From Actinomycetota bacterium (GTDB lineage Bacteria > Actinomycetota > Acidimicrobiia > Acidimicrobiales > JAJPHE01), in the NCBI GenBank assembly GCA_027315345.1, contig DAHUYE010000090.1, forward strand, positions 176,241-240,240: a stretch of DNA of 64,000 nucleotides. The letters run 5' to 3'. Below, in pieces: positions 1 through 64,000 of this stretch. Below the pieces are notes generated by a model that searched no databases, had not been told where the DNA came from, and saw only the letters and a list, made by a program, of their open reading frames with translations. The position numbers and the translations under genes were made by a program. The number at the start of each line of letters is the position of its first letter. The first letter of the stretch is position 1.

Positions 1-89
1 CCCAAGCCATCCCGGCCTCCTGTGCCAACTAATGCCGACGCATCAAATAGTGTGAAGGCACCGTAGCGCCGCCGACAGGAGACGGTCCA

Positions 90-761
90 GTGGCCCGCAG
101 CCCCGAGCCGACCCGAGCAGCACTGGTGTCCGCCGCCGAGCGGCTCTTCGCGTCCGAGGGCATCGACCGGGTCAGTCTGCGGGAGATCAACCGGGCCTCG
201 GGGGCCCGCAACGCCGTCGCCCTCCAGTACCACTTCGAAGACCGCGGCGGCATCGTGAGGGCGGTGGTGCGCAAGCACTATCCGCAGGTCGACGCCGAGC
301 GGCACCGCCTCCTCGACGCCTACGAGTCGGCGGCCGAGCGGGACGTGCGTCGCCTGGGCGAGGCGTTGGTGCTGCCCTCAGCGGCCAAGCTGTCCGACCC
401 CGATGGGGGCCCGGAGTATCTGCAGATCAGCGCCGAGTTGATCAACCGGCCCCGGGACCCGGGGTCGGGGGCGATGGCAGCGGCGGAGGAAGCCTCCGAG
501 GACGCCACCGACTCCATCCACCGCTGGCGGGCCCTGGTGGAGCCCTACCTGGGCCATGACGCCACCCGCCTGCACCGGCGCTTCACCGCCATCCGCTTCT
601 GCGCCCTGGAGTTGGGCCGGCGGGCCGCCTCCGGCCCCCACCGGGATGACCGGCTCTTCATCAGCCAGCTGGTCGATCTGGTGGTGGCCCTACTGCTGGC
701 CCCGGTGTCCCCGACCACGGCCGCCCTGGCCGACGACCGGGACCGGGCCCGCCGGCCATGA
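90..761 (+). CDS. TetR/AcrR-family transcriptional regulator
   Basis: A 223-residue protein with a TetR-type helix-turn-helix in the first ~50 residues (LFASEGIDRVSLREINRASG followed by LQYHFED) and a variable helical ligand-binding region after it. The GTG start is supported by an AGGAG ribosome site about 7 nt upstream. Its stop overlaps the next start (ATGA), so it is probably co-translated with the acetyltransferase downstream. Ligand and targets cannot be told from sequence. The family call is secure and the function is only DNA-binding repressor. The 89 bases before it hold nothing recognisable. Confidence 0.9.
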   Translation: MARSPEPTRAALVSAAERLFASEGIDRVSLREINRASGARNAVALQYHFEDRGGIVRAVVRKHYPQVDAERHRLLDAYESAAERDVRRLGEALVLPSAAKLSDPDGGPEYLQISAELINRPRDPGSGAMAAAEEASEDATDSIHRWRALVEPYLGHDATRLHRRFTAIRFCALELGRRAASGPHRDDRLFISQLVDLVVALLLAPVSPTTAALADDRDRARRP

Positions 762-1333
762 GCGCCGAAGCGACCGGGGCGGGCGGGGGCGACCCGGTCA
801 TCGGATCAGGGTTGGTCACCCGGCCGGCCGGACCGGCGGACGTCGGCGCGCTGGTGGAGCTGGTCCAGAACGCCTACCGGGGCGAGGGCGGACCCGGGCG
901 CTGGACCACCGAGGCCCACCTGATCAAGGGCCGGCGCACCTCGCCCGCCGAGGTGAGCGAGGCCATCGGGGCAGAGCGCTCCACGATCCTGCTGGCCGAG
1001 GACAGCCAGGGATTGCTGGCCAGCTGCCATGTACGCGACCTGGGTGAGGGCCGGGCCTACCTGGGCATGTTCGCCGTCCGGCCCGGCCGGCAGGGCGTGG
1101 GGATCGGGCGGGCCATGATGACGGCCGCCGAGTCCTGGGTGGCAACCCGCTGGGCCTGCCATCGGGTGGAGATGCACGTGATTGCCGGGCGGGATGAGTT
1201 GCTGGCCTGGTACGGGCGGCTGGGCTACCGGCCCACCGGCCGGACCATCCCGTTCCCCTACGACCGGGCCGAGGACCTTCCCATGCGCCCCGGCCTCAGC
1301 TTCGTCGTCCTGGAGAAGTGGCTCACTCCTTGA
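758..1333 (+). CDS. GNAT-family N-acetyltransferase
   Basis: 191 residues with a GNAT fold. The acetyl-CoA pyrophosphate-binding motif A is visible near residues 107-121 (VRPGRQGVGIGRAMM), followed by the C-terminal LAWYGRLGYRPTGR segment typical of the family. It starts inside the stop of the TetR gene (4-nt overlap), so the two form a transcriptional unit and the regulator may control it. The acceptor substrate is unknown. The C-terminal end overlaps the convergent zinc-ribbon gene by 11 nt. Confidence 0.9.
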   Translation: MSAEATGAGGGDPVIGSGLVTRPAGPADVGALVELVQNAYRGEGGPGRWTTEAHLIKGRRTSPAEVSEAIGAERSTILLAEDSQGLLASCHVRDLGEGRAYLGMFAVRPGRQGVGIGRAMMTAAESWVATRWACHRVEMHVIAGRDELLAWYGRLGYRPTGRTIPFPYDRAEDLPMRPGLSFVVLEKWLTP

Positions 1334-1562
1334 CGGCCACCTGGTTGGGCACCACGTTCATCTTGGGCTCGTAGGCGGCCACCTCAATGGATCGGCCGGC
1401 GCCGCCGAGAGTCGCCCTCAACTCGGCCCGGCAGCTCTCGCACGGTCCGTAGGTGAACTCCGATGCCGCCCGGCCACAGCGGGGGCAGTCGAAGTTAACC
1501 GGGCCGGACTCGGGAGTCGGGCGGGCCTGGGCCTCGATCAACTCGTGCTGGTCGGACGACAT
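1323..1562 (-). CDS. Small zinc-ribbon protein
   Basis: A 79-residue protein with two CxxC pairs (Cys26/Cys29 and Cys41/Cys44) in the arrangement of a zinc ribbon, and the FDCPRCGRAASEF context. No other domain is visible. The ATG at 1562 is preferred over the much longer open frame upstream, which runs antisense through the YceI gene. It is convergent with the acetyltransferase. Zinc binding is inferred from Cys spacing and the function is unknown. Confidence 0.65.
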   Translation of the reverse strand: MSSDQHELIEAQARPTPESGPVNFDCPRCGRAASEFTYGPCESCRAELRATLGGAGRSIEVAAYEPKMNVVPNQVAVKE

Positions 1563-1656
1563 GGAGCGATGGTGCCATCCAGGCGGCCGACGCGGGTCGA
1601 TCCCGCCCCCGATAAAGGGACGGGACCGGACCGGCCGTTGCTCCACCACCCGATCC

Positions 1657-2241
1657 TCAGGCGGCGGGCTGCTCCTTGACGGCGGACACATCCAGCTCGA
1701 GGGTGACCTTCTCCCCGACCAGGACGCCGCCGGCCTCCAGGGCCACGTTCCAGCCGATGCCCCAGTCCTTCCGGTTGACGGTGGTCCGGCCCTCGAATCC
1801 GATGCGGGTGTTGCCCCAGGGATCCTTGGCCGCCCCGGTGTGCTCGAAGTCGATGGTGATCGGCTTGGTGGTGTCCTTGATGGTGAGGTCACCGGTGATC
1901 CGGTAGGTGTCCTCGCCCACCTTCTCGGCCGAGGTGGACTTGAAGGTCCAGGTCGGGAAGTTGGGCACATCGAAGAAGTCGTTGGTGCGCAGGTGGTTGT
2001 CCCTGTCCTCGTTGCCCGTGGTCACGCTGGCCACGTCGATGCTGACCTCGGCACTGGACTTGGACGGGTCCTCGGCGTTGATGTCGAGGGAGCCGCTGAA
2101 CTGGTTGAACTGGCCCCGGACCTTGGTCACCATGGCGTGACGGGCCACGAAACCCAGCCGGGTGTGGGTCGGGTCCAGCTTGTAGGTACCGGTCAGGCTC
2201 TCCTCGACCGTGCTTTTGGCCTCGACATCTGTAACTGACAT
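1657..2241 (-). CDS. YceI-family lipocalin-like protein
   Basis: 194 residues matching the YceI family throughout: the N-terminal YKLDPTHTRLGFVARHAMV segment, the middle DVPNFPTWTFKS segment, and the C-terminal strand pattern with TLELDVSAV. YceI proteins are beta-barrels that bind polyisoprenoid or amphiphilic ligands and are often stress- or acid-induced. No signal peptide is evident, so this copy is probably cytoplasmic as in many actinobacteria. It diverges from a MarR-type gene across a short intergenic region with two palindromes, which suggests control by that regulator. Confidence 0.92.
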   Translation of the reverse strand: MSVTDVEAKSTVEESLTGTYKLDPTHTRLGFVARHAMVTKVRGQFNQFSGSLDINAEDPSKSSAEVSIDVASVTTGNEDRDNHLRTNDFFDVPNFPTWTFKSTSAEKVGEDTYRITGDLTIKDTTKPITIDFEHTGAAKDPWGNTRIGFEGRTTVNRKDWGIGWNVALEAGGVLVGEKVTLELDVSAVKEQPAA

Positions 2242-2263
2242 TGTCCCTCGCTCTCGTTCTCGC

Positions 2264-2315
2264 TAGTTGCTTGTACAACGAACTATACCACTCATTAGTT
2301 GTTGTGTCAAACAAC
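2264..2315. promoter_or_regulatory. Two palindromic operators between yceI-like and marR-like genes
   Basis: Two dyads lie in the 95-bp divergent intergenic region. The first (2264-2285) has outer arms TAGTT/AACTA around a perfect TTGTACAA core, with 18 of 22 positions symmetric. The second (2298-2315) has arms GTTGTT and AACAAC with a 6-nt spacer. Their size and AT-rich dyad form fit MarR-family operators. Autoregulation by the adjacent MarR protein is inferred. Confidence 0.7.
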
Positions 2316-2336
2316 ATTCCAGGGTAGACTGCCGGC

Positions 2337-2903
2337 GTGGTCGATACCGCCGCTGGCCCCCCACCTCCCGCCGGAGATCCCTCCGGCGTCCGGGTGCCCC
2401 TCAACCGGGATTTACCCCTCAATGCCCAGGAGGAGTCGGCCTGGAGGGCGCTGGCCCGGGCCATCATCGTGGTGCCCAAGGTGCTGGGCCGGGCTCTCGA
2501 GGCCGAGCACAACCTCACCATGGCCGAGTACTTCGTGCTCATGAACCTGTCCGAGGAGCCTGAGGGCGCCCTCCGGATGACCGAACTGGCCTCGCGCGGA
2601 TCCCTGTCGGTCAGCGGGATGACCCGGGTGGTCGACCGCCTGGTCCGGACCGGCCTGGTGGAGAGGGTCCGCTGCCCCTCCGACGCCCGGGGCTACCTGG
2701 CCGTACTGACACCGATCGGCGCATCCCGCCTGGCCGAGGCCTACCCGACCCACCTGCGCACCGTCCGGGAGAACGTCATCGACCACCTGGCCGGCATGGA
2801 CCTGCCGGCGCTGGCCGAGCGGATCGGCCGCTTTGCCGAGCAGGAGCCCGGTCCCAACCTGGCCGGGCCCAGGGCCGGACCCGGCGCACCCGTCGCAGGC
2901 TGA
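2337..2903 (+). CDS. MarR-family transcriptional regulator
   Basis: 188 residues. The winged helix-turn-helix is clear at about residues 60-125, including LRMTELASRGSLSVSGMTRV, VDRLVRTGLVERVRCPSDAR and the wing GYLAVLTPIG. It is divergent from the YceI gene with palindromes between them, so it most likely represses itself and yceI. Its TGA overlaps the next ATG by 1 nt, coupling it to the MTHFR-like gene. The GTG start follows a stretch without a strong ribosome site, so the first ~25 residues are less certain. Confidence 0.9.
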   Translation: MVDTAAGPPPPAGDPSGVRVPLNRDLPLNAQEESAWRALARAIIVVPKVLGRALEAEHNLTMAEYFVLMNLSEEPEGALRMTELASRGSLSVSGMTRVVDRLVRTGLVERVRCPSDARGYLAVLTPIGASRLAEAYPTHLRTVRENVIDHLAGMDLPALAERIGRFAEQEPGPNLAGPRAGPGAPVAG

Positions 2904-3706
2904 TGCCGCCGGGTCGGCCCGACCGGGCGTACGAAATCATCTGCGAGATCCAGCCGCCCACCCGGCCCGATCTCATGCGGGTCCGCCACCAGATCGGGGT
3001 CATGAGCCGGATGGCCTCTGGCTTTCTCATCCCGGACAACCACATCGGGCGGGCCACCATCTCCAGCGTGGCCGTCGCCCACGAGGTGGACCAGATGGGT
3101 GGGCGCTCCATCGCCTGTCTCAACGCCCGAGACCGGAATCTGCTCGGCCTGCGCCGGGACCTGCTCACTGCCGCCGCCTACCGGGTGGACGAGTTCCTCC
3201 TCGTCTACGGGGACGAACCGACCGTGGGCCGGCGCTCCACCGAGCTGACCGTCCGGTCCATGATCGATGAGGTCAGGCGGGCCAGCGAGGACGCGGTGGC
3301 GGCGGGAGGGCGGGCCTTCCGGGCCGGGGTGACCAGCCGGCTGGCTCCTCTGCCGGCGTGGAAGGCGGAAGCGGACTTCGTGTTCGTCCAGGTCTGCTTC
3401 GACCTCGGCGCCCTTCTGGACTGGAGGGAGCAGTTGGACTTCACCGGGCGGATCTACGCCGGGGTCATGGTCCCACCCAGTGCAGCCCGGGCCCGGAAGT
3501 GGTCGGCGGAACTGCCCCAGATCAAGGTGCCTGAGGAGTGGATCACCGCCATCGAGGCCGATCCCGCCCAGGGAGTGGAGAGGGCCTGCGAGCTGGTGGA
3601 GGCCATCCGGGACAGTGGAGCCTTCGACGGGGTGCACCTCGTCCCGGGCGTGCGCTACCGGGAGGTAGCCCACACTCTGGAGGCCAGGCAGTCGAGTCAC
3701 CCTTGA
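2903..3706 (+). CDS. Methylenetetrahydrofolate reductase-like protein
   Basis: 267 residues with a TIM-barrel resembling methylenetetrahydrofolate reductase: EIQPPTRPDLMRVRHQIG near the N-terminus, a central FVFVQVCFDLGALLDW segment and IYAGVMVPPSAARARKW after it. It is shorter and more divergent than classical MetF (about 290-300 residues), so the exact substrate is uncertain. It is translationally coupled to the MarR gene. Family membership is likely. Activity as MTHFR itself is only an inference. Confidence 0.7.
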   Translation: MPPGRPDRAYEIICEIQPPTRPDLMRVRHQIGVMSRMASGFLIPDNHIGRATISSVAVAHEVDQMGGRSIACLNARDRNLLGLRRDLLTAAAYRVDEFLLVYGDEPTVGRRSTELTVRSMIDEVRRASEDAVAAGGRAFRAGVTSRLAPLPAWKAEADFVFVQVCFDLGALLDWREQLDFTGRIYAGVMVPPSAARARKWSAELPQIKVPEEWITAIEADPAQGVERACELVEAIRDSGAFDGVHLVPGVRYREVAHTLEARQSSHP

Positions 3707-3750
3707 AGGAGCGGGCGGCGCTGGGACCGGGCGGAACAGCGGGCGCGCCA

Positions 3751-3776
3751 AAGCCCGGACGCTCACGTCCGGGCTT
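3751..3776. terminator. Bidirectional intrinsic terminator candidate
   Basis: A perfect 11-bp inverted repeat (AAGCCCGGACG and CGTCCGGGCTT) with a 4-nt loop. It lies between the plus-strand MTHFR-like gene (stop at 3706) and the minus-strand cold-shock gene (stop at 3867), so it can serve both. The T-tract is weak, as usual in GC-rich actinobacteria. Confidence 0.75.
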
Positions 3777-3866
3777 CTCGGCCGCGTCAAGGACAGCGGC
3801 TGCAACCGGTGGAACCGGTCCCCCTCCGACCGATATGGCAGGTGCCGCCTGAGGCGGCGACTCAAC

Positions 3867-4073
3867 TCAGCCGGTTATGACCACTTCCGAGGCCTGAAGG
3901 CCCTTGGGGCCCTGAACCGTCTCGAACTGGACCTTCTGATTCTCCTCCAGGTTCCGGTAGCCGGAGCCCTGGATGGCGCTGAAGTGGACGAAGACGTCGG
4001 GTCCCCCGCCGTCCTGAGTGATAAAGCCGTAGCCCTTCTCACCGTTAAACCACTTCACCGTGCCTGTTGCCAT
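3867..4073 (-). CDS. Cold-shock protein (CspA family)
   Basis: A 68-residue single cold-shock domain, the normal length. RNP1 (KGYGFI, residues 13-18) and RNP2 (VFVHF, about residues 27-31) are both intact, with the start [10 protein letters not shown] typical of actinobacterial copies. A GGGAG ribosome site precedes the ATG. It acts as a single-strand nucleic-acid chaperone in the cytoplasm. The upstream 160 bases to the ABC-transporter terminator probably include its leader and promoter. Confidence 0.97.
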
Positions 4074-4184
4074 TGCTTGTTCTCCCTAAAGCGGTCGGGC
4101 CTCCGTCAGGGGCACCTTGCCCCCGGCTCGAGTGGCCCGGCCAATTCCGGGATGCTACCCCAGCGGCCCGCCGGTGGGAAGACT

Positions 4185-4223
4185 CGACCGGCCGGAATCC
4201 GAAGTTCGGATCCCGGCCGGTCG
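4185..4223 (-). terminator. Terminator of the liv-type ABC operon
   Basis: A 19-bp near-perfect inverted repeat: 4185-4203 pairs with 4205-4223, with one mismatch on the plus strand that becomes a G-U pair in the minus-strand RNA. It starts 13 nt past the stop of the substrate-binding protein and closes the minus-strand operon. Confidence 0.8.
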
Positions 4224-4235
4224 GTTCAAATCAAC

Positions 4236-5582
4236 TCAGAAGCTGGTCGGAGGAGCCGGCTGCGTCCCCGAGTAGGTGGTCACCGGGGTGCCCGAGGAGT
4301 CGGTGGTGCGGTAGACGGGCCCCGACATGTTGAAGGCCCCGTTCTCGACCACACCCATCTGCTCACCGACGTAGCCGTTGTGGTGGCTGGTGGAGTATCC
4401 GAAGGGAACCAGACCCGGGCCCGTGAAGGAGCCGCCGTCGGTCTCCAGTGCCTTCAATACGTCCGCCCGGGTCGGATTGCGCCCGGCCGCCTTCATGGTC
4501 TGGACGAATGTGTACGCCACAGCCATTCCGTAGACGGTGTTGCCGTCCCAGGGCTCGCTGGCGTCGTACTGATCGTGGATCGACTTGAACAGGGCGATCC
4601 AGGGATTGGCGGTGTCGCTGAAGGACGGCAGGTAGGAGGCGCTGATGACGCCGTTCTCCAGCGATGCCCCGGCTTTGCCCTTGGAGATGCTGGACAGGAG
4701 TCCGGACAGGGTGGGCGGATCCCCGCCCACGGAGGAGACGATCCAGACGGGGTTGTAGCCGATCTCGGCGGCGGCCAGGAGGGTGAGGGCGGTGGCGACG
4801 GGGATGGTGTCGAGCATGACCACCTTGGCCCCGGCCGCCTTGATGGCCGAGACCTGATTGCCCAGGCCGTTGGCCAGGCCGGCGGCGGTGGCGTCATAGC
4901 TCTGGCGAGAGACCACGTCCGAGCTCGGGATCTCCTGGTCGAAGCCCTTCACTCCTCCCTGGCCGAAGTCATCGTTCTGGAAGAGGTAGCCGACCTTCTC
5001 GCCCTTGTAGTGAGCCTGCTCGTAGCTGGCCAGGACCTTGCCCTCGATGGTGTAATCGGTCTGGAACCCAAAGGTCTCCGGGTCCTGGGTCGGGTTGTCC
5101 CAGCAGTCACAACCGGATGCGACGAAGAGATCCGGCACCTTCTCGGTCTGTAGGAAGCTGAGCACGGCCTGGTGGGTAGGCGTACCGAGCCCGTTGAAGA
5201 TGGCAAAGACGTTGTCCTGGAGGACCAGCTTGCGCACCACCGTGGCGGTGTTGGCCGGGTTGTAGCCGTCGTCCTCGTAGATGTAGTTGATGGACCGTCC
5301 GTCCACGCCTCCGTGGGCGTTGACGTACTTGAACAGGGCATTGGATGCCGGGGCAATCTCGGAATAACCGGGGGCGGCCGGCCCGGTGAGGGGCTGGTGG
5401 CTGCCGATGGTGATGGTGGTAGCGGTGATGCCCGGAGCCGAAGCGGTGTTGGTGCCACTCGTGTTGGCGGTCGTGCTGTTGGTGGAGTTGGACGACGATC
5501 CACCGCACGCCGCCGCCACCAGGCCGATTACCGCCACGACGGCGCCTAGGCGCCAGGCACTGCGATTGGGACGGATATTCAA
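4236..5582 (-). CDS. Branched-chain amino-acid-type ABC transporter, substrate-binding lipoprotein
   Basis: 448 residues from a TTG start preceded by AGGGGG at 6-7 nt. This start is preferred over an upstream GTG because it gives a short n-region before the signal peptide. A hydrophobic stretch and lipobox (LVAAACGG) predict membrane-anchored export. The rest is a type-I periplasmic-binding fold of the LivJ/HAAT class (ITIGSHQPLTGPAAPGYSEI, then IFNGLGTPTHQAVLSFLQ). It captures the ligand for the LivHMGF proteins encoded upstream in the same operon. The ligand may be an amino acid, amide or other small molecule. Confidence 0.92.
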   Translation of the reverse strand: MNIRPNRSAWRLGAVVAVIGLVAAACGGSSSNSTNSTTANTSGTNTASAPGITATTITIGSHQPLTGPAAPGYSEIAPASNALFKYVNAHGGVDGRSINYIYEDDGYNPANTATVVRKLVLQDNVFAIFNGLGTPTHQAVLSFLQTEKVPDLFVASGCDCWDNPTQDPETFGFQTDYTIEGKVLASYEQAHYKGEKVGYLFQNDDFGQGGVKGFDQEIPSSDVVSRQSYDATAAGLANGLGNQVSAIKAAGAKVVMLDTIPVATALTLLAAAEIGYNPVWIVSSVGGDPPTLSGLLSSISKGKAGASLENGVISASYLPSFSDTANPWIALFKSIHDQYDASEPWDGNTVYGMAVAYTFVQTMKAAGRNPTRADVLKALETDGGSFTGPGLVPFGYSTSHHNGYVGEQMGVVENGAFNMSGPVYRTTDSSGTPVTTYSGTQPAPPTSF

Positions 5583-5667
5583 GTTGTTCCCCCTGGTTGT
5601 CGGAGCCGGGCCCATCTGCCCTTCGGCCACCCGGCTCGTGGCGCATCGTAGCCAGGCGGGCTGACAA

Positions 5668-6768
5668 TTACGAGGTTTCTCCTCCGCCCCCGGAAGCGAC
5701 CGGAGTCGAGACCCCGGCCGGGGCGGCCGCGCCAGTGGAGCCGGAACTGCCCGGCCCGGACATGAAACGGGACCGCAGGGCCCGGCCGGCCTGGCGCACC
5801 CCGCCCTGGAGGCCGGCAGGAAAGGCGAGGATCACCACGATCAGGACCACGCCGTAGAGCCCGAGGGAAAGATTGGAGCTGACGACCTTGTTCAGCTTGA
5901 AGCCATTGGACAGCGATTCCGACCACCGGGGTAGGTAGACGAGGAGGATCCCGCCCCAGACCGCCCCGGCCAGGGTACCCAGGCCGCCGATAACGGTGCC
6001 GGTCAGGATGGCGATGGACAGGACCAGGGTGAAGCCGGCTGGGTTGACAATTCCGGTGGCCAAGGCGTAAATGGCGCCCCCGAGGCCGGCGCAGGCCGCG
6101 CTGACCACGAAAGCCAGCACCTGGTTGCCGGCAACGCGGATGCCGGAGAGGGAGGCGGCAATTTCGTCGTCGCGCACGGCGCGGAAGTCGCGCCCAAATC
6201 GGCTGGTCACCAAGTTGGCCAGTAACACCAGGGTCACGGCCACACAGAGGATCGACACCCAGGCCAGGTACCGGTTGGGGTCGAATGATGCCCCCAGGAA
6301 GGAGACGGGCGGGGGCGGGTTGACAGGCAGGCCGGACTCCCCGCCCAGAGTCGAGGTGAACTTGATGGTCAGTTCGGGCAGCCCGACGGCCAGGGCCAGA
6401 GTCGCCCCGGCCAGGTAGGGCCCCCGCAGGCGGGCGGCGCCGAGACCGGTGACCAGGCCAGCCGCGGCAGCGGTTACCGCCGACAGAGCCAGTACCAGGG
6501 CCAGGGGCCAGTGCTGGTGTGTCTCCAGGAGTGCCGTGGTGTAGGCGCCCACGGCCATGAAAGCGCCGTGGCCCAGGGATATCTGGCCGTTCAGGCCCGT
6601 CAGCAGGCTGAGCCCAGCCACCGCGATCACGTAGGAGGCGATGAGGGCGATCTGGAAGTTGTTGTAGCTGGACAGAATCCCGGTGACGAGGAACAGCACC
6701 ACGACCAAGACGACGGCGATCACCAGGTGGCGGACGAGGGGACGACGCAAGAACCCGGCGCTGAGCAT
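5668..6768 (-). CDS. livM: Branched-chain amino-acid ABC transporter permease (LivM type)
   Basis: 366 residues with about ten hydrophobic segments and the LivM signature LTGLNGQISLGHGAFMAVGAY. The conserved cytoplasmic EAA-like loop DDEIAASLSGIRV contacts the ATPase. The C-terminus ends in a Gly/Ser/Ala-rich tail. Its ATG overlaps the livH stop by 1 nt (TGATG), so it is translationally coupled. It pairs with LivH to form the membrane channel of the importer. Confidence 0.93.
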   Translation of the reverse strand: MLSAGFLRRPLVRHLVIAVVLVVVLFLVTGILSSYNNFQIALIASYVIAVAGLSLLTGLNGQISLGHGAFMAVGAYTTALLETHQHWPLALVLALSAVTAAAAGLVTGLGAARLRGPYLAGATLALAVGLPELTIKFTSTLGGESGLPVNPPPPVSFLGASFDPNRYLAWVSILCVAVTLVLLANLVTSRFGRDFRAVRDDEIAASLSGIRVAGNQVLAFVVSAACAGLGGAIYALATGIVNPAGFTLVLSIAILTGTVIGGLGTLAGAVWGGILLVYLPRWSESLSNGFKLNKVVSSNLSLGLYGVVLIVVILAFPAGLQGGVRQAGRALRSRFMSGPGSSGSTGAAAPAGVSTPVASGGGGETS

Positions 6769-7613
6769 CAGACCCTCCTCGGGGTCGTGGTGGTGAAGAG
6801 ACCCTCGGGGCGGACCATGAGGACCACGATGAGGATCACAAAGGCTCCGACGGTCTCCAGGCTGTAGCCCAGGTACCCTCCGACATAGCTGAGGGAGAGG
6901 CCCATGCCCACCCCGCCGACCAGCGCCCCCACCGGGCTGTCCAGACCGCCGACGATGGCGGCGGTGAAGGCGTAGACCAAGACGTCATCCATGTTGTTGG
7001 GATCGAGGAACACCTTGGGGGCCACCAGGATCCCTCCCAGGGACCCCACCACGGCGGCCAGGGCCCAGCCCAGGGTGAGCATCCGGCCCACCCGGACCCC
7101 GAGGAGCCGGGCCACCTCGGGCTCAAAGGCGGACGCCCGCATGCGCAGGCCCAGGCTGGTGGCCCGGAACAGAATCACCAGGCCGGCCATGACCACCAGA
7201 ACAGCTCCGATGATGTAGAGGTCGAACGGGGACAACGCCACCCGCTGGCTACCCAACTTGAGCCCGGTCTGGGAGAACCGGGCCGGGTAGGAGCGCACGG
7301 AGTCCCCCCAGATCATGGCCGCCGCCGACTCCACCAGGATCAGCAGACCGAGGGTCACGATCACGGCGTTGAGGGGCGGCTTGGACTCGACCGGTCGGAC
7401 CAGGACCCGCTCGACCACGGCTCCGGCGACGAAGCCGAAGGCGAGGGCTACCACCAGCGCCTCCCAGTAATCTCCACCGCGGTCTATCACGCTCACGGCC
7501 ACGTAGGTCGAGAACATGGCCATGGCTCCCTGGGCGAAGTTCACCACCCGGGTGGCTCTCCAGATGAGAACCAGGGCCATGGCCATGGCGGCATAGACCA
7601 TGCCGTAGGTCAC
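6768..7613 (-). CDS. livH: Branched-chain amino-acid ABC transporter permease (LivH type)
   Basis: 281 residues from a GTG start, with LivH hallmarks VNFAQGAMAMFSTYVAVS and the loop MRASAFEPEVARLLGVRVGRM. The open frame continues upstream of the GTG as a plausible first helix (FIDTTLNGV) to a CTG at 7646, just after a GGGGGA ribosome site. The true start may therefore be about 11 codons earlier. It forms the channel with LivM. It is the middle gene of livG-livF-livH-livM-SBP. Confidence 0.92.
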   Translation of the reverse strand: MTYGMVYAAMAMALVLIWRATRVVNFAQGAMAMFSTYVAVSVIDRGGDYWEALVVALAFGFVAGAVVERVLVRPVESKPPLNAVIVTLGLLILVESAAAMIWGDSVRSYPARFSQTGLKLGSQRVALSPFDLYIIGAVLVVMAGLVILFRATSLGLRMRASAFEPEVARLLGVRVGRMLTLGWALAAVVGSLGGILVAPKVFLDPNNMDDVLVYAFTAAIVGGLDSPVGALVGGVGMGLSLSYVGGYLGYSLETVGAFVILIVVLMVRPEGLFTTTTPRRV

Positions 7614-7655
7614 CCCGTTGAGTGTCGTGTCGATGAACCTGGTCAGAAGTCCCCC

Positions 7656-8363
7656 CTAGAACCCGAGATAGTGGTGCCTCAGCTCCTCATCGGCGGCGAT
7701 GTCGGCGGCCGCTCCTTCCACCACCACCTTGCCCAAGGACAGCACCACTGCCCGTTCGGAGATGGACAGGGCGGCCCGGGCGTTCTGCTCGACCAGCAGG
7801 ACGGTCAGTCCGGTATCGGCTGACAGCCTGGCCACCAGTTCCATGATCTGGGCCACGATGATCGGCGCCAGACCGAGCGAGGGCTCGTCCAGCAAGAGCA
7901 ACTCGGGCCGGGCCATCAGCGCCCGGCCCACCGCCAACATCTGACGTTCTCCCCCCGAGAGGGTGTAGGCCGACCGCCGCCGGCGTTCCCGGAGGGCGGG
8001 GAAGAACTCGTACATCTCCTCCAGCGCCTTACGCCTGTCCTCCCGATCCGAACGCCAGAGGCCGCCGAGGCGGAGGTTGTCCTCGACGGTCAGGTCCTGG
8101 ATGACCCCCCGGCCCTCGGGAACGTGGGCCACGCCCTGGCGCACGATCTCCTCCGAGGCCAGGCGGGTCAGCTCGGTTCCCTTCCATACGACCCGCCCGC
8201 TCTTGGCCCTGACCATGCCGGTCATGGCCCGCAACAGGCTGGTCTTACCGGCGCCATTGGCTCCGAGGACGGCAGTGGTGACCCCGGGGCCCACCGACAG
8301 GCTGACGCCGTCGAGGGCGCTGACGGCGCCGTAGGCAACCCGGAGGTCGCTCACCTCCAGCAT
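7656..8363 (-). CDS. livF: Branched-chain amino-acid ABC transporter ATPase (LivF type)
   Basis: 235 residues, the usual LivF length. Walker A (GANGAGKTSLLRAM), the ABC signature (LSGGERQMLAVGRALM), Walker B (LLLLDEPSLGLAP) and the H-loop equivalent (LLVEQNARAAL) are all intact. The ATG overlaps the livG stop by 1 nt. It hydrolyses ATP on the cytoplasmic face to drive import through LivHM. Confidence 0.95.
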   Translation of the reverse strand: MLEVSDLRVAYGAVSALDGVSLSVGPGVTTAVLGANGAGKTSLLRAMTGMVRAKSGRVVWKGTELTRLASEEIVRQGVAHVPEGRGVIQDLTVEDNLRLGGLWRSDREDRRKALEEMYEFFPALRERRRRSAYTLSGGERQMLAVGRALMARPELLLLDEPSLGLAPIIVAQIMELVARLSADTGLTVLLVEQNARAALSISERAVVLSLGKVVVEGAAADIAADEELRHHYLGF

Positions 8364-9136
8364 CAGGCCGAGGCCCCCGGTGCATCCACGGCGTTGCCCA
8401 GGTAGGCGGCGGTGACGGACGGGTTGTCGCGCACCTCAGCGGGGGAACCGGCGGCAATGACCCGGCCGAAGTCGAGAACTGTGATCCGATGGCACACCGA
8501 CATGACCAGGTCCATGTGGTGCTCGACCAGCATCACGGCCATGTCCTGGGCCAGGCCGGTGATGATTTCGCCCATCTCGGTCATCTCGGCCGATGACAGT
8601 CCGCTGGCCGGTTCGTCCAGCAGCAGCAGGCGGGGAGATCCGGCCAGAGCCCGAGCCAGACTGACCCGCTTCTGAATCCCGTAAGGGAGGCTGGTGGCCG
8701 GGCGGCCGGCCACATCGGTGATGCCCAGGCGCTCCATCGCCTCCAGGGCGCTGGCCCGGAGGTCGACCTCGGAACGGTCGGAGCGGGGCAAACCGAGCAG
8801 GGCGGAGACCAACCCGGCCCGGGCCTGATGGCGCAGGCCGACCATGACGTTCTCGAGCACGGTCAGGCCCGGCCAGAGCCCGACGCCCTGAAGGGTGCGG
8901 GCCACCCCCAAGCCGGCCAGCTGATGGGGCCGGATCCGGGCCAGGCGCCGGCCGTCCATCTCGATCGTCCCCGAATTGGGCCGGACGAATCCGCAGATGA
9001 CGTTGAACAAAGTCGTCTTACCGGCGCCGTTGGGACCGATGACCCCGAGCACCTCCCCGGCGTCCACGGAGAGGGACACCGAATCGAGGGCGGTCAGGCC
9101 TCCGAAGCGGACGGTGGCCTCGGTGACCTTCAGCAT
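8363..9136 (-). CDS. livG: Branched-chain amino-acid ABC transporter ATPase (LivG type)
   Basis: 257 residues from the ATG at 9136. The open frame continues 48 codons upstream, but that extension lacks family similarity. Walker A (GPNGAGKTTLFNVICG), signature region (LPYGIQKRVSLARAL), Walker B (LLLLDEPASGLSS) and the H-loop (LVEHHMDLVMSV) are present. The C-terminal VRDNPSVTAAYLG tail is typical of LivG. It is the first gene of the five-gene minus-strand transporter operon, which fixes the promoter between 9137 and 9251. Confidence 0.94.
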   Translation of the reverse strand: MLKVTEATVRFGGLTALDSVSLSVDAGEVLGVIGPNGAGKTTLFNVICGFVRPNSGTIEMDGRRLARIRPHQLAGLGVARTLQGVGLWPGLTVLENVMVGLRHQARAGLVSALLGLPRSDRSEVDLRASALEAMERLGITDVAGRPATSLPYGIQKRVSLARALAGSPRLLLLDEPASGLSSAEMTEMGEIITGLAQDMAVMLVEHHMDLVMSVCHRITVLDFGRVIAAGSPAEVRDNPSVTAAYLGNAVDAPGASA

Positions 9137-9251
9137 CGGATCAGCACTGACGCGGATACTGCCACAGAGGGACCCTCGATATCGAGGACCTCGATCCAAT
9201 TGCCTGACGCCGGTTCGGCGGGGCCTTAGGATCGGGCCTCGGGAGGAAAAC

Positions 9252-9350
9252 ATGCCTGGCAAAGTTCCGCAACAACCCAATCAGAAGAAGAAGGGCAAGT
9301 CGCTTCAGGAGAAGCGCGCCGCCAAGCGGGCCAAGAAGGCCACCAAGTAG
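9252..9350 (+). CDS. Very small lysine-rich basic protein
   Basis: A 32-residue ORF (MPGKVPQQPNQKKKGKSLQE, then KRAAKRAKKATK) with about one third Lys/Arg and no hydrophobic segment. A strong GGGAGG ribosome site sits 6 nt before the ATG. Its composition resembles a nucleic-acid-binding tail. It lies between the divergent livG promoter and an MFS gene. No family is recognised with certainty, and expression is inferred from the ribosome site and composition. Confidence 0.6.
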   Translation: MPGKVPQQPNQKKKGKSLQEKRAAKRAKKATK

Positions 9351-9379
9351 CTCCGAACGGCCCTCGGCGGCCCTGAGCC

Positions 9380-10600
9380 GTGCCCCGGCTCGGAGGAGAG
9401 CGCGACTTCCGCCTCCTGTGGGGTGGTCAGAGCGTCAGCGAAGTAGGCAGTCAGGTGACCAGCCTGGCCTTCCCGCTGGTGGCGGTGGAAGTGCTGCGCG
9501 CCTCTGCCTTCGAGGTCGGCATCCTCACGGCGTGCTCCACGGCGGCATTCCTGCTGGTCGGGCTGCCCGCCGGCGCCTGGGTCGACCGGTTGAGGCGGCG
9601 GCGGGTGATGATGGCCGCCGATGCCGGACGCATGATCGCGGTCGGGAGCATCCCGGTGGCTTACGCCCTGGGCGGGCTGACCCTGGTCCAGCTCTATGTG
9701 ACCGCCCTGGCGGCGGGGATCCTGACCGTCTTCTTCGATGTGGCCTACCAGTCGTATCTGCCCGGGTTGGTCGGTCCCGATCGACTGGTGGAGGGCAATG
9801 CCAAGCTGGCCGGCAGCGCCCAGGTGGCCCAGGTGGCGGGCCCGTCGGTGGCCGGGGGTCTGGTCCAGGCCCTCGGCGGGCCGGCGGCGGTGGCGGTGGA
9901 CGCGGCCAGCTTCTTCGTTTCGAGTCTGTCCCTGGCTCTCATCGCCGCCCCGGAGACCGCGCCCGACCCGCCGGCCCGGGCCGGCCTACGGGCCCAGGTC
10001 GGTGAGGGCCTGCGCTTCGTCCTCGGCCACCCCACCCTTCGGGCCATAGCCGGCTGCACCGGGACCTCCAACCTGTTCAGCTCGATGGTGGCAGCGGTGG
10101 AGGTGGTCTTCCTGGTCCGGGTGGTTCACGTCCGGGCCGGGATAATCGGACTGCTCTTCGCTGCCGGCGGCATCGGCGGAGTGATGGGAGCTTTGACCGC
10201 CTCCGCCCTGGCCCGGCGGTTCGGAGGAGTCAGAGCCACAATGGCCGGCATGGCTTTGACCGCCGGGGGCCTGGTCATTCCGTTGACCGGGCCCGGGGCC
10301 GGAGCCGTTCTCTTTGCCGTCGGCAGCTTCTTTCTGGGCCTGGGCGCGGTGATCTACAACATCAACCAGGTCAGCTTCCGACAGCGCCTGTGCCCTCCCG
10401 CCCTGTTGGGCCGGATGAACGCCACCATGCGGTTCCTGGTCTGGGGCGAGATGCCCATCGGCGCCGTCATCGGCGGTTCGCTGGCCGGGGGCATCGGACT
10501 GCGCAACACCCTGTGGGTGGGAGTGGCCGGCCAACTTCTGGCCGTCCTCTGGCTGCTGGCGTCGCCGATGCGCCGAATGAGGGATTTCCCCGAGGCATGA
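9380..10600 (+). CDS. MFS transporter
   Basis: 406 residues with about twelve transmembrane segments and the MFS cytoplasmic loop 2-3 motif (GLPAGAWVDRLRRRRVMM). It resembles the EntS/macrolide-efflux-like MFS_3 group (FRLLWGGQSVSEVGSQVTSL at the N-terminus). The GTG start is the first in frame. Its stop overlaps the start of the alpha-galactosidase gene (ATGA), so the two are co-translated. The link to a sugar hydrolase could mean import of a glycoside or efflux; the sequence does not decide. Confidence 0.88.
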   Translation: MPRLGGERDFRLLWGGQSVSEVGSQVTSLAFPLVAVEVLRASAFEVGILTACSTAAFLLVGLPAGAWVDRLRRRRVMMAADAGRMIAVGSIPVAYALGGLTLVQLYVTALAAGILTVFFDVAYQSYLPGLVGPDRLVEGNAKLAGSAQVAQVAGPSVAGGLVQALGGPAAVAVDAASFFVSSLSLALIAAPETAPDPPARAGLRAQVGEGLRFVLGHPTLRAIAGCTGTSNLFSSMVAAVEVVFLVRVVHVRAGIIGLLFAAGGIGGVMGALTASALARRFGGVRATMAGMALTAGGLVIPLTGPGAGAVLFAVGSFFLGLGAVIYNINQVSFRQRLCPPALLGRMNATMRFLVWGEMPIGAVIGGSLAGGIGLRNTLWVGVAGQLLAVLWLLASPMRRMRDFPEA

Positions 10601-12357
10601 GGCTCGAAGCCACCGATCTCCGGGTCGAAGCCTCCGAGGGCTCGCACCAGACCGGGCTGAGCACCGGTGAGCATGCCTTGGGATCGCTGGCGGTAATGGT
10701 CGAGTCCAGGGTCGGACCCGACGGCGTGCGCTTCGAGTGGCGGATCGCCAACCGGTCCAACCATCCCGTCGGCGTGCGCTCGGTCGCCATCGTCTTCACG
10801 CTCTCGGCGGCGGAGCCGATCCGGATGTGGAGGCACGGCTACCAGTCCTGGTCCCCCAGCGGGCTGGCCCGTCTCGGTGTCGATCGCGATCCCTCCGCCC
10901 CCGGCGGCATAGAGGTGTTGAGGGCGGCCCATCACGCCGACCAGCGGAAGGTCAGCGATCCGCTCGCACTGCGTTCCGAGTGGGTCACGGCCCTGACTGA
11001 CGGCCCGGCCCAGGTCACGGTGGTCGGCTTCGAAGGTTCGGGACGCCATGACGGAACCTTCCGACTCGTTCCGGACGGGCCCCGCCTGGAAGCCGAAGCG
11101 TTCCTGGGCGACGTCATCCTCCAACCCGGATCGGTCATCGAGTTGCACCCCCTGAGGGTGCGGAGCGGAACGAGCCGCGACGAGGCGGTGACCCTCCTCG
11201 AGGACTGGGCCGACGCCAACGGCCACACGGCCGGCGCCCGCACGGCCGCGCCATACCAGGTTGGTTGGTGCTCCTGGTATCAGTACTTCCATGCCGTGAC
11301 CGAGGCCGATATCCGGGCCAATCTGGCCCGCGCCGCTGACTGGCCCTTTGACCTGTTCCAGGTCGATGACGGCTACCAACGCGCCATCGGGGATTGGCTC
11401 GAGACCTCTCCCGCCTTTCCATCCGGCCTGGAGACCCTGGCCGGATGGGTGACCGGTGCGGGCCACCGGGCCGGGATCTGGCTGGCGCCATTCCTGGTCG
11501 CCCCGGACTCGGTGGTGGCGACCCGGCACCCGGACTGGCTGGCCGGGCGGCGCCGTTCGGACGGGACCCTCTCCCCTCTGATCGTATGGCAGAACCCCTC
11601 CTGGGGCGGGGGCCGGGAGGGGCTCATGTACTGCCTCGACACGACCAGGCCGGAGGTAACCGCTCATCTGGAGGCGGTGGCCCGGGCCCTGGTGCAGATG
11701 GGTTACAGCTACCTGAAGCTGGATTTCACCTTCGCCCCCTCCGCCGACGGCGTGTGGGCCGACCCCTCCCTGACCCCGGCCCAGCGGGTCCGGCGGGGCT
11801 ACGCCGCCGTCCGGGCCGGGGCCGGTCCGGACGCATTCATCCTGGCCTGCGGGGCGCCGCTGTCACACGTGGTGGGTCTGGTGGACGGCGCCCGGATCGG
11901 TCAGGACGTCGCCCCCCTTTGGTCCCTCGCCCCCGGGGATGAGGCCGTGCCCGGATACCTGGACACCCAGCCCTCCACCCAGATGGCGTGGGCCAGCACC
12001 GCCGCCCGGGCCGTCATGCACCGACGCCTGTGGCTCAACGACCCCGACTGCGTGATGCTGCGGACCAGGCATACCCGTCTGCGCCCGGAAGCCGCCACCA
12101 CCTGGGCCCGGACCGTGGGGCTGTCCGGGGGGATGGCCCTGGTCTCGGACGACCTCAGCCTGCTGGGCCATCCGGCCCGGGACCTTCTGGACGAGTGCCT
12201 GGCCCTGGGCCGGGACAGTGATGCCGCCGCCAGAGCCGGCCGGACGCCGCGGGTCGGGAACCTCCTGGATGCGGCCATGCCGACCGACATGGAGGCGGCC
12301 GGCCAGCGCCTCGAAGTCGACGTATCCGACGGATCCTCCCGACTGAGTCGGACCTGA
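10597..12357 (+). CDS. GH36-type alpha-galactosidase
   Basis: 586 residues with a melibiase/GH36 architecture: an N-terminal beta domain with WRHGYQSWSPSG, then a TIM-barrel with WCSWYQYFHAVTEADI and FDLFQVDDGYQ. The expected nucleophile is Asp376 (YLKLDFTF) and the acid/base is Asp437 (ARIGQDVAP). The ATG at 10597 overlaps the MFS stop, and the longer upstream frame is antisense-like noise. No signal peptide is seen, so it should cleave alpha-galactosides in the cytoplasm after uptake. Confidence 0.9.
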   Translation: MRLEATDLRVEASEGSHQTGLSTGEHALGSLAVMVESRVGPDGVRFEWRIANRSNHPVGVRSVAIVFTLSAAEPIRMWRHGYQSWSPSGLARLGVDRDPSAPGGIEVLRAAHHADQRKVSDPLALRSEWVTALTDGPAQVTVVGFEGSGRHDGTFRLVPDGPRLEAEAFLGDVILQPGSVIELHPLRVRSGTSRDEAVTLLEDWADANGHTAGARTAAPYQVGWCSWYQYFHAVTEADIRANLARAADWPFDLFQVDDGYQRAIGDWLETSPAFPSGLETLAGWVTGAGHRAGIWLAPFLVAPDSVVATRHPDWLAGRRRSDGTLSPLIVWQNPSWGGGREGLMYCLDTTRPEVTAHLEAVARALVQMGYSYLKLDFTFAPSADGVWADPSLTPAQRVRRGYAAVRAGAGPDAFILACGAPLSHVVGLVDGARIGQDVAPLWSLAPGDEAVPGYLDTQPSTQMAWASTAARAVMHRRLWLNDPDCVMLRTRHTRLRPEAATTWARTVGLSGGMALVSDDLSLLGHPARDLLDECLALGRDSDAAARAGRTPRVGNLLDAAMPTDMEAAGQRLEVDVSDGSSRLSRT

Positions 12358-12369
12358 ACGGGTTGGCGT

Positions 12370-13047
12370 CTACGTGAGTTCGGCCGGGCCGGCGGGGGCG
12401 GGCACGGTGGCGGGGGCGGGCTGGGCTGCGGCCAGAGCCCGGCGCCGGCGGCTCGACCCGACGAACTGCAGGGTGATGACCGCCACCACCACCAGGGTGG
12501 CGGGCAGGGTGTAGGCGTTGAGGAAGTTGAGCACCGAGTCGATCTGACGGGCGAAGGTCTCGCTCAGCTGACGCAGTACCAGCACCATGGCCATGTCCCG
12601 GACGGCGGCCAGGATCAGGAACGGGGCCCAGCCCATACCCAGGTCCCCGGCCAGGATGCAGACGATGTCGCGGGGCGCAATCAGTACGGCCGGATAGGAC
12701 CAGCGCCGGACGACCCGCTCGAACCGGCCCAGCAGGCTCCCATAGCCCCGAGCCGTCATCCATTCCTTGGCGTCGGGTCCGAGCCGGCGTCCGATGGAGA
12801 AGTAGATGCTCTGGCCGAGGAGACGCCGGGCCAGGGCCACGGGGAACAGGGTGATCAGGCTCACCCGGGCGGCCAGCAGAACGGCCTTATCGGTCCCGTC
12901 CAACCCCACCAGCAGGAGAGGGTGGTGGGTGGCCAGCCAGGGGGCCATGGCCACGGCCGAACGGTCCAGCGCCAGCATGGCCACCAGCACTACGACCAGA
13001 GCCCGGCGCGACCAGGCCGGGCGGGATGGGTGCGGTTGTGTCGACAT
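12370..13047 (-). CDS. Integral membrane protein (possible DedA/VTT-like)
   Basis: 225 residues with several hydrophobic helices. The layout recalls SNARE-associated/VTT proteins: a helix, an amphipathic loop with ARRLLGQSIYFSIGRRLG, then LIAPRDIVCILAGDLGMGWA and a C-terminal helix before an Ala/Pro-rich tail. The ATG at 13047 has a GGGAGGG ribosome site 7 nt upstream and is chosen over a longer frame. It is convergent with the alpha-galactosidase. Function is unknown. Confidence 0.75.
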   Translation of the reverse strand: MSTQPHPSRPAWSRRALVVVLVAMLALDRSAVAMAPWLATHHPLLLVGLDGTDKAVLLAARVSLITLFPVALARRLLGQSIYFSIGRRLGPDAKEWMTARGYGSLLGRFERVVRRWSYPAVLIAPRDIVCILAGDLGMGWAPFLILAAVRDMAMVLVLRQLSETFARQIDSVLNFLNAYTLPATLVVVAVITLQFVGSSRRRRALAAAQPAPATVPAPAGPAELT

Positions 13048-13146
13048 CGGTTTGCCCTCCCCGGCCCCGGCGGCCCCAACGATAGCCCCCAGCCAGGAGC
13101 TCATCCGGCCCCGCTCCTGGCGCCTGCCCTTCCGGCGGGCGTGGCG

Positions 13147-13168
13147 AGGCCCTCAGGCCTGAGGGCCT
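13147..13168. terminator. Perfect palindrome, probable terminator
   Basis: A 22-nt perfect palindrome (half-site AGGCCCTCAGG) directly abuts the stop codon of the minus-strand Thr/Ser dehydratase gene. It can fold into a stable hairpin but lacks a clear U-tract. A terminator is the simplest reading. Confidence 0.5.
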
Positions 13169-14152
13169 TCAGACCTCACCGGGACGGGGCGTGCGGCCGG
13201 CCAATACCTCGGCCAACAGAGCAGAGTCGGTGTTGCCACCGGAGTGGATGATCGCCACCCGCCGGCCGGCCGCCGCCTCCCGCTCCCGGAGCAATCCGGC
13301 CAGGGCCAGGGCGCCGGCGGGCTCGGCCACGTTGTGGGTGGTCGTGTACATGACCCGCATGGCCTCGGCTATCTCGTCCTCGCTCACGGCCACCATGCGA
13401 GCGGCGCCGGCGGTGATGATGGCGATGGCGTCCGGATCCGGTACCCGGCAGGCGACTCCGTCGGCAAAGGTGTCAGCCGTCTCGGTCGTCACCACGTGGC
13501 CGGCGGCCACAGACAGGGCGGTGGCCGGGGCCCGCTCGGACACCACGCCGACCACCTCGGTGGACAGGCCCAGCAGGTCCCGGACGCCGATTACCGCGCA
13601 CAACCCCGAGCCCATGCCGGCGGGCACGTACACCGTGTCGAGTCCGTCCACGGCGGCGAAGAGTTCATCGGCGTAGGTGGCCACTCCCAACACCAGGTCG
13701 GGGTGATAGGACGGCACGACCTCGAGGCCGCGCTCGGCGCCCAGGGCGCCGGCCATCTCCCGGGCGGCCTGATAATCGGCTCCGGAGACGACCAGTTCCG
13801 CTCCGAAGGCCCGCATGGAGTCGTTCTTGTCCTGGCTGTTGCCTTCCGGAACCACGATGGTCACCTGGAGGCCGGCCCGATGGCCGGCGAAGGCCAGACT
13901 CTGCCCGTGGTTGCCCCGGGTGGCCGAAACCAGGCCCTTGACCTGAGGGCGGCCCTGCGTCAGGCGTTCGGCATAGACCAGACCGCCACGGACCTTGAAG
14001 GAACCGACCGGAGTGTGGTTCTCATGCTTGACCCACACCTCGGCACCGACCCGCTGGGCCAGCAACGGCCAGGCGTACTGGGGGGTCGGCGGCATCGACC
14101 TGTACACCACCGCCGCGGCCCAGTCCAGGTCCCGACGTTGGAATTGCACCAT
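13169..14152 (-). CDS. PLP-dependent threonine/serine dehydratase family enzyme
   Basis: 327 residues of fold-type II PLP enzyme. The Schiff-base lysine lies in GSFKVRGGLVYAERL, the phosphate-binding glycine loop in VPAGMGSGLCAVIG, and the C-terminal motif in IHSGGNTD. The ATG at 14152 is chosen because MVQFQRRDLDWAAAVVYRSM aligns with the usual N-terminus; an upstream TTG at 14188 is possible. It probably deaminates threonine, serine or a 3-hydroxy-amino acid. No ACT domain is present, so it resembles the catabolic rather than the isoleucine-biosynthetic type. Confidence 0.9.
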   Translation of the reverse strand: MVQFQRRDLDWAAAVVYRSMPPTPQYAWPLLAQRVGAEVWVKHENHTPVGSFKVRGGLVYAERLTQGRPQVKGLVSATRGNHGQSLAFAGHRAGLQVTIVVPEGNSQDKNDSMRAFGAELVVSGADYQAAREMAGALGAERGLEVVPSYHPDLVLGVATYADELFAAVDGLDTVYVPAGMGSGLCAVIGVRDLLGLSTEVVGVVSERAPATALSVAAGHVVTTETADTFADGVACRVPDPDAIAIITAGAARMVAVSEDEIAEAMRVMYTTTHNVAEPAGALALAGLLREREAAAGRRVAIIHSGGNTDSALLAEVLAGRTPRPGEV

Positions 14153-14269
14153 CCGATGATGCCAGTCCGCCACCCCGTCACCGGACAACTTCGCCGAAGC
14201 CGGCGGCTTTGGGCCAGGTACGACCTGGAATAGTTCGATACCCTAAATAGACTTCCAGAGAGGGCGACG

Positions 14270-15136
14270 GTGGACGACATCAGTCCTACGAGGGCTTCTT
14301 CCAGCGGCACCTGGGTTGGCATGGTTCCATCCACGGCGTTCGCCCGGTCCGTCCTCAACTACGCCGGCGCCGGTGAGGGGCGGGGCGAGGTGGACGTCGT
14401 GATCACCGACGGCAGGCGCAGCCGCCTGCCCGGGTGGGAGGAATGCGGCTTCGAGTTGGTCACCCACTCCTCGGCCGTGGCCGATTGGCACGATGACCAG
14501 GAGATTGCCGAAGTTCACTACGCCGAGCTGGAGTCCCTGGCCCGGAGCCTGACCGGTTGTGACTTCGCTCTGGCCTCGGATCACGTGACCCGGGCGGCCT
14601 CGGCCCGGTCCGGGCGCGACCAGTCACCGGTGATGCTCGTCCACTCCGACTTTGCCGCCAACTACGCGGCCGTGGCCCGGACCGCCTACCACGGCGCCCG
14701 CGGGCGGGGGGCGGCGGCGCTGGCTCGCAGCGGCCGCACCGCCGAGGACGTGGCCGGGGCCGGGCGGATCCTGGTGATGCAGTTCTGGCGCAACCTGGGG
14801 GCGGCCCGCATGGACTATCCGCTCGCCTTCTGCGACTGCCGGACGGTGACGCCGGAGGAGACCCGGCCGTTCCGCTACACCGGCTATGTGGCTGGGGGGC
14901 GTAGTTTCGACGCCCTGGCAGTGATGGCACCGACGCCTCCCTCCGCCCACGCCTGGTACACCTTCCCGGACATGACCCAGGGCGAGGTGGTCGCCTTCCG
15001 GACCTATGACACCGAGTTGGTCGATGCCGGTCGGACCTGGTTCACGCCCCACTCGGCCTTCCGTGACCCGGGCATAGAAGTCGGCCGCCCGTCCCGCTTC
15101 AGCATCGAAGCCCGGGTGATGTGCCTCTTCATCTGA
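14270..15136 (+). CDS. CmcJ/NvfI-family oxidoreductase
   Basis: 288 residues that follow the CmcJ-like pattern: CDFALASDHVTRAASARSG, VMLVHSDFAANYAAV, the ILVMQFWRNLGAARMDYPLA block and the C-terminal WYTFPDMTQGEVVAFRTYD plus WFTPHSAFRDP. These contain conserved His/Asp residues that may bind iron, as in 2-oxoglutarate-type oxygenases. The GTG start has an AGAGGG site 6 nt upstream. In other organisms relatives act in secondary metabolism, including cephamycin. No biosynthetic cluster surrounds this copy, so the substrate is unknown. Confidence 0.75.
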   Translation: MDDISPTRASSSGTWVGMVPSTAFARSVLNYAGAGEGRGEVDVVITDGRRSRLPGWEECGFELVTHSSAVADWHDDQEIAEVHYAELESLARSLTGCDFALASDHVTRAASARSGRDQSPVMLVHSDFAANYAAVARTAYHGARGRGAAALARSGRTAEDVAGAGRILVMQFWRNLGAARMDYPLAFCDCRTVTPEETRPFRYTGYVAGGRSFDALAVMAPTPPSAHAWYTFPDMTQGEVVAFRTYDTELVDAGRTWFTPHSAFRDPGIEVGRPSRFSIEARVMCLFI

Positions 15137-15167
15137 GGCGGGCGGGGCCGGCGAGTAATTGCTCCAC

Positions 15168-15686
15168 TCACGGGCTGATGACGACGGCCTGGATCGGGTC
15201 GGCATAACCCTTGACTCGTTCCTTGACCGACCCCCGCACCGGCAGCCAGTCCAGGCCGGCCACCGTCTCGGCCGTGCAGAGGAACTGCCCCGGCCCGGCG
15301 GCATCGCACAACCGCGAGGCGACATTCACCACCCGGCCCACGTAGTCATCCCCCTCCATCAAGATGACCGGGCCCCCCGCCACCCCGCCATGGAGGGGCA
15401 GGCGGCCCGCCTCCCGCCCGGTGAAGACGGCCAGCACGGCCCGGATGAGCGGCTCGACCTCGACCCCGACCAGCATGACGCCGTCACCCAGCCACTTGTC
15501 GACCCGGACTCCCCAGTTGGTGGCTTCGGCCCGTACGGATGAGCGCAGACCCCGGAGCTCGGCTACGGCGGCGTCGTCCCCAAGACGATCGTCCAGCTGG
15601 GTGAACTCACACAGGTCGATGAAGGCGAAGCAGCGGAACACCCGCAACAGCCGCCGGGCCGGCAGGTGCGGATCCGGATCGGCCAT
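15168..15686 (-). CDS. Class III adenylate/guanylate cyclase-domain protein
   Basis: 172 residues, essentially one cyclase homology domain. The metal-binding aspartates are seen in CFAFIDLCEFT and VDKWLGDGVM, and the transition-state region in GRVVNVASRL. There is no transmembrane or sensory domain. A usual substrate-specifying Lys/Asp pair is not obvious, so it may be a cAMP-producing enzyme or a degenerate cyclase fold. It is convergent with the CmcJ-like gene. Confidence 0.85.
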   Translation of the reverse strand: MADPDPHLPARRLLRVFRCFAFIDLCEFTQLDDRLGDDAAVAELRGLRSSVRAEATNWGVRVDKWLGDGVMLVGVEVEPLIRAVLAVFTGREAGRLPLHGGVAGGPVILMEGDDYVGRVVNVASRLCDAAGPGQFLCTAETVAGLDWLPVRGSVKERVKGYADPIQAVVISP

Positions 15687-15743
15687 GCCGTCAATGTACG
15701 GTAGGTACAGGCCCGCCCCAATCCGGCGGGCAGACTGGGGCCT

Positions 15744-16274
15744 GTGGACGGACCCGGCTCTTTGACCTGGACCCCGGTCCGAGCCGAACTGGTGGCCGGC
15801 CCGGTGTCGGCCGCCCTGGCGTCCTGGACGGAAGCGGCCGGGGTGGTGGCGGCCGAGATCGACCCCGACCTGGCCGACACGGCCGCCTTCTGCGCTCGCT
15901 ACGGCGTCGACCCGGCTGACTCGGCCAACTGCGTGGTCATCGCCGGGCGCCGAGGGGAAGCGACCACCTACGCCGCCTGCGTTCTTTTGGCCACCACCCG
16001 GGCCGACGTCAACGGCCTGGTGCGCCGGACCCTGTCGGCTCGCAAGGCATCCTTCGCCCCCATGGACGAGGCGGTCGGCCTGACCGGGATGGAATACGGC
16101 GGGATCACTCCCATCGGCCTGCCGCCGGCCTGGTCCATCCTCATAGACGCCGCCGTGCTGGAGCGGGACAGGGTGGTCATCGGCAGCGGTCTGCGCCGTT
16201 CGAAACTGGCGCTACCGGCAGCCGCTCTGCCTCGGCTGGAGTTGGCCACCGTGGTCGAAGGCCTGGCCGGCTGA
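15744..16274 (+). CDS. YbaK/EbsC-type aminoacyl-tRNA deacylase domain protein
   Basis: 176 residues matching the YbaK/prolyl-tRNA-editing fold: TAAFCARYGVDPADSANCVV, the catalytic-type lysine region TLSARKASFAPMDEAVGLTG, MEYGGITPIGLP and VIGSGLRRSKLALP. Relatives hydrolyse mischarged Cys- or Ala-tRNAPro in the cytoplasm. The standard length and intact motifs suggest an active enzyme. It stands alone between convergent neighbours. Confidence 0.88.
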   Translation: MDGPGSLTWTPVRAELVAGPVSAALASWTEAAGVVAAEIDPDLADTAAFCARYGVDPADSANCVVIAGRRGEATTYAACVLLATTRADVNGLVRRTLSARKASFAPMDEAVGLTGMEYGGITPIGLPPAWSILIDAAVLERDRVVIGSGLRRSKLALPAAALPRLELATVVEGLAG

Positions 16275-16288
16275 GGTCCCGACACCAC

Positions 16289-16657
16289 CTACGACTTGCG
16301 GGTCACCATCCGGCAGGGCACCTCATACTTTTCGCCCAAGTGATAGGTGGCACAGACTCGGTGGTAACCGTCGGCGACCCATAGCGGCTCACCCGCCACC
16401 AGAAGAATGGGGGAAAGCTTCTGGCCGGCCTTGACCTTCTTAAGATCGGCCGCCACCTCGGGGTCATCGGGTCCCAGCAGAGGGAGATCCGACGCTCGGA
16501 GGATGTCTTTGGCGGCGTACGGACGGTCCTTCTTCTCCTTCCGGAGGGCCTGGGCCAACTTGGCCGCCTTTGCCCCACCCACCAGGAGGGAGAGGTAGGA
16601 CCGGGCGGCGGCGTAATCGTGCGCCTGCGGCTCGGACATCCAGTGTTCAGCGGTCAT
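16289..16657 (-). CDS. Hypothetical protein with a ParB-like DGxHR motif
   Basis: 122 residues. The C-terminal half, LSPILLVAGEPLWVADGYHR followed by VCATYHLGEKYEVPCRMV, resembles the ParB/sulfiredoxin-like fold with its DGxHR nucleotide or DNA contact. The N-terminal half is helical and Lys-rich (KAAKLAQALRKEKKDRPYA). No helix-turn-helix partner domain is present, so partitioning is not implied. Role unknown. Confidence 0.7.
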   Translation of the reverse strand: MTAEHWMSEPQAHDYAAARSYLSLLVGGAKAAKLAQALRKEKKDRPYAAKDILRASDLPLLGPDDPEVAADLKKVKAGQKLSPILLVAGEPLWVADGYHRVCATYHLGEKYEVPCRMVTRKS

Positions 16658-16804
16658 CAGAGCCTCCAGCGCTTCGGCCGAGATCCCGGCTGTCGGCGCC
16701 GACGGAGGTTAGCGGGGACGCCCCGCCGTCGCTAAGAGCTCCGATCGGACCGCCGACCTATCGTGTCCGGGAGCGCGTCCGGCGCCTGAGGAGGACAACC
16801 CAAA

Positions 16805-17632
16805 GTGCCCACCACCACCAATGGGAGCGTCTCGCTCTACTACGAAAGCTTCGGTCCCGACTCCGCTCCTGTGCTGCTCCTGGTCAACGGCCTGGGCAGC
16901 CAGTGCATCAACTTCAAGGCCGAGTTCTGCGAACTATTCGTAGCCCGGGGACTCCGGGTGGTGCGCTTTGACAACCGGGACGTCGGCCTATCCAGCCACC
17001 TCAAGGGTGGACCCCGTTACACGGTGGAGGACATGGCCGCCGACGGCTTCAGCGTTCTGGATGCGGTGGGCGCGAATCGGGCTCACATAGCCGGCTGGTC
17101 CATGGGAGGGATGATCGTCCAAGCCATGGCCCTGGCTCGGCCCGAGCGGGTGCTCTCCATGACCTCGGTGATGTCGGCTCCCGGAGCCATACCCGGAGAG
17201 CGGGACCCGGACGTGCTGGCCGCCTTCACGGCCCCGCCGGCCCGGACCCGGGATGAGGCAGCCGAGCGCCATCTGGCCGGGTTGAAGGCCTGGGGCAGCC
17301 CGGCCTGCTTCGATGTCGACCGCATCCGGGAGGATGCCTACGCGGCCTACGACCGGTGCTGGGATCCCGAGGGCCGGGCCCGCCAGTCCCAGGCTATCGG
17401 GGCATCTCCGTCCAGGGTGGAGGCTCTCGGCGGTCTGCAGGTCCCGACCCTGGTGATACACGGGGACGCCGACCGGTTGGTCCCGCTGGCCGGCGGCCAG
17501 GCCACGGCGGCGGCCATCCCCGGGGCCCGGCTGGAGATCATCGAGGGCATGGGCCACGACTACCCGCCCCAGCACTGGGACCGGCTGGTCCAGCTCATCG
17601 GCGCCCACGTCGAGGCAGCCAGCGCCATTTAG
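16805..17632 (+). CDS. Alpha/beta-hydrolase
   Basis: 275 residues with the complete alpha/beta-hydrolase triad: the nucleophilic serine in AGWSMGGMIVQ (about residue 99), the acidic residue in VIHGDADRLVP (about residue 222) and His in GMGHDYPPQ (about residue 248). An oxyanion-hole motif LLVNGLGSQ is near the N-terminus. A GAGGAGG site precedes the GTG start. It is probably an esterase or aromatic-pathway-type hydrolase, but its substrate is unknown. Confidence 0.9.
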   Translation: MPTTTNGSVSLYYESFGPDSAPVLLLVNGLGSQCINFKAEFCELFVARGLRVVRFDNRDVGLSSHLKGGPRYTVEDMAADGFSVLDAVGANRAHIAGWSMGGMIVQAMALARPERVLSMTSVMSAPGAIPGERDPDVLAAFTAPPARTRDEAAERHLAGLKAWGSPACFDVDRIREDAYAAYDRCWDPEGRARQSQAIGASPSRVEALGGLQVPTLVIHGDADRLVPLAGGQATAAAIPGARLEIIEGMGHDYPPQHWDRLVQLIGAHVEAASAI

Positions 17633-17702
17633 GCCGTGCCGCTTACTTACCGATCGCCCGGCCTGAACGCGTCCTCCCCACGGCCCCGAGGCCCCAGATC
17701 TG

Positions 17703-18728
17703 TCACCGGTTCGGGCGCCGGGCCTTGGCCCGGGCCGCCTTGGTCCGGGCCTTCCAGACCGCCAACTCCTCCTTGCGCTTCAGCGGGTCGGTCTTGCTCT
17801 CTTCGGCGGCAATCTCGCGCTGCAGCTTCTGGAAACTGACCAACCGGGCCGGAGCCAAGCCTCCGGAGTTGGCCGCCGCCGCTACCGCACAGCCGGGTTC
17901 CGCATCGTGTCGGCAGTCCCGGAACCGGCAGCTCAGGCTCAGGGCCTCGATATCGGGGTAGGTGGCTCCGAGGCCGACGTGAGAACCCAGTCCCAGGCTG
18001 CGCAGACCCGGGGTATCAATGAGGACACCACCACCCGGGAGCGGCACCAGCTGGCGAGAGGTGGTGGTGTGCCGGCCGCGGGCGTCGGCCTCCCGGACGG
18101 TGCCGGTCGCGAAGCGCTGGCGTCCCAGCAAGGCGTTGGCCAAACTGGATTTACCTGCTCCCGACGGGCCGAGCAACACCCCGGTGCGGTCCGGCTGCAA
18201 CTGGGCGCGCAGCCGGTCGAGGCCGGCGTCATCGACGGTGCTGGTGGGCAGGATGTCCACGCCCGCCAGCCGGTCCCGCAGGGACTGCTCCAGACCCGGG
18301 ACGGACAAGTCGGACTTGGTCAGGACGACCAACGGGCGGGCCCCGCTGTCCCAGGCCAGAGCCAGCTCACGCTCCACCCGTGAGGCGCTGGCCCGGTCGG
18401 CGGGGACGGTGATCACCACCAGGTCCATGTTGGCGGCCAGCATCTGCATGACGCCGGCTTCGGGATCCAACCTGGAGAGGGCGGACCAGCGGGCCAGGAC
18501 GCCCTCTATGGTCGATTCCCGGACAGCCACCCAGTCACCGACCACGCAGGGGGCGGCGCCCCGAACCAGGCGTTCGCTCCCATCGGGCAACACAGCCATG
18601 CACATGGAACGCTCCACCCGCACCACCCGGGCCGGCTCGAGCGAGAGCGGCGCGAACTCCCCGAAGAGGGCGAGGACCCGTTCATTCCATCCGTACTCAA
18701 CGAGGACGCCGGGGGAGATAGCAGACAT
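17703..18728 (-). CDS. rsgA: Ribosome small-subunit-dependent GTPase A
   Basis: 341 residues with an N-terminal OB-fold and a circularly permuted GTPase domain: G4 (LTKSDLS) comes before G1 (GPSGAGKSSLANALLG) and G3 (DTPGLRSLG). The C-terminal zinc subdomain has the CRFRDCRHDAEPGC ligands. The ATG at 18728 is chosen over an upstream start that adds an unlikely extension. RsgA releases factors late in 30S maturation. Confidence 0.95.
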   Translation of the reverse strand: MSAISPGVLVEYGWNERVLALFGEFAPLSLEPARVVRVERSMCMAVLPDGSERLVRGAAPCVVGDWVAVRESTIEGVLARWSALSRLDPEAGVMQMLAANMDLVVITVPADRASASRVERELALAWDSGARPLVVLTKSDLSVPGLEQSLRDRLAGVDILPTSTVDDAGLDRLRAQLQPDRTGVLLGPSGAGKSSLANALLGRQRFATGTVREADARGRHTTTSRQLVPLPGGGVLIDTPGLRSLGLGSHVGLGATYPDIEALSLSCRFRDCRHDAEPGCAVAAAANSGGLAPARLVSFQKLQREIAAEESKTDPLKRKEELAVWKARTKAARAKARRPNR

Positions 18729-18739
18729 CAGGGCCCGGT

Positions 18740-19525
18740 TCAGGCTACATCGCCCCGGTCTTCCAAACGGCCCCACAGAAGGATGCGCTTGAAGGGGTAG
18801 AAGTACGGTCGACGGTCACCCAGGCGGGCCACCAGCCGCCGGCGATACTCGTCCACGAACCGGTCGAAGGCCTCCGGGTCCAGCAAAGCCCGGAAGCGGG
18901 TCAAGGAGGTCCCCTTGACCCACTCGACCACCTCGGCGGAGGAGCCGAGACGGTGCCCGTAGACCTGGAGACGAACGTGCTGACGGACGAAACCCAGCTC
19001 GTCCAGCAGCCCGGCGTAGGCCTCCGGGGTGAGGACGTTGGCCGCTACCGGTTCCGGGGGATTGTCCGCCCCCAACCACTCTTCTCCGAGCTCGGCCGAG
19101 ATCACATGGGAAGGGTGCTCGGCATTGGCCGGGACCTGAACCGCCAACTGCCCCCCCGGTCCCAACCCGTCCCGCCAACGGGTCAACACGGCCGGGTGAT
19201 CCGGGACCCAGTGCAGGGCCGCATTGGCGAAGACGACATCCGCCCGGCCCGCCCAGGTGGCCAGGTCCCCCGATTGGAACACCAGGCCGCTCCGGCTGTG
19301 GACCTCGGCCTGGGCCAGCATCTCGGCCGAAGAGTCGATGCCGACGGTGCTGGACGCGCCCAGCCGGCCGGCCAGGGCGGCGGTCAGACGACCGTCACCG
19401 CAGCCGAGGTCGACGACCTCCGGGGCGACCGTGGCCTCGAGCAGGCCCGCCAGGTCCCAGAACGGCTGCTCCCGCTCGGCTGCGAAGCGGTTGTACTGCG
19501 CTGGACTCCAGATCACGAAAGACAA
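18740..19525 (-). CDS. SAM-dependent methyltransferase, trans-aconitate methyltransferase-like
   Basis: 261 residues. The SAM-binding motif I is VVDLGCGDGRLTAALAGRLG, motif II is GDLATWAGRADVVFANAALHW, and the N-terminus (WSPAQYNRFAAEREQPFWDL) is typical of Tam. Tam methylates trans-aconitate to limit aconitase inhibition. The start is a TTG (19525) or a GTG three codons later. It lies 11 nt upstream of rsgA on the same strand and may be co-transcribed. Confidence 0.85.
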   Translation of the reverse strand: MSFVIWSPAQYNRFAAEREQPFWDLAGLLEATVAPEVVDLGCGDGRLTAALAGRLGASSTVGIDSSAEMLAQAEVHSRSGLVFQSGDLATWAGRADVVFANAALHWVPDHPAVLTRWRDGLGPGGQLAVQVPANAEHPSHVISAELGEEWLGADNPPEPVAANVLTPEAYAGLLDELGFVRQHVRLQVYGHRLGSSAEVVEWVKGTSLTRFRALLDPEAFDRFVDEYRRRLVARLGDRRPYFYPFKRILLWGRLEDRGDVA

Positions 19526-19880
19526 GCCTAATACAAGTCGATATTTTGCCGACCTGGAGCAGGCGGAAGAATCTCTCGCGACCGAAGCCGCCCAGGAGGG
19601 CGTCGGGGAGGGATCACAGGCCCGAGGTCCGTGTTCCTGTTTCCGATACCCCGGGTTTTCGACCGAACAACTGACGACGCGATCACCTGGGTCGTCTCGG
19701 CCTCATCAACCGCGCCGCAGCTGTTCGGAGACAAGCTTGAATCCTTCGAGGCCCACCTGCGCTCTCAACTCAGCGAGGCGTCGCCATCGGGTCATTTTCG
19801 GTGCCCCTCTCGAAACCAACACCCTTCTGCGAATCCGGCGGCCAAAAGAAGAGGTGGGCTCCAACTCGTAGGCTCCGGCC
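19526..19880. other. Intergenic region with one possible 29-residue ORF
   Basis: 355 bases between divergent genes. The only plausible coding signal is a minus-strand 29-codon frame at 19706-19795 (RWRRLAELRAQVGLEGFKLV) with a GAGAGGGG stretch upstream of its ATG. It could equally be the tail of a lost gene. The rest should include promoters for both neighbours. No repeat or RNA gene was seen. Confidence 0.4.
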
Positions 19881-21374
19881 ATGGCACGTGAAGTAGTGAC
19901 CGGGTACTGCTGGCCCCAGTCCGTCGTCGCAGGGGAGCAGGTGGGCTTGCACATCTCGTCCTCCTCCGGACGGCCGGTACGGGTGGAGGTGGCCCGGGTG
20001 GGTGGCAGACGAGAGGTCGTCTTCAGTCGTACCTCGGTTACGGCTGACCAGCACGAGACACCCGGAGACGCTTCCTCCAAGGGGTGCCGTTGGCCGGTTG
20101 CCCTCACCTTGGACGTCGACCCGGCGTGGCGGTCGGGCTACTACGAGGTCCTGATGGAGATCGATGTGGGCGAGAAGGTTCGCCGCGACTATGCCTTCTT
20201 CGTTCTACGGCCTTCCTCTCCTACCCGGATGGTGCTGGCCCTGGCCACCAACACCTGGAACGCCTACAACGATTTCGGGGGGCCGAACCTCTACACCGGG
20301 GGCACCCACGTCGCCATGAAGAGGCCCATGGCAGCCGGATATCTCTTCAAACCCCCAGGCAAGGGCCGCCGGGTCACCGGGACCGGTGCCCCCGACCCGC
20401 AGAACGCCGCCCACGTGGGATACCTGCAGCTGAACCATCTATCGGGATACGCAGGATCAGCGGGATGGCCAGACTGGGAGATGCCGTTCATCGGCTGGGC
20501 CGAGAGGGAAGGCTTCGAGATCGGCGTCTGTACCAATGCCGACCTTGAGTCCCACCCGGAGGTCCTGGACGGATCCTCCCTGTACCTGTCGGTCGGCCAT
20601 GATGAATACTGGTCCAAGGGAATGCGAGACACGGTGGAGTCCTTCATCTCCCGAGGAGGCAATGCCGCTTTCTTCTCCGGCAATACGTCGCTGTGGCAGG
20701 TGCGCATCGAGGGCGATGACGGAGACGTGATGGTCGGGTACAAGGGTGTGTTCAAGGAAGATCCGTTGATGGGAACCGGTCGGGAGGCCGAGGTAACGAC
20801 CTTCTGGTCCGACGTCATCATCGGCCGGCCCGAGAACCACATGACCGGTGTCTCGTTCACGCGGGGCGGCTATCACCGAATCGGCCGCAACGTATCCGCC
20901 GGGCTCGGTGGATACACCGTTCATCGTCCCGGTCACTGGATCTTCGAGGACACCGGCCTGGGCTACGGTGACGTACTCGGCGCCGGGGCCACGGTCGTGG
21001 GCTACGAGTGCGACGGATGCGTGTTCACCTACCGCGACGGGCTCCCCTACCCCACCGGCGAGGACGGGACGCCGTCAAGCTTCGAGATGCTCGGTACCTG
21101 CCCCACCCAGCACTTCACGCGCGAATCAGCGCCCCGTCCCCCCAAGCCCGGAGAGCCGAGCGAGTTGGAATACATCGCGTCACGTGTTTTCGGGACGCGG
21201 GACCCCGAGGCCGTGGAGCGGATACGTCATGGACATGCCGTCCTGGGCGCGTATACCAATCAAGCCGGCGCCACCGTTGTTACCTCGGGTTCGACGGACT
21301 GGGCCCACGGGCTGGCCGAGCGGGACCCGCAGATCGAGCAGATCACCCGCAACGTCCTCACCCGGTTGGGGTAA
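19881..21374 (+). CDS. N,N-dimethylformamidase beta-subunit-like protein
   Basis: 497 residues similar to the large-subunit domain of N,N-dimethylformamidase: WRSGYYEVLMEID and FFVLRPSSPTRMVLALATNT near the start, LYLSVGHDEYWSKGMRDTVE then GGNAAFFSGNTSLWQVRIE in the core, and a C-terminal YTNQAGATVVTSGSTDWAHG. The characterised enzyme uses a mononuclear iron held by two Tyr and one Glu, and this protein has several conserved Tyr/Glu in the core. No small subunit gene lies beside it. Many actinobacterial members are of unknown specificity, so formamidase activity is not assured. Confidence 0.8.
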   Translation: MAREVVTGYCWPQSVVAGEQVGLHISSSSGRPVRVEVARVGGRREVVFSRTSVTADQHETPGDASSKGCRWPVALTLDVDPAWRSGYYEVLMEIDVGEKVRRDYAFFVLRPSSPTRMVLALATNTWNAYNDFGGPNLYTGGTHVAMKRPMAAGYLFKPPGKGRRVTGTGAPDPQNAAHVGYLQLNHLSGYAGSAGWPDWEMPFIGWAEREGFEIGVCTNADLESHPEVLDGSSLYLSVGHDEYWSKGMRDTVESFISRGGNAAFFSGNTSLWQVRIEGDDGDVMVGYKGVFKEDPLMGTGREAEVTTFWSDVIIGRPENHMTGVSFTRGGYHRIGRNVSAGLGGYTVHRPGHWIFEDTGLGYGDVLGAGATVVGYECDGCVFTYRDGLPYPTGEDGTPSSFEMLGTCPTQHFTRESAPRPPKPGEPSELEYIASRVFGTRDPEAVERIRHGHAVLGAYTNQAGATVVTSGSTDWAHGLAERDPQIEQITRNVLTRLG

Positions 21375-21429
21375 CTCGAACAGGTAGCTGGCGTCCGCAA
21401 CGCGTCAACTCGCCGGATCGCTCGATACC

Positions 21430-21589
21430 CTTGTGCTGGGTCTACCCCACGGATCCCGACAGCCATCAGGTCGAGGTATCTAATGACGTGGGCGCCGTTC
21501 CCAATTGCTGGGGAGTGTTACTCGCCACGATAGGGGACGGCTCAGACACCTACTCTGGCATTCCGTTGCCTTCAGGTGTCGACGGTTAG
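21430..21589 (+). pseudogene. Possible remnant of a glyoxalase/VOC-family gene
   Basis: In the frame running to 21589, positions 21440-21487 encode VYPTDPDSHQVEVSND, which strongly resembles the DPDGHxVEVS C-terminal metal-ligand segment of vicinal-oxygen-chelate proteins. No start or upstream domain remains, because the DMFase-like gene occupies the space. It is read as a gene fragment. A chance match cannot be excluded. Confidence 0.35.
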
Positions 21590-22141
21590 GGCCCGGAGAT
21601 CAGCCAAAGACCGTTGCATAACGGAGGGAAGATCAGTGTCCTCGTTGGACTCGACCCACTGGGCCATAGCCAGTCGGAACACCGTCATACCTATCTCAGC
21701 GGCGAAGTCGGCCTGCACGTCAGTCGCACCTCGCTGCCGCAGCGCGCCGGCTACGGAGGAGGCGTAGTCGGCCAGTTTGGACAACTCGCGTTCGTGCAGC
21801 TCGGGGTTCGCTCTGATAACCGCCTGACGCTGGCGGGCCAGATCCCGGCGGCCCTCCCCCAACAGGACGGCCGCGACCTGGAGGCCGCGGACTACGGCGT
21901 CGAGCGGACCATCGGAGGCAGGCGCGGCGACCACGCCCTCGAGGATCAGCTCCTTGAGGTAATCGGAGCCGCCGAAGAGCACCTCTCGCTTGTCGGCGAA
22001 GTGACGGAAGAACGTGCGCTCTGTCACCCCGACCCTCTCGGCGATCTCGGCGGCGGTGATCTGGTCGAAACCCCGCTCGGCGAAGAGCGCCAGAGCGGAC
22101 TCCTGAAGGCGGCCGCGGCTATCCGGCTGCCAGCGGCCCAT
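21572..22141 (-). CDS. TetR-family transcriptional regulator
   Basis: 189 residues with a clear N-terminal HTH (ALFAERGFDQITAAEIAERV, GVTERTFFRHFADKREVLFG). It is divergent from the epimerase gene, and a palindrome lies between them, so it probably represses that operon and itself. The inducer is unknown. Confidence 0.93.
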   Translation of the reverse strand: MGRWQPDSRGRLQESALALFAERGFDQITAAEIAERVGVTERTFFRHFADKREVLFGGSDYLKELILEGVVAAPASDGPLDAVVRGLQVAAVLLGEGRRDLARQRQAVIRANPELHERELSKLADYASSVAGALRQRGATDVQADFAAEIGMTVFRLAMAQWVESNEDTDLPSVMQRSLADLRALTVDT

Positions 22142-22160
22142 CGGTCCTTATCGCCATTTT

Positions 22161-22210
22161 GTTGACAGTCACTGACATCAGATCCTAAGGTGATGTCTGT
22201 TGCTGACATC
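22161..22210. promoter_or_regulatory. TetR-type operator(s) in the divergent promoter
   Basis: A dyad at 22192-22210 has perfect arms GATGTC and GACATC around a 7-nt centre. A second, weaker copy (22161-22179) keeps the GACATC arm and 4 of 6 bases of the other. Both lie between the TetR gene and the epimerase gene. Binding by that regulator is inferred from position and dyad size. Confidence 0.65.
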
Positions 22211-22232
22211 GTAGTTCCCTGGAGGCGGCTAT

Positions 22233-23150
22233 ATGAAGATCTTCGTGACCGGCGCATCTGGCTGGATCGGCTCGGCCGTCGTGCCCGAACTCCTCGGAGC
22301 CGGCCACGAGGTGATCGGCTTGGCCCGCTCCGATGGTTCGGCCAAGCGTCTGGAGGAAGCGGGCGCCAGCGTCCATCGGGGCGACCTCGACGATCCGGAC
22401 GACCTGGCCAAGGCTGCGGGCGGCTCCGACGGAGTCATCCATCTGGCCTTCCAGCATGAGGTCGCATTCGGAGGCGACTTCGCCTCGGCGGCGGCCGCCG
22501 ACCGCCGGGCAGTGGAGGCCATGGGGTCCGCGCTGGCCGGGTCCGACCGCCCTCTCGTGCTGGCTGGGGGCATGATCGGTCTGAGCCTGGGCCGGCTGGC
22601 AACGGAGAACGACGGGCTAGTTCCCGGTCCCGAGATTCGCTCCAATCCGGCCGGCCTCCGAGCGGCCACTGCCCTGTTGACCTTGTCCTTCCGGGGGCTG
22701 GGAGTGCGCTCTTCGGTGCTGCGGCTTCCCCCTACCGTCCACGGCGACGGCGACAAGGGGTTCATTGCCACCCTCGTTGGGATCGCCCGTCAGAAAACCC
22801 TGGCCGGATACGTGGGCGACGGGACCAACCGATGGCCGGCCGTGCACCGTTCCGATGCGGCCCGCCTGGCCCGCCTGGCCGTCGAGTCCGCTCCCGCCGG
22901 GTCGGTACTGCACGCGGTCGGAGACGAAGGTGTGGCCTTCCGTGACATCGCGGAGGCGATGGGCCGCGGCCTCGGGGTCTCGACCGGGTCCGTCCAGCCG
23001 GCCGACGCGTTGGAGCACTTCTCCTTCCTGGGCATATTCGCCGGCCTGGACAGCCCGGCCAGTGGCGCCATCACGCAGGAGCTTCTCGGATGGGAACCGA
23101 CTGGACCCAGCCTGCTCGACGATCTGGCGCAGGATCACTACTTCCGGTGA
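22233..23150 (+). CDS. NAD-dependent epimerase/dehydratase (extended SDR)
   Basis: 305 residues with the Rossmann motif FVTGASGWIGSAVVPELL at the N-terminus and GDLDDPDDL/VIHLAFQHEV as in atypical extended SDRs. The usual YxxxK pair is not clear, as is common in this NmrA-like/SDR subgroup. The TetR gene and its operator lie upstream. A GTGA overlap couples it to the F420-type oxidoreductase downstream. It is probably part of an inducible detoxification unit. Confidence 0.85.
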   Translation: MKIFVTGASGWIGSAVVPELLGAGHEVIGLARSDGSAKRLEEAGASVHRGDLDDPDDLAKAAGGSDGVIHLAFQHEVAFGGDFASAAAADRRAVEAMGSALAGSDRPLVLAGGMIGLSLGRLATENDGLVPGPEIRSNPAGLRAATALLTLSFRGLGVRSSVLRLPPTVHGDGDKGFIATLVGIARQKTLAGYVGDGTNRWPAVHRSDAARLARLAVESAPAGSVLHAVGDEGVAFRDIAEAMGRGLGVSTGSVQPADALEHFSFLGIFAGLDSPASGAITQELLGWEPTGPSLLDDLAQDHYFR

Positions 23151-23560
23151 GGCCGGACGTGCGCCAGGCGCTGGCCATCACCGATTCCTCGACGCTTGAG
23201 GAGCGGACCATCGACATCACGACCACGGGCCGGCGCACCGGCCGGCCCCACCGCATCGAGATCGTCTTCTACCGGATGGGAGAGGACATCTATCTGAGCG
23301 GAATCCCCGCCAGTACTACTCGTGACTGGTTGTCGAACCTGGCCGCCCGCCCTGGATTCACGTTCCACCTCAAGCACGGCGTCATCGCCGATCTGTCCGC
23401 TACGGCGACGGTTATCGAAGATCCCGTCGAGCGTCGGGAGATCCTGGCTACCTTCGTCAGGCAGTTCAACGAGCGACGCGAACCCGACAGCCCATGGCCG
23501 GAAGCGGTCCTGGACGAGTGGGTGCAGGGCAGCCCGTTGGCCAGGATCACTTTTTCCTGA
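23147..23560 (+). CDS. DUF385-type deazaflavin (F420)-dependent oxidoreductase
   Basis: 137 residues of the split-barrel nitroreductase/DUF385 group: IDITTTGRRTGRPHRIEIVF, the GEDIYLSGIPASTTRDWLSN block and LAARPGFTFHLKHG. Relatives use F420H2 to reduce quinones, nitro compounds or enones. The GTG start overlaps the epimerase stop (GTGA). The presence of the family fits an F420-producing actinobacterium. Substrate unknown. Confidence 0.85.
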   Translation: MRPDVRQALAITDSSTLEERTIDITTTGRRTGRPHRIEIVFYRMGEDIYLSGIPASTTRDWLSNLAARPGFTFHLKHGVIADLSATATVIEDPVERREILATFVRQFNERREPDSPWPEAVLDEWVQGSPLARITFS

Positions 23561-23883
23561 CTGCGCTGATAACGAATGTCACAGGACCGAGTGAGCGCGT
23601 GCCGAGCCATCGTTTACGCGTACTATGGGATGACCGGCGGCAGTGCTCTGGCTCGGAGATGGTGGCGATATGGGCGCGAATAGGGGCGGCCTCTCTCAGC
23701 GGTAGAAGCACAAAGTCGGACACACGTTGCCCGTGGGTCTCGGAGGCCCGAGCGGACAAATTGGGGGGCACTGACTTTAGGAGCTGCCGTCTGGTTTCCG
23801 GGGACCTTTCAACGGGTGTTTTTTGAGCGGCACCCGGTGCGATAGGGCCGGATCGCCTCTGGCCAGCTGACGATCCGCGGTCC
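23561..23883. other. Gene-free stretch before integrase remnant
   Basis: 323 bases with no supported gene. A poly-T run follows CAACGGG near 23811-23826, but no clean stem was found. The region is less coding-like than its surroundings, and may be left over from the decayed element that the adjacent integrase fragment and tRNA-Glu mark. Confidence 0.4.
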
Positions 23884-24627
23884 ATGGCGATGTCCGCGAA
23901 CGATCCTTCGGGGCGATCGACCGCCGGCCCACCGGGACATGGAGAGCCCGTTACCTTCGAGGAGTACGCCACCGGCTGGCTGGAGAACCGGCCGAAGCTC
24001 TCCTCTCGGACACGGGCGGACTGCGGACAGATCTTGGCCGTCCACCTGGTCCCGCGATTCGGGCGGCTCGAGCTGTCCCAAATCTCCCCGTCCGGGGTCC
24101 GGAACTGGTACGAGGGCCTGGCCGGTGACTACCCGGCGCGGACGGCCAAGGCCTGTCGACTGCTGCGGGCCGTCCTGAACACCGCCGGAGCCGACGAGCG
24201 GATCGTCAGGAACCCCTGCCGAGTCGACGGCGCCGGAACCGAGCGCAGCCCCGGACGGCCGACCGCAACGCTGGCCGAGGTGGACGATCTGGCCGGGGCC
24301 ATGCCAGAGCGGCTGAGACTGGCCGTTCTCCTGGCTGCCTGGGTACAGCTGCGCCGAGGGGAGATCCTCGGGCTCCGCCGGCAGGACATCGACCTCATGC
24401 ACAGGGCCCTCAGCGGTGCCAAGACACGCCAGTGCCTCGGGAGCGGGACCGAGGTGGTGGGTCCACCGAAGTCCCCAGCCGGCGTACGGACGATCGCCAT
24501 CCCTCCGCACATTCGCGTCGCCCCCGCTGAGCTGAGCGACACGGTCGAACCAACAGTCAGGGCCGGCGACGCCTGGGTCATAACCGGGAGTCGACAACGG
24601 GGCGCCGCCGAACCGAGGTCTTCTTGA
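23884..24627 (+). pseudogene. Truncated tyrosine recombinase (integrase remnant)
   Basis: 247 codons encode the N-terminal core-binding domain (TFEEYATGWLENRPKLSSRT, then RTAKACRLLRAVLNTAGADE) and the first half of the catalytic domain with the first catalytic Arg in WVQLRRGEILGLRRQDID. The frame stops before the HxxR, second His and Tyr box, so it cannot be active. It points toward tRNA-Glu 150 bp downstream, the standard attachment-site geometry. It is unrelated to the intact integrase at 57.5 kb. Confidence 0.85.
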
Positions 24628-24673
24628 CGGGATCTGCCGACCCATTTCTTTCGGTCCCAGCTGAGTCGTCGCG

Positions 24674-24702
24674 GGTCCTGCTCGGTCCTGGGGTGGGTCC
24701 TG
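24674..24702 (+). repeat. Three GGTCCTG direct repeats between integrase remnant and tRNA-Glu
   Basis: GGTCCTG occurs at 24674, 24684 and 24696, spaced 10 and 12 nt. Short direct repeats spaced one helical turn apart between an integrase gene and a tRNA resemble arm-type integrase-binding sites. They may be relics of the lost element. Confidence 0.45.
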
Positions 24703-24776
24703 GAGCACTTCCACTGCTCAGCAACCGATGCCTCAGGGAGACCAAAAAGTATCTCTGACCTGGGCAAACAGCCGAG

Positions 24777-24849
24777 CAGCCCCAACGGGATTCGAACCCG
24801 TGTCGCCACCTTGAGAGGGTGGTGTCCTAGGCCTCTAGACGATGGGGCC
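24777..24849 (-). tRNA. tRNA-Glu (anticodon CUC)
   Basis: A 73-nt cloverleaf on the minus strand: acceptor GGCCCCA pairs with TGGGGCT (first pair G-U), the anticodon stem is CCACC/GGTGG with loop CTCTCAA, and the T-arm is ACGGG-TTCGAAT-CCCGT. The anticodon CTC reads GAG (Glu). The D-arm GTCTAGAGGCCTAGGAC is the usual tRNA-Glu form. No CCA is encoded. A decayed integrase points at it. Confidence 0.95.
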
Positions 24850-25129
24850 GTGCAAAACCCCTCCGGAGAGGGTTTCCCCGACGGCGGAACGGCTGAGCAC
24901 AGGCTTGGCCATCCCGCCGGCGGCGGGTCGTCCAGCATATAGGTCCGTTAGGCGCGCCCCCTCAAAGCCCGAGCGGGCGACCCCAGCCGTCACCGAGTCT
25001 CCCAAAGAAGCTCTCCGCTACCCGGACTAGTCCACCCGGATGGGGCAAATGCCTATTTCGGGGGATGTTCCAATCCGAAGGAACCTCCGATCCAACAGGA
25101 CGGGCAGACAGAGTCGAGGGGTGGGAACC

Positions 25130-25336
25130 ATGACCATGACCAACGGAAGTGACTGCGGACACTCAGCCGGCATGCACGGCCCTTGCCCGATCTGCCGGAC
25201 GAGCGAGATCGACCGCAAGGTGCGCCGGGACCACTCCGGGCCCACGGCCCGGGACCTGCTGGCCGATTGGGAACACCGGGCGGACGTGCTCTTGGCCGAG
25301 CTGTCCAATGACCTGGCCGGCTCCCACAAGGGCTGA
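25130..25336 (+). CDS. Small Cys/His-rich protein (putative zinc binder)
   Basis: 68 residues. CGHSAGMHGPCPIC provides Cys, His, His, Cys, Cys ligands in a short loop. The remainder is charged and helical (DLLADWEHRADVLLAELSND). A GAGGGGTGGGAA stretch precedes the ATG at 25130, which is preferred over an upstream extension. The function is unknown and zinc binding is inferred. Confidence 0.6.
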   Translation: MTMTNGSDCGHSAGMHGPCPICRTSEIDRKVRRDHSGPTARDLLADWEHRADVLLAELSNDLAGSHKG

Positions 25337-25360
25337 GCTCAGATCGCACCCTGGGCGGGC

Positions 25361-25870
25361 CTACCTCCCGGCCACCAGACACTCCTCCAACAGGGTCAGG
25401 CCCGCCACCGCGAAGGCGGCCATATTTGCGGTCCGGTCGGCGGAGCCGGTCAAGATCCGCCGCGTCCGCTCCACCGCCCCGCTGACCGCCACCCAGGCGT
25501 GTCCAGGCGGGTCGCCATAGGGGTTCCCCGAAGGCCCGGCGGCGCCCCCCTCTCCCAGGGACCAGGTGGTGTCCAGCCGGACCCGCACCGACCGGGCCAG
25601 CCAGAGGGCGAACTCCTCGGTCGCGCCGCGCAAACCGGCCGGCGTCTCGACGGCTCCGGCCATGAAGGCCCGGCTGGCCGCCAGGGTGTAGACAACCGCG
25701 CCGCCCCGGTAATAGGCCGATGCGCCCGGAACGGCCAGAAGCGCCGCCGACACCAGGCCACCCCCCGCACCTTCGGCCACGGCCACGTCCTCGCCCCTCT
25801 CCCGCAAGAGCCCGCCGACGCGCGCTCCCAGCGCCACCAATTCCGCCGGTGCCAGTCCTCCGCTGTCCAT
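25361..25870 (-). CDS. CinA C-terminal-domain (nicotinamide-nucleotide amidase-like) protein
   Basis: 169 residues corresponding to the stand-alone CinA C-terminal domain: VAVAEGAGGGLVSAALLAVP, GASAYYRGGAVVYTLAAS and the C-terminal TANMAAFAVAGLTLLEECL. Relatives convert nicotinamide mononucleotide to nicotinate mononucleotide. The usual E-S-(C/T)-T-GG segment reads EGAGGGL here, so the catalytic Ser appears replaced. Activity is therefore uncertain. Confidence 0.75.
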   Translation of the reverse strand: MDSGGLAPAELVALGARVGGLLRERGEDVAVAEGAGGGLVSAALLAVPGASAYYRGGAVVYTLAASRAFMAGAVETPAGLRGATEEFALWLARSVRVRLDTTWSLGEGGAAGPSGNPYGDPPGHAWVAVSGAVERTRRILTGSADRTANMAAFAVAGLTLLEECLVAGR

Positions 25871-25888
25871 CCGGATCTGCTCCCGGCC

Positions 25889-26716
25889 TCAGCGGGCGGC
25901 GAAGCCGACCGCCGCCCCGGTCGGGCGCAGTGCCTCGATCGGGTCCCTCAGGTCATCGATGTAACCCAGGGCGTAGGCGCCCCGGGCGTATCCCATCAGC
26001 CTGAGCAGCTCCTCGGGGAGGGTAAGTGCCACCTCCCGGGGTACCGACAGATACTGGTTCTCCTCCTGACGGAGCCAGGCCAGGTTGTAGGTGATGTTGA
26101 GCCCGACCCGGGTGTCCGAGGTGGTGTTCGCACCACCACCGTGGTACACGCTGCCGGAATAGATAAGGACGGAGCCTCTCGTCATCTCGGCCGGGACGGT
26201 GTCGGACGGTTGGAAGCTCAGCCGGTCGGCGGCCTGGTTGCTGCCGGGCACCACCCGGGTCGCCCCGTTGGCCTCGGTGAAGTCGGTGAGGGCCCAGATG
26301 GTGTTGCACTGAACCTCGTAGCCGGCGGGGAAGGGGAAGAAGTCGAAGGCCCACTGGTCCCGGTGGATCGGCTGGGCGGGCGAGTCGGGACCGATGGCGA
26401 TGGCCTGGGTCAGGTGGAGCTGGAAGTTGGTGGCGTGCCCGAGGAACAGCGCCGCCGTCTCGAGAATAAGAGGATGGGTCACCAGCTCGCGACTGGCCGG
26501 CGACCGGGCGATCAGAGCACCGGTGCGGCGGGTGTTGCGTCCGCTGAAGTCGTCCGGCCCCGTCGGCGTGGCGGCCAGGCTCGGAGCCAGCTCGACTTCG
26601 ACCCGGTCCAGGAGGTGTTGGGGCGCCAGGTCGTCAACTATGACCGCCCCGTCCCGGCCGAGGGCCTCGCTCACCGCCGCTGCCTGGGCGTCAGAAGTGA
26701 GGTGTTGGATGTCCAT
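25889..26716 (-). CDS. Phytanoyl-CoA dioxygenase (PhyH)-family protein
   Basis: 275 residues with a double-stranded beta-helix. The iron ligands HxD lie in PIHRDQWAF and the distal His in SVYHGGGANTTSDTRVGLN, whose Arg likely binds 2-oxoglutarate. PhyH-family enzymes hydroxylate varied small molecules. It is 18 nt upstream of the CinA-like gene on the same strand. Substrate unknown. Confidence 0.88.
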   Translation of the reverse strand: MDIQHLTSDAQAAAVSEALGRDGAVIVDDLAPQHLLDRVEVELAPSLAATPTGPDDFSGRNTRRTGALIARSPASRELVTHPLILETAALFLGHATNFQLHLTQAIAIGPDSPAQPIHRDQWAFDFFPFPAGYEVQCNTIWALTDFTEANGATRVVPGSNQAADRLSFQPSDTVPAEMTRGSVLIYSGSVYHGGGANTTSDTRVGLNITYNLAWLRQEENQYLSVPREVALTLPEELLRLMGYARGAYALGYIDDLRDPIEALRPTGAAVGFAAR

Positions 26717-26809
26717 GTGCTCAGCTAATCACCTGCGTCCCGCCCCGGCATGACCCCTCAACTCGGGCACCGGCCGGCCGATACCAGATACGAACGGTGG
26801 TGATTTGGC

Positions 26810-27262
26810 GTGGGTATCGGGGAGACAGCCAGGCGATGGGTGATCAGCGCCAGTGTCGGCCTGCTCGGGCTCGGCCTGCTCGGACTCGGCATATTGGAGG
26901 TCCCCAACCCGGGGATGCCAGGTGTTCCGGCACTGGCGTCCGCCCCACCGGTCGGGAGTCTGCCGGTCATCCTGGCCGAACAGCAGGCGGCCGCCTCCTC
27001 CCCGGCGCCGCCCCTGCCATTGGCCGTTCCCGGGCTGATCCTCCCGGCAGCCATTAAGACGGCGTCTGCCCCGTCCAAGTCAACGGCCAGCACCCCGGCC
27101 ACCGGTAGCCGGTCGGGTACGGCCCTGGCGTCTCCGGGGGGCATAACCCTGGCCCCGGCCCCGTCGGTGACGGTCACCGTCCCGGCTACCCCGGTAACTC
27201 CGCCCATCACGGTCCCGATCACCATTCCGGTGACGCTCCCCTCCATTTCGGTCGGGCCTTGA
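26810..27262 (+). CDS. Secreted Pro/Ala/Thr-rich low-complexity protein
   Basis: 150 residues: an N-terminal twin-Arg-like start and one hydrophobic segment (WVISASVGLLGLGLLGLGIL) that could be a signal or anchor. A long Pro/Ala/Ser region follows, ending in repeated VT-P units (PATPVTPPITVPITIPVTLP). No catalytic motif. It is probably exported and disordered. It is the last chromosomal gene before the island boundary. Confidence 0.6.
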   Translation: MGIGETARRWVISASVGLLGLGLLGLGILEVPNPGMPGVPALASAPPVGSLPVILAEQQAAASSPAPPLPLAVPGLILPAAIKTASAPSKSTASTPATGSRSGTALASPGGITLAPAPSVTVTVPATPVTPPITVPITIPVTLPSISVGP

Positions 27263-27329
27263 GGCCGAGGGCCTCCGGAGGATCGGACCGCGGCGCACCC
27301 CCTCTGACCTGAGGTTCTTCTCTACGACT

Positions 27330-27353
27330 TGGCTCGGGGGGGAGGACTCGAAC
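27330..27353. other. attL (displaced 3' end of tRNA-Gln)
   Basis: Identical over 24 nt to 58785-58808, which covers the T-arm, acceptor 3' strand and CCA of tRNA-Gln. Here it is followed by unrelated sequence, so no tRNA can form. This is the copy left on the far side after integration. Confidence 0.85.
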
Positions 27354-27664
27354 TCTCCCCCGGATCATTCCAGTTGCTCTTGCCCAGTCTGCAAAATGGG
27401 CCCTGAGCAGGGCGACTGGGTCGGCCGCCGTCCCGCTACGTGGTATCGGGTTCGGCCTGATTACGGCGAGTCTGGAACCACTTTGGAACCAGGCAGTCAG
27501 GCGCCGGGACTGATGCCGGTAGCTTTCAAGCGGCGTCCAGCCTGGTCACCGGAGACCGCAGCGCCACCCGTGCCGAGGTGCTGGCGGACCGCAAGGTGCT
27601 CCGCCGGCTCGCCGGCCAGTATGGCCTAGGCCGTCCTGGCGTCGACGTGACTGGCACCGTCGTG
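27354..27664. other. Left-end non-coding segment of the island
   Basis: About 310 bases between attL and the vapC-like gene. Apart from the paired arm-site-like repeats it holds no supported gene; the open frames on both strands are compositional artefacts. Confidence 0.5.
27471..27492 (+). repeat. Paired integrase arm-site-like repeats, left end
   Basis: TCTGGAACCA (27471-27480) and TTTGGAACCA (27483-27492), spaced 12 nt. The same box occurs twice, spaced 11 nt, just inside the right end (58695-58715). The pairing at both ends and in the same orientation fits arm-type binding sites for the island integrase. Confidence 0.7.
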
Positions 27665-28078
27665 CTAGGGAGCGGGCACCCTCTCAAACCGCTGCCGGCC
27701 ATGGAGTCGGTAGACGTCGAAGTCGTCATCCAGGGTGAAAATCCTCCGCTGCCGGATCTCCTCAGCCAGGGCCACCAGGGTGGCGTCTGCCAGATCCATC
27801 GGCGTGTCGGCGTACTGATCCATGAGCCTTTCACTCCGCTTGATCGCGTCCGCTGAGAGCTCCGCGATCTCGAGACGCCGACTGTCGACGAGACGCCAAA
27901 GGGCGCGGTGGCCCGGGGCACCGCCCGCCCTGACGACCAGGTACATGGCCTCGGTGAACGCCGGCCAGGTCGTCACGAGAGGCAGGCTGAGGCGCTCGAG
28001 AGCTTCGAGGCAGGCGTCGTGGTCGGGCTCGTCTGCGTCGATCAATGCCACTAGCGGTCCGGCGTCGGTGAGAGTCAC
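27665..28078 (-). CDS. vapC: PIN-domain toxin (VapC type)
   Basis: 137 residues with the PIN acidic set: Asp5 (MTLTDAGPLVALIDAD), Glu43 (TEAMYL), Asp95/Asp98 (MDLADATLVALAEE) and Asp117-119 (FTLDDDFDVYR). VapC toxins cut tRNA or rRNA when released from their antitoxin. The GTG start overlaps the antitoxin stop by 4 nt. Placement near the island end suggests a role in keeping the island. Confidence 0.92.
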   Translation of the reverse strand: MTLTDAGPLVALIDADEPDHDACLEALERLSLPLVTTWPAFTEAMYLVVRAGGAPGHRALWRLVDSRRLEIAELSADAIKRSERLMDQYADTPMDLADATLVALAEEIRQRRIFTLDDDFDVYRLHGRQRFERVPAP

Positions 28079-28320
28079 CGTTTCGGGCTGGGCCGGGTGA
28101 GGACGTCCCGGAACGCGTCCCCGGTCCGCCGGGCCCGGCCACCCCCTCCATGGATGACGCCGGCCACGTCGGCAAAGCGCTCCCGAACGGTCCCGGCCAG
28201 GGTGTCCTCAGCGCGTTCCGCCGCGGCTCGGCGCAGGAACTCCGACACGGACTCGCCCCGGATGGCGGCGGCGCGCCGTACCTTTTCGTCCAGGTCACCG
28301 TCCAAACGAAGGCTCCGCAT
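28075..28320 (-). CDS. vapB: Ribbon-helix-helix antitoxin (VapB type)
   Basis: 81 residues. An N-terminal RHH (MRSLRLDGDLDEKVRRAAAI, RGESVSEFLRRAAAERAED) is followed by a C-terminal toxin-binding tail. The ATG at 28320 is used rather than the longer frame because the RHH strand starts there. A perfect palindrome directly upstream marks an autoregulatory operator. It is coupled to vapC. Confidence 0.9.
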   Translation of the reverse strand: MRSLRLDGDLDEKVRRAAAIRGESVSEFLRRAAAERAEDTLAGTVRERFADVAGVIHGGGGRARRTGDAFRDVLTRPSPKR

Positions 28321-28330
28321 AGCCAGCAGC

Positions 28331-28358
28331 GTATCACGTCGAGCGACGGACGTGATAC
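28331..28358. promoter_or_regulatory. VapB operator palindrome
   Basis: Perfect 10-bp arms GTATCACGTC and GACGTGATAC with an 8-bp spacer, 11-38 nt upstream of the antitoxin ATG. RHH antitoxins bind such dyads with their toxin to repress their own promoter. Confidence 0.8.
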
Positions 28359-28912
28359 AAAGTTCCGGGCTGCTCGTCGGCATCTCCCGCATCTTCAGAG
28401 ACACCTCCGTCGCGAAGTGTCCTAGCGGTTGTCGAGGTGCGTGACACATTCGTGACACGCAATGCCGGTCAGCTGTGGCACCGCCTGGCCGCCACTGGCC
28501 AAACCGCCGTATCTGTACTCCTCGAATATCAGGGTCCTGACCAGCATGAGTACGGCCGGCACCCCCCGGTTGCCCTGGGGCTTTGCAGGCCTGTTACTGG
28601 CGTCCCGGCGTGGTGCATGATTCCAGGTCACAGGCCTGCGAACAGCGCCCAGCTGGCGGTTCCTCGGCCGGCGTGACACAAACGTGACACGCGAGATGCG
28701 GTTGCCAGCGCAGAGACCAGCCGCGGACACGAGGAGACCGCCGTCGCCGATGGCAGCGAGCCTCAGTGCCCGGAACACGTCCTGGCCACTATGCGTGGGC
28801 ATGTGGGAACTGCTCCCAGGGTTATTGAGCTGCCTGGGTCAACAGGTAATGCCAACCCTCTTGGGCTCAGGAAATGCCCGAGCCTCGCAGATTACGTGGA
28901 TCCTTGGAATAT
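28359..28912. other. Gene-free segment with paired GTGACAC repeats
   Basis: About 550 bases with no supported gene. It holds two copies of a box in which GTGACAC occurs twice with 11-nt spacing: 28441 and 28452, then 28673 and 28684. Both pairs share the form GCGTGACAC-N3-CGTGACACGC. They could be binding sites for a recombinase or regulator, or remnants of an earlier insertion. Confidence 0.5.
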
Positions 28913-28928
28913 CCGTATGGTCGTACGG
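28913..28928. promoter_or_regulatory. Palindrome upstream of ArsR-type gene
   Basis: Arms CCGTA and TACGG separated by 6 nt, 38 nt before the ArsR-family ATG. The position suits an ArsR/SmtB operator. Confidence 0.5.
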
Positions 28929-28965
28929 TTGTCCAGGGCCATGACCCCGTGGCGAGAGGAGTGCC

Positions 28966-29352
28966 ATGCCCACCGAAACTCGGTCCCAACGTTTCGTCGA
29001 CTCCCATGCGGTCGAGGCCGCCCGCCGCCAGCTGATCGGTCTTGCCGAGGCTGAGCGGTTGGCGGAATTGCTGGGCCTGCTGGCCGATCCCACCCGAGCC
29101 CGGATCCTCTTCGCCCTGGGTGCGGTCGATGAGCTCTGCGTCAGTGACCTCGCCGCCACCCTGGAGGTGTCGGAGGATGCCGTGGGCTACGCCCTCAGGG
29201 TGTTGCGGATGGCCGGCCTGGTCCGCGGCCGCAGAAACGGGCGCTCGGTCTGCTACCGGCTGGCCGAGGCCTTCCCGCACGAGATGCTGGAACACTGCCT
29301 GCGCGATCTACTGGCCATCAGCCCCGGAGCCGGCCCGAGGAGCACCCTGTGA
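28966..29352 (+). CDS. ArsR/SmtB-family metal-responsive repressor
   Basis: 128 residues with winged HTH: LLADPTRARILFALGAVDEL, the recognition region DLAATLEVSEDAVGYALRVL and the wing GRRNGRSVCYRL. A Cys lies in the ELCVSDLA position used for metal binding in CadC/CmtR-like sensors, with further His/Cys in FPHEMLEHCLRDL. An AGAGGAG site precedes the ATG. The stop overlaps the permease start (GTGA), so the two form an operon sensing and exporting a metal(loid). The metal identity is unknown. Confidence 0.9.
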   Translation: MPTETRSQRFVDSHAVEAARRQLIGLAEAERLAELLGLLADPTRARILFALGAVDELCVSDLAATLEVSEDAVGYALRVLRMAGLVRGRRNGRSVCYRLAEAFPHEMLEHCLRDLLAISPGAGPRSTL

Positions 29353-30665
29353 ACGCCACCAGTGTCCTGGCTACCGGCGCGCCGGTGTGGGTGGGACGCA
29401 GCCTGCGGGAGGGCTTCTTCATGTTCTGGGCAACCCTGTGGCCCCTGATCCTCGGCTTCGGACTCTCAGGCGCCGTGCAGGCCTTCGTGTCCCACCGCCA
29501 GATGGAGAGGGTCATGGGCGATCACCGACCCGGGGCGGTGGCCCGGGCCAGCGGGCTGGGGATGATCTCCTCTTCGTGCTCCTACGCGGCTACGGCCATG
29601 GCCAAGTCGCTCTTCGCCAAGGGCGCCGACTTCGTGGCGGCCATGGTCTTCATGTTCGCCTCCACCAACCTGGTCGTCGAACTCGCCATCGTGCTGGTCG
29701 TGTTGATCGGCTGGCAGTTCGCGGCGGCGGAGTTCATCGGCGGCCCGCTCATGATCGTGCTCCTGGCTTTGACCGGCGGAATGGTGATCGGCGCCCGCCG
29801 GGCCGCCGCCGCCCGGCGACATCTGGCCGGGGACGAAGCCAACGAGCACCAGATGATGGCCGGGGTCAGCCCGGCCGACCAGGCTGAGCGCGACCGGGAG
29901 TCCTGGCGGGACAAGCTCACCTCCAAAGCGGCCTGGTCCGACGCCGCCGGTTACACCATGGCCGACCTCACCATGTTGCGCCGGGAGTTGGCCGCCGGAT
30001 ATCTCATCGCCGGGTTCCTGGCGGTGCTGGTGCCCACCGGGGTCTGGAACGCGGTGTTCCTGCACGGCCACGGCGGGTGGACCCTGGTGGAGAACGCGGT
30101 GGTGGGACCGGCCATAGCCATCGTCAGCTTCGTGTGCTCGGTCGGCAACGTCGCTTTGGCCGCCGCCCTATGGAAGGGCGGCATCAGCTTCGGCGGGGTG
30201 GTCAGCTTCATCTTCGCTGACCTGATCACCCTGCCCTTGCTCCTCATCTACCGCAAGTACTACGGCTGGCGACTGACCCTCCGACTGCTGGGCTGGTTCT
30301 GGGCGGTGATGGCCGTCGCCGGCCTTATCGTGCAGGCCATCTTCTCCGGCGCCGGGCTGATACCCGCTCGCCGCATCGCGACCATCGCTCCTACCCACTT
30401 CGCCTGGAACTACACCGCAGTTCTCAACATCGTCTTCCTCGTCCTCTTCGCGGTGCTGTTCTGGCTGTACCGGAACCGGCGCCGCCTGGGCGGTGGCGCC
30501 GGTCTGGCCCTGGATCCGGTGTGCGGGATGCAGGTCCGCACCGCTGACGCCCCCGCCCGTTCCACCTACGAAGGCCATCCGGTGTGGTTCTGCTCTGACC
30601 GCTGCCGGGAGCGCTTCGAGGCCGATCCCGCTCGCTTCGCGGCGCCGGCGTCGGGGGTCATGTAG
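29349..30665 (+). CDS. ArsP-like permease with C-terminal YHS metal-binding domain
   Basis: 438 residues. About ten membrane helices of the UPF0718/ArsP predicted-permease family (EGFFMFWATLWPLILGFGLS, GLGMISSSCSYAATAMAKSL, SVGNVALAAALWKGGISFGG). After residue ~385 comes a YHS domain: LDPVCGMQV, then WFCSDRCRERFEADPARF with three Cys. ArsP exports organoarsenicals, while the YHS domain binds metals. Coupling to an ArsR repressor supports efflux of a metal(loid). The exact substrate is open; YHS-tailed members also occur near copper and mercury genes. Confidence 0.87.
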   Translation: MNATSVLATGAPVWVGRSLREGFFMFWATLWPLILGFGLSGAVQAFVSHRQMERVMGDHRPGAVARASGLGMISSSCSYAATAMAKSLFAKGADFVAAMVFMFASTNLVVELAIVLVVLIGWQFAAAEFIGGPLMIVLLALTGGMVIGARRAAAARRHLAGDEANEHQMMAGVSPADQAERDRESWRDKLTSKAAWSDAAGYTMADLTMLRRELAAGYLIAGFLAVLVPTGVWNAVFLHGHGGWTLVENAVVGPAIAIVSFVCSVGNVALAAALWKGGISFGGVVSFIFADLITLPLLLIYRKYYGWRLTLRLLGWFWAVMAVAGLIVQAIFSGAGLIPARRIATIAPTHFAWNYTAVLNIVFLVLFAVLFWLYRNRRRLGGGAGLALDPVCGMQVRTADAPARSTYEGHPVWFCSDRCRERFEADPARFAAPASGVM

Positions 30666-30671
30666 ACGACC

Positions 30672-31907
30672 ATGGACCGGACACCGAGCGTGCGGGATGA
30701 CGAGGGACTGACACGGGTCGTGCGCTCGGGAGGCTTTTTCCGGTTCCTGGCCGCTCGCACCATCAGCCAGTGGGGCGACACCTTCAACGGTGTGGCCGTG
30801 GTCATCCTCGTCTACCGGATGACCGGCTCAGGGCTACGGGTGGGCGGCGCCGTCGCCTTTGAGATTGCCCCGGTGCTGCTCTTCGGTTTCCTTGCCGGAG
30901 CCGTCGTGGACCACTGGCCCCGCCGGCGGGTCCTAGTCGGTGCCGATCTGGGTCGCGCCGCGATTGCCGCCGCCGTAGCTGTATTCCACAGCCAATTGTG
31001 GATGCTCTACGCCGCCGCCTTCGGATTGTCCGCCTTCAGCGTCTTCTTCAGCCCGGCCGCCTCCAGCGTGGTCCCCGCCTTGGTGGACAAGGACCGGCTG
31101 GTCGGCGCCAATTCGGCGCTGCGGTCAGCAGCGGTCCTCTCCCAGATCGTCATGGCTCCCGTCGCCGGTGGTCTGGTCGCCCTGGCGGGGGCCGGACCAG
31201 CCTTCGGCCTCAACGCGGCTTCCTTCCTGGTCTCCGCCGGGCTTTTGGGCCGCCTGGGCCTTCCCCGGAGACCGCCCGCACCTCCCGGTCGGCACCTCGG
31301 CCAGATCATCGAGGGACTGCGGGTCATCCGGTCCAGCCGGTTCCTCTCCACCCTGGCCGCCGTGCAGGCCCTGGCCGCGCTATCCACCGGGGCCACCTCA
31401 GCCCTCCTGGTGGTGCTGGCCGAGCGTCACCTACACGTCGGGGCCGAGCAATTCGGTTTTCTCCTCGCCGCTATCGGCGTCGGTGGCGGCCTCGGGCCCC
31501 TGGTGCTCTCCCGGCTGGTGCGCGATGTTGGGCACCCCGGTTGGCTGTTCGGCCCCTACCTGCTGCGGGCTGCGGTCGATCTCCTCCTGGCCACCACGGC
31601 CAACTTCGGGCTTGCCCTCGGCGCCCTCGGCCTCTACGGCGTGGGTACCAGCACCGGCTCCGTCGCCTACCAGTCGGTGGTCCAGACCGGCGTGCCCGAT
31701 GCGGTTCGGGGCCGGGTGTTCGCCTTCTTGGACGTGGTTTGGCAGACGGCCCGGCTGGCCAGCATCGGGCTCGGCGGGGTACTGGCCGACGCTTACGGGA
31801 TCACCGCGGTATACCTCTTGGGTGGCTGTCTCTTGGGTGCGGCCGGGCTCCTGGGGCTCATGCGTGCCGGGGACCCGCCCGGTCGACCGGCCGGTGTTGC
31901 GTCGTGA
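30672..31907 (+). CDS. MFS transporter (EntS-like)
   Basis: 411 residues, about twelve helices, with FFRFLAARTISQWGDTFNGV at the N-terminus and the loop motif FGFLAGAVVDHWPRRRVLVG. It is 6 nt downstream of the YHS permease and probably in the same operon. Export of an unknown compound is inferred. It differs from the sugar-type MFS at 41.9 kb and the one at 48.3 kb, so the island carries three MFS proteins. Confidence 0.88.
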   Translation: MDRTPSVRDDEGLTRVVRSGGFFRFLAARTISQWGDTFNGVAVVILVYRMTGSGLRVGGAVAFEIAPVLLFGFLAGAVVDHWPRRRVLVGADLGRAAIAAAVAVFHSQLWMLYAAAFGLSAFSVFFSPAASSVVPALVDKDRLVGANSALRSAAVLSQIVMAPVAGGLVALAGAGPAFGLNAASFLVSAGLLGRLGLPRRPPAPPGRHLGQIIEGLRVIRSSRFLSTLAAVQALAALSTGATSALLVVLAERHLHVGAEQFGFLLAAIGVGGGLGPLVLSRLVRDVGHPGWLFGPYLLRAAVDLLLATTANFGLALGALGLYGVGTSTGSVAYQSVVQTGVPDAVRGRVFAFLDVVWQTARLASIGLGGVLADAYGITAVYLLGGCLLGAAGLLGLMRAGDPPGRPAGVAS

Positions 31908-32014
31908 CGTGAGCCGCCCACTCCTGTCTCGAGCTCCCCCGGGTACCGAAGCGCGGCCACGGAATACCGCGGTGCTCCCGACCGGTTCCCGGGCATGGAG
32001 GGGAGGCGGAGGTA

Positions 32015-32374
32015 TTGGCCATAGCCCTGGACGCAGTCCATGTCCCTCTTCCCACCAGCGAGAAGATGGTGCTCATCGAGGCCGTGGTAGTCACAGGCGT
32101 GCTGGGGGCCGCTCTCTACCGGCTACGACGCCCACCCGAGACGCGCCTGTTAGTGATCGGGCTCCGGGTAGCGAGCTTCGCCTTCTTCGGCCTCCGGGCT
32201 CTCCACCGAGCCGGCCGCCTGCCGTGCGCCGCGCTCACCCGGGCGAGTCGCGGCGGCGCGTGCCAGAGAGCACTCCGAGGTTGGACACGAGGAACGGGAC
32301 CAGATAGTCGAGCAGGATCCTGCCCACCAGCAACGGATGGAACTGGCCCCGCACCAGCTGGCCAGTCTGGTTGA
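32015..32374 (+). CDS. Small membrane protein, member of an island-duplicated family
   Basis: 119 residues from a TTG start with a GGAGG site 8 nt upstream. Two hydrophobic segments (LIEAVVVTGVLGAALYRLRR and LLVIGLRVASFAFFGLRAL) flank the RRPPE turn. A second, frameshifted copy at 52784-52971 encodes LVEAAVLTIAFGVALYALRR-PPE-WRIIVIGLWVLTCAVFALR, so selection acted on this frame. The last ~45 residues overlap the convergent NrtS-like gene and look non-native. Function unknown. Confidence 0.6.
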   Translation: MAIALDAVHVPLPTSEKMVLIEAVVVTGVLGAALYRLRRPPETRLLVIGLRVASFAFFGLRALHRAGRLPCAALTRASRGGACQRALRGWTRGTGPDSRAGSCPPATDGTGPAPAGQSG

Positions 32375-32489
32375 TACCCACCAGGACCGTACCCACCGCC
32401 AGAGCGATCGCCCCGGTCCGGCGCAAATTGGGCCAGCAGAAACAGACCAAGGGAGCCTCCCGCAGCCGGGCCCAGGAACGAGGCTCCAT
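32235..32489 (-). CDS. NrtS-like small membrane protein
   Basis: 84 residues from the ATG at 32489. Two helices, RRTGAIALAVGTVLVGINQT and LLVGRILLDYLVPFLVSNLG, match the NrtS nitrate/nitrite transporter family (…LINQGD…YLVPYLVS pattern). NrtS proteins are about this size. An upstream ATG would add 24 Pro-rich residues. It overlaps the tail of the opposite small membrane ORF. Family call from motif recall only. Confidence 0.6.
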   Translation of the reverse strand: MEPRSWARLREAPLVCFCWPNLRRTGAIALAVGTVLVGINQTGQLVRGQFHPLLVGRILLDYLVPFLVSNLGVLSGTRRRDSPG

Positions 32490-32673
32490 AATCCTTGGCC
32501 GGGAGGACGGCGGTGGTCCCGGTGCGTCGCTGCCCGGAGAAGGTCGAGGGGGTAGCTCCATATACGCTGGAACCCGCCAGCGGTGGCCGGGATTCCTTTG
32601 GGCGGGGACGCCGACATGGAATGACGAGGAGGCCGAGCGGGTTTCCGGGTTGGTGGAACGAAGCGGTGTGGCC

Positions 32674-33360
32674 GTGAGCCGACTGCGGCCCCTGGCGGTG
32701 GCTTTCGATGTCGTAGAGACGTTGTTATCCCTCGAACCGGTGGCGCAGGCTCTGGAGTTGGCCGGGGCCGGTCCCAGGGGCCTTGACCTGTTCTTTGCCC
32801 GCCTACTCCGGGACGGCTTCGCCCTGGCCGCTGCCGGCGACTACGCCTCGTTTGCCGATATCGCCGCTCACGCGGCCCAGTTCGTCCTGCCCGACGCTGG
32901 GGCCCAACAGCGAGCCGCGGTGCTGGAGGCCTTCAAGGACTTGACTGCCCATCCTGATGCGGAGCCGGCCCTGGCCGCGCTGTCGGCGGGCGGGGTGCGC
33001 GTCGTCACGTTGACCAACGGCGGTGCGGAACAGACCGCCGCCCTGCTCCACGCCGCCGGGCTGGCCGGCTACGTCGAGGCGGTCCTGAGCGTGGAAGAGC
33101 CGCGCCGGTGGAAGCCGGCAGCCGAGCCGTACCGCTGGGCCGCGGGGGTGCTGGGCCTGGCCCCGGAGCAGCTGGGCCTGGTGGCGGTGCACGCCTGGGA
33201 CATCAACGGCGCGGCCCGAGCGGGGCTGGCCACCGGTTGGGCCTCCCGGCTGGAAGGGACTTTCCCCGACTTTTACCGGCCCGCCGACGTAACGGGTCCC
33301 GATCTGGTCTCGGTCGTCCAGGGTCTCCTCGCCCTGGGCCAGCCACAGGAAGAAACGTGA
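32674..33360 (+). CDS. HAD-superfamily hydrolase (haloacid dehalogenase type II-like)
   Basis: 228 residues. Motif I is AFDVVETLLSLEP with the nucleophilic Asp, motif II VVTLTNGG, motif III lysine in RRWKPAAEPYRW, and motif IV VAVHAWDINGAARAG. It fits the L-2-haloacid dehalogenase-like branch. GTG at 32674 is chosen (another lies two codons earlier). Its stop overlaps the start of a 48-codon ORF. Physiological substrate unknown. Confidence 0.85.
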   Translation: MSRLRPLAVAFDVVETLLSLEPVAQALELAGAGPRGLDLFFARLLRDGFALAAAGDYASFADIAAHAAQFVLPDAGAQQRAAVLEAFKDLTAHPDAEPALAALSAGGVRVVTLTNGGAEQTAALLHAAGLAGYVEAVLSVEEPRRWKPAAEPYRWAAGVLGLAPEQLGLVAVHAWDINGAARAGLATGWASRLEGTFPDFYRPADVTGPDLVSVVQGLLALGQPQEET

Positions 33361-33503
33361 CGCCGAGCAAGGGCCCTGCCGTCGAAGGCGAGCGAGGCCT
33401 TCCCGCCTGTGACACCGGACCCGTGAGCCGTCTCGTCTGGAGCCTACGGGAGTTGATCGAGATCATCCGGGCCCGACGGGCGGACCGCCCGGCCCGGAAG
33501 TGA
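33357..33503 (+). CDS. Small basic protein coupled to HAD gene
   Basis: 48 codons starting with a GTG that overlaps the HAD stop (GTGA) and has AGGAAG 4-5 nt upstream. The C-terminal part VSRLVWSLRELIEIIRARRA is an amphipathic basic helix, and the N-terminal part is unstructured. No family recognised. The coupled start is the main support. Confidence 0.5.
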   Translation: MTPSKGPAVEGERGLPACDTGPVSRLVWSLRELIEIIRARRADRPARK

Positions 33504-33513
33504 ACGCGCCTTT

Positions 33514-34029
33514 TCAGGCTTCGCCCCGGGCGGGGTAGTCCTTGTCGTTGACGTAGCGGATGGCCCCGGCCAGCTCATCGAGGTGGGGACGGCCGAAGGG
33601 CATCGTGTTGATCACCCCTGCGTAGAGCGTGCCGTCGGGCCGGATGACGAACAGGCCCGGTTCCCCGAACAACTCGGGCTCGGCCGGGGTGATCCCCTTG
33701 GACACGTAGAGCCCCCATTCCCGCATGGAGGCCACCTCCTGGCCGTAGCCGACCTGGAGACGGCTCAGGCCCCACTCCTCATAGGAGCGGGAGGCGGCCT
33801 CTTCGCTGTCACCGCTGATGGCCACCACCGAGGTGACCCCTACCTCGGCAAGCTGATCGAGCAGGCCCTCCAGCTGCTTGAGGTAGCCGCGACAGATTGG
33901 GCAGTGGAGACCACGGTAGAACACAACCAGGCTGAAGCGATCAGGATGCTGGTCGGCCAGGGACCATCGGCCCCCACCGACCAATGGCACATCCAAGGCG
34001 GGGACAGGCTGTCGGGGAATCGGTGTCAT
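33514..34029 (-). CDS. AhpC/TSA-family peroxiredoxin-like protein
   Basis: 171 residues with a thioredoxin fold: FYRGLHCPICRGYLKQLEGL holds a CxxC (CPIC) where 2-Cys peroxiredoxins have the peroxidatic Cys, and the later FVIRPDGTLYAGVINTMPFG is typical. It likely reduces peroxides or disulfides. It lies 40 nt downstream of the anti-sigma gene on the same strand, suggesting that the ECF factor controls it. Confidence 0.88.
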   Translation of the reverse strand: MTPIPRQPVPALDVPLVGGGRWSLADQHPDRFSLVVFYRGLHCPICRGYLKQLEGLLDQLAEVGVTSVVAISGDSEEAASRSYEEWGLSRLQVGYGQEVASMREWGLYVSKGITPAEPELFGEPGLFVIRPDGTLYAGVINTMPFGRPHLDELAGAIRYVNDKDYPARGEA

Positions 34030-34069
34030 TGGGTTCCTTTCAGATCGGCCAGGGCGGCCTCGACGCTCG

Positions 34070-34390
34070 TCACTTCCAGACCCGCCTCGGCTTCTTCGCT
34101 CCTGGTGTGCCCTCCGGTGGCAGAGTACGGGTCAGGTTGTTTCCGAAGCCGCGCAGGCGGGCCAGCACCTCGTCGTCGAGCGCCAGTGAGCGGCGGGCCA
34201 GGGCCGACTTGATCTCGGTGTAGGTGGCGGCCTCGAGGCCGCAGCGCCGGCAGGCCTCCAGGTGGGCGGCCACCCGCCGGGCGGTCACCTGGTCGGTGTG
34301 GCCGTCCAGGTAGGACTGCAGCACGCGCATGGTCTGCATGCAACTGGCGGTGTCGCGGCTGCCGAGCAGGCGGCGGGACTTGGTGCTCAT
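34070..34390 (-). CDS. Zinc-binding anti-sigma factor
   Basis: 106 residues with MRVLQSYLDGHTDQVTARRV then HLEACRRCGLEAATY, giving the His-x3-Cys-x2-Cys zinc motif of redox-sensing anti-sigma factors such as RsrA. No membrane segment, so it is soluble. It overlaps the sigma gene (ATGA), the classical arrangement. Release of sigma on disulfide stress is inferred from the family. Confidence 0.88.
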   Translation of the reverse strand: MSTKSRRLLGSRDTASCMQTMRVLQSYLDGHTDQVTARRVAAHLEACRRCGLEAATYTEIKSALARRSLALDDEVLARLRGFGNNLTRTLPPEGTPGAKKPRRVWK

Positions 34391-34980
34391 CCTCTCCTCC
34401 CCGGGGCCAGGCCGGCGGCTACCAGGCGGGCCCGGATGCGCTTGCGGGCCCGGTGCAGCCGGCTCATCACTGTGCCGACCGGCACCCCCATCACTTGAGC
34501 CGCCTCGGCGTAGCTGAGGCCGTTGATGTCCACCAGCTCGACCACGGTCCGGTGGGCATCGGGCAGGGCGGCCAGGGCGTCGGCTACTACCTCGTCGAAG
34601 GCTTCCCCGACCACGATGGCCTCAGGCCCGTCACGGCCGTCAACCGGAGCCAACCGCTCGAGGTCCCGCTGGGGGTCGTCGAGCAACTCGGGACGGCGCC
34701 GGCGGGTCCGGTTTATCTCGGCGTTGCGCATGATGGTGAGAAGCCATGCCCGGGGGTGGGCGCCGTCGAAGCGGTCGATCGACCGGTAAGCCCGCAGCAG
34801 GGTGTCCTGGACCAGGTCCTCGGCATCTGGGGGTCGCCGGGTCAGGGTGGCCGCCACCCGCCAGAGCACCTCGACCTCGGGCAGCACGTAGAGGGCGAAG
34901 GCCGCCTGACGGTCCTCGGGACCCGAATGCGCTGCCGGCTGCACTTTCCGGGAACCCGGCATCACCTCCCACCATTCCAT
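34387..34980 (-). CDS. ECF RNA polymerase sigma factor
   Basis: 197 residues. Region 2 is DAEDLVQDTLLRAYRSIDRF and AWLLTIMRNAEINRTRRRRP. Region 4 is LPDAHRTVVELVDINGLSYA, then EAAQVMGVPVGTVMSRLHRA. It is coupled to a zinc anti-sigma factor and a peroxiredoxin, so it resembles SigR/SigH-type redox response. Targets probably include its own promoter and perhaps the adjacent disulfide oxidoreductase cassette on the other strand. Confidence 0.95.
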   Translation of the reverse strand: MEWWEVMPGSRKVQPAAHSGPEDRQAAFALYVLPEVEVLWRVAATLTRRPPDAEDLVQDTLLRAYRSIDRFDGAHPRAWLLTIMRNAEINRTRRRRPELLDDPQRDLERLAPVDGRDGPEAIVVGEAFDEVVADALAALPDAHRTVVELVDINGLSYAEAAQVMGVPVGTVMSRLHRARKRIRARLVAAGLAPGRRG

Positions 34981-35053
34981 CTCCCGGCGCTCTCCGCCGA
35001 CCGTCTCCGCACCAAGAGGGAATGCCGTCAGGCGGCCACCGGGTTCCCCAGCG

Positions 35054-35302
35054 GTGCTCGGTCCTGTTTCTCATCGACGGATCCGGCGTTCGATCGGCCC
35101 CTATCTCGACGACGAGCTGGGCCCGGCGGCGCGCGCTGAGATCGCCCGCCACCTGGCGATGTGCTGGGGATGCAACAGCCTGAGCGAGAGCTTCCGCCTG
35201 GTGAAAGCCGCCCTTCGCGCCCGGGCCGAGCGGCAACCGACCAACATGGGGGCGCTCCGTTTGAAGAACCTGGCCCAGAGCCTGGCTCTCCATGGCGATT
35301 GA
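35054..35302 (+). CDS. Small zinc-finger (zf-HC2-like) protein
   Basis: 82 residues: RRSIGPYLDDELGPAARAEI then ARHLAMCWGCNSLSESFRLV contains the His-x3-Cys-x2-Cys anti-sigma zinc motif, and the start is a GTG with no strong ribosome site. It lies divergent from the sigma/anti-sigma pair and just upstream of the FAD oxidoreductase. It may be a second anti-sigma-like sensor or part of the regulatory set. Confidence 0.65.
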   Translation: MLGPVSHRRIRRSIGPYLDDELGPAARAEIARHLAMCWGCNSLSESFRLVKAALRARAERQPTNMGALRLKNLAQSLALHGD

Positions 35303-35390
35303 GTGAGGTCGTCCTGGCGCGACCTCGGTGGAATGGGGCCCCGGTGAGCGCGGCTTCCCCGTCAAACCTGACCAGCGGAGAGAATTCCTG

Positions 35391-36758
35391 GTGATCTACG
35401 ACCTGATCGTCGTCGGTGGCGGGGCGGGTGGGCTGAGCGCGGCTCGAGCCGGTGTTCGCCGAGGCCGGCGCACCCTGTTGGTCTCCGAGGGCCCTCTTGG
35501 GGGCGACTGCACCTTCACCGGGTGCGTCCCCTCCAAGGCTCTGATCGAGTCCGCCGCCGGCGGCGGCGAGTTCGCCTCGGCCATGGCTCGGGTCAGGGAC
35601 TCCATCACGACCATCTCAGCCACAGAGACCGACGAGGTCCTCGCCGCCGAGGGAATCGAAGTACGCCATGCCCGCACCCGCTTTACCGGCCCGGCGCGCC
35701 TGGAGATCGACCGAACCACGGTCTCAGCCCGCGCCATCGTCATCGCCACCGGCACCCAGGCCGCCATTCCCCCTATCCCGGGGCTGGACGAGCTCGACTA
35801 TCTGACCAACGAGAACGTCTTCCAACTCGAGGTCCGGCCCCGGTCAATGGCCATCCTGGGTGGGGGCCCCATCGGATGCGAGCTGGCCCAGGCTTTCGCC
35901 CGCCTCGGCACCGCCGTCACCCTGATCGAAGCGTTCGACCGGGTGTTGGCCCGGGAGGAGCCGGAGGCGTCGGCGGTGGCCGCTCAGGCTCTGGCCGGTG
36001 CTGGCGTGGCTCTCCGGCTCGGGGTCAAGGCCACCAAGGCAGAACGCGCGGGTGGGGATGGAGGCTTGCGCGTGCAGCTGGACAATGGGGGGTCGGTTCT
36101 GGTCGATCAACTGTTGGTGGCCGTGGGGCGCAGGGCGGTCATCGCAGACCTCGATCCGGCTGCGGGCGGCGTTGACCTGGATGAGCGGGGTTTCGTTCGC
36201 ACCGATGAGCACCTGGCCACCACAGCCAAGGGGGCCTGGGCTGTCGGGGATGTGGCCGGCAAGCTGCAGTTCACCCACGCCGCCGATGAGATGGGGCGCA
36301 TCGCCGTGCACAACGCCTTCTCCCGCCTTCCGGACCGACGCTTCCGGTCGCAGTGGACGCCGTGGGTGACCTTCACCGATCCCGAGGTAGCCCGGGTAGG
36401 CATAAGCGAGGCAGAAGCGGCCCGACGGGGAGCCCGTGTGGCCTACCTGCCCATGGCCGAGGTCGATCGCGCCGTCACCGCCGGGCGGACCGAAGGTTTC
36501 ATCAAGTTGGTGGTGGGGCCCCGGCGTGTCTCGCGTAACTTGGCGGGTGGTCGGCTGCTCGGGGCCACGGTGGTGGCTCCCCGGGCGGGTGAACTCATCG
36601 GGGAGTTGACGCTGGCTTTGCGAGCGGGCATGTTCCCGGCCCGCTTGGCCCTCACCGCTCATCCCTACCCCACCTGGTCGATGGCCATCCAGAAGGTGGC
36701 GGCCCAGCTGTTCATGGACGTCGAGGGTCGCCGCGCCCGCCCGGCCCGGTCAGACTGA
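35391..36758 (+). CDS. FAD-dependent pyridine nucleotide-disulfide oxidoreductase
   Basis: 455 residues. The FAD motif is IVVGGGAGGLSAARAGVRRG, the redox disulfide is Cys40/Cys45 (GGDCTFTGCVPSKALI), the NAD(P) motif is MAILGGGPIGCELAQAFARL, and the C-terminal interface reads HPYPTWSMAIQ. The usual HxxxxE base has Ser in place of Glu. It lacks the C-terminal Cys-Cys of MerA, so it is not mercuric reductase despite similarity. It may reduce the glutaredoxin or thioredoxin-like partners that follow. GTG start at 35391, with GGAG 10 nt upstream. Confidence 0.88.
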   Translation: MIYDLIVVGGGAGGLSAARAGVRRGRRTLLVSEGPLGGDCTFTGCVPSKALIESAAGGGEFASAMARVRDSITTISATETDEVLAAEGIEVRHARTRFTGPARLEIDRTTVSARAIVIATGTQAAIPPIPGLDELDYLTNENVFQLEVRPRSMAILGGGPIGCELAQAFARLGTAVTLIEAFDRVLAREEPEASAVAAQALAGAGVALRLGVKATKAERAGGDGGLRVQLDNGGSVLVDQLLVAVGRRAVIADLDPAAGGVDLDERGFVRTDEHLATTAKGAWAVGDVAGKLQFTHAADEMGRIAVHNAFSRLPDRRFRSQWTPWVTFTDPEVARVGISEAEAARRGARVAYLPMAEVDRAVTAGRTEGFIKLVVGPRRVSRNLAGGRLLGATVVAPRAGELIGELTLALRAGMFPARLALTAHPYPTWSMAIQKVAAQLFMDVEGRRARPARSD

Positions 36759-36854
36759 GGGCCGATCAGACCCAGGACCGACGGTGGCCGGCCCGTCACC
36801 AGGGGACCCCTCCGGCTGGGACGGGAAAATGAGAGGGAAGTCTGGGACCGTCAA

Positions 36855-37184
36855 GTGGGTTTCCGACCCGTGGACTCATTCAGTGCACCAGGCGCCGTTA
36901 CCGTCTATGTGCGCCCGGGCTGCCCGTACTGCGTCTCGCTCCGCCGCCGCCTCCGGCGGTCTGGAGTGCACTTCGACGAGGTCGACATCTGGCAAGACCT
37001 CGAGGCAGCCGCGTTTGTACGCTCGGTGGCAGGCGGGAACGAGACGGTCCCGACGGTGGTCGTGGGTGACCACGCCCTGGTCAACCCGGCGGCCCGTCAG
37101 GTGCTCCAGCTGGCCGGCGGAGCCGGCGAGGGGGAGATGCGGCGGCGCTGGATGGGGAGATGGCTTCAGCGCCAAGTTCGATGA
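36855..37184 (+). CDS. Glutaredoxin-like protein
   Basis: 109 residues with the active site Cys23-Pro-Tyr-Cys26 in AVTVYVRPGCPYCVSLRRRL and the cis-Pro segment NETVPTVVVGDHALVNP. Mycoredoxin-like length plus a C-terminal basic tail (RRRWMGRWLQRQVR). It probably passes electrons from low-molecular thiols or from the upstream FAD enzyme to cassette proteins. Its stop overlaps the next ATG. Confidence 0.88.
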   Translation: MGFRPVDSFSAPGAVTVYVRPGCPYCVSLRRRLRRSGVHFDEVDIWQDLEAAAFVRSVAGGNETVPTVVVGDHALVNPAARQVLQLAGGAGEGEMRRRWMGRWLQRQVR

Positions 37185-37621
37185 GAATGGGACAGATAGC
37201 CGGGGTGGTGGGACAGGGCCTGGCCGCAGGACTGGTCGGCATGGCCGCCATGACTGTGTCGGGCACGCTGGAGGCCAAGGTCCGCCACCGCCAGGCCAGT
37301 ACCGCCGCGGCCAAGGTGTTGGGGGGCAAGCCTGCGAGCGAGCGCTCCGAGCGCCGTTTCAACAACCTGGTGCACTGGGGCTACCGGACGGGCTGGGGGG
37401 CGGCAAGGGGTCTGTTGGGTGCAGCGGGACTCGCCCGTGTCCCGGCTACGGTGGCCCACCTGGGCGCGGTGTGGGGCGGCGAGCAGGTGGTCCTTCCGGC
37501 CAGGGGAGCTTCGCCGCCGGCCTGGCGTTGGGAGAAGGCCGAGGTAGGCATCGACTTGTCTCACCACGTCGTGTACGTGTCGGCTACCGGATTGGCCCTG
37601 TCTTGGCTGGAACGGCCTTGA
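37181..37621 (+). CDS. Small membrane protein of the selenodomain cassette
   Basis: 146 residues with Gly/Ala-rich hydrophobic segments (GVVGQGLAAGLVGMAAMTVS; YRTGWGAARGLLGAAGLARV) and a C-terminal HHVVYVSATGLALSWLERP helix. It resembles DUF1440/YagU-like proteins. The ATG at 37181 makes the ATGA overlap seen throughout this operon, so it is preferred to the ATG at 37160. Its stop overlaps the TTG of the radical SAM gene. Function unknown. Confidence 0.7.
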   Translation: MRMGQIAGVVGQGLAAGLVGMAAMTVSGTLEAKVRHRQASTAAAKVLGGKPASERSERRFNNLVHWGYRTGWGAARGLLGAAGLARVPATVAHLGAVWGGEQVVLPARGASPPAWRWEKAEVGIDLSHHVVYVSATGLALSWLERP

Positions 37622-39036
37622 AGGCACTCGGGTCCTGGCTGCGTCGGCTGGAACGGGCCACCCGGCCGGTCGATCCCGAGTTCGTAGAAGCCATGGCCCG
37701 CCGTTGGGACGAGCTGCCCGAGCACGTGAAGGTGCCGGGCCAGGTGCTCGGGCGCCACGCCGTGGGCTGTGAAGGCACCCACGGCGTGTTCCCCCGGTGC
37801 AACTTCACCTGCACCCCCTGCTACCACTCGGCCGCGGCCAACGCCGTGCGGGTCGACGGGGTCCACACCGTGACCCAGGTGGAGGCCCAGATGGCCTTCC
37901 TACGCTCACGTCGGGGTCCGGCGGCCCACGCCCAGCTCATCGGCGGGGAGGTGAGCCTGCTCGAGCCGGAGGACCATGCTGCGGCCCTGTCGATCATGCG
38001 CCGCTACGGCCGGGAGCCCATGAGCTTCACCCATGGTGATATCGACTACGACTACCTGACCACGCTGGCCCTGGACGCCTCGGGCCGCCCCCGCTTCCGG
38101 CGGCTGTCCTTCGCCGGCCACTTCGACACCACCATGTTCGGCCGCCGCGGCATCCGCCGGCCGGAGAGTGAGGCCGACCTGGAGCCCTACCGTCGCCGCT
38201 TCGCCGCCCTGTTCGCCCGCCTGCGGGCCGAGCACGGGGTGAGCTACTTCCTGGCTCACAACATGACCGTTACCCCTTCCAACCTGGGTTCGGTAGCCGA
38301 GGTCGTCCGCCAGGGGGCGGACATGGGTTATTCCATGTTCTCCTTCCAGCCGGCGGCTTTCGTGGGTAACCAGAAGCGCTGGAAGGAGGACTACCGGGAC
38401 ACCTCGGGGGACCAGGTATGGGCCGAGATCGAGGCCGGGGTGGGCTGTGAGCTGGACTACACCGTCTTCCAGCATGGGGACCTGCGCTGCAACCGGGTGG
38501 CCTACGGCTTCTATGTGGGCCCGAAGTGGTTCCCGGTGCTGAGCTCGACCCCGGCGGACCTGGCCACCCGGGACGCCTTCTACCGCTCCTTTGGGGGGAT
38601 GCTGTTCAACAACACCCCTCCCGCCGTGGTGGCCGCGCGCATCGCCCGGGCGGTGGCCCGCCGTCCGGTGGTGGTCCCCATGGCCCTGGCCTGGTTGATC
38701 CGCACGGCCCGTCGGGTCGGATGGGCCCACCTGGCCCGGCACCGCCGGATCCGCCCCGTCAGCTTCGTCATGCACTCCTTCATGGACGCCGCCGATGTGG
38801 CTCCCGCCTGGGAGCTCATGACCCGGGGTATCCAGAGCGACGATCCCCAGATCCAGGCCACCCAGGAGCGCCTGGCTTCGTGCCACTACGCCATGGCCCA
38901 TCCCGAGAGCGCGACGCTGGTGCCCGCCTGCGTGCAGCACAGCGTCTTGGACCCCGACGAGAACCGCCAGCTGGCCGAGCTGCTCCCGCTCAAGCTGGGC
39001 CCGACCCGCCGGCGGGCAGCCGGGACGGTGGGCTGA
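37618..39036 (+). CDS. Radical SAM enzyme
   Basis: 472 residues from a TTG that overlaps the preceding stop. The [4Fe-4S] motif Cys61-x3-Cys65-x2-Cys68 lies in FPRCNFTCTPCYHSAAAN. A GGE-like SAM contact follows in AQLIGGEVSLLEP. The C-terminal ~200 residues contain several Cys (VGCELDYTV, DLRCNRVAYG, LASCHYAMAH) that could hold auxiliary clusters. It is not ArsS or a known SPASM family that I recognise. It makes a 5'-deoxyadenosyl radical; the target is unknown. The downstream phosphorylase could recycle its 5'-deoxyadenosine or MTA. Confidence 0.9.
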   Translation: MKALGSWLRRLERATRPVDPEFVEAMARRWDELPEHVKVPGQVLGRHAVGCEGTHGVFPRCNFTCTPCYHSAAANAVRVDGVHTVTQVEAQMAFLRSRRGPAAHAQLIGGEVSLLEPEDHAAALSIMRRYGREPMSFTHGDIDYDYLTTLALDASGRPRFRRLSFAGHFDTTMFGRRGIRRPESEADLEPYRRRFAALFARLRAEHGVSYFLAHNMTVTPSNLGSVAEVVRQGADMGYSMFSFQPAAFVGNQKRWKEDYRDTSGDQVWAEIEAGVGCELDYTVFQHGDLRCNRVAYGFYVGPKWFPVLSSTPADLATRDAFYRSFGGMLFNNTPPAVVAARIARAVARRPVVVPMALAWLIRTARRVGWAHLARHRRIRPVSFVMHSFMDAADVAPAWELMTRGIQSDDPQIQATQERLASCHYAMAHPESATLVPACVQHSVLDPDENRQLAELLPLKLGPTRRRAAGTVG

Positions 39037-39038
39037 GG

Positions 39039-39584
39039 GTGCCCCGTCGGGAGCAGGTCGCCACTTCCCTGGCCGGCGTGGCCCTGGTCGAAGCCCGCAG
39101 CGGCGCCAGCGTCGAGCTCGCCTCGCTGCTCGGCGTGCAGGTGCTGAGCGCCATCCGGCACCGGTACTGACTGCCGTGTCAGGAGCACCTGGTTCAGGTG
39201 CAGGAGAAACTGGCCGGTCTGGACGTGGGCCGGGTGGCCGTCGGCTTCAGTCCGCCCGACGCCCTGGCCGCCCTGGCCGAGCACATCTCCTGGTCGGGGC
39301 TCATGCTTTCCGACGTCGACCGCCGGCTCTACGCCGCCCTGGGCCTGGGCCGGGCGCCGCTCTGGCGGGTCTACTCGGCGGGCACCCTGATGCGCTACGC
39401 CAAGGCCGTGGCCCGGGGCCATCGCCTGACGCGCCCGGTCGAGGACACCCAGCAGCTGGGTGGGGACGCCGTGGCCGTCGACGGGATGGTCGTCTGCCGG
39501 TGGCGCCCGCGCAGTCCCGACGACCGGGTGGATCCCGACGAGCTGGCCGAGGTCGCCTCCGACTACGCCCGGGGCCGGAGCTGA
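39039..39584 (+). CDS. Putative selenoprotein: thioredoxin-fold AhpC-TSA_2-like protein with UGA-encoded Sec
   Basis: The frame runs from GTG 39039 to the stop at 39584 and is broken only by TGA at 39168-39170. Read as Sec it gives 181 residues with Sec44-Leu-Pro-Cys47. The upstream part (ALVEARSGASVELASLLGVQ then VLSAIRHRY) and downstream part (LPCQEHLVQVQEKLAGLDVG, IGF-like VAVGFSPPDALAALAEH, then LSDVDRRLYAALGLGRAPLW) form one continuous peroxiredoxin-like domain, in which relatives carry RHxxCxPCxEHLxQL. Sec replaces the first Cys. A perfect 7-bp hairpin starts 14 nt after the TGA. Standard callers would report only a headless ORF from 39198. Selenocysteine is inferred; a nonsense mutation is the alternative. 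Confidence 0.8.
39185..39201 (+). promoter_or_regulatory. SECIS-like hairpin after the in-frame TGA
   Basis: GCACCTG and CAGGTGC form a perfect 7-bp stem closed by GTT. The loop begins 21 nt after the TGA and starts with G. Bacterial SECIS elements place an apical loop about 16-37 nt after UGA with a G at the first or second loop position, so this fits. Confidence 0.7.
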
Positions 39585-39588
39585 ACCC

Positions 39589-39654
39589 ATGGACGCCCGC
39601 AAGGTGGAGGTGAACACGGTGGAGGCGAACAGTGTGCAGGTGAAGAGGTCGTGA
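39589..39654 (+). CDS. 21-codon coupling ORF
   Basis: A 21-residue frame (MDARKVEVNTVEANSVQVKR plus Ser) begins 5 nt after the selenoprotein stop, and its TGA overlaps the GTG of the phosphorylase gene. It shows an internal V-x-V-N / V-E-A-N repeat. It may be a translational coupling peptide rather than a functional protein. Confidence 0.4.
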   Translation: MDARKVEVNTVEANSVQVKRS

Positions 39655-40439
39655 AGGTCGGGATCATCTCCGGATCGGGCACCGACGCCTGGCCCGGCGC
39701 GCCCGAGGCCGGGCGGACCCGGGTGGAAACCCCCCACGGTCCGGTGGAACTCACCCGGGGCCGTCTGGGCGGGGCCGAGCTGGTCCACATCTCCCGTCAC
39801 GGCACCGGCCATCACCACCTTTCCAACCACGTCCCCCACCGGGCCCACCTGCGGGCGCTGCTGGACGAGGGGGTGGACTGCCTGTTCTCCCTGACCGTCT
39901 GCGGTGCGGTCGACCCCAAGGCGACACCGGGCACCCTCGTCGTCTTCGACGACCTCTACTTCCCCTCCAACCGTCTGCCCGACGGCAGCGTGTGCACCTG
40001 GTACCAGGAGCCAGGAGAGCCGGGCCGGGGCCACTGGATCTTCGACCGGCCCTTCTCCGAGACTCTGCGCCAGGTCCTGATAGGAGGAGCCGAGGCGGCC
40101 GGTCTGGCAGTCCTGTCACGGGGCTGCTACGGACACGTGGACGGGCCCCGGTTCAACAGTCGGGCGGAGATCGCCGCGCTGGGCGGGGCCGGGGTGACGG
40201 CGGTGAGCCAGACGGCCGGGCCCGAGGTCGTCCTGGCCGGAGAGGCCGGGCTGCCCATGGCTCTGCTGGGCTTCGTCACCGACTATGCCAACGGGGTCGC
40301 CCTCGAGCCCGAGTCGGTGGATCAGCTGCTGGCCCGGGTGGAGGCCAGCACGGCCGTCTTCGCTGCCGCCGTGGAGGGCGCGGCGGGGATCATGACCACT
40401 GCGGAGGCCCCCGGCTTCGTCCACCGGTTCGGCCCGTGA
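39651..40439 (+). CDS. MTA/purine nucleoside phosphorylase family enzyme
   Basis: 262 residues of the MTAP/PNP fold: VGIISGSGTDAWPGAP, the HISRHGTGHHHLSNHVPHRA phosphate/ribose region, FSLTVCGAVDPKATPGTLVV and the C-terminal GLPMALLGFVTDYANGVAL with the base-contacting Asp. It phosphorolyses methylthioadenosine or 5'-deoxyadenosine-type nucleosides to a sugar-1-phosphate. In this operon it could recycle the radical-SAM by-product or cleave an adenosyl-conjugate intermediate to leave a modified sugar. Overlaps both neighbours by 4 nt. Confidence 0.88.
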   Translation: MKVGIISGSGTDAWPGAPEAGRTRVETPHGPVELTRGRLGGAELVHISRHGTGHHHLSNHVPHRAHLRALLDEGVDCLFSLTVCGAVDPKATPGTLVVFDDLYFPSNRLPDGSVCTWYQEPGEPGRGHWIFDRPFSETLRQVLIGGAEAAGLAVLSRGCYGHVDGPRFNSRAEIAALGGAGVTAVSQTAGPEVVLAGEAGLPMALLGFVTDYANGVALEPESVDQLLARVEASTAVFAAAVEGAAGIMTTAEAPGFVHRFGP

Positions 40440-41092
40440 AGGACCCCGCCGTGCTGGTCATGGCCAAGACCCCCCGACCCGGCTCGGTCAAGACCCGCCT
40501 GGGCCCGCTCCTGGGCCCGGAGGGCTGTGCCCGTCTGGCCGCCGCCCTCCTGCGCCACACCCTGGCCCTGGCCCGGGAGGTGGCGGCGGGACGGACCTAC
40601 CTGGCCTTCGACCCTCCCGGTTCGGACCCCGAGCTGGACGGCCTCGTCTGTGCCGACGTGGAGATCTTCGCCCAGGAGGGCACCGATCTGGGCCGGCGGC
40701 TGGAGGTGGCCACCACCCGGGTCCTGGGCGCCCACCATGGTCCGGTGATCGCGCTCGGCACCGACGCACCCACCCTCACCGCCGAGATCCTCCAGGAGGG
40801 TGCCGATTCGCTCCGCTCGGGAGCCGACGTGGTCTTCGGCCCCGCTCTGGACGGCGGCTACTACGCCGTGGGCCTGGCCCGGCCCCTGCCCCCGGTGTTC
40901 GACCTGGACAGGTCCCTGTGGGGAGGTCCCGACGTCCTGGCCGCCAGCCTGGCCCGGGCCCGCTCGGCCGGGGCGCGCGTCGGGATGCTGCCTTCGCTGC
41001 GGGACCTGGACACCCCCCTCGACGCCCTGGCCCTGCTGGAAGATCCCCGTCTGCCAGCCGAGATAGCCGACTGCCTGGCCGGGCGCCCATGA
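40436..41092 (+). CDS. TIGR04282-type transferase (rSAM/selenodomain-associated transferase 1)
   Basis: 218 residues with a nucleotidyl/glycosyl-transferase-A fold like CofC/MobA: VLVMAKTPRPGSVKTRLGPL (nucleotide-binding, KTRL), VIALGTDAPTLTAEIL, and the signature DVVFGPALDGGYYAVGLARP. The family was named for its linkage to radical SAM and selenodomain proteins, and is also found in arsenosugar clusters. GTGA overlaps the phosphorylase gene. It probably activates or transfers a sugar-type group. Confidence 0.88.
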   Translation: MKDPAVLVMAKTPRPGSVKTRLGPLLGPEGCARLAAALLRHTLALAREVAAGRTYLAFDPPGSDPELDGLVCADVEIFAQEGTDLGRRLEVATTRVLGAHHGPVIALGTDAPTLTAEILQEGADSLRSGADVVFGPALDGGYYAVGLARPLPPVFDLDRSLWGGPDVLAASLARARSAGARVGMLPSLRDLDTPLDALALLEDPRLPAEIADCLAGRP

Positions 41093-41859
41093 CCGAGAAC
41101 GGCCAGGCCCGGGTCTCTATCGTCGTCCCGGTGCTGAACGAGGCCGCCATCATCGAGTCCTGCCTGAAGCGTCTCGGCTCGGACTTTCCCGACTGCGAGT
41201 TGATCGTGTCCGACGGCGGCAGCACGGATGCCACCCGCGCTCTGGCCTCCCGCTTGGCCACCGTGGTGGACGCTCCGCCCGGGCGGGCCCGCCAGATGAA
41301 CGCCGGCGCCGCCCGGGCCGGCGGCGACGTGGTGTGGTTCATCCACGCCGACACCGTCATAGAGTCCTCGGCCCTGGAGATGGTCCGCTCCGCCCTGGCC
41401 GATCCGGCGGTGGTGGCCGGGGGCCTGCGTATCCGCTTCGACCGCCGCTCCTTGGGCCTGGACTACCTGGCCTGGTCGTCCAACCTGCGGGCCCGGCGCC
41501 TGCACTGGATCTTCGGTGACCAGGCCATGTTCGTCCGCCGGTCGGTCTTCACCGAGCTCGGCGGCTTTCCCGACCTGGCCATCCTGGAGGATCTGGAGAT
41601 GTCCCGTCGCCTCCACCGGAAGGGGCGCCTGACCATGATCCCGGCCTCGTCCACGGCCTCGTCGCGACGCTTCGTGGACCACGGCACCTGGCGGATGATC
41701 GTGTTCATGCAGTACCTCAAGGCGCTGTACTTCGCCGGGGTCGATCCCGCCGCCATCGCCGAGCGCTACGCCCGGGGCCCTCGTCTGGTTCCCGGCCCCC
41801 GCCGGGTCCGCCGGGCCGCCCTCGCCTCGTCACCGACCAGAGAAGAGATGACCAATTGA
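41089..41859 (+). CDS. TIGR04283-type glycosyltransferase 2 (rSAM/selenodomain-associated transferase 2)
   Basis: 256 residues of GT2: VSIVVPVLNEAAIIESCLKR, IVSDGGSTDATRA, the family marker GRARQMNAGAARAGGDVVWF with the HADT metal-binding site, and FGDQAMFVRRSVFTELGGFP followed by LEDLEMSRRLHRKGRL. The combination with the TIGR04282-type gene is the diagnostic pair of the rSAM/selenodomain system. ATGA overlap with transferase 1. Donor and acceptor are unknown. Confidence 0.9.
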   Translation: MTENGQARVSIVVPVLNEAAIIESCLKRLGSDFPDCELIVSDGGSTDATRALASRLATVVDAPPGRARQMNAGAARAGGDVVWFIHADTVIESSALEMVRSALADPAVVAGGLRIRFDRRSLGLDYLAWSSNLRARRLHWIFGDQAMFVRRSVFTELGGFPDLAILEDLEMSRRLHRKGRLTMIPASSTASSRRFVDHGTWRMIVFMQYLKALYFAGVDPAAIAERYARGPRLVPGPRRVRRAALASSPTREEMTN

Positions 41860-43262
41860 CCACCCCGCCCCTTGTCGATGACGTGCCCGGTCGTCTCGAC
41901 CGCCTGGCCTGGAGCCGGCTGCACACCACGATCCTGGTCGCCCTGGGAGCGGGATGGCTCTTCGACTCCTTCGAGGTGCAGATGTTCTCCTCGGCGGTGG
42001 GTCCGTTGGGGGACCATTTCCGGGCCTCGGTCACCGCCCGGGACGCCGTGCTGGCCATCTGGCTGGTCGGCATCCTGGTCGGAGCCCTGGTGGGCGGACC
42101 GCTGGCCGACCGCTTCGGCCGGCGGCGTCTGTTCGTGGTGACCCTGATCTGGTACGCCGGCTTCACCGTGCTTACCGGGCTGGCCCCCGACCTGGGGGCG
42201 GTCTACGGGCTGCGGTTCCTGGCCGCGCTGGGAGTGGGGGCCGAGTACCCCATCGTCAACGCCGCCATCTCCGAGTTCATGCCGGCCCGGGTCCGGGGTC
42301 GGGCCAACGCCGTGGTCATGAACTACTGGCCGGCCGGAGCCGTGGTGGCGGGCTTGCTGGCCTACGTGGTACTCGACACCCTCGCCCTGTCCTCGGCCAC
42401 CTCCTGGCGGTACATGTTCGTCCTCGGAGGCCTGGCGGCCCTGATCGTGCTGTACTTCCGCCGCCGCATCCCCGAGTCCCCCCGCTGGCTCGTCTCCCAG
42501 GGCCGGATCCAGGAGGCAGAGAGCATCGTCTCGCGCCTCGAGGGCCGTTCCGGCCCGGCCGGCGCCGCCTACCCGGCCGGTGCCGAGACCCCCTCGTTCG
42601 GGACCGCCCTGGCCGAGCTGGTCCGGTTCTACCCCGGCCGCCTGGCCCTGGGGGCGGCACTCGACCTGGCCGAGGCGTTCGGCTACTACGGCATCTTCGC
42701 CCTTCTGTCCGTGGTGGTCCTACCGCAGGTCCACATCTCCCAGGCCCACATCCCCCTGTTCTTCATAGTGGGCAACCTCGGGGCCCTGGCCGGGGGGCTG
42801 GCCATGAGCAACTTCCTCGACCAGGCCGGCCGGCGCCTCACCGTGGGCTGCGTCTACGCCGCCGCCGCCGGAGGCGTCGGGCTCCTGGCTGCCGCCACCT
42901 CCACCGGCAGCGCCGCCTGGGTGACGGCGGCCTTCGTCGTTTCCAACGCCGCCGCCACCGCCGCCTGGACCTCGGCCTACCCCACCTTCACCGAGCTGTT
43001 CCCGACCCATCTCCGTGGCGCAGGGGTCGGGTTCTCGGTGGCGGTGGGACGGGTCGGGGCCATCTTCGGGACCCTGGCCCTTCCCTCCATCGCCACTCGA
43101 CTCGGAGCCGGGGCCTCCTATGCCCTGGTGGCCGCCTTCTGGCTTGTGGGCCTGGCCGCGATCGGGATCTACTCGCTCAGCGGCGGCATCGATGCGGCCC
43201 GTCTGCCTCTGGAGCGCCTGACGATCAAGCCCATGTCCCGGCGCGCCGCGCCGGCTCGCTGA
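41856..43262 (+). CDS. MFS sugar/metabolite transporter
   Basis: 468 residues, about twelve helices, with the sugar-porter/aromatic-acid-type motifs GGPLADRFGRRRLFVVTLIW and FRRRIPESPRWLVSQGRIQE. The TTG start overlaps the glycosyltransferase stop. As the transporter of the cassette it may export the product or import a precursor. The PESPRWL motif links it to the metabolite:H+ symporter group. Confidence 0.88.
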   Translation: MTTPPLVDDVPGRLDRLAWSRLHTTILVALGAGWLFDSFEVQMFSSAVGPLGDHFRASVTARDAVLAIWLVGILVGALVGGPLADRFGRRRLFVVTLIWYAGFTVLTGLAPDLGAVYGLRFLAALGVGAEYPIVNAAISEFMPARVRGRANAVVMNYWPAGAVVAGLLAYVVLDTLALSSATSWRYMFVLGGLAALIVLYFRRRIPESPRWLVSQGRIQEAESIVSRLEGRSGPAGAAYPAGAETPSFGTALAELVRFYPGRLALGAALDLAEAFGYYGIFALLSVVVLPQVHISQAHIPLFFIVGNLGALAGGLAMSNFLDQAGRRLTVGCVYAAAAGGVGLLAAATSTGSAAWVTAAFVVSNAAATAAWTSAYPTFTELFPTHLRGAGVGFSVAVGRVGAIFGTLALPSIATRLGAGASYALVAAFWLVGLAAIGIYSLSGGIDAARLPLERLTIKPMSRRAAPAR

Positions 43263-43271
43263 GGTCCTGGC

Positions 43272-44960
43272 ATGAGCCGCATCGCCGTCTGCGGAGGACC
43301 CTACGGGAATCCCTACGCCCTGGCCGCCTTCGTAGCCGACGCCCGATCCCGGGGCGCCCAGCGCCTGGTCTGCCTCGGGGACCTCGGAGGCTTCGGCGCC
43401 GAGGTCAACGCCCTGTGGCCGATCCTGTGCGAATCCGGCGTGGAATGCGTGGCGGGCAACTACGACGTCGCCATCGCCCGGGGCGATCCCGACTGCGGCT
43501 GCGGCTATCGCGATCCGGCCGACAACTACTTCGCCCAGCTCATCTACGACCACACCCTGGCCCACACGGACCGGGACTTCGCCACCTGGATGGGCCAGCT
43601 TTCCACCGAAAGGCGGGAGCGCATCGACGGCGTGGACGTCCACCTCGTCCATGGCTCACCCCTGGCCCTCAACGACTTCTGGTGGGAGTCCCTACCCGAG
43701 GCCGAGCACCGGGTGCGGGTAGAGGCCAGCGGCGCCGACCTCATCCTCTGCACCCATAGCGGCCTGCCCTGGCAGCGCCGGGTGGACTCGACCCTGGTCG
43801 TCAACGTCGGGGTACTGGGCAAGCCGGCCAACGACGGGCGGAGGAACGTCTGGTACACCATGGTGGATCTCGACCAGGGCCGGGCGGAGGCCGAGCTGAT
43901 CCCCCTCGACTACGACTGGGCCGCCCAGGCCGCCTCCATGCGCTCGGCCGGGTTGCCCGAGGCCTTCACCGAGACCATCGAGACGGGGTGGTGGACGACC
44001 TGCATCGAGGTGCTCCCGCCCGCCGAGCGGGCCGCCGGGCGGTACCAACTCTACCGCAGCTCGCTGCCGAAGGGATTCCGGCCGGCGGCGGGCTCCTGGA
44101 GCCCGGAGGATCCCGACGCCGCGGCCATGGACGACCGCCCGGTGGTGTCCCTGTTCGGGACCCTCTACTTCCCGGCCCGGCTGTGGATCTACTCGAACTT
44201 CCACTGCAACCTGTCCTGTGACTACTGCGCGGTGGCATCCTCACCTCGGGCTCCTCGTCGCCAGCTGAGCCCGGAGAGATTTCGGTCCCTCATCGACGAG
44301 GCCGTGGCCGAGGAGTTCGCCGAGATCTATGTGACCGGCGGTGAGCCGTTCCTGCACCCCGGCATCACCGACATGCTCCACTACTGCGCCCAGCGCCTTC
44401 CCACCGTCGTGCTCACCAACGCCATGCTCTTCGGCCCCCGCCGAGCCCCGGACCTAACCCGTCTGGCCGAGACTGGCCGGCTGGTGATCCAGACGTCCCT
44501 CGACGGCGCTCGGCCCGCCACCCACGACCTGCACCGGGGGCCGGGATCCTGGGAGCGAACCGTGGCCGGCATCCGCCAGGCGGTTGCGGCTGGCTTGGTC
44601 TGCCGGGTGGCGATGACCGAGACAGCTGAGAACACCGAGGACGTGCCGGCTATGGGATCACTGATGAGGGACCTCGGAGTTCCCCCGGAGAACTTCGCCG
44701 TCCGGCCCCTGCTGCACCGGGGCGCCTCCGACGCCGGCTTGGACATCGATGACGGCACCACCGTCCCTGAGCTGACCGTGACCGCCGACGGCCTGCACTG
44801 GCATCCCGCCGGGGCCGACGCCGCCACCAGCCCGGACATGGTGGTGGCCACCGACGGCCAGGTCCCACTGGCGGTCGGCAAGCGGATCGTGATCGAGAGG
44901 TTCTTCGCCGCCCGGCTGGCCGATGGCTCCCTTCCCCAGCCGTTCCGCTGCGCTATCTGA
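43272..44960 (+). CDS. Metallophosphoesterase-radical SAM fusion protein
   Basis: 562 residues. Residues 1-~230 are a calcineurin-like phosphoesterase: CGGPYGNPYALAAFV, LVCLGDLGGFG, VAGNYDVAI, VHLVHGSP and CTHSGLPW give the metal ligands, although the first motif lacks the canonical DxH. From ~300 comes a radical SAM domain with Cys312-x3-Cys316-x2-Cys319 (FHCNLSCDYCAVASSP), YVTGGEPFLHPGIT and TSLDGARPATHDLHRG. The fusion couples a phosphate-removing step to radical chemistry. It is the last gene of the cassette, 9 nt after the MFS gene. Substrate unknown. Confidence 0.88.
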   Translation: MSRIAVCGGPYGNPYALAAFVADARSRGAQRLVCLGDLGGFGAEVNALWPILCESGVECVAGNYDVAIARGDPDCGCGYRDPADNYFAQLIYDHTLAHTDRDFATWMGQLSTERRERIDGVDVHLVHGSPLALNDFWWESLPEAEHRVRVEASGADLILCTHSGLPWQRRVDSTLVVNVGVLGKPANDGRRNVWYTMVDLDQGRAEAELIPLDYDWAAQAASMRSAGLPEAFTETIETGWWTTCIEVLPPAERAAGRYQLYRSSLPKGFRPAAGSWSPEDPDAAAMDDRPVVSLFGTLYFPARLWIYSNFHCNLSCDYCAVASSPRAPRRQLSPERFRSLIDEAVAEEFAEIYVTGGEPFLHPGITDMLHYCAQRLPTVVLTNAMLFGPRRAPDLTRLAETGRLVIQTSLDGARPATHDLHRGPGSWERTVAGIRQAVAAGLVCRVAMTETAENTEDVPAMGSLMRDLGVPPENFAVRPLLHRGASDAGLDIDDGTTVPELTVTADGLHWHPAGADAATSPDMVVATDGQVPLAVGKRIVIERFFAARLADGSLPQPFRCAI

Positions 44961-45114
44961 GTCTCACCGGTCTGTTGACCGATGCCCCCTGGCGCCGGGA
45001 CTCCCGCTGCTGGTCCGCCACGTCGTCCAACGGCGCGGCAATGCCAAGGCGGTCACGGCTGGCAGCCCGGTCTCGGCCAACAATGCGCCCGTCGTTGGGG
45101 ACCCCTGGGGCGGG

Positions 45115-45324
45115 TCAGGACCTCACCCCGCGGCGGCGGCGACGGCACCACCCCCAGAGGCCGAGCGACGCGCCGGCGGCGACCAAGACGGCGCTTCCGA
45201 TGGCCAGGCCGACCACACCCACCGTCACGGCGGCTCCCAAGAGGACGGGAAGCCCGCAGCACACCGCGACGCCAAGCCCCAACAGGCCAACCAGTCCCGC
45301 CGTGGAGTCACGCTCATTCCCCAT
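45115..45324 (-). CDS. Small Cys-Cys membrane protein, putative mercury transporter
   Basis: 69 residues with two helices: LVGLLGLGVAVCCGLPVLLG carries a vicinal Cys pair in the first helix, as in MerT/MerF/MerH, and VGLAIGSAVLVAAGASLGLW is the second. It lies 27 nt downstream of merA on the same strand. Uptake of Hg(II) for MerA is inferred from the Cys pair and context. It has no close match to a named Mer protein from memory. Confidence 0.7.
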   Translation of the reverse strand: MGNERDSTAGLVGLLGLGVAVCCGLPVLLGAAVTVGVVGLAIGSAVLVAAGASLGLWGWCRRRRRGVRS

Positions 45325-45351
45325 GGCCGGCCCCCGACTGGCCGGGTGAGG

Positions 45352-46857
45352 TCATACCGCGCAGCAGGAAAGGCGGGACACGTCACGGGTGAAGGTTTGT
45401 GCAGTCAGCTTCAGCCCTTCGGCCATGGTGAGATAAGGCGACCAGGTTTGGGCCAACTGGTTGACCGTCATGTCGTTCTTGATGGCATAGACCACGGCTG
45501 CGATCACGTCACCGGCGTTGTCGGCCAGAATGTGGGCGCCGAGCAAGCGGCGGCCTCCAGCCTCGGCCACGAGCTTGAACAGCCCCCGGGTGTCGCGGTT
45601 GACCAGAGCGCGGGGCAAGGCGCCGAGTCCCAACACTCTCGACTCGACCGCAAGCCCCGCATCGTGGGCCTCCTGCTCGGTCATACCGGCCGAGGCGATC
45701 TGCGGCGATGTGAAGGTCACCCGGGGCATGGCCTTCCAGTCCATCGTTCTGCCCAACTTGGCGATGGCGTTGTCGGCGGCGATGGCGCCCTGGGCGGCGG
45801 CCACGTAGACGAACTGAGGGGCACCGGTGACATCACCCGCCGCCCAGATGCGCGCATTGGTGGTTCCCTGGAAGTCGTCGACCCGTATGGCACCCCTGTC
45901 GTCCAGGTCCACGCCAACCCGATCGAGTCCCAAGCCCGCCGTGTTGGGACGGCGTCCGGTGGCGACGAGTACCTGGTCACACTCAACGCGCTGCTCCTCC
46001 CCCGCCACGGCAAAGACCACCGTGCGACGCGGACCGGTGCGCTCCACCCGGCTGACGCGGACACCGGTGTGGACCTCGGCCCCCTCGTCGCGCAGCAGCT
46101 CCGCCATCGCGGCGGAGATCTCTGGTTCCTCGAACGGCGCCACCCGGTCGAGCGCTTCGAGGAAGGTGACCCGGCTGCCGAGATGGGAGAACAGCTGACC
46201 GATCTCCAGGCCGATGGCGCTGGCGCCGATGACGACGAGGGAGCCGGGCATCTCCTTGAGCTCCAAGGCGGTGGTGCTGGTCAGATAGCCGGCCTCTGGC
46301 AAGCCGGGGATGGACGGCGCGGTGGGCGCCGCGCCGGTGGCGACCAGGTACTGCTCGGCGTGCATCTCGCCGCCTCCGCAGCGGAAGCCGTCACCGTCGG
46401 AGAATTCCCCCCGGCCGCACAGCAGCGCGAAGCCGTACTCCTCGGCCAGATGCTCGTACTTGTCGTAGCGCATGGTGTCGACCAGCTCGTCCTTGGCCGC
46501 CACCATGGTGGCGAGGTCGACCGGTCCGGCCTGGGTGGCGACCCCGGGGAAGGGACCGTGGCCGGCCCGGTGGCGCAGGTCGGCCGCGGCCAGCATGGCC
46601 TTGGACGGCACGCAACCCACGTTCACGCAGGTGCCCCCGACGGTGCCGGCCTCGCAGAGAGCCACGCTGGCCCCGAGGTCCTTGGCCCGGATGGCGGCGG
46701 CGAAAGCGGCGCTACCGGAGCCCACGACGATCAGGTCGTACTCGGCCACCGGGGCCGGTCCCCGCCGGTGCTCCGGTCCCCGCCCGGGCTGACCGGCAGG
46801 CCGGTGCGGGGCGTCCCGAGAAGCCGTCTCCTCCTCGTTGCGCATCGGCGTAGTCAT
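45352..46857 (-). CDS. merA: Mercuric reductase
   Basis: 501 residues. FAD motif IVVGSGSAAFAAAIRAKDLG, redox disulfide in VGGTCVNVGCVPSKAMLAAA, NAD(P) motif VIGASAIGLEIGQLFSHLGS and the C-terminal mercury-binding Cys498-Cys499 (RLSCCAV). The N-terminal HMA domain is absent and replaced by a 38-residue charged extension, as in actinobacterial MerA. It reduces Hg(II) to Hg(0) using NADPH. Its start overlaps the ArsR-type regulator stop by 4 nt. Confidence 0.95.
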   Translation of the reverse strand: MTTPMRNEEETASRDAPHRPAGQPGRGPEHRRGPAPVAEYDLIVVGSGSAAFAAAIRAKDLGASVALCEAGTVGGTCVNVGCVPSKAMLAAADLRHRAGHGPFPGVATQAGPVDLATMVAAKDELVDTMRYDKYEHLAEEYGFALLCGRGEFSDGDGFRCGGGEMHAEQYLVATGAAPTAPSIPGLPEAGYLTSTTALELKEMPGSLVVIGASAIGLEIGQLFSHLGSRVTFLEALDRVAPFEEPEISAAMAELLRDEGAEVHTGVRVSRVERTGPRRTVVFAVAGEEQRVECDQVLVATGRRPNTAGLGLDRVGVDLDDRGAIRVDDFQGTTNARIWAAGDVTGAPQFVYVAAAQGAIAADNAIAKLGRTMDWKAMPRVTFTSPQIASAGMTEQEAHDAGLAVESRVLGLGALPRALVNRDTRGLFKLVAEAGGRRLLGAHILADNAGDVIAAVVYAIKNDMTVNQLAQTWSPYLTMAEGLKLTAQTFTRDVSRLSCCAV

Positions 46858-47243
46858 AAGTTCGCTCCCTCGTCGTCGCTCGTTGGGTCTAGGCGCCTAC
46901 ATGAGGCGATCTCCGCCTGGTTGGCATCGAGGAACTGCTGGGCCAAGACCACGAGCTTGCCCACGTGCCTGTTGGCCACCCGGTAGTAAGTGCACCGACC
47001 TTCTTTGCGAGCCTCGACGAAGCCGCACCACGCCAGGCAAGCCAGGTGCTCAGACACCCGCCCCTGGCTGGCCCCGAGGCGGCGGACGATCTCGGTCTGG
47101 TGCAGGCCGGGCTCATCGATTAGCAGCTCGACGATGCGCAGCCGGGTGGCGTCGCCCAAGGCACGGAACAATCGGGCCAAAAGCTCGCTTGAGTCCAATA
47201 CCGCAGTGGGGTCTTCCACGATGGCCGGTCGGCCTATGGGCAC
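46854..47243 (-). CDS. ArsR-family regulator of the mer operon
   Basis: 129 residues, winged HTH: LFRALGDATRLRIVELLIDE, EIVRRLGASQGRVSEHLACL then AWCGFVEARKEGRCTYYRVA. Cys residues in LACLAWCGF and EGRCTYY are candidate Hg ligands, as in the ArsR-type MerR of Streptomyces. It is the first gene of the minus-strand mer operon and overlaps merA (ATGA). It is distinct from the classical MerR family. Confidence 0.9.
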   Translation of the reverse strand: MPIGRPAIVEDPTAVLDSSELLARLFRALGDATRLRIVELLIDEPGLHQTEIVRRLGASQGRVSEHLACLAWCGFVEARKEGRCTYYRVANRHVGKLVVLAQQFLDANQAEIASCRRLDPTSDDEGANL

Positions 47244-47277
47244 TAGACACCTCCCTTGGTGTTGGCCAGCATATATC

Positions 47278-47288
47278 CGGTTTAACCG
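47278..47288. promoter_or_regulatory. Candidate operator of the mer operon
   Basis: An 11-nt palindrome with arms CGGTT and AACCG, 35 nt upstream of the regulator start, in an AT-richer stretch that probably holds the promoter. Short dyads of this kind are bound by ArsR-family repressors. Confidence 0.5.
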
Positions 47289-47678
47289 ATTGAACCCGAA
47301 ATCGGCCGGCCCTATTCCCGCTGACGGATGTCATCGACAGGGCCATGCATGGCTGCCCAGAGCTCTCAGTTCGTTCCGCTTCGTCCAAGGATCCGGAGGG
47401 AGGGTCTGCTTCCGGCGATCAGGCTCACCTACGTAAGGAGCTCCCCGGTCGTGACCGCGTCACTCAACCATCGGCGGGATATGTCGCCTCCAGCGATCCC
47501 AGGGCGTTGATTGGGCGGCCAATTCATCGGGCTGCCGGCGGGAGGCTTGGCCACGGTCCCGGGCCGCCTGGTCGGCCCGATCGTGCACCTCATACTGTCA
47601 TACAGCTCTCGCCTGTCGCTCTTTGATCCGAATCCTGCTGCGGTGACCGGCCCGCACCCATAACTGGCTGGCCCGACG
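47289..47678. other. Gene-free stretch between mer and chr-like operons
   Basis: About 390 bases without a supported gene on either strand. A 9-bp inverted repeat (47677-47685 with 47687-47695) straddles the stop of the DedA gene and could terminate that operon. Confidence 0.5.
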
Positions 47679-48308
47679 CTACCGCCGCGGTAGCGGTCCG
47701 GGGTAGGCGGCTTCCGCTTGGATGGCAAGCCGGCCGGCTTGGCGGCGGATCACCCAGATGCCGACAGCCACGATCGCCACCGCGACTACACCGAGGCCGA
47801 TGTCTACGGGTTTGGACGCTGTATTAATGGTGTTGCCGATGGCGTAGGGTACGAAGCTGTAGATGGCGGCCCAGGCGATCCCGCCCGAGGCGTTGTAGGG
47901 CAGGAACCGCCGCCAGCGCATTTTGAGTGTCCCGGAGAGAAACGCCGCGTAGGTGCGTAGCACGGAGACGAACCGGCCGAAGAAAACCACCTTCCCGCCG
48001 TGGCGGTCGAAGATGAGCCGGCCGATCTTTATCTTGGTTTCGTCGGCGCGGATGTAGCGACCGTAGCGGTGCAGGAGCCGATAGCCGCCCTTGTCGCCGA
48101 TCCAAAAGCCGATGTTGTCACCGGTTATGGCCGCCGCCGCGGCGACGGCGAAAATCGCCCACACCGAGAGCTTGTGGGTGGAGCCAGCGTAGAGCGCGGC
48201 GGCGACGAGGATGGTCTCGCCGGGCAGGGGAATCCCGAGGCTTTCGGCGCCGACAAGGGCGAACACGGCGGCGTAGCCGTACTGGTTGAGCAGGTGGTGG
48301 ACGTTCAT
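47679..48308 (-). CDS. DedA-family membrane protein
   Basis: 209 residues. The DedA/VTT core is intact: VFALVGAESLGIPLPGETIL, AITGDNIGFWIGDKGGYRLL, then GGKVVFFGRFVSVLRTYAAF and LPYNASGGIAWAAIYSFVPY. DedA proteins are proton-motive-force-linked transporters, some of them undecaprenyl-phosphate flippases. The ATG at 48308 overlaps the MFS stop (ATGA), and the much longer open frame upstream is antisense-like noise in the MFS gene. It is the third gene of the ChrB-domain operon. Confidence 0.92.
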   Translation of the reverse strand: MNVHHLLNQYGYAAVFALVGAESLGIPLPGETILVAAALYAGSTHKLSVWAIFAVAAAAAITGDNIGFWIGDKGGYRLLHRYGRYIRADETKIKIGRLIFDRHGGKVVFFGRFVSVLRTYAAFLSGTLKMRWRRFLPYNASGGIAWAAIYSFVPYAIGNTINTASKPVDIGLGVVAVAIVAVGIWVIRRQAGRLAIQAEAAYPGPLPRR

Positions 48309-49513
48309 GGACCGGCTCTCTGCTCGGCGACTTTGGTAGTGCGCAGCGAGGGGCGGCCGAGCCGGGGGGCGCTGAGCCCGGCGCAGGCGACTAGGGCGGC
48401 GGCGAGGGCGGCGAGACCCGCGCCCAGGCCGAGCGGGCCGAAGGCCCCGACTTGGACCGGGCCGCCGGCGTCGCCCAGCTCGCGCCCCACTTCGGCGGCG
48501 CCCATGGTGCGGCCCAGCCGGTCCGGTGGAGCGCTCGCCGCCAGCCGGGCGAAGCCGACCGGGGTGACCACCGCGACACCGGCTCCGATGAGCAGCGCCG
48601 CTGCGGCCAGGCCGCCGGGGCCGGGATAGGTGACGGCCAGGGCGAAACCCGCGGCGGTAGCAAGCAGGGCCAGGCTCGAAGCCGATCGGGGCAACTGGCC
48701 GGAATCGTGACGGCGGCCAGCCCAGGGTTGGATGACCGCAGCAGTGGCGGCCATGAGCGAGACCAGAGCGCCGGTGGCCGCCGGACTGAGATGGTGGCGC
48801 ACTCCCAGGAGGGGCAGGAACCCGATCCCGGCGCTGAGCGCCGCGGTGCCCGCGGCGAGGAGCAAGACCGGTTGTAGGAAGGCCGGCTGGCGGATCTGGG
48901 CGATCAGGGCGGCGATGCCGGCCCGTTGACGGCGGGTGGCCGGGGTGAGAGAGGGGACCAGCGCCGCTACGCCGATTGCGGCGGCCAGGGCCACGGCGCC
49001 GGTCAGCGCGAATAGCAGCCGGTAGCCGGATGCAGCCACCACCGCCCCGCCGATTAGCGGCCCGAGCAGGTAGCCGACACTCTTGGCGCCGCCGTAGCCG
49101 CCGAAGAGCCGCCCGGTACGCTTCTGGCCGCCCAATCCGGCGACGGCCGCCCCCGCGGCCGGCGAGAAGGCGGCAGCGGCGCACCCCTGGGCGAGACGGG
49201 CGACCCCCAGCCAATGCGGGCTGCCGGCCAGCGCGAAGGCGCCCGAGGCCAGGGCGAAGGCCACCAGCCCGGCCAGCATGACCGGCTTGGCGCCGCGACG
49301 GTCGACCACCGCCCCAAAGACCGGCTTGAGTACCACTTCGGCCCCGTCGTAGACACCCAGAAGCAGGCCCAGCTCCCACAGCGAGCTGTGATGGCTGGTG
49401 GCGTAGCCACCCAGATTGGCGGCAATCGCGTGGGCGCCGAAGGCGGTGACGAACCCGGCGCCATACAGCGGCCAGCGTCCCCGCCGCCACCGCTCAGCCT
49501 CCGCGGCGGTCAT
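48305..49513 (-). CDS. MFS transporter (operon with ChrB-domain protein)
   Basis: 402 residues, about twelve helices: GLLLGVYDGAEVVLKPVFGA, VVDRRGAKPVMLAGLVAFAL and LFGGYGGAKSVGYLLGPLIG are MFS loop motifs. It overlaps both neighbours by 4 nt. It may carry out efflux of the metal-oxyanion or drug sensed by the ChrB-like protein. Confidence 0.88.
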   Translation of the reverse strand: MTAAEAERWRRGRWPLYGAGFVTAFGAHAIAANLGGYATSHHSSLWELGLLLGVYDGAEVVLKPVFGAVVDRRGAKPVMLAGLVAFALASGAFALAGSPHWLGVARLAQGCAAAAFSPAAGAAVAGLGGQKRTGRLFGGYGGAKSVGYLLGPLIGGAVVAASGYRLLFALTGAVALAAAIGVAALVPSLTPATRRQRAGIAALIAQIRQPAFLQPVLLLAAGTAALSAGIGFLPLLGVRHHLSPAATGALVSLMAATAAVIQPWAGRRHDSGQLPRSASSLALLATAAGFALAVTYPGPGGLAAAALLIGAGVAVVTPVGFARLAASAPPDRLGRTMGAAEVGRELGDAGGPVQVGAFGPLGLGAGLAALAAALVACAGLSAPRLGRPSLRTTKVAEQRAGP

Positions 49514-50037
49514 GGCCGCCGACGAGCCTGGTAGACCCGTTCGGCGAAGTCCTCAAGCAGCTCGGCGCATGCTTTGAGTTGCACCTCTGCGTCGGCTGCC
49601 GAGGGAGCCCCGAAGATGTCCTTGGCGCGCAGGTCCCGATACCAGCGGCGCAGCCGGTCGACGTTGTGTTCCTCCTCGTCCAGCTCGGCCAGGGTGAACT
49701 TCTCCTTGGCGAACTCCGAGCGCAGCTCGGCCAGCGCCTTGTCGCACTCGGCGAGAAACTCCACCCATTCGGCCTCGCGCTCGTCGGTGTACAGCCGCTC
49801 TAGCTCGCCGACGGATCCGCTGGCCGGGTCCACGTCGAAGACCAGCACCTGGCCGTGGGCGCGCTCCACAAGGATGCGTGTCTTTTCCAAACCCTCGTCG
49901 AAGCGGTCACCCGTCGGCACGGCCCAGGTCGCCGACTGCAGAGCCACTGCCCCAACCCGGCGCAGCTCCCGCCAGGCGGCCACCCGATGACGCGACTCCT
50001 CACCGGCGAGTCGGTAGGTGACGATCCTCCAGGTCAT
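49510..50037 (-). CDS. ChrB N-terminal-domain protein
   Basis: 175 residues of the ChrB N-terminal domain: WRELRRVGAVALQSATWAVP, then ERAHGQVLVFDVDPAS and FLAECDKALAELRSEFAKEK. ChrB-type proteins sense chromate and regulate chr operons. Here it heads a three-gene operon with an MFS and DedA protein instead of ChrA. ATG at 50037 is chosen, since the 41 codons before it overlap a likely promoter. There is no ribosome site, so the transcript may be leaderless. Confidence 0.85.
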   Translation of the reverse strand: MTWRIVTYRLAGEESRHRVAAWRELRRVGAVALQSATWAVPTGDRFDEGLEKTRILVERAHGQVLVFDVDPASGSVGELERLYTDEREAEWVEFLAECDKALAELRSEFAKEKFTLAELDEEEHNVDRLRRWYRDLRAKDIFGAPSAADAEVQLKACAELLEDFAERVYQARRRP

Positions 50038-50047
50038 GTAACGGATG

Positions 50048-50085
50048 CTACATTTAGTAGAGCTAGCTTGGCTACAGTCAGTAGT
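50048..50085 (-). promoter_or_regulatory. Candidate promoter/operator of the ChrB-domain operon
   Basis: On the minus strand a CTGACT (-35-like), 16-nt spacer and TACTAA (-10-like) lie just upstream of the ChrB start. A short dyad CTAC-ATTTA-GTAG (50048-50060) overlaps the -10 region, where a repressor could bind. Both assignments are inferred from spacing. Confidence 0.5.
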
Positions 50086-50943
50086 TAGGCGGCTGTCGCG
50101 CCGCTTGCCTTGTCTCAGGAGCCCAATGGAACACTTCGCTGTCACCGGACCCGGCTGCACGGGTTCATGAAGCTCTACGCCACCGACGGTGTCGGGTCTT
50201 CGTCGTCTTGGTTCTCGCTGGGTGCTGGCTCGCTCGCTACCGACCCGACGCCCCCCGGGCTGTCGCCGTGTCAGTCACGAGGGCCCGTCAATAGGCACGA
50301 AGGTCCACATAGCCATGACGCCTGATCCATTCCCCACCGCCGGTACTTGAGTCGGCTCTCAGTCGCCAACGATGGCGCCTGGCTCGGCCTCGGTATCCCG
50401 GATCTTCAGCCGTCGACGTCGAGTTCGCCCGGTCCATGGAAGCGCGTCCACCCGTGGAGTACCTCAACGCCCTTTCGGCGCCGTGCATCGGACGATCGAC
50501 ACCATCGCCGCCGGGGAGGACGACGCGGTGCTGAGACCAGGAGTCCAGCCGGGCTGTGTCCATCGATCCAGTGCGGGTGGGCGATGTCGTGTCCTGGATG
50601 GCTTTCATCAATTCAACGATGTTTGTTGGCGGTAACGCCCGGTTCAACATGATGGAGCGCTGGCTCAGGGACGGAGGGGCGCCGGCGGATTGGTCGCGGC
50701 GCGAGCCGGGGTGCGTCGTGGAGCCCGGACCCTGCTAGTACAACAAGGCCCACTCGGTGGTGACTGCTGTGAGCAAATGAGCTGAGTTACCCAGTCCCTC
50801 GCTGCGCAAGGTGGTGATCCCCGCGCCCATTCCTCTTCGTGACCACCTCATCGACACCGATGGCCAATCCCGCGGTCGAGGACCCGGTGGACCTCGCTCT
50901 TCGTGATGCGCCCGCGTCGGGTCCTGGCCAGCGCGCCGATGGC
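50061..50943. other. Gene-poor region, possibly decayed
   Basis: Nearly 900 bases with no confident gene. A short plus-strand frame at 50556-50738 reads VSWMAFINSTMFVGGNARFN, which looks protein-like but has no start context or recognised family. Codon bias is weaker than in neighbours, fitting gene decay. Confidence 0.45.
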
Positions 50944-52092
50944 TCAGGGCCGGCCGGCACCCACCAGCCCGTTGTTCCAGATTGGCTGGATGCGAATACG
51001 CTCCCCGGTCTCCGGGGCGGTGACCACGTTGCCGTTGCCGATGTAGATGGCGACGTGTTGGATGCTATTGGTGCCGTCGTCCCAGAAGATCAGGTCCCCG
51101 GGCTCGATGTCACTGAGAGGAACATGGGGGATGGCGTCGTACTGATCAGCAGCCACCCTGGGGATGGCCACACCGGCTTGGGCCCAGGACCACTGCGTCA
51201 AGCCTGAGCAGTCGAATCCTTGCCCAGGGGATTCGCCTCCCCATTGGTACGGGACACCCACCTGGCTCTCTGCCGCCTGGACGGCTTCCTGGGCTCCCCC
51301 ACCCGGAGCCGGCGGCCCACCCGGAGCAGCCGGCGGCGTGGCCGATGACCCCGCCCCGAAGGGGCTCTGACCACTGGCCTGGCTCAGTTGTTCTGCTTGG
51401 CTGCGAGCCAAGGCGGCAGCTTGTTCGGCCTGGACACGGGCCAAAAAGGCGGCGTGGGCGGCATCCTGTTCGGCCTGCTGCTGGCGCCGCACCAATACCG
51501 CTATCTGGCCGTTCATCTGGCTGAGCTCGGCTTGCTGGGAAGCCTGGGCCCGTTGAGCCGCTTGTCTGGCGGCGGCGGCCGCATTGACGGCCCCCTGGGC
51601 CTGGGCGCGAGTGTTGCGCAACTGCTGCTGCTGGGAGGCGAGGGAAGCTTCGGCCAGGCGGTACCCGTCCTCGACGTTGGTCAGTTCATTGCCCACCGCG
51701 GATTCGTATACCTGGGTGACTCCGGCCTGGGCCACGTTGGAAGACAGAATGGTCGAGATTGCCGACGCGCCCCCGTCCACGTAGGCCTTCACCGCCACCG
51801 CCCGCAGTCTGGCTCTGGTCGCTGACACCTCACTCTGGCTGCGGGCGATGGCGGCGTCTATGCGAGTGATCTCCGAATCGAGCTGGGCCAGGTGCTGCCG
51901 CGCCTGGCCGAACTGGCTGGCCGTCCGGTCCAGCTCAACCCCATCGGCGTGAAGTTGGGCCGTGATCTGAGCAGCTTGGACTCGAGTGCTGGCCAACTGG
52001 TCCGCAGCCGCCGACCGGGCCAGGGGCGCTACGAGCGCAACGGCCAGCACGAATGCGAGGACCGAACCAGCCAGTCGGCGGAGACCGCGCAC
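50944..52092 (-). CDS. Secreted NlpC/P60 (C40) peptidoglycan hydrolase
   Basis: 382 residues from GTG 52092. This gives an n-region (VRGLRRLAGS), hydrophobic core and AAA cleavage site of a signal peptide. Residues ~40-240 form a long Gln/Ala-rich coiled coil (RTASQFGQARQHLAQLDSEI and later QAAQRAQASQQAELSQMNGQ). The C-terminal ~130 residues are an NlpC/P60 domain with catalytic Cys in GFDCSGLTQWSW and His in SIQHVAIYIGNG. It cuts peptide stems in the cell wall outside the cell. The open frame continues to 52662 through unrelated sequence. The start is uncertain. Confidence 0.85.
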   Translation of the reverse strand: MRGLRRLAGSVLAFVLAVALVAPLARSAAADQLASTRVQAAQITAQLHADGVELDRTASQFGQARQHLAQLDSEITRIDAAIARSQSEVSATRARLRAVAVKAYVDGGASAISTILSSNVAQAGVTQVYESAVGNELTNVEDGYRLAEASLASQQQQLRNTRAQAQGAVNAAAAARQAAQRAQASQQAELSQMNGQIAVLVRRQQQAEQDAAHAAFLARVQAEQAAALARSQAEQLSQASGQSPFGAGSSATPPAAPGGPPAPGGGAQEAVQAAESQVGVPYQWGGESPGQGFDCSGLTQWSWAQAGVAIPRVAADQYDAIPHVPLSDIEPGDLIFWDDGTNSIQHVAIYIGNGNVVTAPETGERIRIQPIWNNGLVGAGRP

Positions 52093-52315
52093 CGACAGGG
52101 TGGGATTATCCGGACGCAGGAACAGTGCCTCTCCTTGCTGGGGCAAACGAAAGCCACCGCGCTCGGGTAGCGAAGGAACCCAGTATAGGCGCGGAGGTAC
52201 GCCAACGGGCTTGGCCAGGTCATGTGCATGAGCGGCGATTCTGTAGGCGATCATCCCTCCTTGACGTCGCCTCCGCCTTGGCATGCTGTGGAGTTGACGA
52301 GGACGCCCGCGTCGG

Positions 52316-52730
52316 TCAATGATGTCGCCCGGCAGCAGCCCGCTGGAGGATGCGAGTCTTCCATTCCTGGTCCGGTCCGGCTCTGGCATCAATGCCAAAG
52401 TCGACCAACCTGCTCCGGTGGCGATGCCCCCGGCGAAGACAACGAAGGGCAAGACGCTAACCACCACCACGATCCGATGTTGAGGAATGCCTATGGCCCC
52501 AAGCGCCCGTCGGAACGTCCCTGCCGCTGTGGCCACGCCCAGCCACCAAACGACACACTCGGCCCGGGGCCAGGTCAGAGGGAATAGATGTGCCGACCAG
52601 GCGGGGACGGGGGAGTCCTCGTACAGGCTGGCCACAACTTCTGCGGCTACGACGCCGATCACCCAGGCGGCACAGCCCAGCGCGACCCAATCGGCGTGGC
52701 GGCCCAGCCACCCCCGAGGCGAACGCTCAT
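52316..52730 (-). pseudogene. Frameshifted membrane protein gene
   Basis: From ATG 52730 the frame starts MSVRLG, then must shift at a C5 run (52711-52715) to continue as WLGRHADWVALGCAAWVIGV, LWW-type helices (AECVVWWLGVATAAGTFRRA) and RIVVVVSVLPFVVFAGGIAT. A second shift near 52405 would give VDFGIDARAGPDQEWKTRIL and a stop at 52316. Each shift is repaired by adding one base. It is either decayed or mis-sequenced. Family not recognised. Confidence 0.5.
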
Positions 52731-52783
52731 TTGCCGTGCCGGAGATCGGATATATCTGATCTGACCTGGTGGGACAGCCACCG

Positions 52784-52971
52784 TCAACGAGCGGCCCGGA
52801 GGGCGAATACCGCGCAGGTGAGGACCCATAGACCGATCACGATGATGCGCCACTCGGGCGGCCGGCGGAGCGCGTAGAGGGCTACGCCAAAAGCGATGGT
52901 GAGGACCGCCGCCTCGACCAGGTGGTGGCGCTCCGGGGAAGGAGCAGGTGTATAGCTTCAAGCTCGACCAC
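52784..52971 (-). pseudogene. Frameshifted copy of the small membrane protein family
   Basis: GTG 52971 starts VVELEAIHLLLP. A missing base in the G4 run at 52935-52938 shifts the frame, after which ERHHLVEAAVLTIAFGVALY, ALRRPPEWRIIVIGLWVLTC and AVFALRAAR run to a TGA at 52784. The product would align along its length with the ORF at 32015 (…LIEAVVVTGVLGAALYRLRR…). Two island copies imply duplication. Confidence 0.6.
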
Positions 52972-53573
52972 GACTCCCCGATCTCCCCCGCCAAGAATTC
53001 CACCGACGCCGTGGTTCCGTCTACACCCCGCGTTTGGCAAGGATCTGGCACGCTCGACCCGACGGCCCCGGCGTGGCAACCTCGTCGGTGCCCATGACCT
53101 CGGCAAACGGCTTGCATCGGCCTAGACGGAATGGGTCGACCGGCAGCACACCCTATGCACTGGGGTGCGAGTAGAGGCCCTTCTCCCCGTCGGCGAAGCC
53201 TCCAGTGTCGTAGCGGGTCGTCGGCCCCCGGCGTGGCGTGGGCACTTGGTAGCTGCCGAGCCGCCCGTCGGTGGGTATGGCCCTGCCAGACGGCGCCTCG
53301 GTCTCGGCCCCAGCGGTTATCCACCGCAGGAGACGACCGAGCACTGCGCAAATGATCCAGACGGGCCTCGACGCGAACCTCGACGCGGCCAGTCAGTCGG
53401 CGCCAGCGCGGCCTCGACCGTCTCCCGACCGGAGGAGGGGACAGCCTGCAGCAGCTCAGGCTGTCCCCTGACACCGGGCACCATCTGGTGGTGACGGCGT
53501 CGGCCAGGACATCAAGGCGGGGCTCCTCCACGGCCGCCAGCGCCGTCTCGGTCCTGAGCCATGTACGCCGTGA
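52972..53573. other. Gene-free stretch upstream of frameshifted genes
   Basis: About 600 bases in which no gene is supported. It contains the hairpin listed separately and otherwise GC-rich sequence with short frames of low-complexity composition. Confidence 0.5.
53437..53468. terminator. Strong hairpin downstream of SEC-C gene
   Basis: A perfect 12-bp stem (GGGGACAGCCTG with CAGGCTGTCCCC) and 8-nt loop, about 105 nt past the stop of the minus-strand SEC-C-domain gene. A transcription terminator is likely. Confidence 0.65.
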
Positions 53574-55078
53574 TCAGCCACTCCAGCCGTGGCATCGCTT
53601 GTACTTGCGCCCGCTGCCACAGAAGCAGGGATCGTTGCGCCCCGAACGGGTCTGGGGCGTTCGGCCGAGGCCCGAGGGCCCGCCGATGAGGCGGACCGTG
53701 GTGGTCGGCCCCGGGGCCCGCCCGAGGCGGGCGAGGCGCCCGTAGATGTCCGAGCGGGCCTCGAAGTCGTCGTCCTCCTCGGCCATCTCCAACGCCACCA
53801 GCAGCTGCGCCTCAGCCCCGTCGGCGTCCCCGAGCACCTCCAAGGTGTCCCCGGCGTGGATACGCACCCAGAGCTCGCCGGGCCAGCGGAGAAGGCTGTC
53901 CTCCACCCGGGTCCGGGCCCCGGTCTCGTCGCCGGCGTGGGCCAGGGCGTAGGCAACGTCGGCGGCGTAGGTCGACTCGTTGTCGGGGTCGACTCGGGCC
54001 AGCGCTTCGCCCACCTGCACCGCCTCGGCTGCCAGGCCGGCATAGCCGAGGTCGTAGACCAGGTTGGCCAGCCACTCCGGTAGCCAGGGCATGTCTTGGT
54101 CCCCACCCAGGGCCGCCGCCAGGTCCTCGGGCCGGCCCGGGAACCACCCCGCCGCCTCGACCACGGTCCGGGCCCTGGCGGCCAGCTCCACCGGCTCCCG
54201 GGCTTGGAAGAGGCTCTCCTCGGCCCCCACCAGCAGGGTGGCCAGCCCATTGGGCAGATGCGCCAGCTCCAGGCGCCGGCAGGCATCAAGGATCGCGCCC
54301 CAACCGTCGGGGTTGGACGCTTGAGCCGCCTCGAAGCGCTGGTTCGATACCTTCTCGGCCTCGACCCGATGCGCCGGGCACATGGCGGGGCTTGACTCGC
54401 CCAGCTCCCCTGGGAATCCGAACCGGGCGCCCCCGCAGGCCGGACAGGGCGCCACAGCTTCGCCAATCACGGCCAGTTCCACCGGGGAGCGGTCCAGCTC
54501 CACCGGACCCAGAGCCTCCTGGACTACGTCGGTGATGGCACCGAGGCCTATGGGCTGCCACCCCTCGGAGACGAGGGACAGCTCGGGGGTCCCGAGACCG
54601 GCACCGGCGACCGGCTCGGAGAGAAGGCTGGGGACCGCTCCTTGAGAAGCGAGGAGGCTGGGGTAGCGACCGTCGGTCACCGCTTCCTCGTAGCGGGCGC
54701 CCACCACCACGGCCGAGCCGGCCAGCTCCCCCACCACTTCCGCCACGCTGGCACCCCGCTCGGTGACCGCCCCCATCACGTTCCAGAGGGGGACGTAGAG
54801 GACGATCTCGAGGCCGGGGGGCCAGCGTTCACGGTGGCGACGGCCACCGGCCGGGATGCCTGGTGCTCAAGCGGGTCCCAGGTCACGAGGAAGACCCGTA
54901 GCACCTCGGCCAGGCGCGCCTCGGCATCGCCCAGGCCGGCCCAGCCCACCGCCAGCTCGACCAGCACCTTGTCCTCGACCGGGGCCCCGTTGAGCACGTC
55001 GACCAGCGCCGGAGGAAGGCCGGTGAGTGGATATGGGCGTCCGTCGCTCACGGGCCCGACGGTATCCCGCGGGGACAT
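53574..55078 (-). CDS. TPR-like/SEC-C domain protein split by a frameshift
   Basis: Two overlapping frames encode one protein. The upstream frame (start 55078) gives MSPRDTVGPVSDGRPYPLTG to ASRPVAVATVNAGPP. The downstream frame (to 53574) continues GLEIVLYVPLWNVMGAVTER onward. They join if the G6 run at 54816-54821 had seven bases. The rest has a CxxC/CxxH segment (CPACGGARFGFP), TPR-like helices (RVEDSLLRWPGELWVRIHAG) and a C-terminal SEC-C zinc motif (GRNDPCFCGSGRKYKRCHG). About 501 residues if repaired. SEC-C tails bind SecB-like or ribosomal partners; the role here is unknown. Confidence 0.75.
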
Positions 55079-55391
55079 CCTGACCTCGCAGTGGGCCCTG
55101 CCCGGGACCTCGGTTGGCCACCCGTCCGCTGACGATGTTCCCCGCCATCGTCATCCGAATCTCGGCCCAGGCAAGGACGTCGGGACCAGCTCTGGGCCCT
55201 GGCGGACCCGTCTGACCACGAGGCGGCGGCGGCAGTGCCAGAAGTCCATTGGCACCAGGGAGCCGACCGTCGCCGAGCGCGGGAGGACCGTCTCTGGGGC
55301 GCTCGCCGTCCTTCCCGCGGCGGTCGCAGCCTCGAATGCCCATCGTGTGTGGCCAGGAAAGTTGGTTGTGGCGGAATGGACGGAGGGGTGG

Positions 55392-55437
55392 TGGGAGGTC
55401 GGGGTGGGAGGTCGGGGTGGGAGGTCGGGTGGGAGGT
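55392..55437 (+). repeat. G-rich 13-nt tandem repeat
   Basis: Unit TGGGAGGTCGGGG occurs three times (the third lacks one G) plus a partial fourth unit. The G-tracts could form a G-quadruplex. No coding role. Confidence 0.8.
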
Positions 55438-56025
55438 GTTTGAGATGGAGGTGAGGAGGAGCTTGAGGAGCGGTGTGATGAAGACCGTCGACCGCCTCGG
55501 GCTGTCCATGACTTCTGCGGCCCGCCGTAGCGCGGGGCCATGAGAGACAACCCGGCCAGGGGACCTGCCCACCGGGAGTCGCCGGCGTTGCGCCAAGAGG
55601 GTGGAAGCCGCGACAGGGGGTCCGAAGAGAGCGATGTCCGCTGTTGCTGGCACGCAGCCCGCCCAAGTACGGGGGCTGGCGTTCCAGCCGGCCGTGGAGG
55701 AGACCGGCATGAGCGACAGGGTCGAGGTCGGCGCCGAGATGGACAGCCGCAGACCAACACGGGCCTTGACGGACCCCTGGTCAAGGATCGCGTCGAGGTT
55801 CAGGTCAAGGCCGACCCCCCAGTATGGGTCCGTGCCGTCCGGATCCGAGCCCGAGCTGAGCTCACGGCGATGGTCGTGGCCCGCCAGGGGATACCGCCCC
55901 AGCCAACCCCATCCTCGACCCCCGGGGCCACCCGTCCTTCCGGTTTCCCCAGCACCGTCCGACCAGGCGTCACAACCCAACCATGCAGCGGTAGGAGTCC
56001 CGTCGCCTTCCTACCGCAGCACCCC

Positions 56026-56072
56026 ATCCCTCGGACACACCCTTGCAGGTTCCCCTACGGGAAACCTGCGGG
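56026..56072 (+). repeat. Hairpin repeat, left copy of an inverted pair
   Basis: Contains GGACACACCCTTGCAGGT (56033-56050), repeated inverted at 56662-56679. It also folds locally: GCAGGTT-CCC pairs with GGGAAACCTGC around CTAC. Similar extended sequence covers about 45 nt in each copy. Confidence 0.75.
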
Positions 56073-56354
56073 CGCTCCACGTGGCGGGCCTGACACTGGC
56101 GTGGTACCTCTGCCGCCCGGTCGGCCTTGGCGAGTCCGGACACCGCGACACGACCCGGTGCCCGACGGGCCAGGCACGCCGGCGTCAGGACCGGCCGGGG
56201 TCGATCGGCGTGATCGGACCTGCCCACTCGGCGCCGGCCCGTATCCCTCGCCCCGGCCCCCGAACAGGAGGCCGCTTTGCAACCGACCGGGACGGCGCGG
56301 GCCGTCCCGTTGTCGATCCCGTACATCTCCACGAAAGCGGGAAGGTTGGCCGTC

Positions 56355-56390
56355 GTCCCGTTGGCGTTCCCGTTGGCGTTCCCGTTTGCG
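56355..56390 (+). repeat. 12-nt tandem repeat
   Basis: Three units of the form TTCCCGTTGGCG (56355, 56367, 56379; one or two changes) followed by a partial unit. Lies between the two inverted hairpin copies. Confidence 0.75.
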
Positions 56391-56638
56391 TCCCGTTTCG
56401 GTCCCGGCACCACCTCTCGTGGTATCCCGCTCACGTTGCGCTGACCCTCCGCCCTTTCCCTCTCCACCAGGCTCGACCACGGTGCGGTTGCGGACGGCCG
56501 GACCAGATGCTGGCGTGGCCGTGCGGCCAGGTATCGGACCGAGCCAGAGGTGGGAGGACGTGGACCTCGCTGGCCGGGAGGAAGCTCACCGGCCGCCGGC
56601 CGATCCCTGGCATGAGGGCCCATCCCGACAGGCGAACG

Positions 56639-56686
56639 TCCCGCAGGTGTCCCGGAGGGATACCTGCAAGGGTGTGTCCGGGGGAT
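56639..56686 (-). repeat. Hairpin repeat, right copy of an inverted pair
   Basis: Contains ACCTGCAAGGGTGTGTCC (56662-56679), the exact reverse complement of 56033-56050. Local fold: GCAGGTGTCCC with GGGATACCTGC (one G-U) around GGA. The pair encloses about 610 bp. Confidence 0.75.
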
Positions 56687-56842
56687 TGGGCCCGTCGGAA
56701 GGCGAGTGACGGGACGGCGGCGGGATGGGGGCTTCGGACGGGCCGGCCGCGGGATGGGCTACCGGGACGACTGACGACGCCGATGGTTGCACAGGAGTGG
56801 TTCCCGGGGATGCTGACGGGGTCTTCGAGCCGGACCGATAAA

Positions 56843-56964
56843 TCCTCGCGACCACCAGCCGATCTACGTCCCGGGCCACCCTCGCGGCTGGGTAGGTCCC
56901 GCCACCCGATAGCCAGCCCTCCGAGCGAAATACTCGCGAGCACCAAACTACCCGCGAGAACCAG
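56843..56964 (+). repeat. CTCGCGA-type direct repeats
   Basis: Three related boxes: TCCTCGCGACCACCAG (56843), TACTCGCGAGCACCAA (56931) and TACCCGCGAGAACCAG (56949). They lie 340-460 bp upstream of the excisionase gene. They could be binding sites for Xis or a replication/regulatory protein. Confidence 0.45.
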
Positions 56965-57303
56965 GGCCCTGCCCCGGCCTAGTTCACCATGGCGGAACTT
57001 TGGAGGAGGGCCGCTGGCCGGCCACCGAGGAGCGTGGTCGGCTTGACGAGAACGGAGCGCACCGACATCGGAGAGGATGAACACGGCGGAGGCCGTCCGG
57101 GCACCAAGCGGATAAGGGACCGCCATCCGCCGGGACACCTCATGACCCAACCCGGTCCAGACGGTCAGCTCGTGCTCTGGTCTACGCCCCGCAACCCGAC
57201 GCGGCCGTCGCTGGGCCGCCAGGGAGAACCCGGCCGCGACACGGCCCCAGGAGGCGACCACCGGGCCGCGCTGGCGGTCCCTCGCCCCGAAGAGCAACCC
57301 ACG

Positions 57304-57468
57304 ATGCAGCTGTGGCCGCTGGTCGGCCAGCTCCTCGGACTGGGTCGGGCCGCCACGTACGAGGCGGCGCGGCGCGGCGACATCCCCACCATGCGCTTCG
57401 GTCGGCGGATCACCGTCCCCACCGCCGCGTTCCGCCGGATGCTCGGGATCGATACACCCGAGCCATAA
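57304..57468 (+). CDS. xis: Excisionase / helix-turn-helix DNA-binding protein
   Basis: 54 residues: MQLWPLVGQLLGLGRAATYE, then AARRGDIPTMRFGRRITVPT, a MerR-like winged HTH of the AlpA/excisionase type. It ends 10 nt before the integrase gene, the usual xis-int order. ATG 57304 is chosen because the upstream frame is low-complexity. It likely directs excision with the integrase. Confidence 0.85.
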   Translation: MQLWPLVGQLLGLGRAATYEAARRGDIPTMRFGRRITVPTAAFRRMLGIDTPEP

Positions 57469-57478
57469 TCTGACTCTG

Positions 57479-58675
57479 ATGGCCCGCAGCCCTACCGTCG
57501 CCCCCCGCAAGGCTGCCAACGGGACCTGGTTCTTCAATGTCGACATCGGCGTCGGACCCGATGGCCGGCGCCGGCGGGCCCACCGCCGTGGGTTCCCGAC
57601 CAGGAAGGCAGCCCAGGAGGAGCTCGACCGGCTCCGCCACTCTGTCACCACGGCCGCATACGTCACCCCGACGCGCCAGACCCTCGCCGAGTACCTGACC
57701 GACGACTGGCTGCCAGCCGTACGGCACAACCTGGCCCGCTCGACCTGGGAGAGCTACGACCGCAACATCCGCAATCACGTGGTACCGGCCCTCGGTCGCC
57801 TACAGCTCCAGCAGGTGGACGGAGCGGTTCTCAACCGCTTCTACGCGACGCTCCTCGAGTCCGGTCGCATGAGAGGCAAGCAGTCACCAGGCCTCAAACC
57901 CCGCACGGTCAGATACATCCATACGATCGTCCACTCGGCCTTCGGCGACGCCGTCCGCTGGCGCCGCCTGGTCATCAACCCGGCGGCGCAGGCCACTCCT
58001 CCCTCGGCGGCCCTGGCGAGGGCGCCCGAGATGCGAGTCTGGACTGGACCGCAAGTCCATCGGTTCCTGGAGCTCTGCGAGGGAGACCGGTACCGGTGGC
58101 CGTGGCTCTTCCTGGCCACGACCGGCTGCCGACGCGGCGAGGCTCTCGGTCTGCGGTGGTCAGATGTCGATTTCGACCGCTCGCTCGCAAGCATCCGCCA
58201 AGAGGTCATCCCCTTGACCAAGGCGACCGGCATTGGGCGGGAAGGCGTCATCGTCCAGCGCACCAAGACGGGCAAGCCGCGTGTGATCGAACTCGATACC
58301 CCGACGGTATCGGCACTGCGAGCGTGGAAGGCACGTCAAGCTGAGGAGCGCCTCGCCCTGGGAGCGGGTTACCAGGACGTCGATCTCGTCTTCCCGCGAG
58401 CTGACGGCCGTCCCTACCATCCGGAGGCCTTCTCCAAGACCTTCGACCGCCGACTGCGTCAGGCGAGCTTCGCCGAACTGCCCGCGATCCGTGTCCACGA
58501 CTTGAGACATACCTGGGCGACCCTGGCGCTCATCGCCGGTGTCGACGTGAAGGTGGTGTCGGAGCGACTCGGTCACTCCTCACCCATGGTGACCTGGCAG
58601 ACCTACCAACACGTGGTCAAGGGCATGCAGTCCGACCCGGCGGAGAAGGTCGCGGCGCTGATCTTCGGCGCTTAG
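57479..58675 (+). CDS. int: Tyrosine recombinase (island integrase)
   Basis: 398 residues, intact. An N-terminal arm-binding region (ANGTWFFNVDIGVGPDGRRR), a SAM-like core-binding domain (YLTDDWLPAVRHNLARSTWE) and a catalytic domain with Arg219 (TGCRRGEALGL), His340/Arg343 (VHDLRHTWATL), His366 (LGHSSPMVTW) and Tyr376. It reads toward tRNA-Gln, 110 bp downstream, whose 3' end is the attachment site. Paired TTTGGAACCA boxes between gene and tRNA are candidate arm sites. Confidence 0.96.
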   Translation: MARSPTVAPRKAANGTWFFNVDIGVGPDGRRRRAHRRGFPTRKAAQEELDRLRHSVTTAAYVTPTRQTLAEYLTDDWLPAVRHNLARSTWESYDRNIRNHVVPALGRLQLQQVDGAVLNRFYATLLESGRMRGKQSPGLKPRTVRYIHTIVHSAFGDAVRWRRLVINPAAQATPPSAALARAPEMRVWTGPQVHRFLELCEGDRYRWPWLFLATTGCRRGEALGLRWSDVDFDRSLASIRQEVIPLTKATGIGREGVIVQRTKTGKPRVIELDTPTVSALRAWKARQAEERLALGAGYQDVDLVFPRADGRPYHPEAFSKTFDRRLRQASFAELPAIRVHDLRHTWATLALIAGVDVKVVSERLGHSSPMVTWQTYQHVVKGMQSDPAEKVAALIFGA

Positions 58676-58694
58676 TTCACCCCGTCTCGCGCCG

Positions 58695-58715
58695 TTTGGA
58701 ACCAGTTTGGAACCA
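58695..58715 (+). repeat. Paired integrase arm-site-like repeats, right end
   Basis: TTTGGAACCA at 58695-58704 and 58706-58715, spaced 11 nt, matching the pair at 27471-27492 near the left end. Confidence 0.7.
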
Positions 58716-58784
58716 GAGACCGCACTTCATGTCATCTCGTCCCGGCACAGCAACCCTGTGACCTGCGGTTTCTCTCTCAAACAG

Positions 58785-58808
58785 TGGCTCGGGGGGGAGG
58801 ACTCGAAC
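58785..58808. other. attR (within tRNA-Gln 3' end)
   Basis: 24 nt identical to 27330-27353. It covers the CCA end, acceptor 3' strand and T-arm of tRNA-Gln, so integration preserves the tRNA. The crossover lies somewhere within it. Confidence 0.85.
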
Positions 58809-58859
58809 CCCCAATGGCAGGGCCAGAACCTGCTGTGTTGCCGATTACACCACCCCCGA
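58785..58859 (-). tRNA. tRNA-Gln (anticodon CUG)
   Basis: 75 nt including an encoded CCA. Acceptor TCGGGGG pairs with CCCCCGA, the anticodon stem is GCAGG/CCTGC with loop TTCTGGC (anticodon CTG reads CAG), and the T-stem is GGGGG/CCTCC. Its 3' end doubles as the island attachment site. Confidence 0.95.
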
Positions 58860-58876
58860 ATGGGCGAAGGAGCAGA

Positions 58877-59542
58877 TTAGCCGCCACCCAGAGGGGACCG
58901 CACCAGGCCCAGGGAGCGGCTGAACCCGGATAGCCGCCGGTAGCCGATCAGCCGGCCCAGGCCCACGGCCAGGGTCTCCTTGGCGTAGTAGGGAACGACG
59001 GCGGCCCCCCGGATGGGCGAGGTCAGGGTCGGGGACACCAGCCCGGACAGTCCCAGGGCCGAGGCCATCTCCTGGATGCGCAGGTCGTGGAAGGGATCCG
59101 AGACCAGGATGACCCGCCGCAGCTGGCGGGGGGCGAGTCTGGCCGCCGCTCCCGACAGGGATTCCCAGGAGTTGTTGCCCTGGTTGTCGGCCAGGATGTC
59201 CGAGTCGGGCACCCCTTTGGACTCCAGGTAGCCCTGGCCCGCCTGCGCCTCGGTGAACACATCCCCGGGCTGGCGGCCACCGGTCACCACCACCACCGAG
59301 GCGTAACCCCGCTTCCACAGCTCGTAGGCCTGGTCGAGTCGGGCGGCCAGGTCCGGCGAAGGCGTCCCGTTGTACTGGGCCGCCCCCATCACGATGATGG
59401 CCTGGGCCGGGCCGGCCTGGTCCATGTGGGCGGCCCGGTACACCTGGTAGGCCACCACCCCCAGATAGATGAGGGCGGCTCCGAAGACCAGGACCACCAG
59501 CCTGAAGCCCCAGCGGATGAGCCGGGGGAGGAACAGGATCAA
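58877..59542 (-). CDS. YdcF/SanA-family (DUF218) membrane-anchored protein
   Basis: 221 residues: one N-terminal helix (GFRLVVLVFGAALIYLGVVA), then the DUF218 domain with AIIVMGAAQYNGTPSPDLAA, VVVTGGRQPGDVFTEAQAGQ, NNSWESL and RRVILVSDPFHDLRIQEMAS. Relatives act in envelope polysaccharide metabolism. It overlaps the gltX end by 4 nt on the same strand. Confidence 0.9.
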   Translation of the reverse strand: MILFLPRLIRWGFRLVVLVFGAALIYLGVVAYQVYRAAHMDQAGPAQAIIVMGAAQYNGTPSPDLAARLDQAYELWKRGYASVVVVTGGRQPGDVFTEAQAGQGYLESKGVPDSDILADNQGNNSWESLSGAAARLAPRQLRRVILVSDPFHDLRIQEMASALGLSGLVSPTLTSPIRGAAVVPYYAKETLAVGLGRLIGYRRLSGFSRSLGLVRSPLGGG

Positions 59543-60957
59543 GCTCCGGCTTGCTCCCGCCGCCGCAGGGCCTCGTCCAGCCGGCCCACCGTCTTGTCCC
59601 GGCCCAATACCTCGATGGACTCGAACAGGGGCGGGCCCACGCTGCGCCCGGTCAGGGCCACCCGAACCGGGGCCTGGGCCCGGGCCAGCTTGAGGCCGAG
59701 GCTGTCGGCGGCCGCTTCCAGGACGGCCCGGATGGAGGCCGCGTCCCAGGCCGCCTCGGCCAGGCCGGCCCGACAGGCGGCCAGCATGGCCGGAGCCGAC
59801 TCATTGCGGGTAATGGCCTTGTCCCAGGCCGCCTCGTCCACGATGGGCTCGTCCAGGAAGATGAAGTCGACCATCGGGGGCACTTCGGACAGCGTCGTGA
59901 CCCTCTCCTGGACCAGCGGGGCCAGTCGGGCGAACGCATCCGGGTCGTAGTTGTCCGGCTCCCAAGGGGCCGTCTCCATCCAGGGCTGGACGACCTGGAT
60001 GAACTTGCTGGTCCCCAGCCTGCGGATGTACTCACCGTTGAAGTGGCTGAGCTTGGCCACGTCGAAGAAGGCCGGGGAGTTGTTGACTTTCTCCAACCTG
60101 AACTCGACCACCATCTCGTCCACGGTCAGGATCTCCCGGCCGTCCACCGGGCTCCAGCCCAGCAGGGCCAGGTAGTTGCGCATGGCCTCGGCCAGGTAAC
60201 CCTGGCGGCGGTAGGTCTCCACCGCCACCCCTTCCGGGTCCCGGCGCTTGGACAGCTTGCGGCGCTTGGCGTCGACCAGGTCGGGCAGGTGGGCGTAGAT
60301 GGGCTGGGCCCCGCCCCCGAGGGCGTCCCACAGCATGCTGGTCTTGGGAGTGTTGGGGAGGTGCTCCTCACCCCGGATGACATGGCTGATGCGCATGTCC
60401 ATGTCGTCCACCACGTTGGCCAGGTAGAACAGGGGTTGGCCGTCGGACTTGAGGATCACGAAGTCATCGATGGTGGAGTTGGGGAACTCGGGATCACCGC
60501 GCACGATGTCGTGAACGACCGTCACTCCGTCCTCCGGCACCCGGAAGCGCAGGGCCCGGCCCGGACCGGGGGGAAGATCGCGGCGCGAGCAGTAGCCGTC
60601 GTAGCCCGGAGGCTCACCGGGCTTCTTCCGGGCCTGGACGTCGGCGCCGGTGCACTCGCAGTAGTAGGCCTTACCGGCGTCGTAGAGGCGCTGGGCGGCA
60701 GCCTGGTGGGCGGGGGCGTTATCGGACTGGAAGTAGGTCTTCTCGTCCCAGTCCAGGCCCAGCCACTCCAGTCCGGAGAGGATCTCGTCGACCAACTCGG
60801 GCCGGTTGCGCTCCCGGTCGGTGTCCTCGATCCGCAGGATGAAGGTGCCGTGCAGACGCCGGGCGAAGAGCCAGTTGTACAGCGCCGTCCTGGCGCCTCC
60901 CACATGCAGATACCCGGTCGGGGACGGGGCGATCCGGACGCGGGGGGCAGCGGGCAT
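59539..60957 (-). CDS. gltX: Glutamyl-tRNA synthetase
   Basis: 472 residues. Class I signatures: HIGH-type HVGG in RIAPSPTGYLHVGGARTALY and KMSKS-type KLSKR in DAKRRKLSKRRDPEGVAV. The anticodon-binding C-terminal domain is complete. It charges tRNA-Glu, and in actinobacteria usually also tRNA-Gln for amidotransferase conversion. Both cognate tRNA genes lie in this window. Confidence 0.97.
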   Translation of the reverse strand: MPAAPRVRIAPSPTGYLHVGGARTALYNWLFARRLHGTFILRIEDTDRERNRPELVDEILSGLEWLGLDWDEKTYFQSDNAPAHQAAAQRLYDAGKAYYCECTGADVQARKKPGEPPGYDGYCSRRDLPPGPGRALRFRVPEDGVTVVHDIVRGDPEFPNSTIDDFVILKSDGQPLFYLANVVDDMDMRISHVIRGEEHLPNTPKTSMLWDALGGGAQPIYAHLPDLVDAKRRKLSKRRDPEGVAVETYRRQGYLAEAMRNYLALLGWSPVDGREILTVDEMVVEFRLEKVNNSPAFFDVAKLSHFNGEYIRRLGTSKFIQVVQPWMETAPWEPDNYDPDAFARLAPLVQERVTTLSEVPPMVDFIFLDEPIVDEAAWDKAITRNESAPAMLAACRAGLAEAAWDAASIRAVLEAAADSLGLKLARAQAPVRVALTGRSVGPPLFESIEVLGRDKTVGRLDEALRRREQAGA

Positions 60958-60978
60958 GGCTGACGAGGCTACCGGGGC

Positions 60979-62187
60979 TCAGCCCATGACCCGGCGGGAG
61001 ATGACCACCTTCTGGACCTGGTTGGTGCCCTCGTAGATCTGGGTCACCTTCGCATCCCGCATGTAGCGCTCGACCGGGAAGTCCCGGGTGTAGCCGTTGC
61101 CGCCGCACAGCTGGACGGCGTCGACGGTTACCGACATGGCCACGTCGGAAGCGAACATCTTGGCCATGGCCCCGGTGGTGGTGAGGTCGTAGCCGGGCCC
61201 GCCGTGGCCGTCCGGGCCTCCGCCCGAACCGGTGACGTGCCGGGTGGCCTCGGCATGGCCGTTGAGCTCGTCCACCATGGCGCAGGCTTTGTGCACCAGG
61301 GCCCGGGCCGCCTCCACCCGGGCGGCCATGTCGGCCACCATGAACTGGAGTCCCTGCAGTTCGGCCAGCGGGCGGCCGAACTGCTGGCGCTCCCGCAGAT
61401 AGGCGATGGCGTGATCGAGAGCGCCCTGGGCCAGCCCCACCGCCTGGGCCCCGATGGTCGGGCGGGACCGGTCCAGCGTCCCCATGGCGATGTAGAAGCC
61501 CTGTCCCTCCTCACCGATGCGGTGGGAGAGGGGGATGCGGATGTCATCGAAGAGAACTTCGCCGGTGGGGCTGCCGCGCATGCCGAGCTTGTCCTCCAAC
61601 TTGGGCACCTGGACGCCCCATTCGGCCTCAACCAGGAAGGCGGTGATGCCGCGGTGGCCGGCGGTGGCGTCGGTCTTGGCGAAGACGGTGTAGGTGTCGG
61701 AGATCCCCGCGTTGGTGATCCAGTGCTTGGTGCCGGAGAGCACATAGCCGTCCCCGTCCCGCACGGCCCGGGTCCGCATGGAGGCCACGTCCGAGCCGGC
61801 GTCGGCCTCGGACAGGCAGTAACTGGCCTGGGCCTCGCCCGAGGCGACCTTGGGCAGATAGGTGCTCTTGAGCTCGTCCGAGCCCCAGAGCATCACCGGG
61901 ATCATTCCCAGCTTGGAGATGAGCAGGGACAGGCTGGTGGACCCGCAGACCCGGGCCAGCTCCTCGACCATGAGGGCCTGGGTGACGTGGTCGGCCCCGG
62001 AGCCGCCGTAGGCCTCGGGGATGCCCAGGGCGGGCAGTTCCATGGCCACGCACTCCTTGAAGCTCTCCCAGGGGAACTCGCCCCGGCGGTCCACCTCGGC
62101 GGCCCGGGGGGCCAGGCGCTCCTCGCAGAACTGGCGCAGGGTGCGGCGGAACTCGAGCTGCTCATCGGTGAGGGTCAGCGGCTGCAT
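60979..62187 (-). CDS. Acyl-CoA dehydrogenase
   Basis: 402 residues, standard length. FAD and acyl-binding signatures ASYCLSEADAGSDVASMRTR, KHWITNAGISDTYTVFAKTD and the C-terminal CGGNGYTRDFPVERYMRDAK, TQIYEGTNQVQKVVISR are all present. A catalytic Glu lies in the IYEGT region. It performs alpha,beta-desaturation of acyl-CoA. It is divergent from a second acyl-CoA dehydrogenase, separated by 56 nt. Confidence 0.95.
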   Translation of the reverse strand: MQPLTLTDEQLEFRRTLRQFCEERLAPRAAEVDRRGEFPWESFKECVAMELPALGIPEAYGGSGADHVTQALMVEELARVCGSTSLSLLISKLGMIPVMLWGSDELKSTYLPKVASGEAQASYCLSEADAGSDVASMRTRAVRDGDGYVLSGTKHWITNAGISDTYTVFAKTDATAGHRGITAFLVEAEWGVQVPKLEDKLGMRGSPTGEVLFDDIRIPLSHRIGEEGQGFYIAMGTLDRSRPTIGAQAVGLAQGALDHAIAYLRERQQFGRPLAELQGLQFMVADMAARVEAARALVHKACAMVDELNGHAEATRHVTGSGGGPDGHGGPGYDLTTTGAMAKMFASDVAMSVTVDAVQLCGGNGYTRDFPVERYMRDAKVTQIYEGTNQVQKVVISRRVMG

Positions 62188-62243
62188 CCCCCTAGTCTCG
62201 CCCGCCCGGGGGCCCTCCGGTTACTCCGGGGTAGATTCCAGGC

Positions 62244-63434
62244 ATGACCAGCACCGTTGCCGCCGAAGGAGAGGTCAAGACCCGGGTCGACCAGCTCCTC
62301 ACCGAGCACGACCCGAAGACGGAGTCGCCCGCCGAGCTGTGGGGGGCTCAGTTCGATCTGGGCCTGGCCTGGGTGCAGTTCCCCGAGGGCCTGGGCGGCC
62401 TGGGGGTCAGCCCGTCCCTGCAGGCCCAGGTCGACACCCGCCTGGGCGAGGTGAACTGGCCCAGCAACGGGGCCCGGAATCCCATCGGGGTGGGGATGGG
62501 CGCCCCCACCCTCATCGCCCACGGCAGCGAGGATCAGCAGCGCCGGTACCTGCGGCCCATGTTCACCTGCGAGGAGGTCTGGTGCCAGCTCTTCTCCGAG
62601 CCCGGGGCCGGCTCCGACGTGGCCAGCCTGTCCACCCGGGCGGTACGGGACGGGGACGAGTGGATCGTCAACGGCCAGAAGGTATGGACCACCCTGGCCC
62701 ACCGGGCCCGCTGGGGCCTGCTGGTGGCGCGGACCGATCCGGAGGCACCCAAGCACCGGGGGATGACGTACTTCGTCGTGGACATGCAGGGGCCGGGCGT
62801 CGAGGTGCGTCCCCTACGCCAGATGACCGGTGAGGCCGAGTTCAACGAGGTCTATTTCACCGACGCCCGCATCCCCGACCGCGAACGGCTGGGTGAGGTC
62901 GGCGCCGGCTGGTACGTGGCCCTGACCACGCTCATGAATGAGCGGGTCTCCATCGGCGGAGGCGTCGCCCCCCGGGGCAGCGGCTACATCGGTGAGGCGG
63001 TGCGGGTGTGGAAGCAGAAGGGCCACTCTGATCCGTCCCGGCGGGATCAGCTCATGCGGCTGTGGGTGGCGGCCGAGGCGGCCCGGCTCACCAACATGCG
63101 GGCCGCCCAGGCCCGCCAGGCCGGCACCCCCGGTCCGGAGGGCTCCACCTCCAAGCTGGCCTACGCCGAGCTCAACAAGAAGATCACCGAGTTCACCATC
63201 GGGCTCATGGGCGCCGAGGGGATGCTCTATTCGAGCTTCGAGATGGTCCGGCCCGAAGAGGCCGGCCTGTCCGGACGGGACCCCTACAAGTCGTTCCTGC
63301 GCTCCCGGGCCAACTCCATCGAGGGCGGCACCAGCGAGGTGATGCGCAACATCCTGGGTGAGCGGGTCCTGGGCCTGCCCGGGGACGTCCGGGTGGACAA
63401 GGACCAGCCCTGGTCACAAGTTCCCCGGAGCTGA
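62244..63434 (+). CDS. Acyl-CoA dehydrogenase (FadE-like)
   Basis: 396 residues. CQLFSEPGAGSDVASLSTRA, GQKVWTTLAHRARWGLLVAR and the C-terminal RSRANSIEGGTSEVMRNILG identify the family. The sequence resembles actinobacterial FadE types that act as heteromers on sterol side chains or unusual acyl groups. The divergent position relative to the first dehydrogenase suggests shared regulation. Confidence 0.93.
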   Translation: MTSTVAAEGEVKTRVDQLLTEHDPKTESPAELWGAQFDLGLAWVQFPEGLGGLGVSPSLQAQVDTRLGEVNWPSNGARNPIGVGMGAPTLIAHGSEDQQRRYLRPMFTCEEVWCQLFSEPGAGSDVASLSTRAVRDGDEWIVNGQKVWTTLAHRARWGLLVARTDPEAPKHRGMTYFVVDMQGPGVEVRPLRQMTGEAEFNEVYFTDARIPDRERLGEVGAGWYVALTTLMNERVSIGGGVAPRGSGYIGEAVRVWKQKGHSDPSRRDQLMRLWVAAEAARLTNMRAAQARQAGTPGPEGSTSKLAYAELNKKITEFTIGLMGAEGMLYSSFEMVRPEEAGLSGRDPYKSFLRSRANSIEGGTSEVMRNILGERVLGLPGDVRVDKDQPWSQVPRS

Positions 63435-63474
63435 ACTGAGCCCTGAGGACGGGCGGGCTCTCTGGAGGTCGTCC

Positions 63475-64000
63475 TTGTCACTGAGACGCCGCCGCCGTCG
63501 GGCCGGCCCGGACTCAATGGCGCGCATGCGCTGGCGCAGTTCGGTGGTCCTGGGGGCGGGCGCCATAGCCGCCCTGTCTGTCGGCACCGACCTGGGCAAC
63601 ATCCACGCCAAGCACCTGCACGACCGGCTGGTGGCGTGGATAGCTGCCGTCGTCTTCTTGGTCCTGGCCGTCCTGGCCGTGCGGGCCCTGGCCTCGGAGA
63701 TGGCCCGCATCATCACCGGCCGGGCCGGGCGGTCGGCGGGCTCGGCGGTGCGGCTTCTGACCAGCTTCCTCGGCTACGTGGTGGCCGTGTTCATCGGTCT
63801 GGGCCTCCTGGACGTGCCCGTGCAGCACCTCCTCATCGGCGGAGCCCTCACCGGGGTGGTGCTGGGGATCGCCCTGCAACAGGTACTGGGGAACATGTTC
63901 GCCGGCATCGTCCTGCTCTTCGTCCGGCCCTTCGTGGTGGGTGACCGGATCCGGATCCGCTCGGGGTCCTTCGGGGGCCCCATAGCCGGCACCGTCACCA
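63475..64000 (+). CDS. Mechanosensitive ion channel (MscS family), partial
   Basis: Runs off the window. A TTG start has GGAGG 6 nt upstream. The N-terminus is Arg-rich (LSLRRRRRRAGPDSMARMRW), followed by helices and the MscS pore-lining and beta-domain start: LLIGGALTGVVLGIALQQVL, GNMFAGIVLLFVRPFVVGDR. It gates on membrane tension. The C-terminal part lies outside. Confidence 0.9.
   Translation, partial: MSLRRRRRRAGPDSMARMRWRSSVVLGAGAIAALSVGTDLGNIHAKHLHDRLVAWIAAVVFLVLAVLAVRALASEMARIITGRAGRSAGSAVRLLTSFLGYVVAVFIGLGLLDVPVQHLLIGGALTGVVLGIALQQVLGNMFAGIVLLFVRPFVVGDRIRIRSGSFGGPIAGTVT

Follow-up and report, generated by a model that had tools for sequence, protein, structure and literature searches.

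A radical SAM and selenoprotein gene cluster on a mobile island in an Acidimicrobiales genome, with a tentative link to arsenosugar-type pathways

The window analyzed here is the whole 64,000-nt stretch spanning positions 176,241-240,240 (forward strand) of contig DAHUYE010000090.1 (assembly GCA_027315345.1), from an Actinomycetota bacterium (Acidimicrobiales; JAJPHE01) whose genome is 97.7% complete. Profile and family searches bear out the ten same-strand genes, and the families named for them, that an initial annotation had described at positions 35391-44960. The genes and their upstream neighbors are as follows, numbered from the start of the window:

34070..34390, minus strand: zf-HC2 zinc-finger anti-sigma-type protein (Pfam PF13490; family present in 16 loci including the window)
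34387..34980, minus strand: ECF sigma factor, transcribed away from the cluster and probably regulating it
35054..35302, plus strand: second zf-HC2 ORF, immediately upstream of the cluster
35391..36758, plus strand: FAD/NAD(P)H disulfide reductase of the MerA/lipoamide-dehydrogenase superfamily (redox motif CTFTGC)
36855..37184, plus strand: mycoredoxin/glutaredoxin (CPYC; TIGR02200, 91.9 bits, above the cut-off of 89.5)
37160..37621, plus strand: small membrane-type protein of 153 aa
37618..39036, plus strand: rSAM1, a radical SAM enzyme (CNFTCTPC) of an unnamed family with a tetraether-synthase-like predicted fold
39039..39584, plus strand: selenoprotein, a SelL-related/AhpC-TSA_2 redox protein (UxxC), with the Sec codon TGA at 39168-39170 (RHRY-U-LPCQEH)
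39185..39201, plus strand: SECIS-like hairpin with GU in the loop, at positions 18-34 counted from the T of the TGA
39651..40439, plus strand: MTAP-like phosphorylase of a subfamily also found in ArsS loci
40436..41092, plus strand: TIGR04282 protein (DUF2064, CofC-like nucleotidyltransferase fold; 164.4 bits, cut-off 134)
41089..41859, plus strand: TIGR04283 family-2 glycosyltransferase (229 bits, cut-off 182)
41856..43262, plus strand: MFS transporter, kept adjoining the core genes in five other loci (L045, L050, L075, L130, L131)
43272..44960, plus strand: MPE-rSAM, a fusion of an Ap4A-hydrolase/SapH-like metallophosphoesterase with an Rv1681-type radical SAM domain (CNLSCDYC)

The statement that most of these genes share 4-nt overlaps was too strong, since only four of the nine junctions do so (37618/37621, 40436/40439, 41089/41092 and 41856/41859); one junction is a 25-nt overlap (37160/37184) and the other four are gaps of 96, 2, 66 and 9 nt. 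Despite the smaller number of 4-nt overlaps, the gene spacing is operon-like. The small membrane-type protein gave no family match in the profile searches and has a homologue (51%) near an rSAM1-free core cluster in two loci (L130/L131).

The cluster is carried on a tRNA-integrated island of approximately 31.5 kb, which upholds its earlier description as mobile and which is delimited by the following features:

27330..27353, no strand: putative left attachment site, identical over 24 nt to the end of the tRNA gene at 58788-58859
57479..58675, plus strand: tyrosine integrase of the island, adjoining the tRNA gene
58785..58808, no strand: putative right attachment site, at the end of that tRNA gene

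The same island also bears ArsR with an ArsP_1/YHS permease, MerA with ArsR, and ChrB, and the genuine MerA (566 bits, CC end) adjoins the cluster at 45352-46857. The disulfide reductase of the cluster shares the fold and redox pair of MerA but lacks the C-terminal vicinal cysteines (CC) of that enzyme; its identification as a mercuric reductase was rejected on this ground (the protein ends in RRARPARSD) and on its TIGR02053 score (332.6 versus 454.45).

The product of the 39039 gene, previously listed as a putative selenoprotein, is a true selenoprotein, as the in-frame TGA lies at the same position in every homologue found, a SECIS-like hairpin follows it, and SelA, SelB, SelD and tRNA-Sec were all found in the host genome. 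The hairpin has a six-pair stem (+18 to +34) that shows covariation, with a compensatory change from C-G to T-A in L120/L123 and from G-C to C-G at the base; one or two of its pairs are broken in five of the 24 members. The protein adds an actinobacterial selenoprotein branch that tracks with rSAM1. Standard gene calling would truncate such a protein at its TGA. In-frame TGAs had also been flagged in stand-alone homologues of the phosphoesterase, but none was present within the homologous stretch in the alignments examined.

The two radical SAM enzymes resemble different families. The AF2 model of rSAM1 (pLDDT 80) has a tetraether-synthase fold, matching GDGT-MAS (7tom) with a Z score of 22.0 over 332 residues, compared with 14.5 for the next family. 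Its sequence similarity to Tes/GDGT-MAS and to TrsS is weak and centered on the CX3CX2C motif, with scores far below the cut-offs for Tes (NF045702; 16.3 bits versus 450) and TrsS (NF045646; 15.4 bits versus 490). Tes carries an N-terminal rubredoxin motif (CX2C-X20-CX2H; PMC9433317), which is missing from the rSAM1 of the window, where no cysteine precedes C51. The phosphoesterase half of MPE-rSAM matches SapH/asymmetric Ap4A hydrolase (Z 25), and the closest family to its radical domain is Rv1681 (NF049973), with a match confined to the C-terminal part and below the cut-off (270.9 bits versus 380). The 'selenodomain' radical SAM name (TIGR04167/ArsS) applied earlier does not fit any gene here: MPE-rSAM scores 43.9 bits against a cut-off of 300 and lacks the C-terminal cysteine/Sec motif of ArsS, and its radical domain is no nearer to ArsS than to MoaA (52 bits) or the mycofactocin maturase (65.5 bits). 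Some loci related to the Rv1680/Rv1681 type (NF049985, NF049973) also contain TIGR04282 and a family-2 glycosyltransferase. However, Rv1681-type proteins have no phosphoesterase domain, and the Rv1680 SBP-like protein and FadE-type dehydrogenase of these loci were not found in the window cluster. A search of the available literature returned no paper linking Rv1681 with radical SAM and none that deals with the TrsS system or the window cluster.

The resemblance to arsenosugar clusters noted in the initial annotation proved to be specific rather than loose. Both transferases belong to families that NCBI names for arsenosugar biosynthesis and exceed the curated cut-offs, and the phosphorylase is of the subfamily found beside genuine ArsS. 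In five actinobacterial loci whose ArsS passes its cut-off, the genes run TIGR04283-ArsS-MTAP-like, and the phosphorylases there are 41-45% identical to that of the window, with a common signature (LYFPxNRLPxG / GPRFNSR / SQTxGPE / DYANGV) that varies slightly. In the phylogenetic tree, the window and ArsS-linked phosphorylases form one subfamily (support 100/99) far from canonical MTAPs, which are represented by two reference sequences, both on long branches. Assignment as an ordinary MTAP was rejected by this tree and by score (TIGR01694, 134.7 versus 274.85). Among the functional positions of human MTAP, R60, H61, T93, T197 and D220 are kept, and the contacts S178, M196 and D222 are replaced by N, Q and A, respectively, changes that are specific to the subfamily. 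A strict tie between this subfamily and radical SAM genes was rejected since solo copies exist (L197, L198), and the subfamily may therefore act on 5'-deoxyadenosine or MTA instead. A VTT protein occurs near one ArsS locus (L155) and likewise in relatives of the window cluster (L130/L131). In place of ArsS, however, the window cluster has the phosphoesterase-fused Rv1681-type enzyme, and it differs further in its additional Tes-like radical SAM enzyme and selenoprotein. The reported absence of ArsM and ArsS holds for the whole 97.7%-complete genome, in which the best matches reach 48.2 bits for ArsM (cut-off 263) and 49.4 bits for ArsS (TIGR04167; cut-off 300), and a classical ArsS/ArsM pathway in the host organism was thus rejected.

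Conservation was assessed in 32 rSAM1 loci with full flanks (at least 7 kb on either side). The cluster proposed in the initial annotation would have been called into question had homologues of the 37618 and 43272 genes never co-occurred elsewhere; MPE-rSAM is present in 22 of the 32 loci, and all 22 also contain the TIGR04283 transferase, making the cluster a conserved unit. Across 296 genomes, associations were found between rSAM1 and MPE-rSAM (p = 2e-4), rSAM1 and the selenoprotein (p = 4e-7), and MPE-rSAM and the phosphorylase subfamily (p = 3e-6), all uncorrected for phylogeny; the association of the genes is not due to chance. An ECF sigma factor homologue occurs in 16 of the 32 loci. 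The suggested electron path from the FAD enzyme through glutaredoxin to the selenoprotein fared poorly as a fixed unit, with the three genes present in 29, 4 and 7 of the 32 loci, respectively. Two distant genomes (G084, G115) retain the MFS, MPE-rSAM, TIGR04282, TIGR04283, FAD reductase, MTAP-like and VTT genes without rSAM1, which identifies MPE-rSAM, both transferases, the phosphorylase, the MFS transporter and the FAD reductase as the core, and MPE-rSAM as the radical enzyme linked to the sugar genes. Conversely, ten full-flank loci contain rSAM1 without MPE-rSAM and without the sugar genes; since each group persists without the other, rSAM1 and the sugar genes are separable modules.

Because ArsS loci share the phosphorylase subfamily and TIGR04283, the cluster is best read as a pathway of the arsenosugar type with an Rv1681-type radical SAM enzyme standing in for ArsS, a tentative reading whose probability we place slightly short of even. 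ArsM next to the cluster in many loci speaks for it; the lack of ArsM in the window genome, a radical domain no nearer to ArsS than to other families, and the solo phosphorylase copies speak against it. ArsS adenosylates arsenic, as cited in PMC12159101. By analogy, the radical domain of MPE-rSAM would cleave SAM and couple the 5'-deoxyadenosyl radical with a small acceptor X, for which a trivalent arsenical is the likeliest candidate, yielding 5'-X-5'-deoxyadenosine. The MTAP-like phosphorylase would then take off adenine to leave 5-X-5-deoxyribose-1-phosphate, from which TIGR04282 may make a nucleotide sugar for transfer to an acceptor by TIGR04283. The phosphoesterase half could hydrolyze a phosphate or nucleotide ester arising en route, the MFS protein would export the product, and the FAD reductase, mycoredoxin and selenoprotein may keep X and thiols reduced. 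In the weakest step of the scheme, rSAM1 would perform a second, separate radical reaction, and its predicted tetraether-synthase fold points to an aliphatic molecule or a lipid as the substrate. The retention of the sugar-handling enzymes with replacement of ArsS by a phosphatase-fused radical enzyme suggests that the product is probably a novel sugar conjugate, and possibly an arsenic conjugate.

An extended version of this pathway is unlikely as a whole: it would be a second, independent ArsS-type solution in Actinobacteria, in which the Rv1681-type domain fused to a dinucleotide-type phosphoesterase forms the 5'-deoxyadenosyl conjugate, this conjugate is built into a glycosylated product by the phosphorylase and transferases common to both systems, the Tes-like enzyme attaches the product to a lipid or matures it there, and orphan Rv1680-Rv1681-type loci belong to the same pathway class. 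If the main, arsenosugar-type reading is right, the adenosylation step of arsenosugar-type pathways was invented more than once, organoarsenic or related metabolism extends to many Streptomyces, and Rv1681-type radical SAM proteins gain a first functional lead. MPE-rSAM and the Tes-like rSAM1 each represent an uncharacterized radical SAM family that can be tested.

The same chemistry could operate on a different X (selenium, sulfur, phosphorus or carbon), giving a non-arsenic ribosyl conjugate, which we consider rather unlikely. HpnH and HpnG provide a carbon precedent, with radical adenosylation of hopene followed by adenine removal to give ribosylhopane; the general logic is like that proposed here, but the families differ, and the window proteins score far below the cut-offs for HpnG (19.8 bits) and HpnH (48.8 bits). 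This generic HpnH match of the MPE-rSAM radical domain, the lack of ArsM in the window genome, G097 and G115, and the resemblance of the Rv1680-family protein in sister clusters (those with the same phosphorylase subfamily and TIGR04282) to a putative selenate-binding protein (TIGR04553, 77.5 bits) are consistent with such an X, whereas ArsM with conserved cysteines adjoins the cluster in 15 of the 22 loci with both radical SAM genes, as seen in Streptomyces relatives, and the phosphorylase subfamily is common to ArsS loci.

Quite improbable is a glycolipid pathway in which rSAM1 acts on a lipid chain that the transferases glycosylate, leaving the phosphorylase no role beyond recycling the 5'-deoxyadenosine released by both radical enzymes. 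The modeled fold of rSAM1, the solo phosphorylase copies, and a CDP-alcohol phosphatidyltransferase in eight of the ten rSAM1 loci without MPE-rSAM point in this direction; the separability of rSAM1 from the sugar genes and the phosphorylase beside ArsS in the five ArsS loci argue against it. Another reading takes the radical SAM and sugar genes as passengers in a redox operon for stress or for resistance to metals (mercury, chromate, arsenic). It accords with the resistance genes on the island, but it is very improbable given that the supposed passengers are kept jointly across many loci and that, in the comparison of loci, the window alone had an ArsP-type permease. That either radical SAM enzyme matures a RiPP peptide deserves almost no credence even though the MPE-rSAM radical domain is structurally near SkfB and SuiB (Z 20-22), since no precursor gene was noticed (without a systematic survey of small ORFs) and the conserved partners are sugar-nucleotide enzymes.

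The cluster comprises ten genes joined by four 4-nt overlaps, one 25-nt overlap and otherwise short gaps:

35391-36758, + strand, FAD disulfide reductase
36855-37184, + strand, mycoredoxin
37160-37621, + strand, membrane-type protein, 153 aa
37618-39036, + strand, radical SAM enzyme (rSAM1)
39039-39584, + strand, selenoprotein, TGA 39168-39170 read through
39651-40439, + strand, MTAP-like phosphorylase
40436-41092, + strand, TIGR04282
41089-41859, + strand, TIGR04283
41856-43262, + strand, MFS
43272-44960, + strand, phosphoesterase-radical SAM fusion (MPE-rSAM)

A scan of GTDB contigs placed rSAM1 in 56 actinobacterial loci (54-76% identity), and neighbourhoods were counted in the 32 loci flanked by 7 kb or more in each direction, one of them being the window itself. 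The association of the two radical SAM genes proposed in the initial annotation recurs elsewhere, with MPE-rSAM in 22 of these 32 loci. The paired loci all contain TIGR04283 and the FAD reductase (22/22 each), and many contain the phosphorylase (19/22), TIGR04282 (17/22), a further methyltransferase (16/22) and the arsenite methyltransferase ArsM (15/22). The ten loci without MPE-rSAM are a separate module, with a CDP-alcohol phosphatidyltransferase in 8 and a YnjB-type binding protein in 5. In L060, L063, L064, L069 and L070, rSAM1 belongs to a second module that resembles E. coli ynjBCD/ynjF, comprising a YnjB-type SBP, ABC permeases and a CDP-alcohol phosphatidyltransferase and frequently a VTT protein. 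Across the phylum rSAM1 is rare and patchy (9 of 296 genomes); six genomes have both it and the selenoprotein (p = 4e-7), and full-length MPE-rSAM occurs in 5, three of them with rSAM1 (p = 2e-4), both p values ignoring relatedness. Genomes G084 and G115, in which rSAM1 was not found, share the order MFS, MPE-rSAM, TIGR04282, TIGR04283, an FAD enzyme, the FAD disulfide reductase, phosphorylase and VTT, and close by the 153-aa protein has a 51% homologue. Since both keep the sugar genes and MPE-rSAM without rSAM1, the sugar genes track MPE-rSAM, not rSAM1. The cluster core is the MPE-rSAM module, and rSAM1, separable from the rest, would provide an added radical step.

Both transferases exceed the cut-offs of families that NCBI names arsenosugar biosynthesis glycosyltransferases. 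ArsM and ArsS (the TIGR04167 radical SAM enzyme of known arsenosugar clusters), initially noted as missing from the cluster, are both absent from the whole window genome (3.84 Mb, 97.7% complete), which is actinobacterial judging by its relatives. ArsS exceeds its curated cut-off in 8 of 396 genomes, and not all of these have an evident ArsM (none at E 1e-20 in G035, reported 100% complete). Genome G292 has three ArsS genes (L159, L160, L161), one with an in-frame TGA and one adjoining two ArsM-like genes. Nine ArsS loci were read, and in five of them (L155-L158, L162) the genes run TIGR04283-ArsS-phosphorylase, with phosphorylases 41-45% identical to that of the window. They and the window enzyme have in common, with small variations, an extended LYFPxNRLPxG loop, GPRFNSR, SQTxGPE and DYANGV, signatures not in ordinary MTAP. 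In a maximum-likelihood tree, with two canonical MTAPs as the only outside members, the window-type and ArsS-linked enzymes and their relatives form a single subfamily (100/99 support), apart from those MTAPs. Of the human MTAP contact residues, R60, H61, T93, T197 and D220 are retained, while S178, M196 and D222 are replaced by N, Q and A. Solo subfamily copies (L197:9188-9973, L198:9438-10112), with no radical SAM gene seen nearby, possibly serve 5'-deoxyadenosine recycling; phosphorylase presence by itself is thus no proof of the pathway.

The most economical reading, offered tentatively, is that the general scheme may be a pathway of the arsenosugar type in which another radical enzyme has taken over adenosylation. 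Arsenic adenosylation by ArsS is established (cited in PMC12159101), and the individual steps of the cluster would follow by analogy. Two observations point to arsenic: the ArsM of relatives, which retains the conserved cysteines beside Streptomyces clusters, and the ArsS-linked phosphorylases. Two point away from it: the lack of ArsM in the window genome and a selenate-binding-like protein in sister clusters. Such clusters, with MTAP-like phosphorylase and TIGR04282, were seen at L203:7923-15261, L200, L202, L207 and L208; L203 adds a methyltransferase, SPASM-type radical SAM, glycosyltransferase, DoxX-like protein, FadE-type dehydrogenase and a member of the Rv1680 family that is similar to a putative selenate-binding protein.

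The AlphaFold2 model of rSAM1 (pLDDT 80) matches GDGT-MAS/tetraether synthase (Z 22, 332 residues) ahead of viperin (Z 14.5), and sequence matches to TrsS and Tes are weak. The N-terminal rubredoxin motif of tetraether synthase (PMC9433317) is not in the window rSAM1 sequence; bacterial homologues with unknown function were noted in the same paper. The phosphoesterase half of MPE-rSAM is SapH/asymmetric-Ap4A-hydrolase-like (Z 25), and its radical domain resembles Rv1681 (270.9 bits against a cut-off of 380) and has SkfB and SuiB as fold neighbours; the model pTM of 0.56 makes relative domain placement unreliable. In Rv1681-type loci (L142:3204-8610, L129:9697-12637), the radical SAM gene adjoins an apparent Rv1680-type protein and a FadE-type dehydrogenase; L142 also has TIGR04282-like and GT2-like genes.

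All selenoprotein homologues found have the in-frame TGA at the same position, followed mostly by LPCQ or LIC. Positions +18 to +34 from the TGA form a conserved hairpin, with GU in the loop in most members, and L120 and L123 show a compensatory change (CAC...GTG to CAT...ATG) at the cost of one amino-acid replacement. Contig C80 of the window genome groups tRNA-Sec, SelA, SelB and SelD.

The cluster lies in a tRNA-integrated island of ~31.5 kb (27330-58808) with 24-nt direct repeats:

27330-27353, 24-nt perfect match to the tRNA end
57479-58675, integrase, adjoining the tRNA
58788-58859, tRNA

Other cargo includes ChrB and two ArsR genes, one accompanying an ArsP_1/YHS permease and the other a genuine MerA. 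Relatives retain the ECF sigma/anti-sigma pair that is transcribed divergently from the cluster, and a second short zf-HC2 ORF (35054-35302) lies directly upstream on the cluster strand. Adjoining the ECF sigma genes is a Cys-form AhpC/TSA protein (33514-34029, CPIC) with weak similarity (36.4 bits) to the same SelL-related family as the cluster selenoprotein.

Follow-up and report, generated by a model that had tools for sequence, protein, structure and literature searches.

Reading frame around the internal TGA

A gene in an Acidimicrobiales (Actinomycetota) genome raises the question of whether a TGA codon in its interior ends translation or is read as selenocysteine (Sec). The gene lies in a 64,000-nucleotide stretch of DNA, called the window here. 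As originally predicted, the frame that opens at 39039 is interrupted only by the TGA at 39168-39170, the sole in-frame stop ahead of the terminal one. When this codon is read as Sec, the product has 181 aa and contains the sequence YULPC (U44, C47). In the same frame, the standard ORF list holds only 39198-39584 (GTG start, 128 aa). Because this ORF starts after the TGA, the N-terminus and active site of the selenoprotein are lost, a consequence that the original prediction had foreseen for ordinary gene calling. The G+C content of the three codon positions was 81/51/93% upstream of the TGA and 80/50/93% downstream of it. The composition is thus unchanged across the codon, indicating that a single reading frame continues. 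The GTG start follows the stop codon of the preceding radical SAM gene by 2 nt, and in the Actinomycetospora relatives the corresponding position is likewise the start of the gene (VPRRDD.., VPHRDD..). From the evidence presented below, we are highly confident that UGA 39168 is translated as Sec and that this residue belongs to the active site of a small redox protein resembling peroxiredoxins. The features of the locus are collected in Table 1.

Table 1. Coordinates of the putative selenoprotein gene, its candidate recoding signals and its neighbours in the window
Feature	Position	Strand	Remarks
FAD-dependent pyridine nucleotide-disulfide oxidoreductase	35328..36758	+	MerA/lipoamide dehydrogenase-like, below MerA cut-off; candidate electron donor; several relatives have it next to the selenoprotein gene
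Glutaredoxin, mycoredoxin family	36855..37184	+	TIGR02200 above cut-off; G177 also has it next to the selenoprotein gene
Radical SAM protein	37600..39036	+	Coordinates of the searched frame; probable true start near 37600; contains CNFTCTPC
Putative selenoprotein gene	39039..39584	+	GTG start 39039; stop TGA 39582-39584; 181 aa including Sec44; SelL-related / AhpC-TSA_2 (PRXL2-like) redox protein
Putatively recoded TGA (Sec, U44)	39168..39170	+	Motif U44-L-P-C47; basis: TGA conservation in homologues
Candidate bacterial SECIS hairpin	39185..39201	+	7 bp, GCACCTG-GTT-CAGGTGC; loop GTT, its G at +22 from UGA
MTAP/PNP-like nucleoside phosphorylase	39651..40439	+	In G671, located after the same radical SAM gene
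TIGR04282 family glycosyltransferase-like protein	40436..41092	+	Above cut-off
TIGR04283 family glycosyltransferase	41056..41859	+	Above cut-off; syntenic in Actinomycetospora
Calcineurin-like metallophosphoesterase-radical SAM fusion	43272..44960	+	Rv1681-like; syntenic in Actinomycetospora, 60% identity

Protein family and predicted fold

The residues on the two sides of the TGA had been predicted to join as one domain, and the AlphaFold model (43 sequences; pLDDT 96.3, pTM 0.91) bears this out. The model is a single, confidently predicted thioredoxin fold, with position 44 directly before helix 45-58. Among solved structures, human prostamide/PGF synthase and the PrxQ/Bcp peroxiredoxins are the nearest in fold. 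Among NCBIfam families, the only match was NF040769, SelL-related redox protein (82.8 bits, E 2e-23, residues 19-171). The cut-off of 120 bits was reached neither in hmmscan, where the score was that given above, nor in the genome search (74.0 bits). Members of the closest clade scored 85-100 bits, and two same-order members of a sister group scored 111 and 146 (the latter, L033, 145.5). With clade scores of 74-100 bits, all below the cut-off, standard annotation would miss the clade. Pfam AhpC-TSA_2 (PF13911) narrowly exceeded its gathering threshold (28.1 bits vs 27).

In the tree, the gene's own clade stands apart with a support of 100/100. The protein nevertheless fits one alignment and one tree with L033, and it shares common ancestry, fold and motif with the NF040769 members above cut-off. 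Invariant across the alignment are R-H-x2-[UC]-x-P-C-x2-H and QLG, the invariant residues including R40, H41, position 44, P46, C47, H50, D136, Q139-G141 and R163. By its alignment and placement, then, the protein appears as a divergent, sub-threshold relative of the known NF040769 family. Since NF040769 already recognises the family, this is a new sub-threshold member and not a new kind of protein. The HUIPC motif thioredoxin-like selenoprotein family (NF047660) was considered as well, as two relatives read HUIPC, and it did not match them.

Conservation of the TGA among homologues

Scanning 298 genomes of the same order revealed a homologue in 41, with a TGA inside the match in 40 of them. 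UxPC was in register in all 29 same-order loci that were loaded and examined, and the sole same-order exception was L035, in which a deletion removes the motif region. In a sample of 396 genomes across the phylum, 20 had a match, and the match contained a TGA in every one (20/20). With an alignment as the query, a contig scan across named genomes returned 78 loci, where a single-protein query had returned no match. The same-order and named-genome scans yielded 79 distinct TGA-containing proteins from three phyla. Among the inspected loci, those covering the motif have U at this column in Pseudonocardia, Actinomycetospora, Geodermatophilaceae, Nocardioidaceae, Ilumatobacter, Chloroflexia and Gemmataceae; some Planctomycetota motifs are UIPC or UxAC. 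In Pseudonocardia nigra DSM 104088, the gene occurs in two complete copies with TGA, and one further match is partial (L120, L121, L129).

One Cys homologue was found, in Limnoglobus roseus (L172), with CMPC placing Cys in the same column as the TGA. In the tree, this form falls among the Sec forms of Gemmataceae, which is the pattern expected for Sec/Cys exchange. An in-frame UGA thus occupies a conserved redox position that carries Sec or Cys in homologues. The TGA had been predicted to sit where relatives have the first Cys of CxPC. It does fall in the redox motif, UxPC, but the relatives nearly all have TGA, and Cys was seen in Limnoglobus roseus alone.

A TGA could also arise by a nonsense mutation in a former Cys gene or by a sequencing error. 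The assembly is fragmented and contains the gene only once, and a homologue with Cys does occur, as such an origin would have it. However, the same TGA recurs in dozens of independent genomes, which excludes a sequencing error, and the gene has no other in-frame stop, strong conservation on both flanks of the codon and the unchanged codon-position composition described above. The genome also has a complete Sec machinery. Given a TGA conserved across families and phyla, mutation or error is refuted in practice, and we assign it almost no probability.

Selenocysteine machinery

Had the sel genes been absent, the prediction would have been in doubt, but selC, selD, selA and selB were all found above family cut-offs in the source genome (3.84 Mb, 98% complete, 106 contigs). 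The selC gene scored 65.6 bits vs a cut-off of 47. The four genes form a cluster of ~4.3 kb on contig C80 (50.3-54.5 kb), a contig other than that of the selenoprotein gene. Among same-order genomes, selA was present in 39 of the 41 that bear a homologue vs 140 of the 257 that do not (Fisher P=8e-8, uncorrected for kinship). A TGA-containing gene with no selA match (E<=1e-40) was found in two genomes, G018 (L031; 96% complete) and G063 (L039; 78% complete). The missing selA may reflect bin gaps or loss of the trait.

A candidate SECIS hairpin downstream of the TGA

A hairpin shortly after the UGA, whose apical loop has a G near its start, was taken as the criterion for a bacterial SECIS. The hairpin that had been predicted here is indeed a perfect 7-bp stem with a G-starting loop, but its distance of 21 nt from the TGA required correction: the stem begins 15 nt after the UGA, and the loop G lies 22 nt after it. 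When synonymous codons were shuffled, 5.7% of the trials matched the strength of the hairpin (P=0.057). A role as SECIS is plausible, but the hairpin is only marginally better than codon-matched chance and, taken alone, is no more than suggestive. In the gene's own clade, pairing is kept throughout at six of the seven pairs with hardly any variation, five of the seven never varying. The hairpin there varies too little for a covariation test to be informative. In the sister group, the hairpin spans +19 to +39, both sides changed in five of eight pairs, and none of 500 shuffles (0/500) reached its covariation score, a control that does not fully remove coding constraint and kinship.

The putative SECIS is placed differently in two sister groups of the protein family, from +15 to +31 with a loop of GTC, GTT or GTG in L022-L028, and from +19 to +39 with a loop that is mostly CGTGC in L029-L050. 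An Rfam search of the window from 35 to 45.5 kb found nothing relevant.

The marginal P value of the gene's own hairpin, together with the GTG at 39198 that permits an ORF of 128 aa, would fit a UGA that is read otherwise, either by near-cognate readthrough or as the end of a short separate N-terminal ORF, followed by a downstream start. Against this, the N-terminal part, with the first strands of the fold and UxPC, is conserved, and with it the model forms one complete, confidently predicted domain. Moreover, the UGA codon itself is kept without drift to a sense codon, and the distribution of the gene follows that of selA. Such a reading is very unlikely, and we infer that Sec is inserted. 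The original prediction of an unannotated selenoprotein is thus supported by the sel genes, by the TGA at the same codon in homologues and by the single thioredoxin fold.

Gene neighbourhood and its conservation

The genes in the window are ordered as follows: FAD disulfide reductase, mycoredoxin, radical SAM protein, selenoprotein, nucleoside phosphorylase, TIGR04282, TIGR04283, MFS transporter and phosphoesterase-radical SAM fusion. The two "rSAM/selenodomain-associated" transferases named in the original prediction are the TIGR04282 and TIGR04283 proteins, both above their NCBIfam cut-offs. As an argument for a selenoprotein, their names alone are weak; but synteny in relatives makes part of the neighbourhood real evidence. 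No NCBIfam family matched the radical SAM protein above cut-off, and its resemblance to Tes and TrsS is weak. Its relatives are 60-67% identical, have an invariant CxxxCxPC and occur beside the selenoprotein or in the same genomes, in Pseudonocardiaceae and others. By these similarities, the protein would belong to an unnamed conserved family. Internal TGA codons in these relatives were considered and rejected, as those TGAs are terminal stops. An arsenosugar cluster was likewise rejected. The best match to ArsS (TIGR04167) in the genome scored 49.4 bits vs a cut-off of 300, and with a true ArsS missing the locus does not strictly qualify as an arsenosugar cluster, though TIGR04282 and TIGR04283 are above cut-off.

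Other redox genes lie nearby in the window. A mercury(II) reductase, MerA, is encoded at 45352-46857 on the minus strand (TIGR02053, 566 v 454 bits), with CC near its C-terminus. A CxxC AhpC/TSA protein (33514-34980, minus strand) stands beside an ECF sigma factor gene and a small putative anti-sigma gene. Pseudonocardia nigra (L120) has the sigma pair in the vicinity of its selenoprotein gene too, which suggests redox-responsive regulation.

Two Actinomycetospora have the genes for the selenoprotein, the FAD reductase, the radical SAM protein, the TIGR04283 protein and the phosphoesterase-radical SAM fusion together. A Geodermatophilaceae bin (L122) has radical SAM, selenoprotein and FAD reductase genes in this order and in one direction, and the G671 bin has radical SAM, phosphorylase, TIGR04282, TIGR04283 and MFS genes together. 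In the Acidimicrobiales clade L022-L028, no shared cassette surrounds the gene, whose neighbours are AMP-binding, ABC-transporter and other unrelated genes, and the radical SAM gene is absent from the genomes. Since this clade keeps the selenoprotein without the cassette, the link between the two is not a strict one.

This clade, and several Pseudonocardia copies with no radical SAM gene within 3 kb flanks, would suit a real selenoprotein that acts as a stand-alone peroxide or disulfide reductase, its proximity to the radical SAM gene being incidental. Yet the radical SAM association recurs, with varied gene order, in Actinomycetospora, Geodermatophilaceae, Nocardioidaceae and the source genome, and the FAD reductase adjoins the gene also in L060 and L162 and is near it in L131. 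We regard a stand-alone enzyme as possible without favouring it. In the source strain and its closest relatives, we lean towards a selenoprotein that serves or protects a conserved radical-SAM cassette, probably as one of its redox partners. A further step can be proposed only tentatively: the selenoprotein might be the dedicated redox partner of a natural-product or cofactor pathway conserved in Actinomycetota, whose members could include two radical SAM enzymes, a nucleoside phosphorylase, two glycosyltransferases and an MFS transporter.

Proposed mechanism and significance

Herein, we outline how the protein might be made and act. The genome's own SelA, SelB, SelC and SelD would decode UGA 39168 as Sec, probably aided by the hairpin. 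The fold and motif point most naturally to selenol chemistry in two redox steps, with Cys47 as the resolving residue. Sec44, at the N-terminus of helix 1, would attack an oxidised substrate, which may be a disulfide or a peroxide, and Cys47 would then resolve the intermediate via a Se-S bond. The neighbouring FAD disulfide reductase and/or the mycoredoxin may re-reduce the selenoprotein. Judging from synteny, those served or protected would be the radical SAM enzyme, the radical SAM-phosphoesterase fusion and the TIGR04282 and TIGR04283 transferases.

Through the truncated gene calls and the NF040769 scores below cut-off, the whole clade is probably mis-annotated, including in the cultured Pseudonocardia nigra and Actinomycetospora cinnamomea. 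The recurrent place of the gene beside a radical SAM enzyme and an FAD disulfide reductase offers a testable link between selenium and a radical-SAM pathway in organisms amenable to culture. If the selenoprotein were a dedicated partner, a radical-SAM pathway of Actinomycetota would depend on selenium.

Comparison with known selenoproteins and thioredoxin-fold enzymes

The literature searched, itself incomplete, yielded no description of the clade or the cassette. SelL is a Prx-like protein of aquatic animals and marine bacteria with a UxxU diselenide. It has been named as a Prx-like selenoprotein (PMC2398784). The 181-aa protein resembles SelL in its related Prx-like fold and in having Sec in a CxxC-equivalent motif, whereas the second motif position is Sec in SelL (UxxU) and Cys here (UxPC); the relation rests on the NF040769 name. 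Related Prx-like thiol:disulfide oxidoreductase selenoproteins with UxxC or UxxU (PF00578) and an AhpC/TSA cd02970 selenoprotein with UxxS have been listed in a review (PMC13188914), in a text that contains neither NF040769 nor PF13911. PF13911 (AhpC-TSA_2) has been assigned to the UxxS member (PMC9312934). The likeness to these proteins lies in the peroxiredoxin-like fold and in Sec at the first motif position, while the cd02970 entry has UxxS in place of the UxPC found here, which is preceded by a conserved RH and followed by a conserved H.

The top Foldseek match was human prostamide/prostaglandin F synthase (PRXL2B; 9us9, 9usa; E 1.4e-9, 23% identity), with a VIA-align Z of 17.2 and an rmsd of 2.8 over 155 aligned residues. 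Its redox pair is C44/C47, the residues mutated in 9usa. PRXL2B is a Cys-form animal enzyme, and a prostaglandin-like substrate is unsupported for the 181-aa protein. With NF040769, the protein shares fold and redox motif, but its clade scores below the cut-off and its nearest members stand beside the radical SAM cassette. What is new is this context: the same radical SAM enzyme and FAD disulfide reductase accompany the gene in its Actinomycetospora and Geodermatophilaceae relatives.
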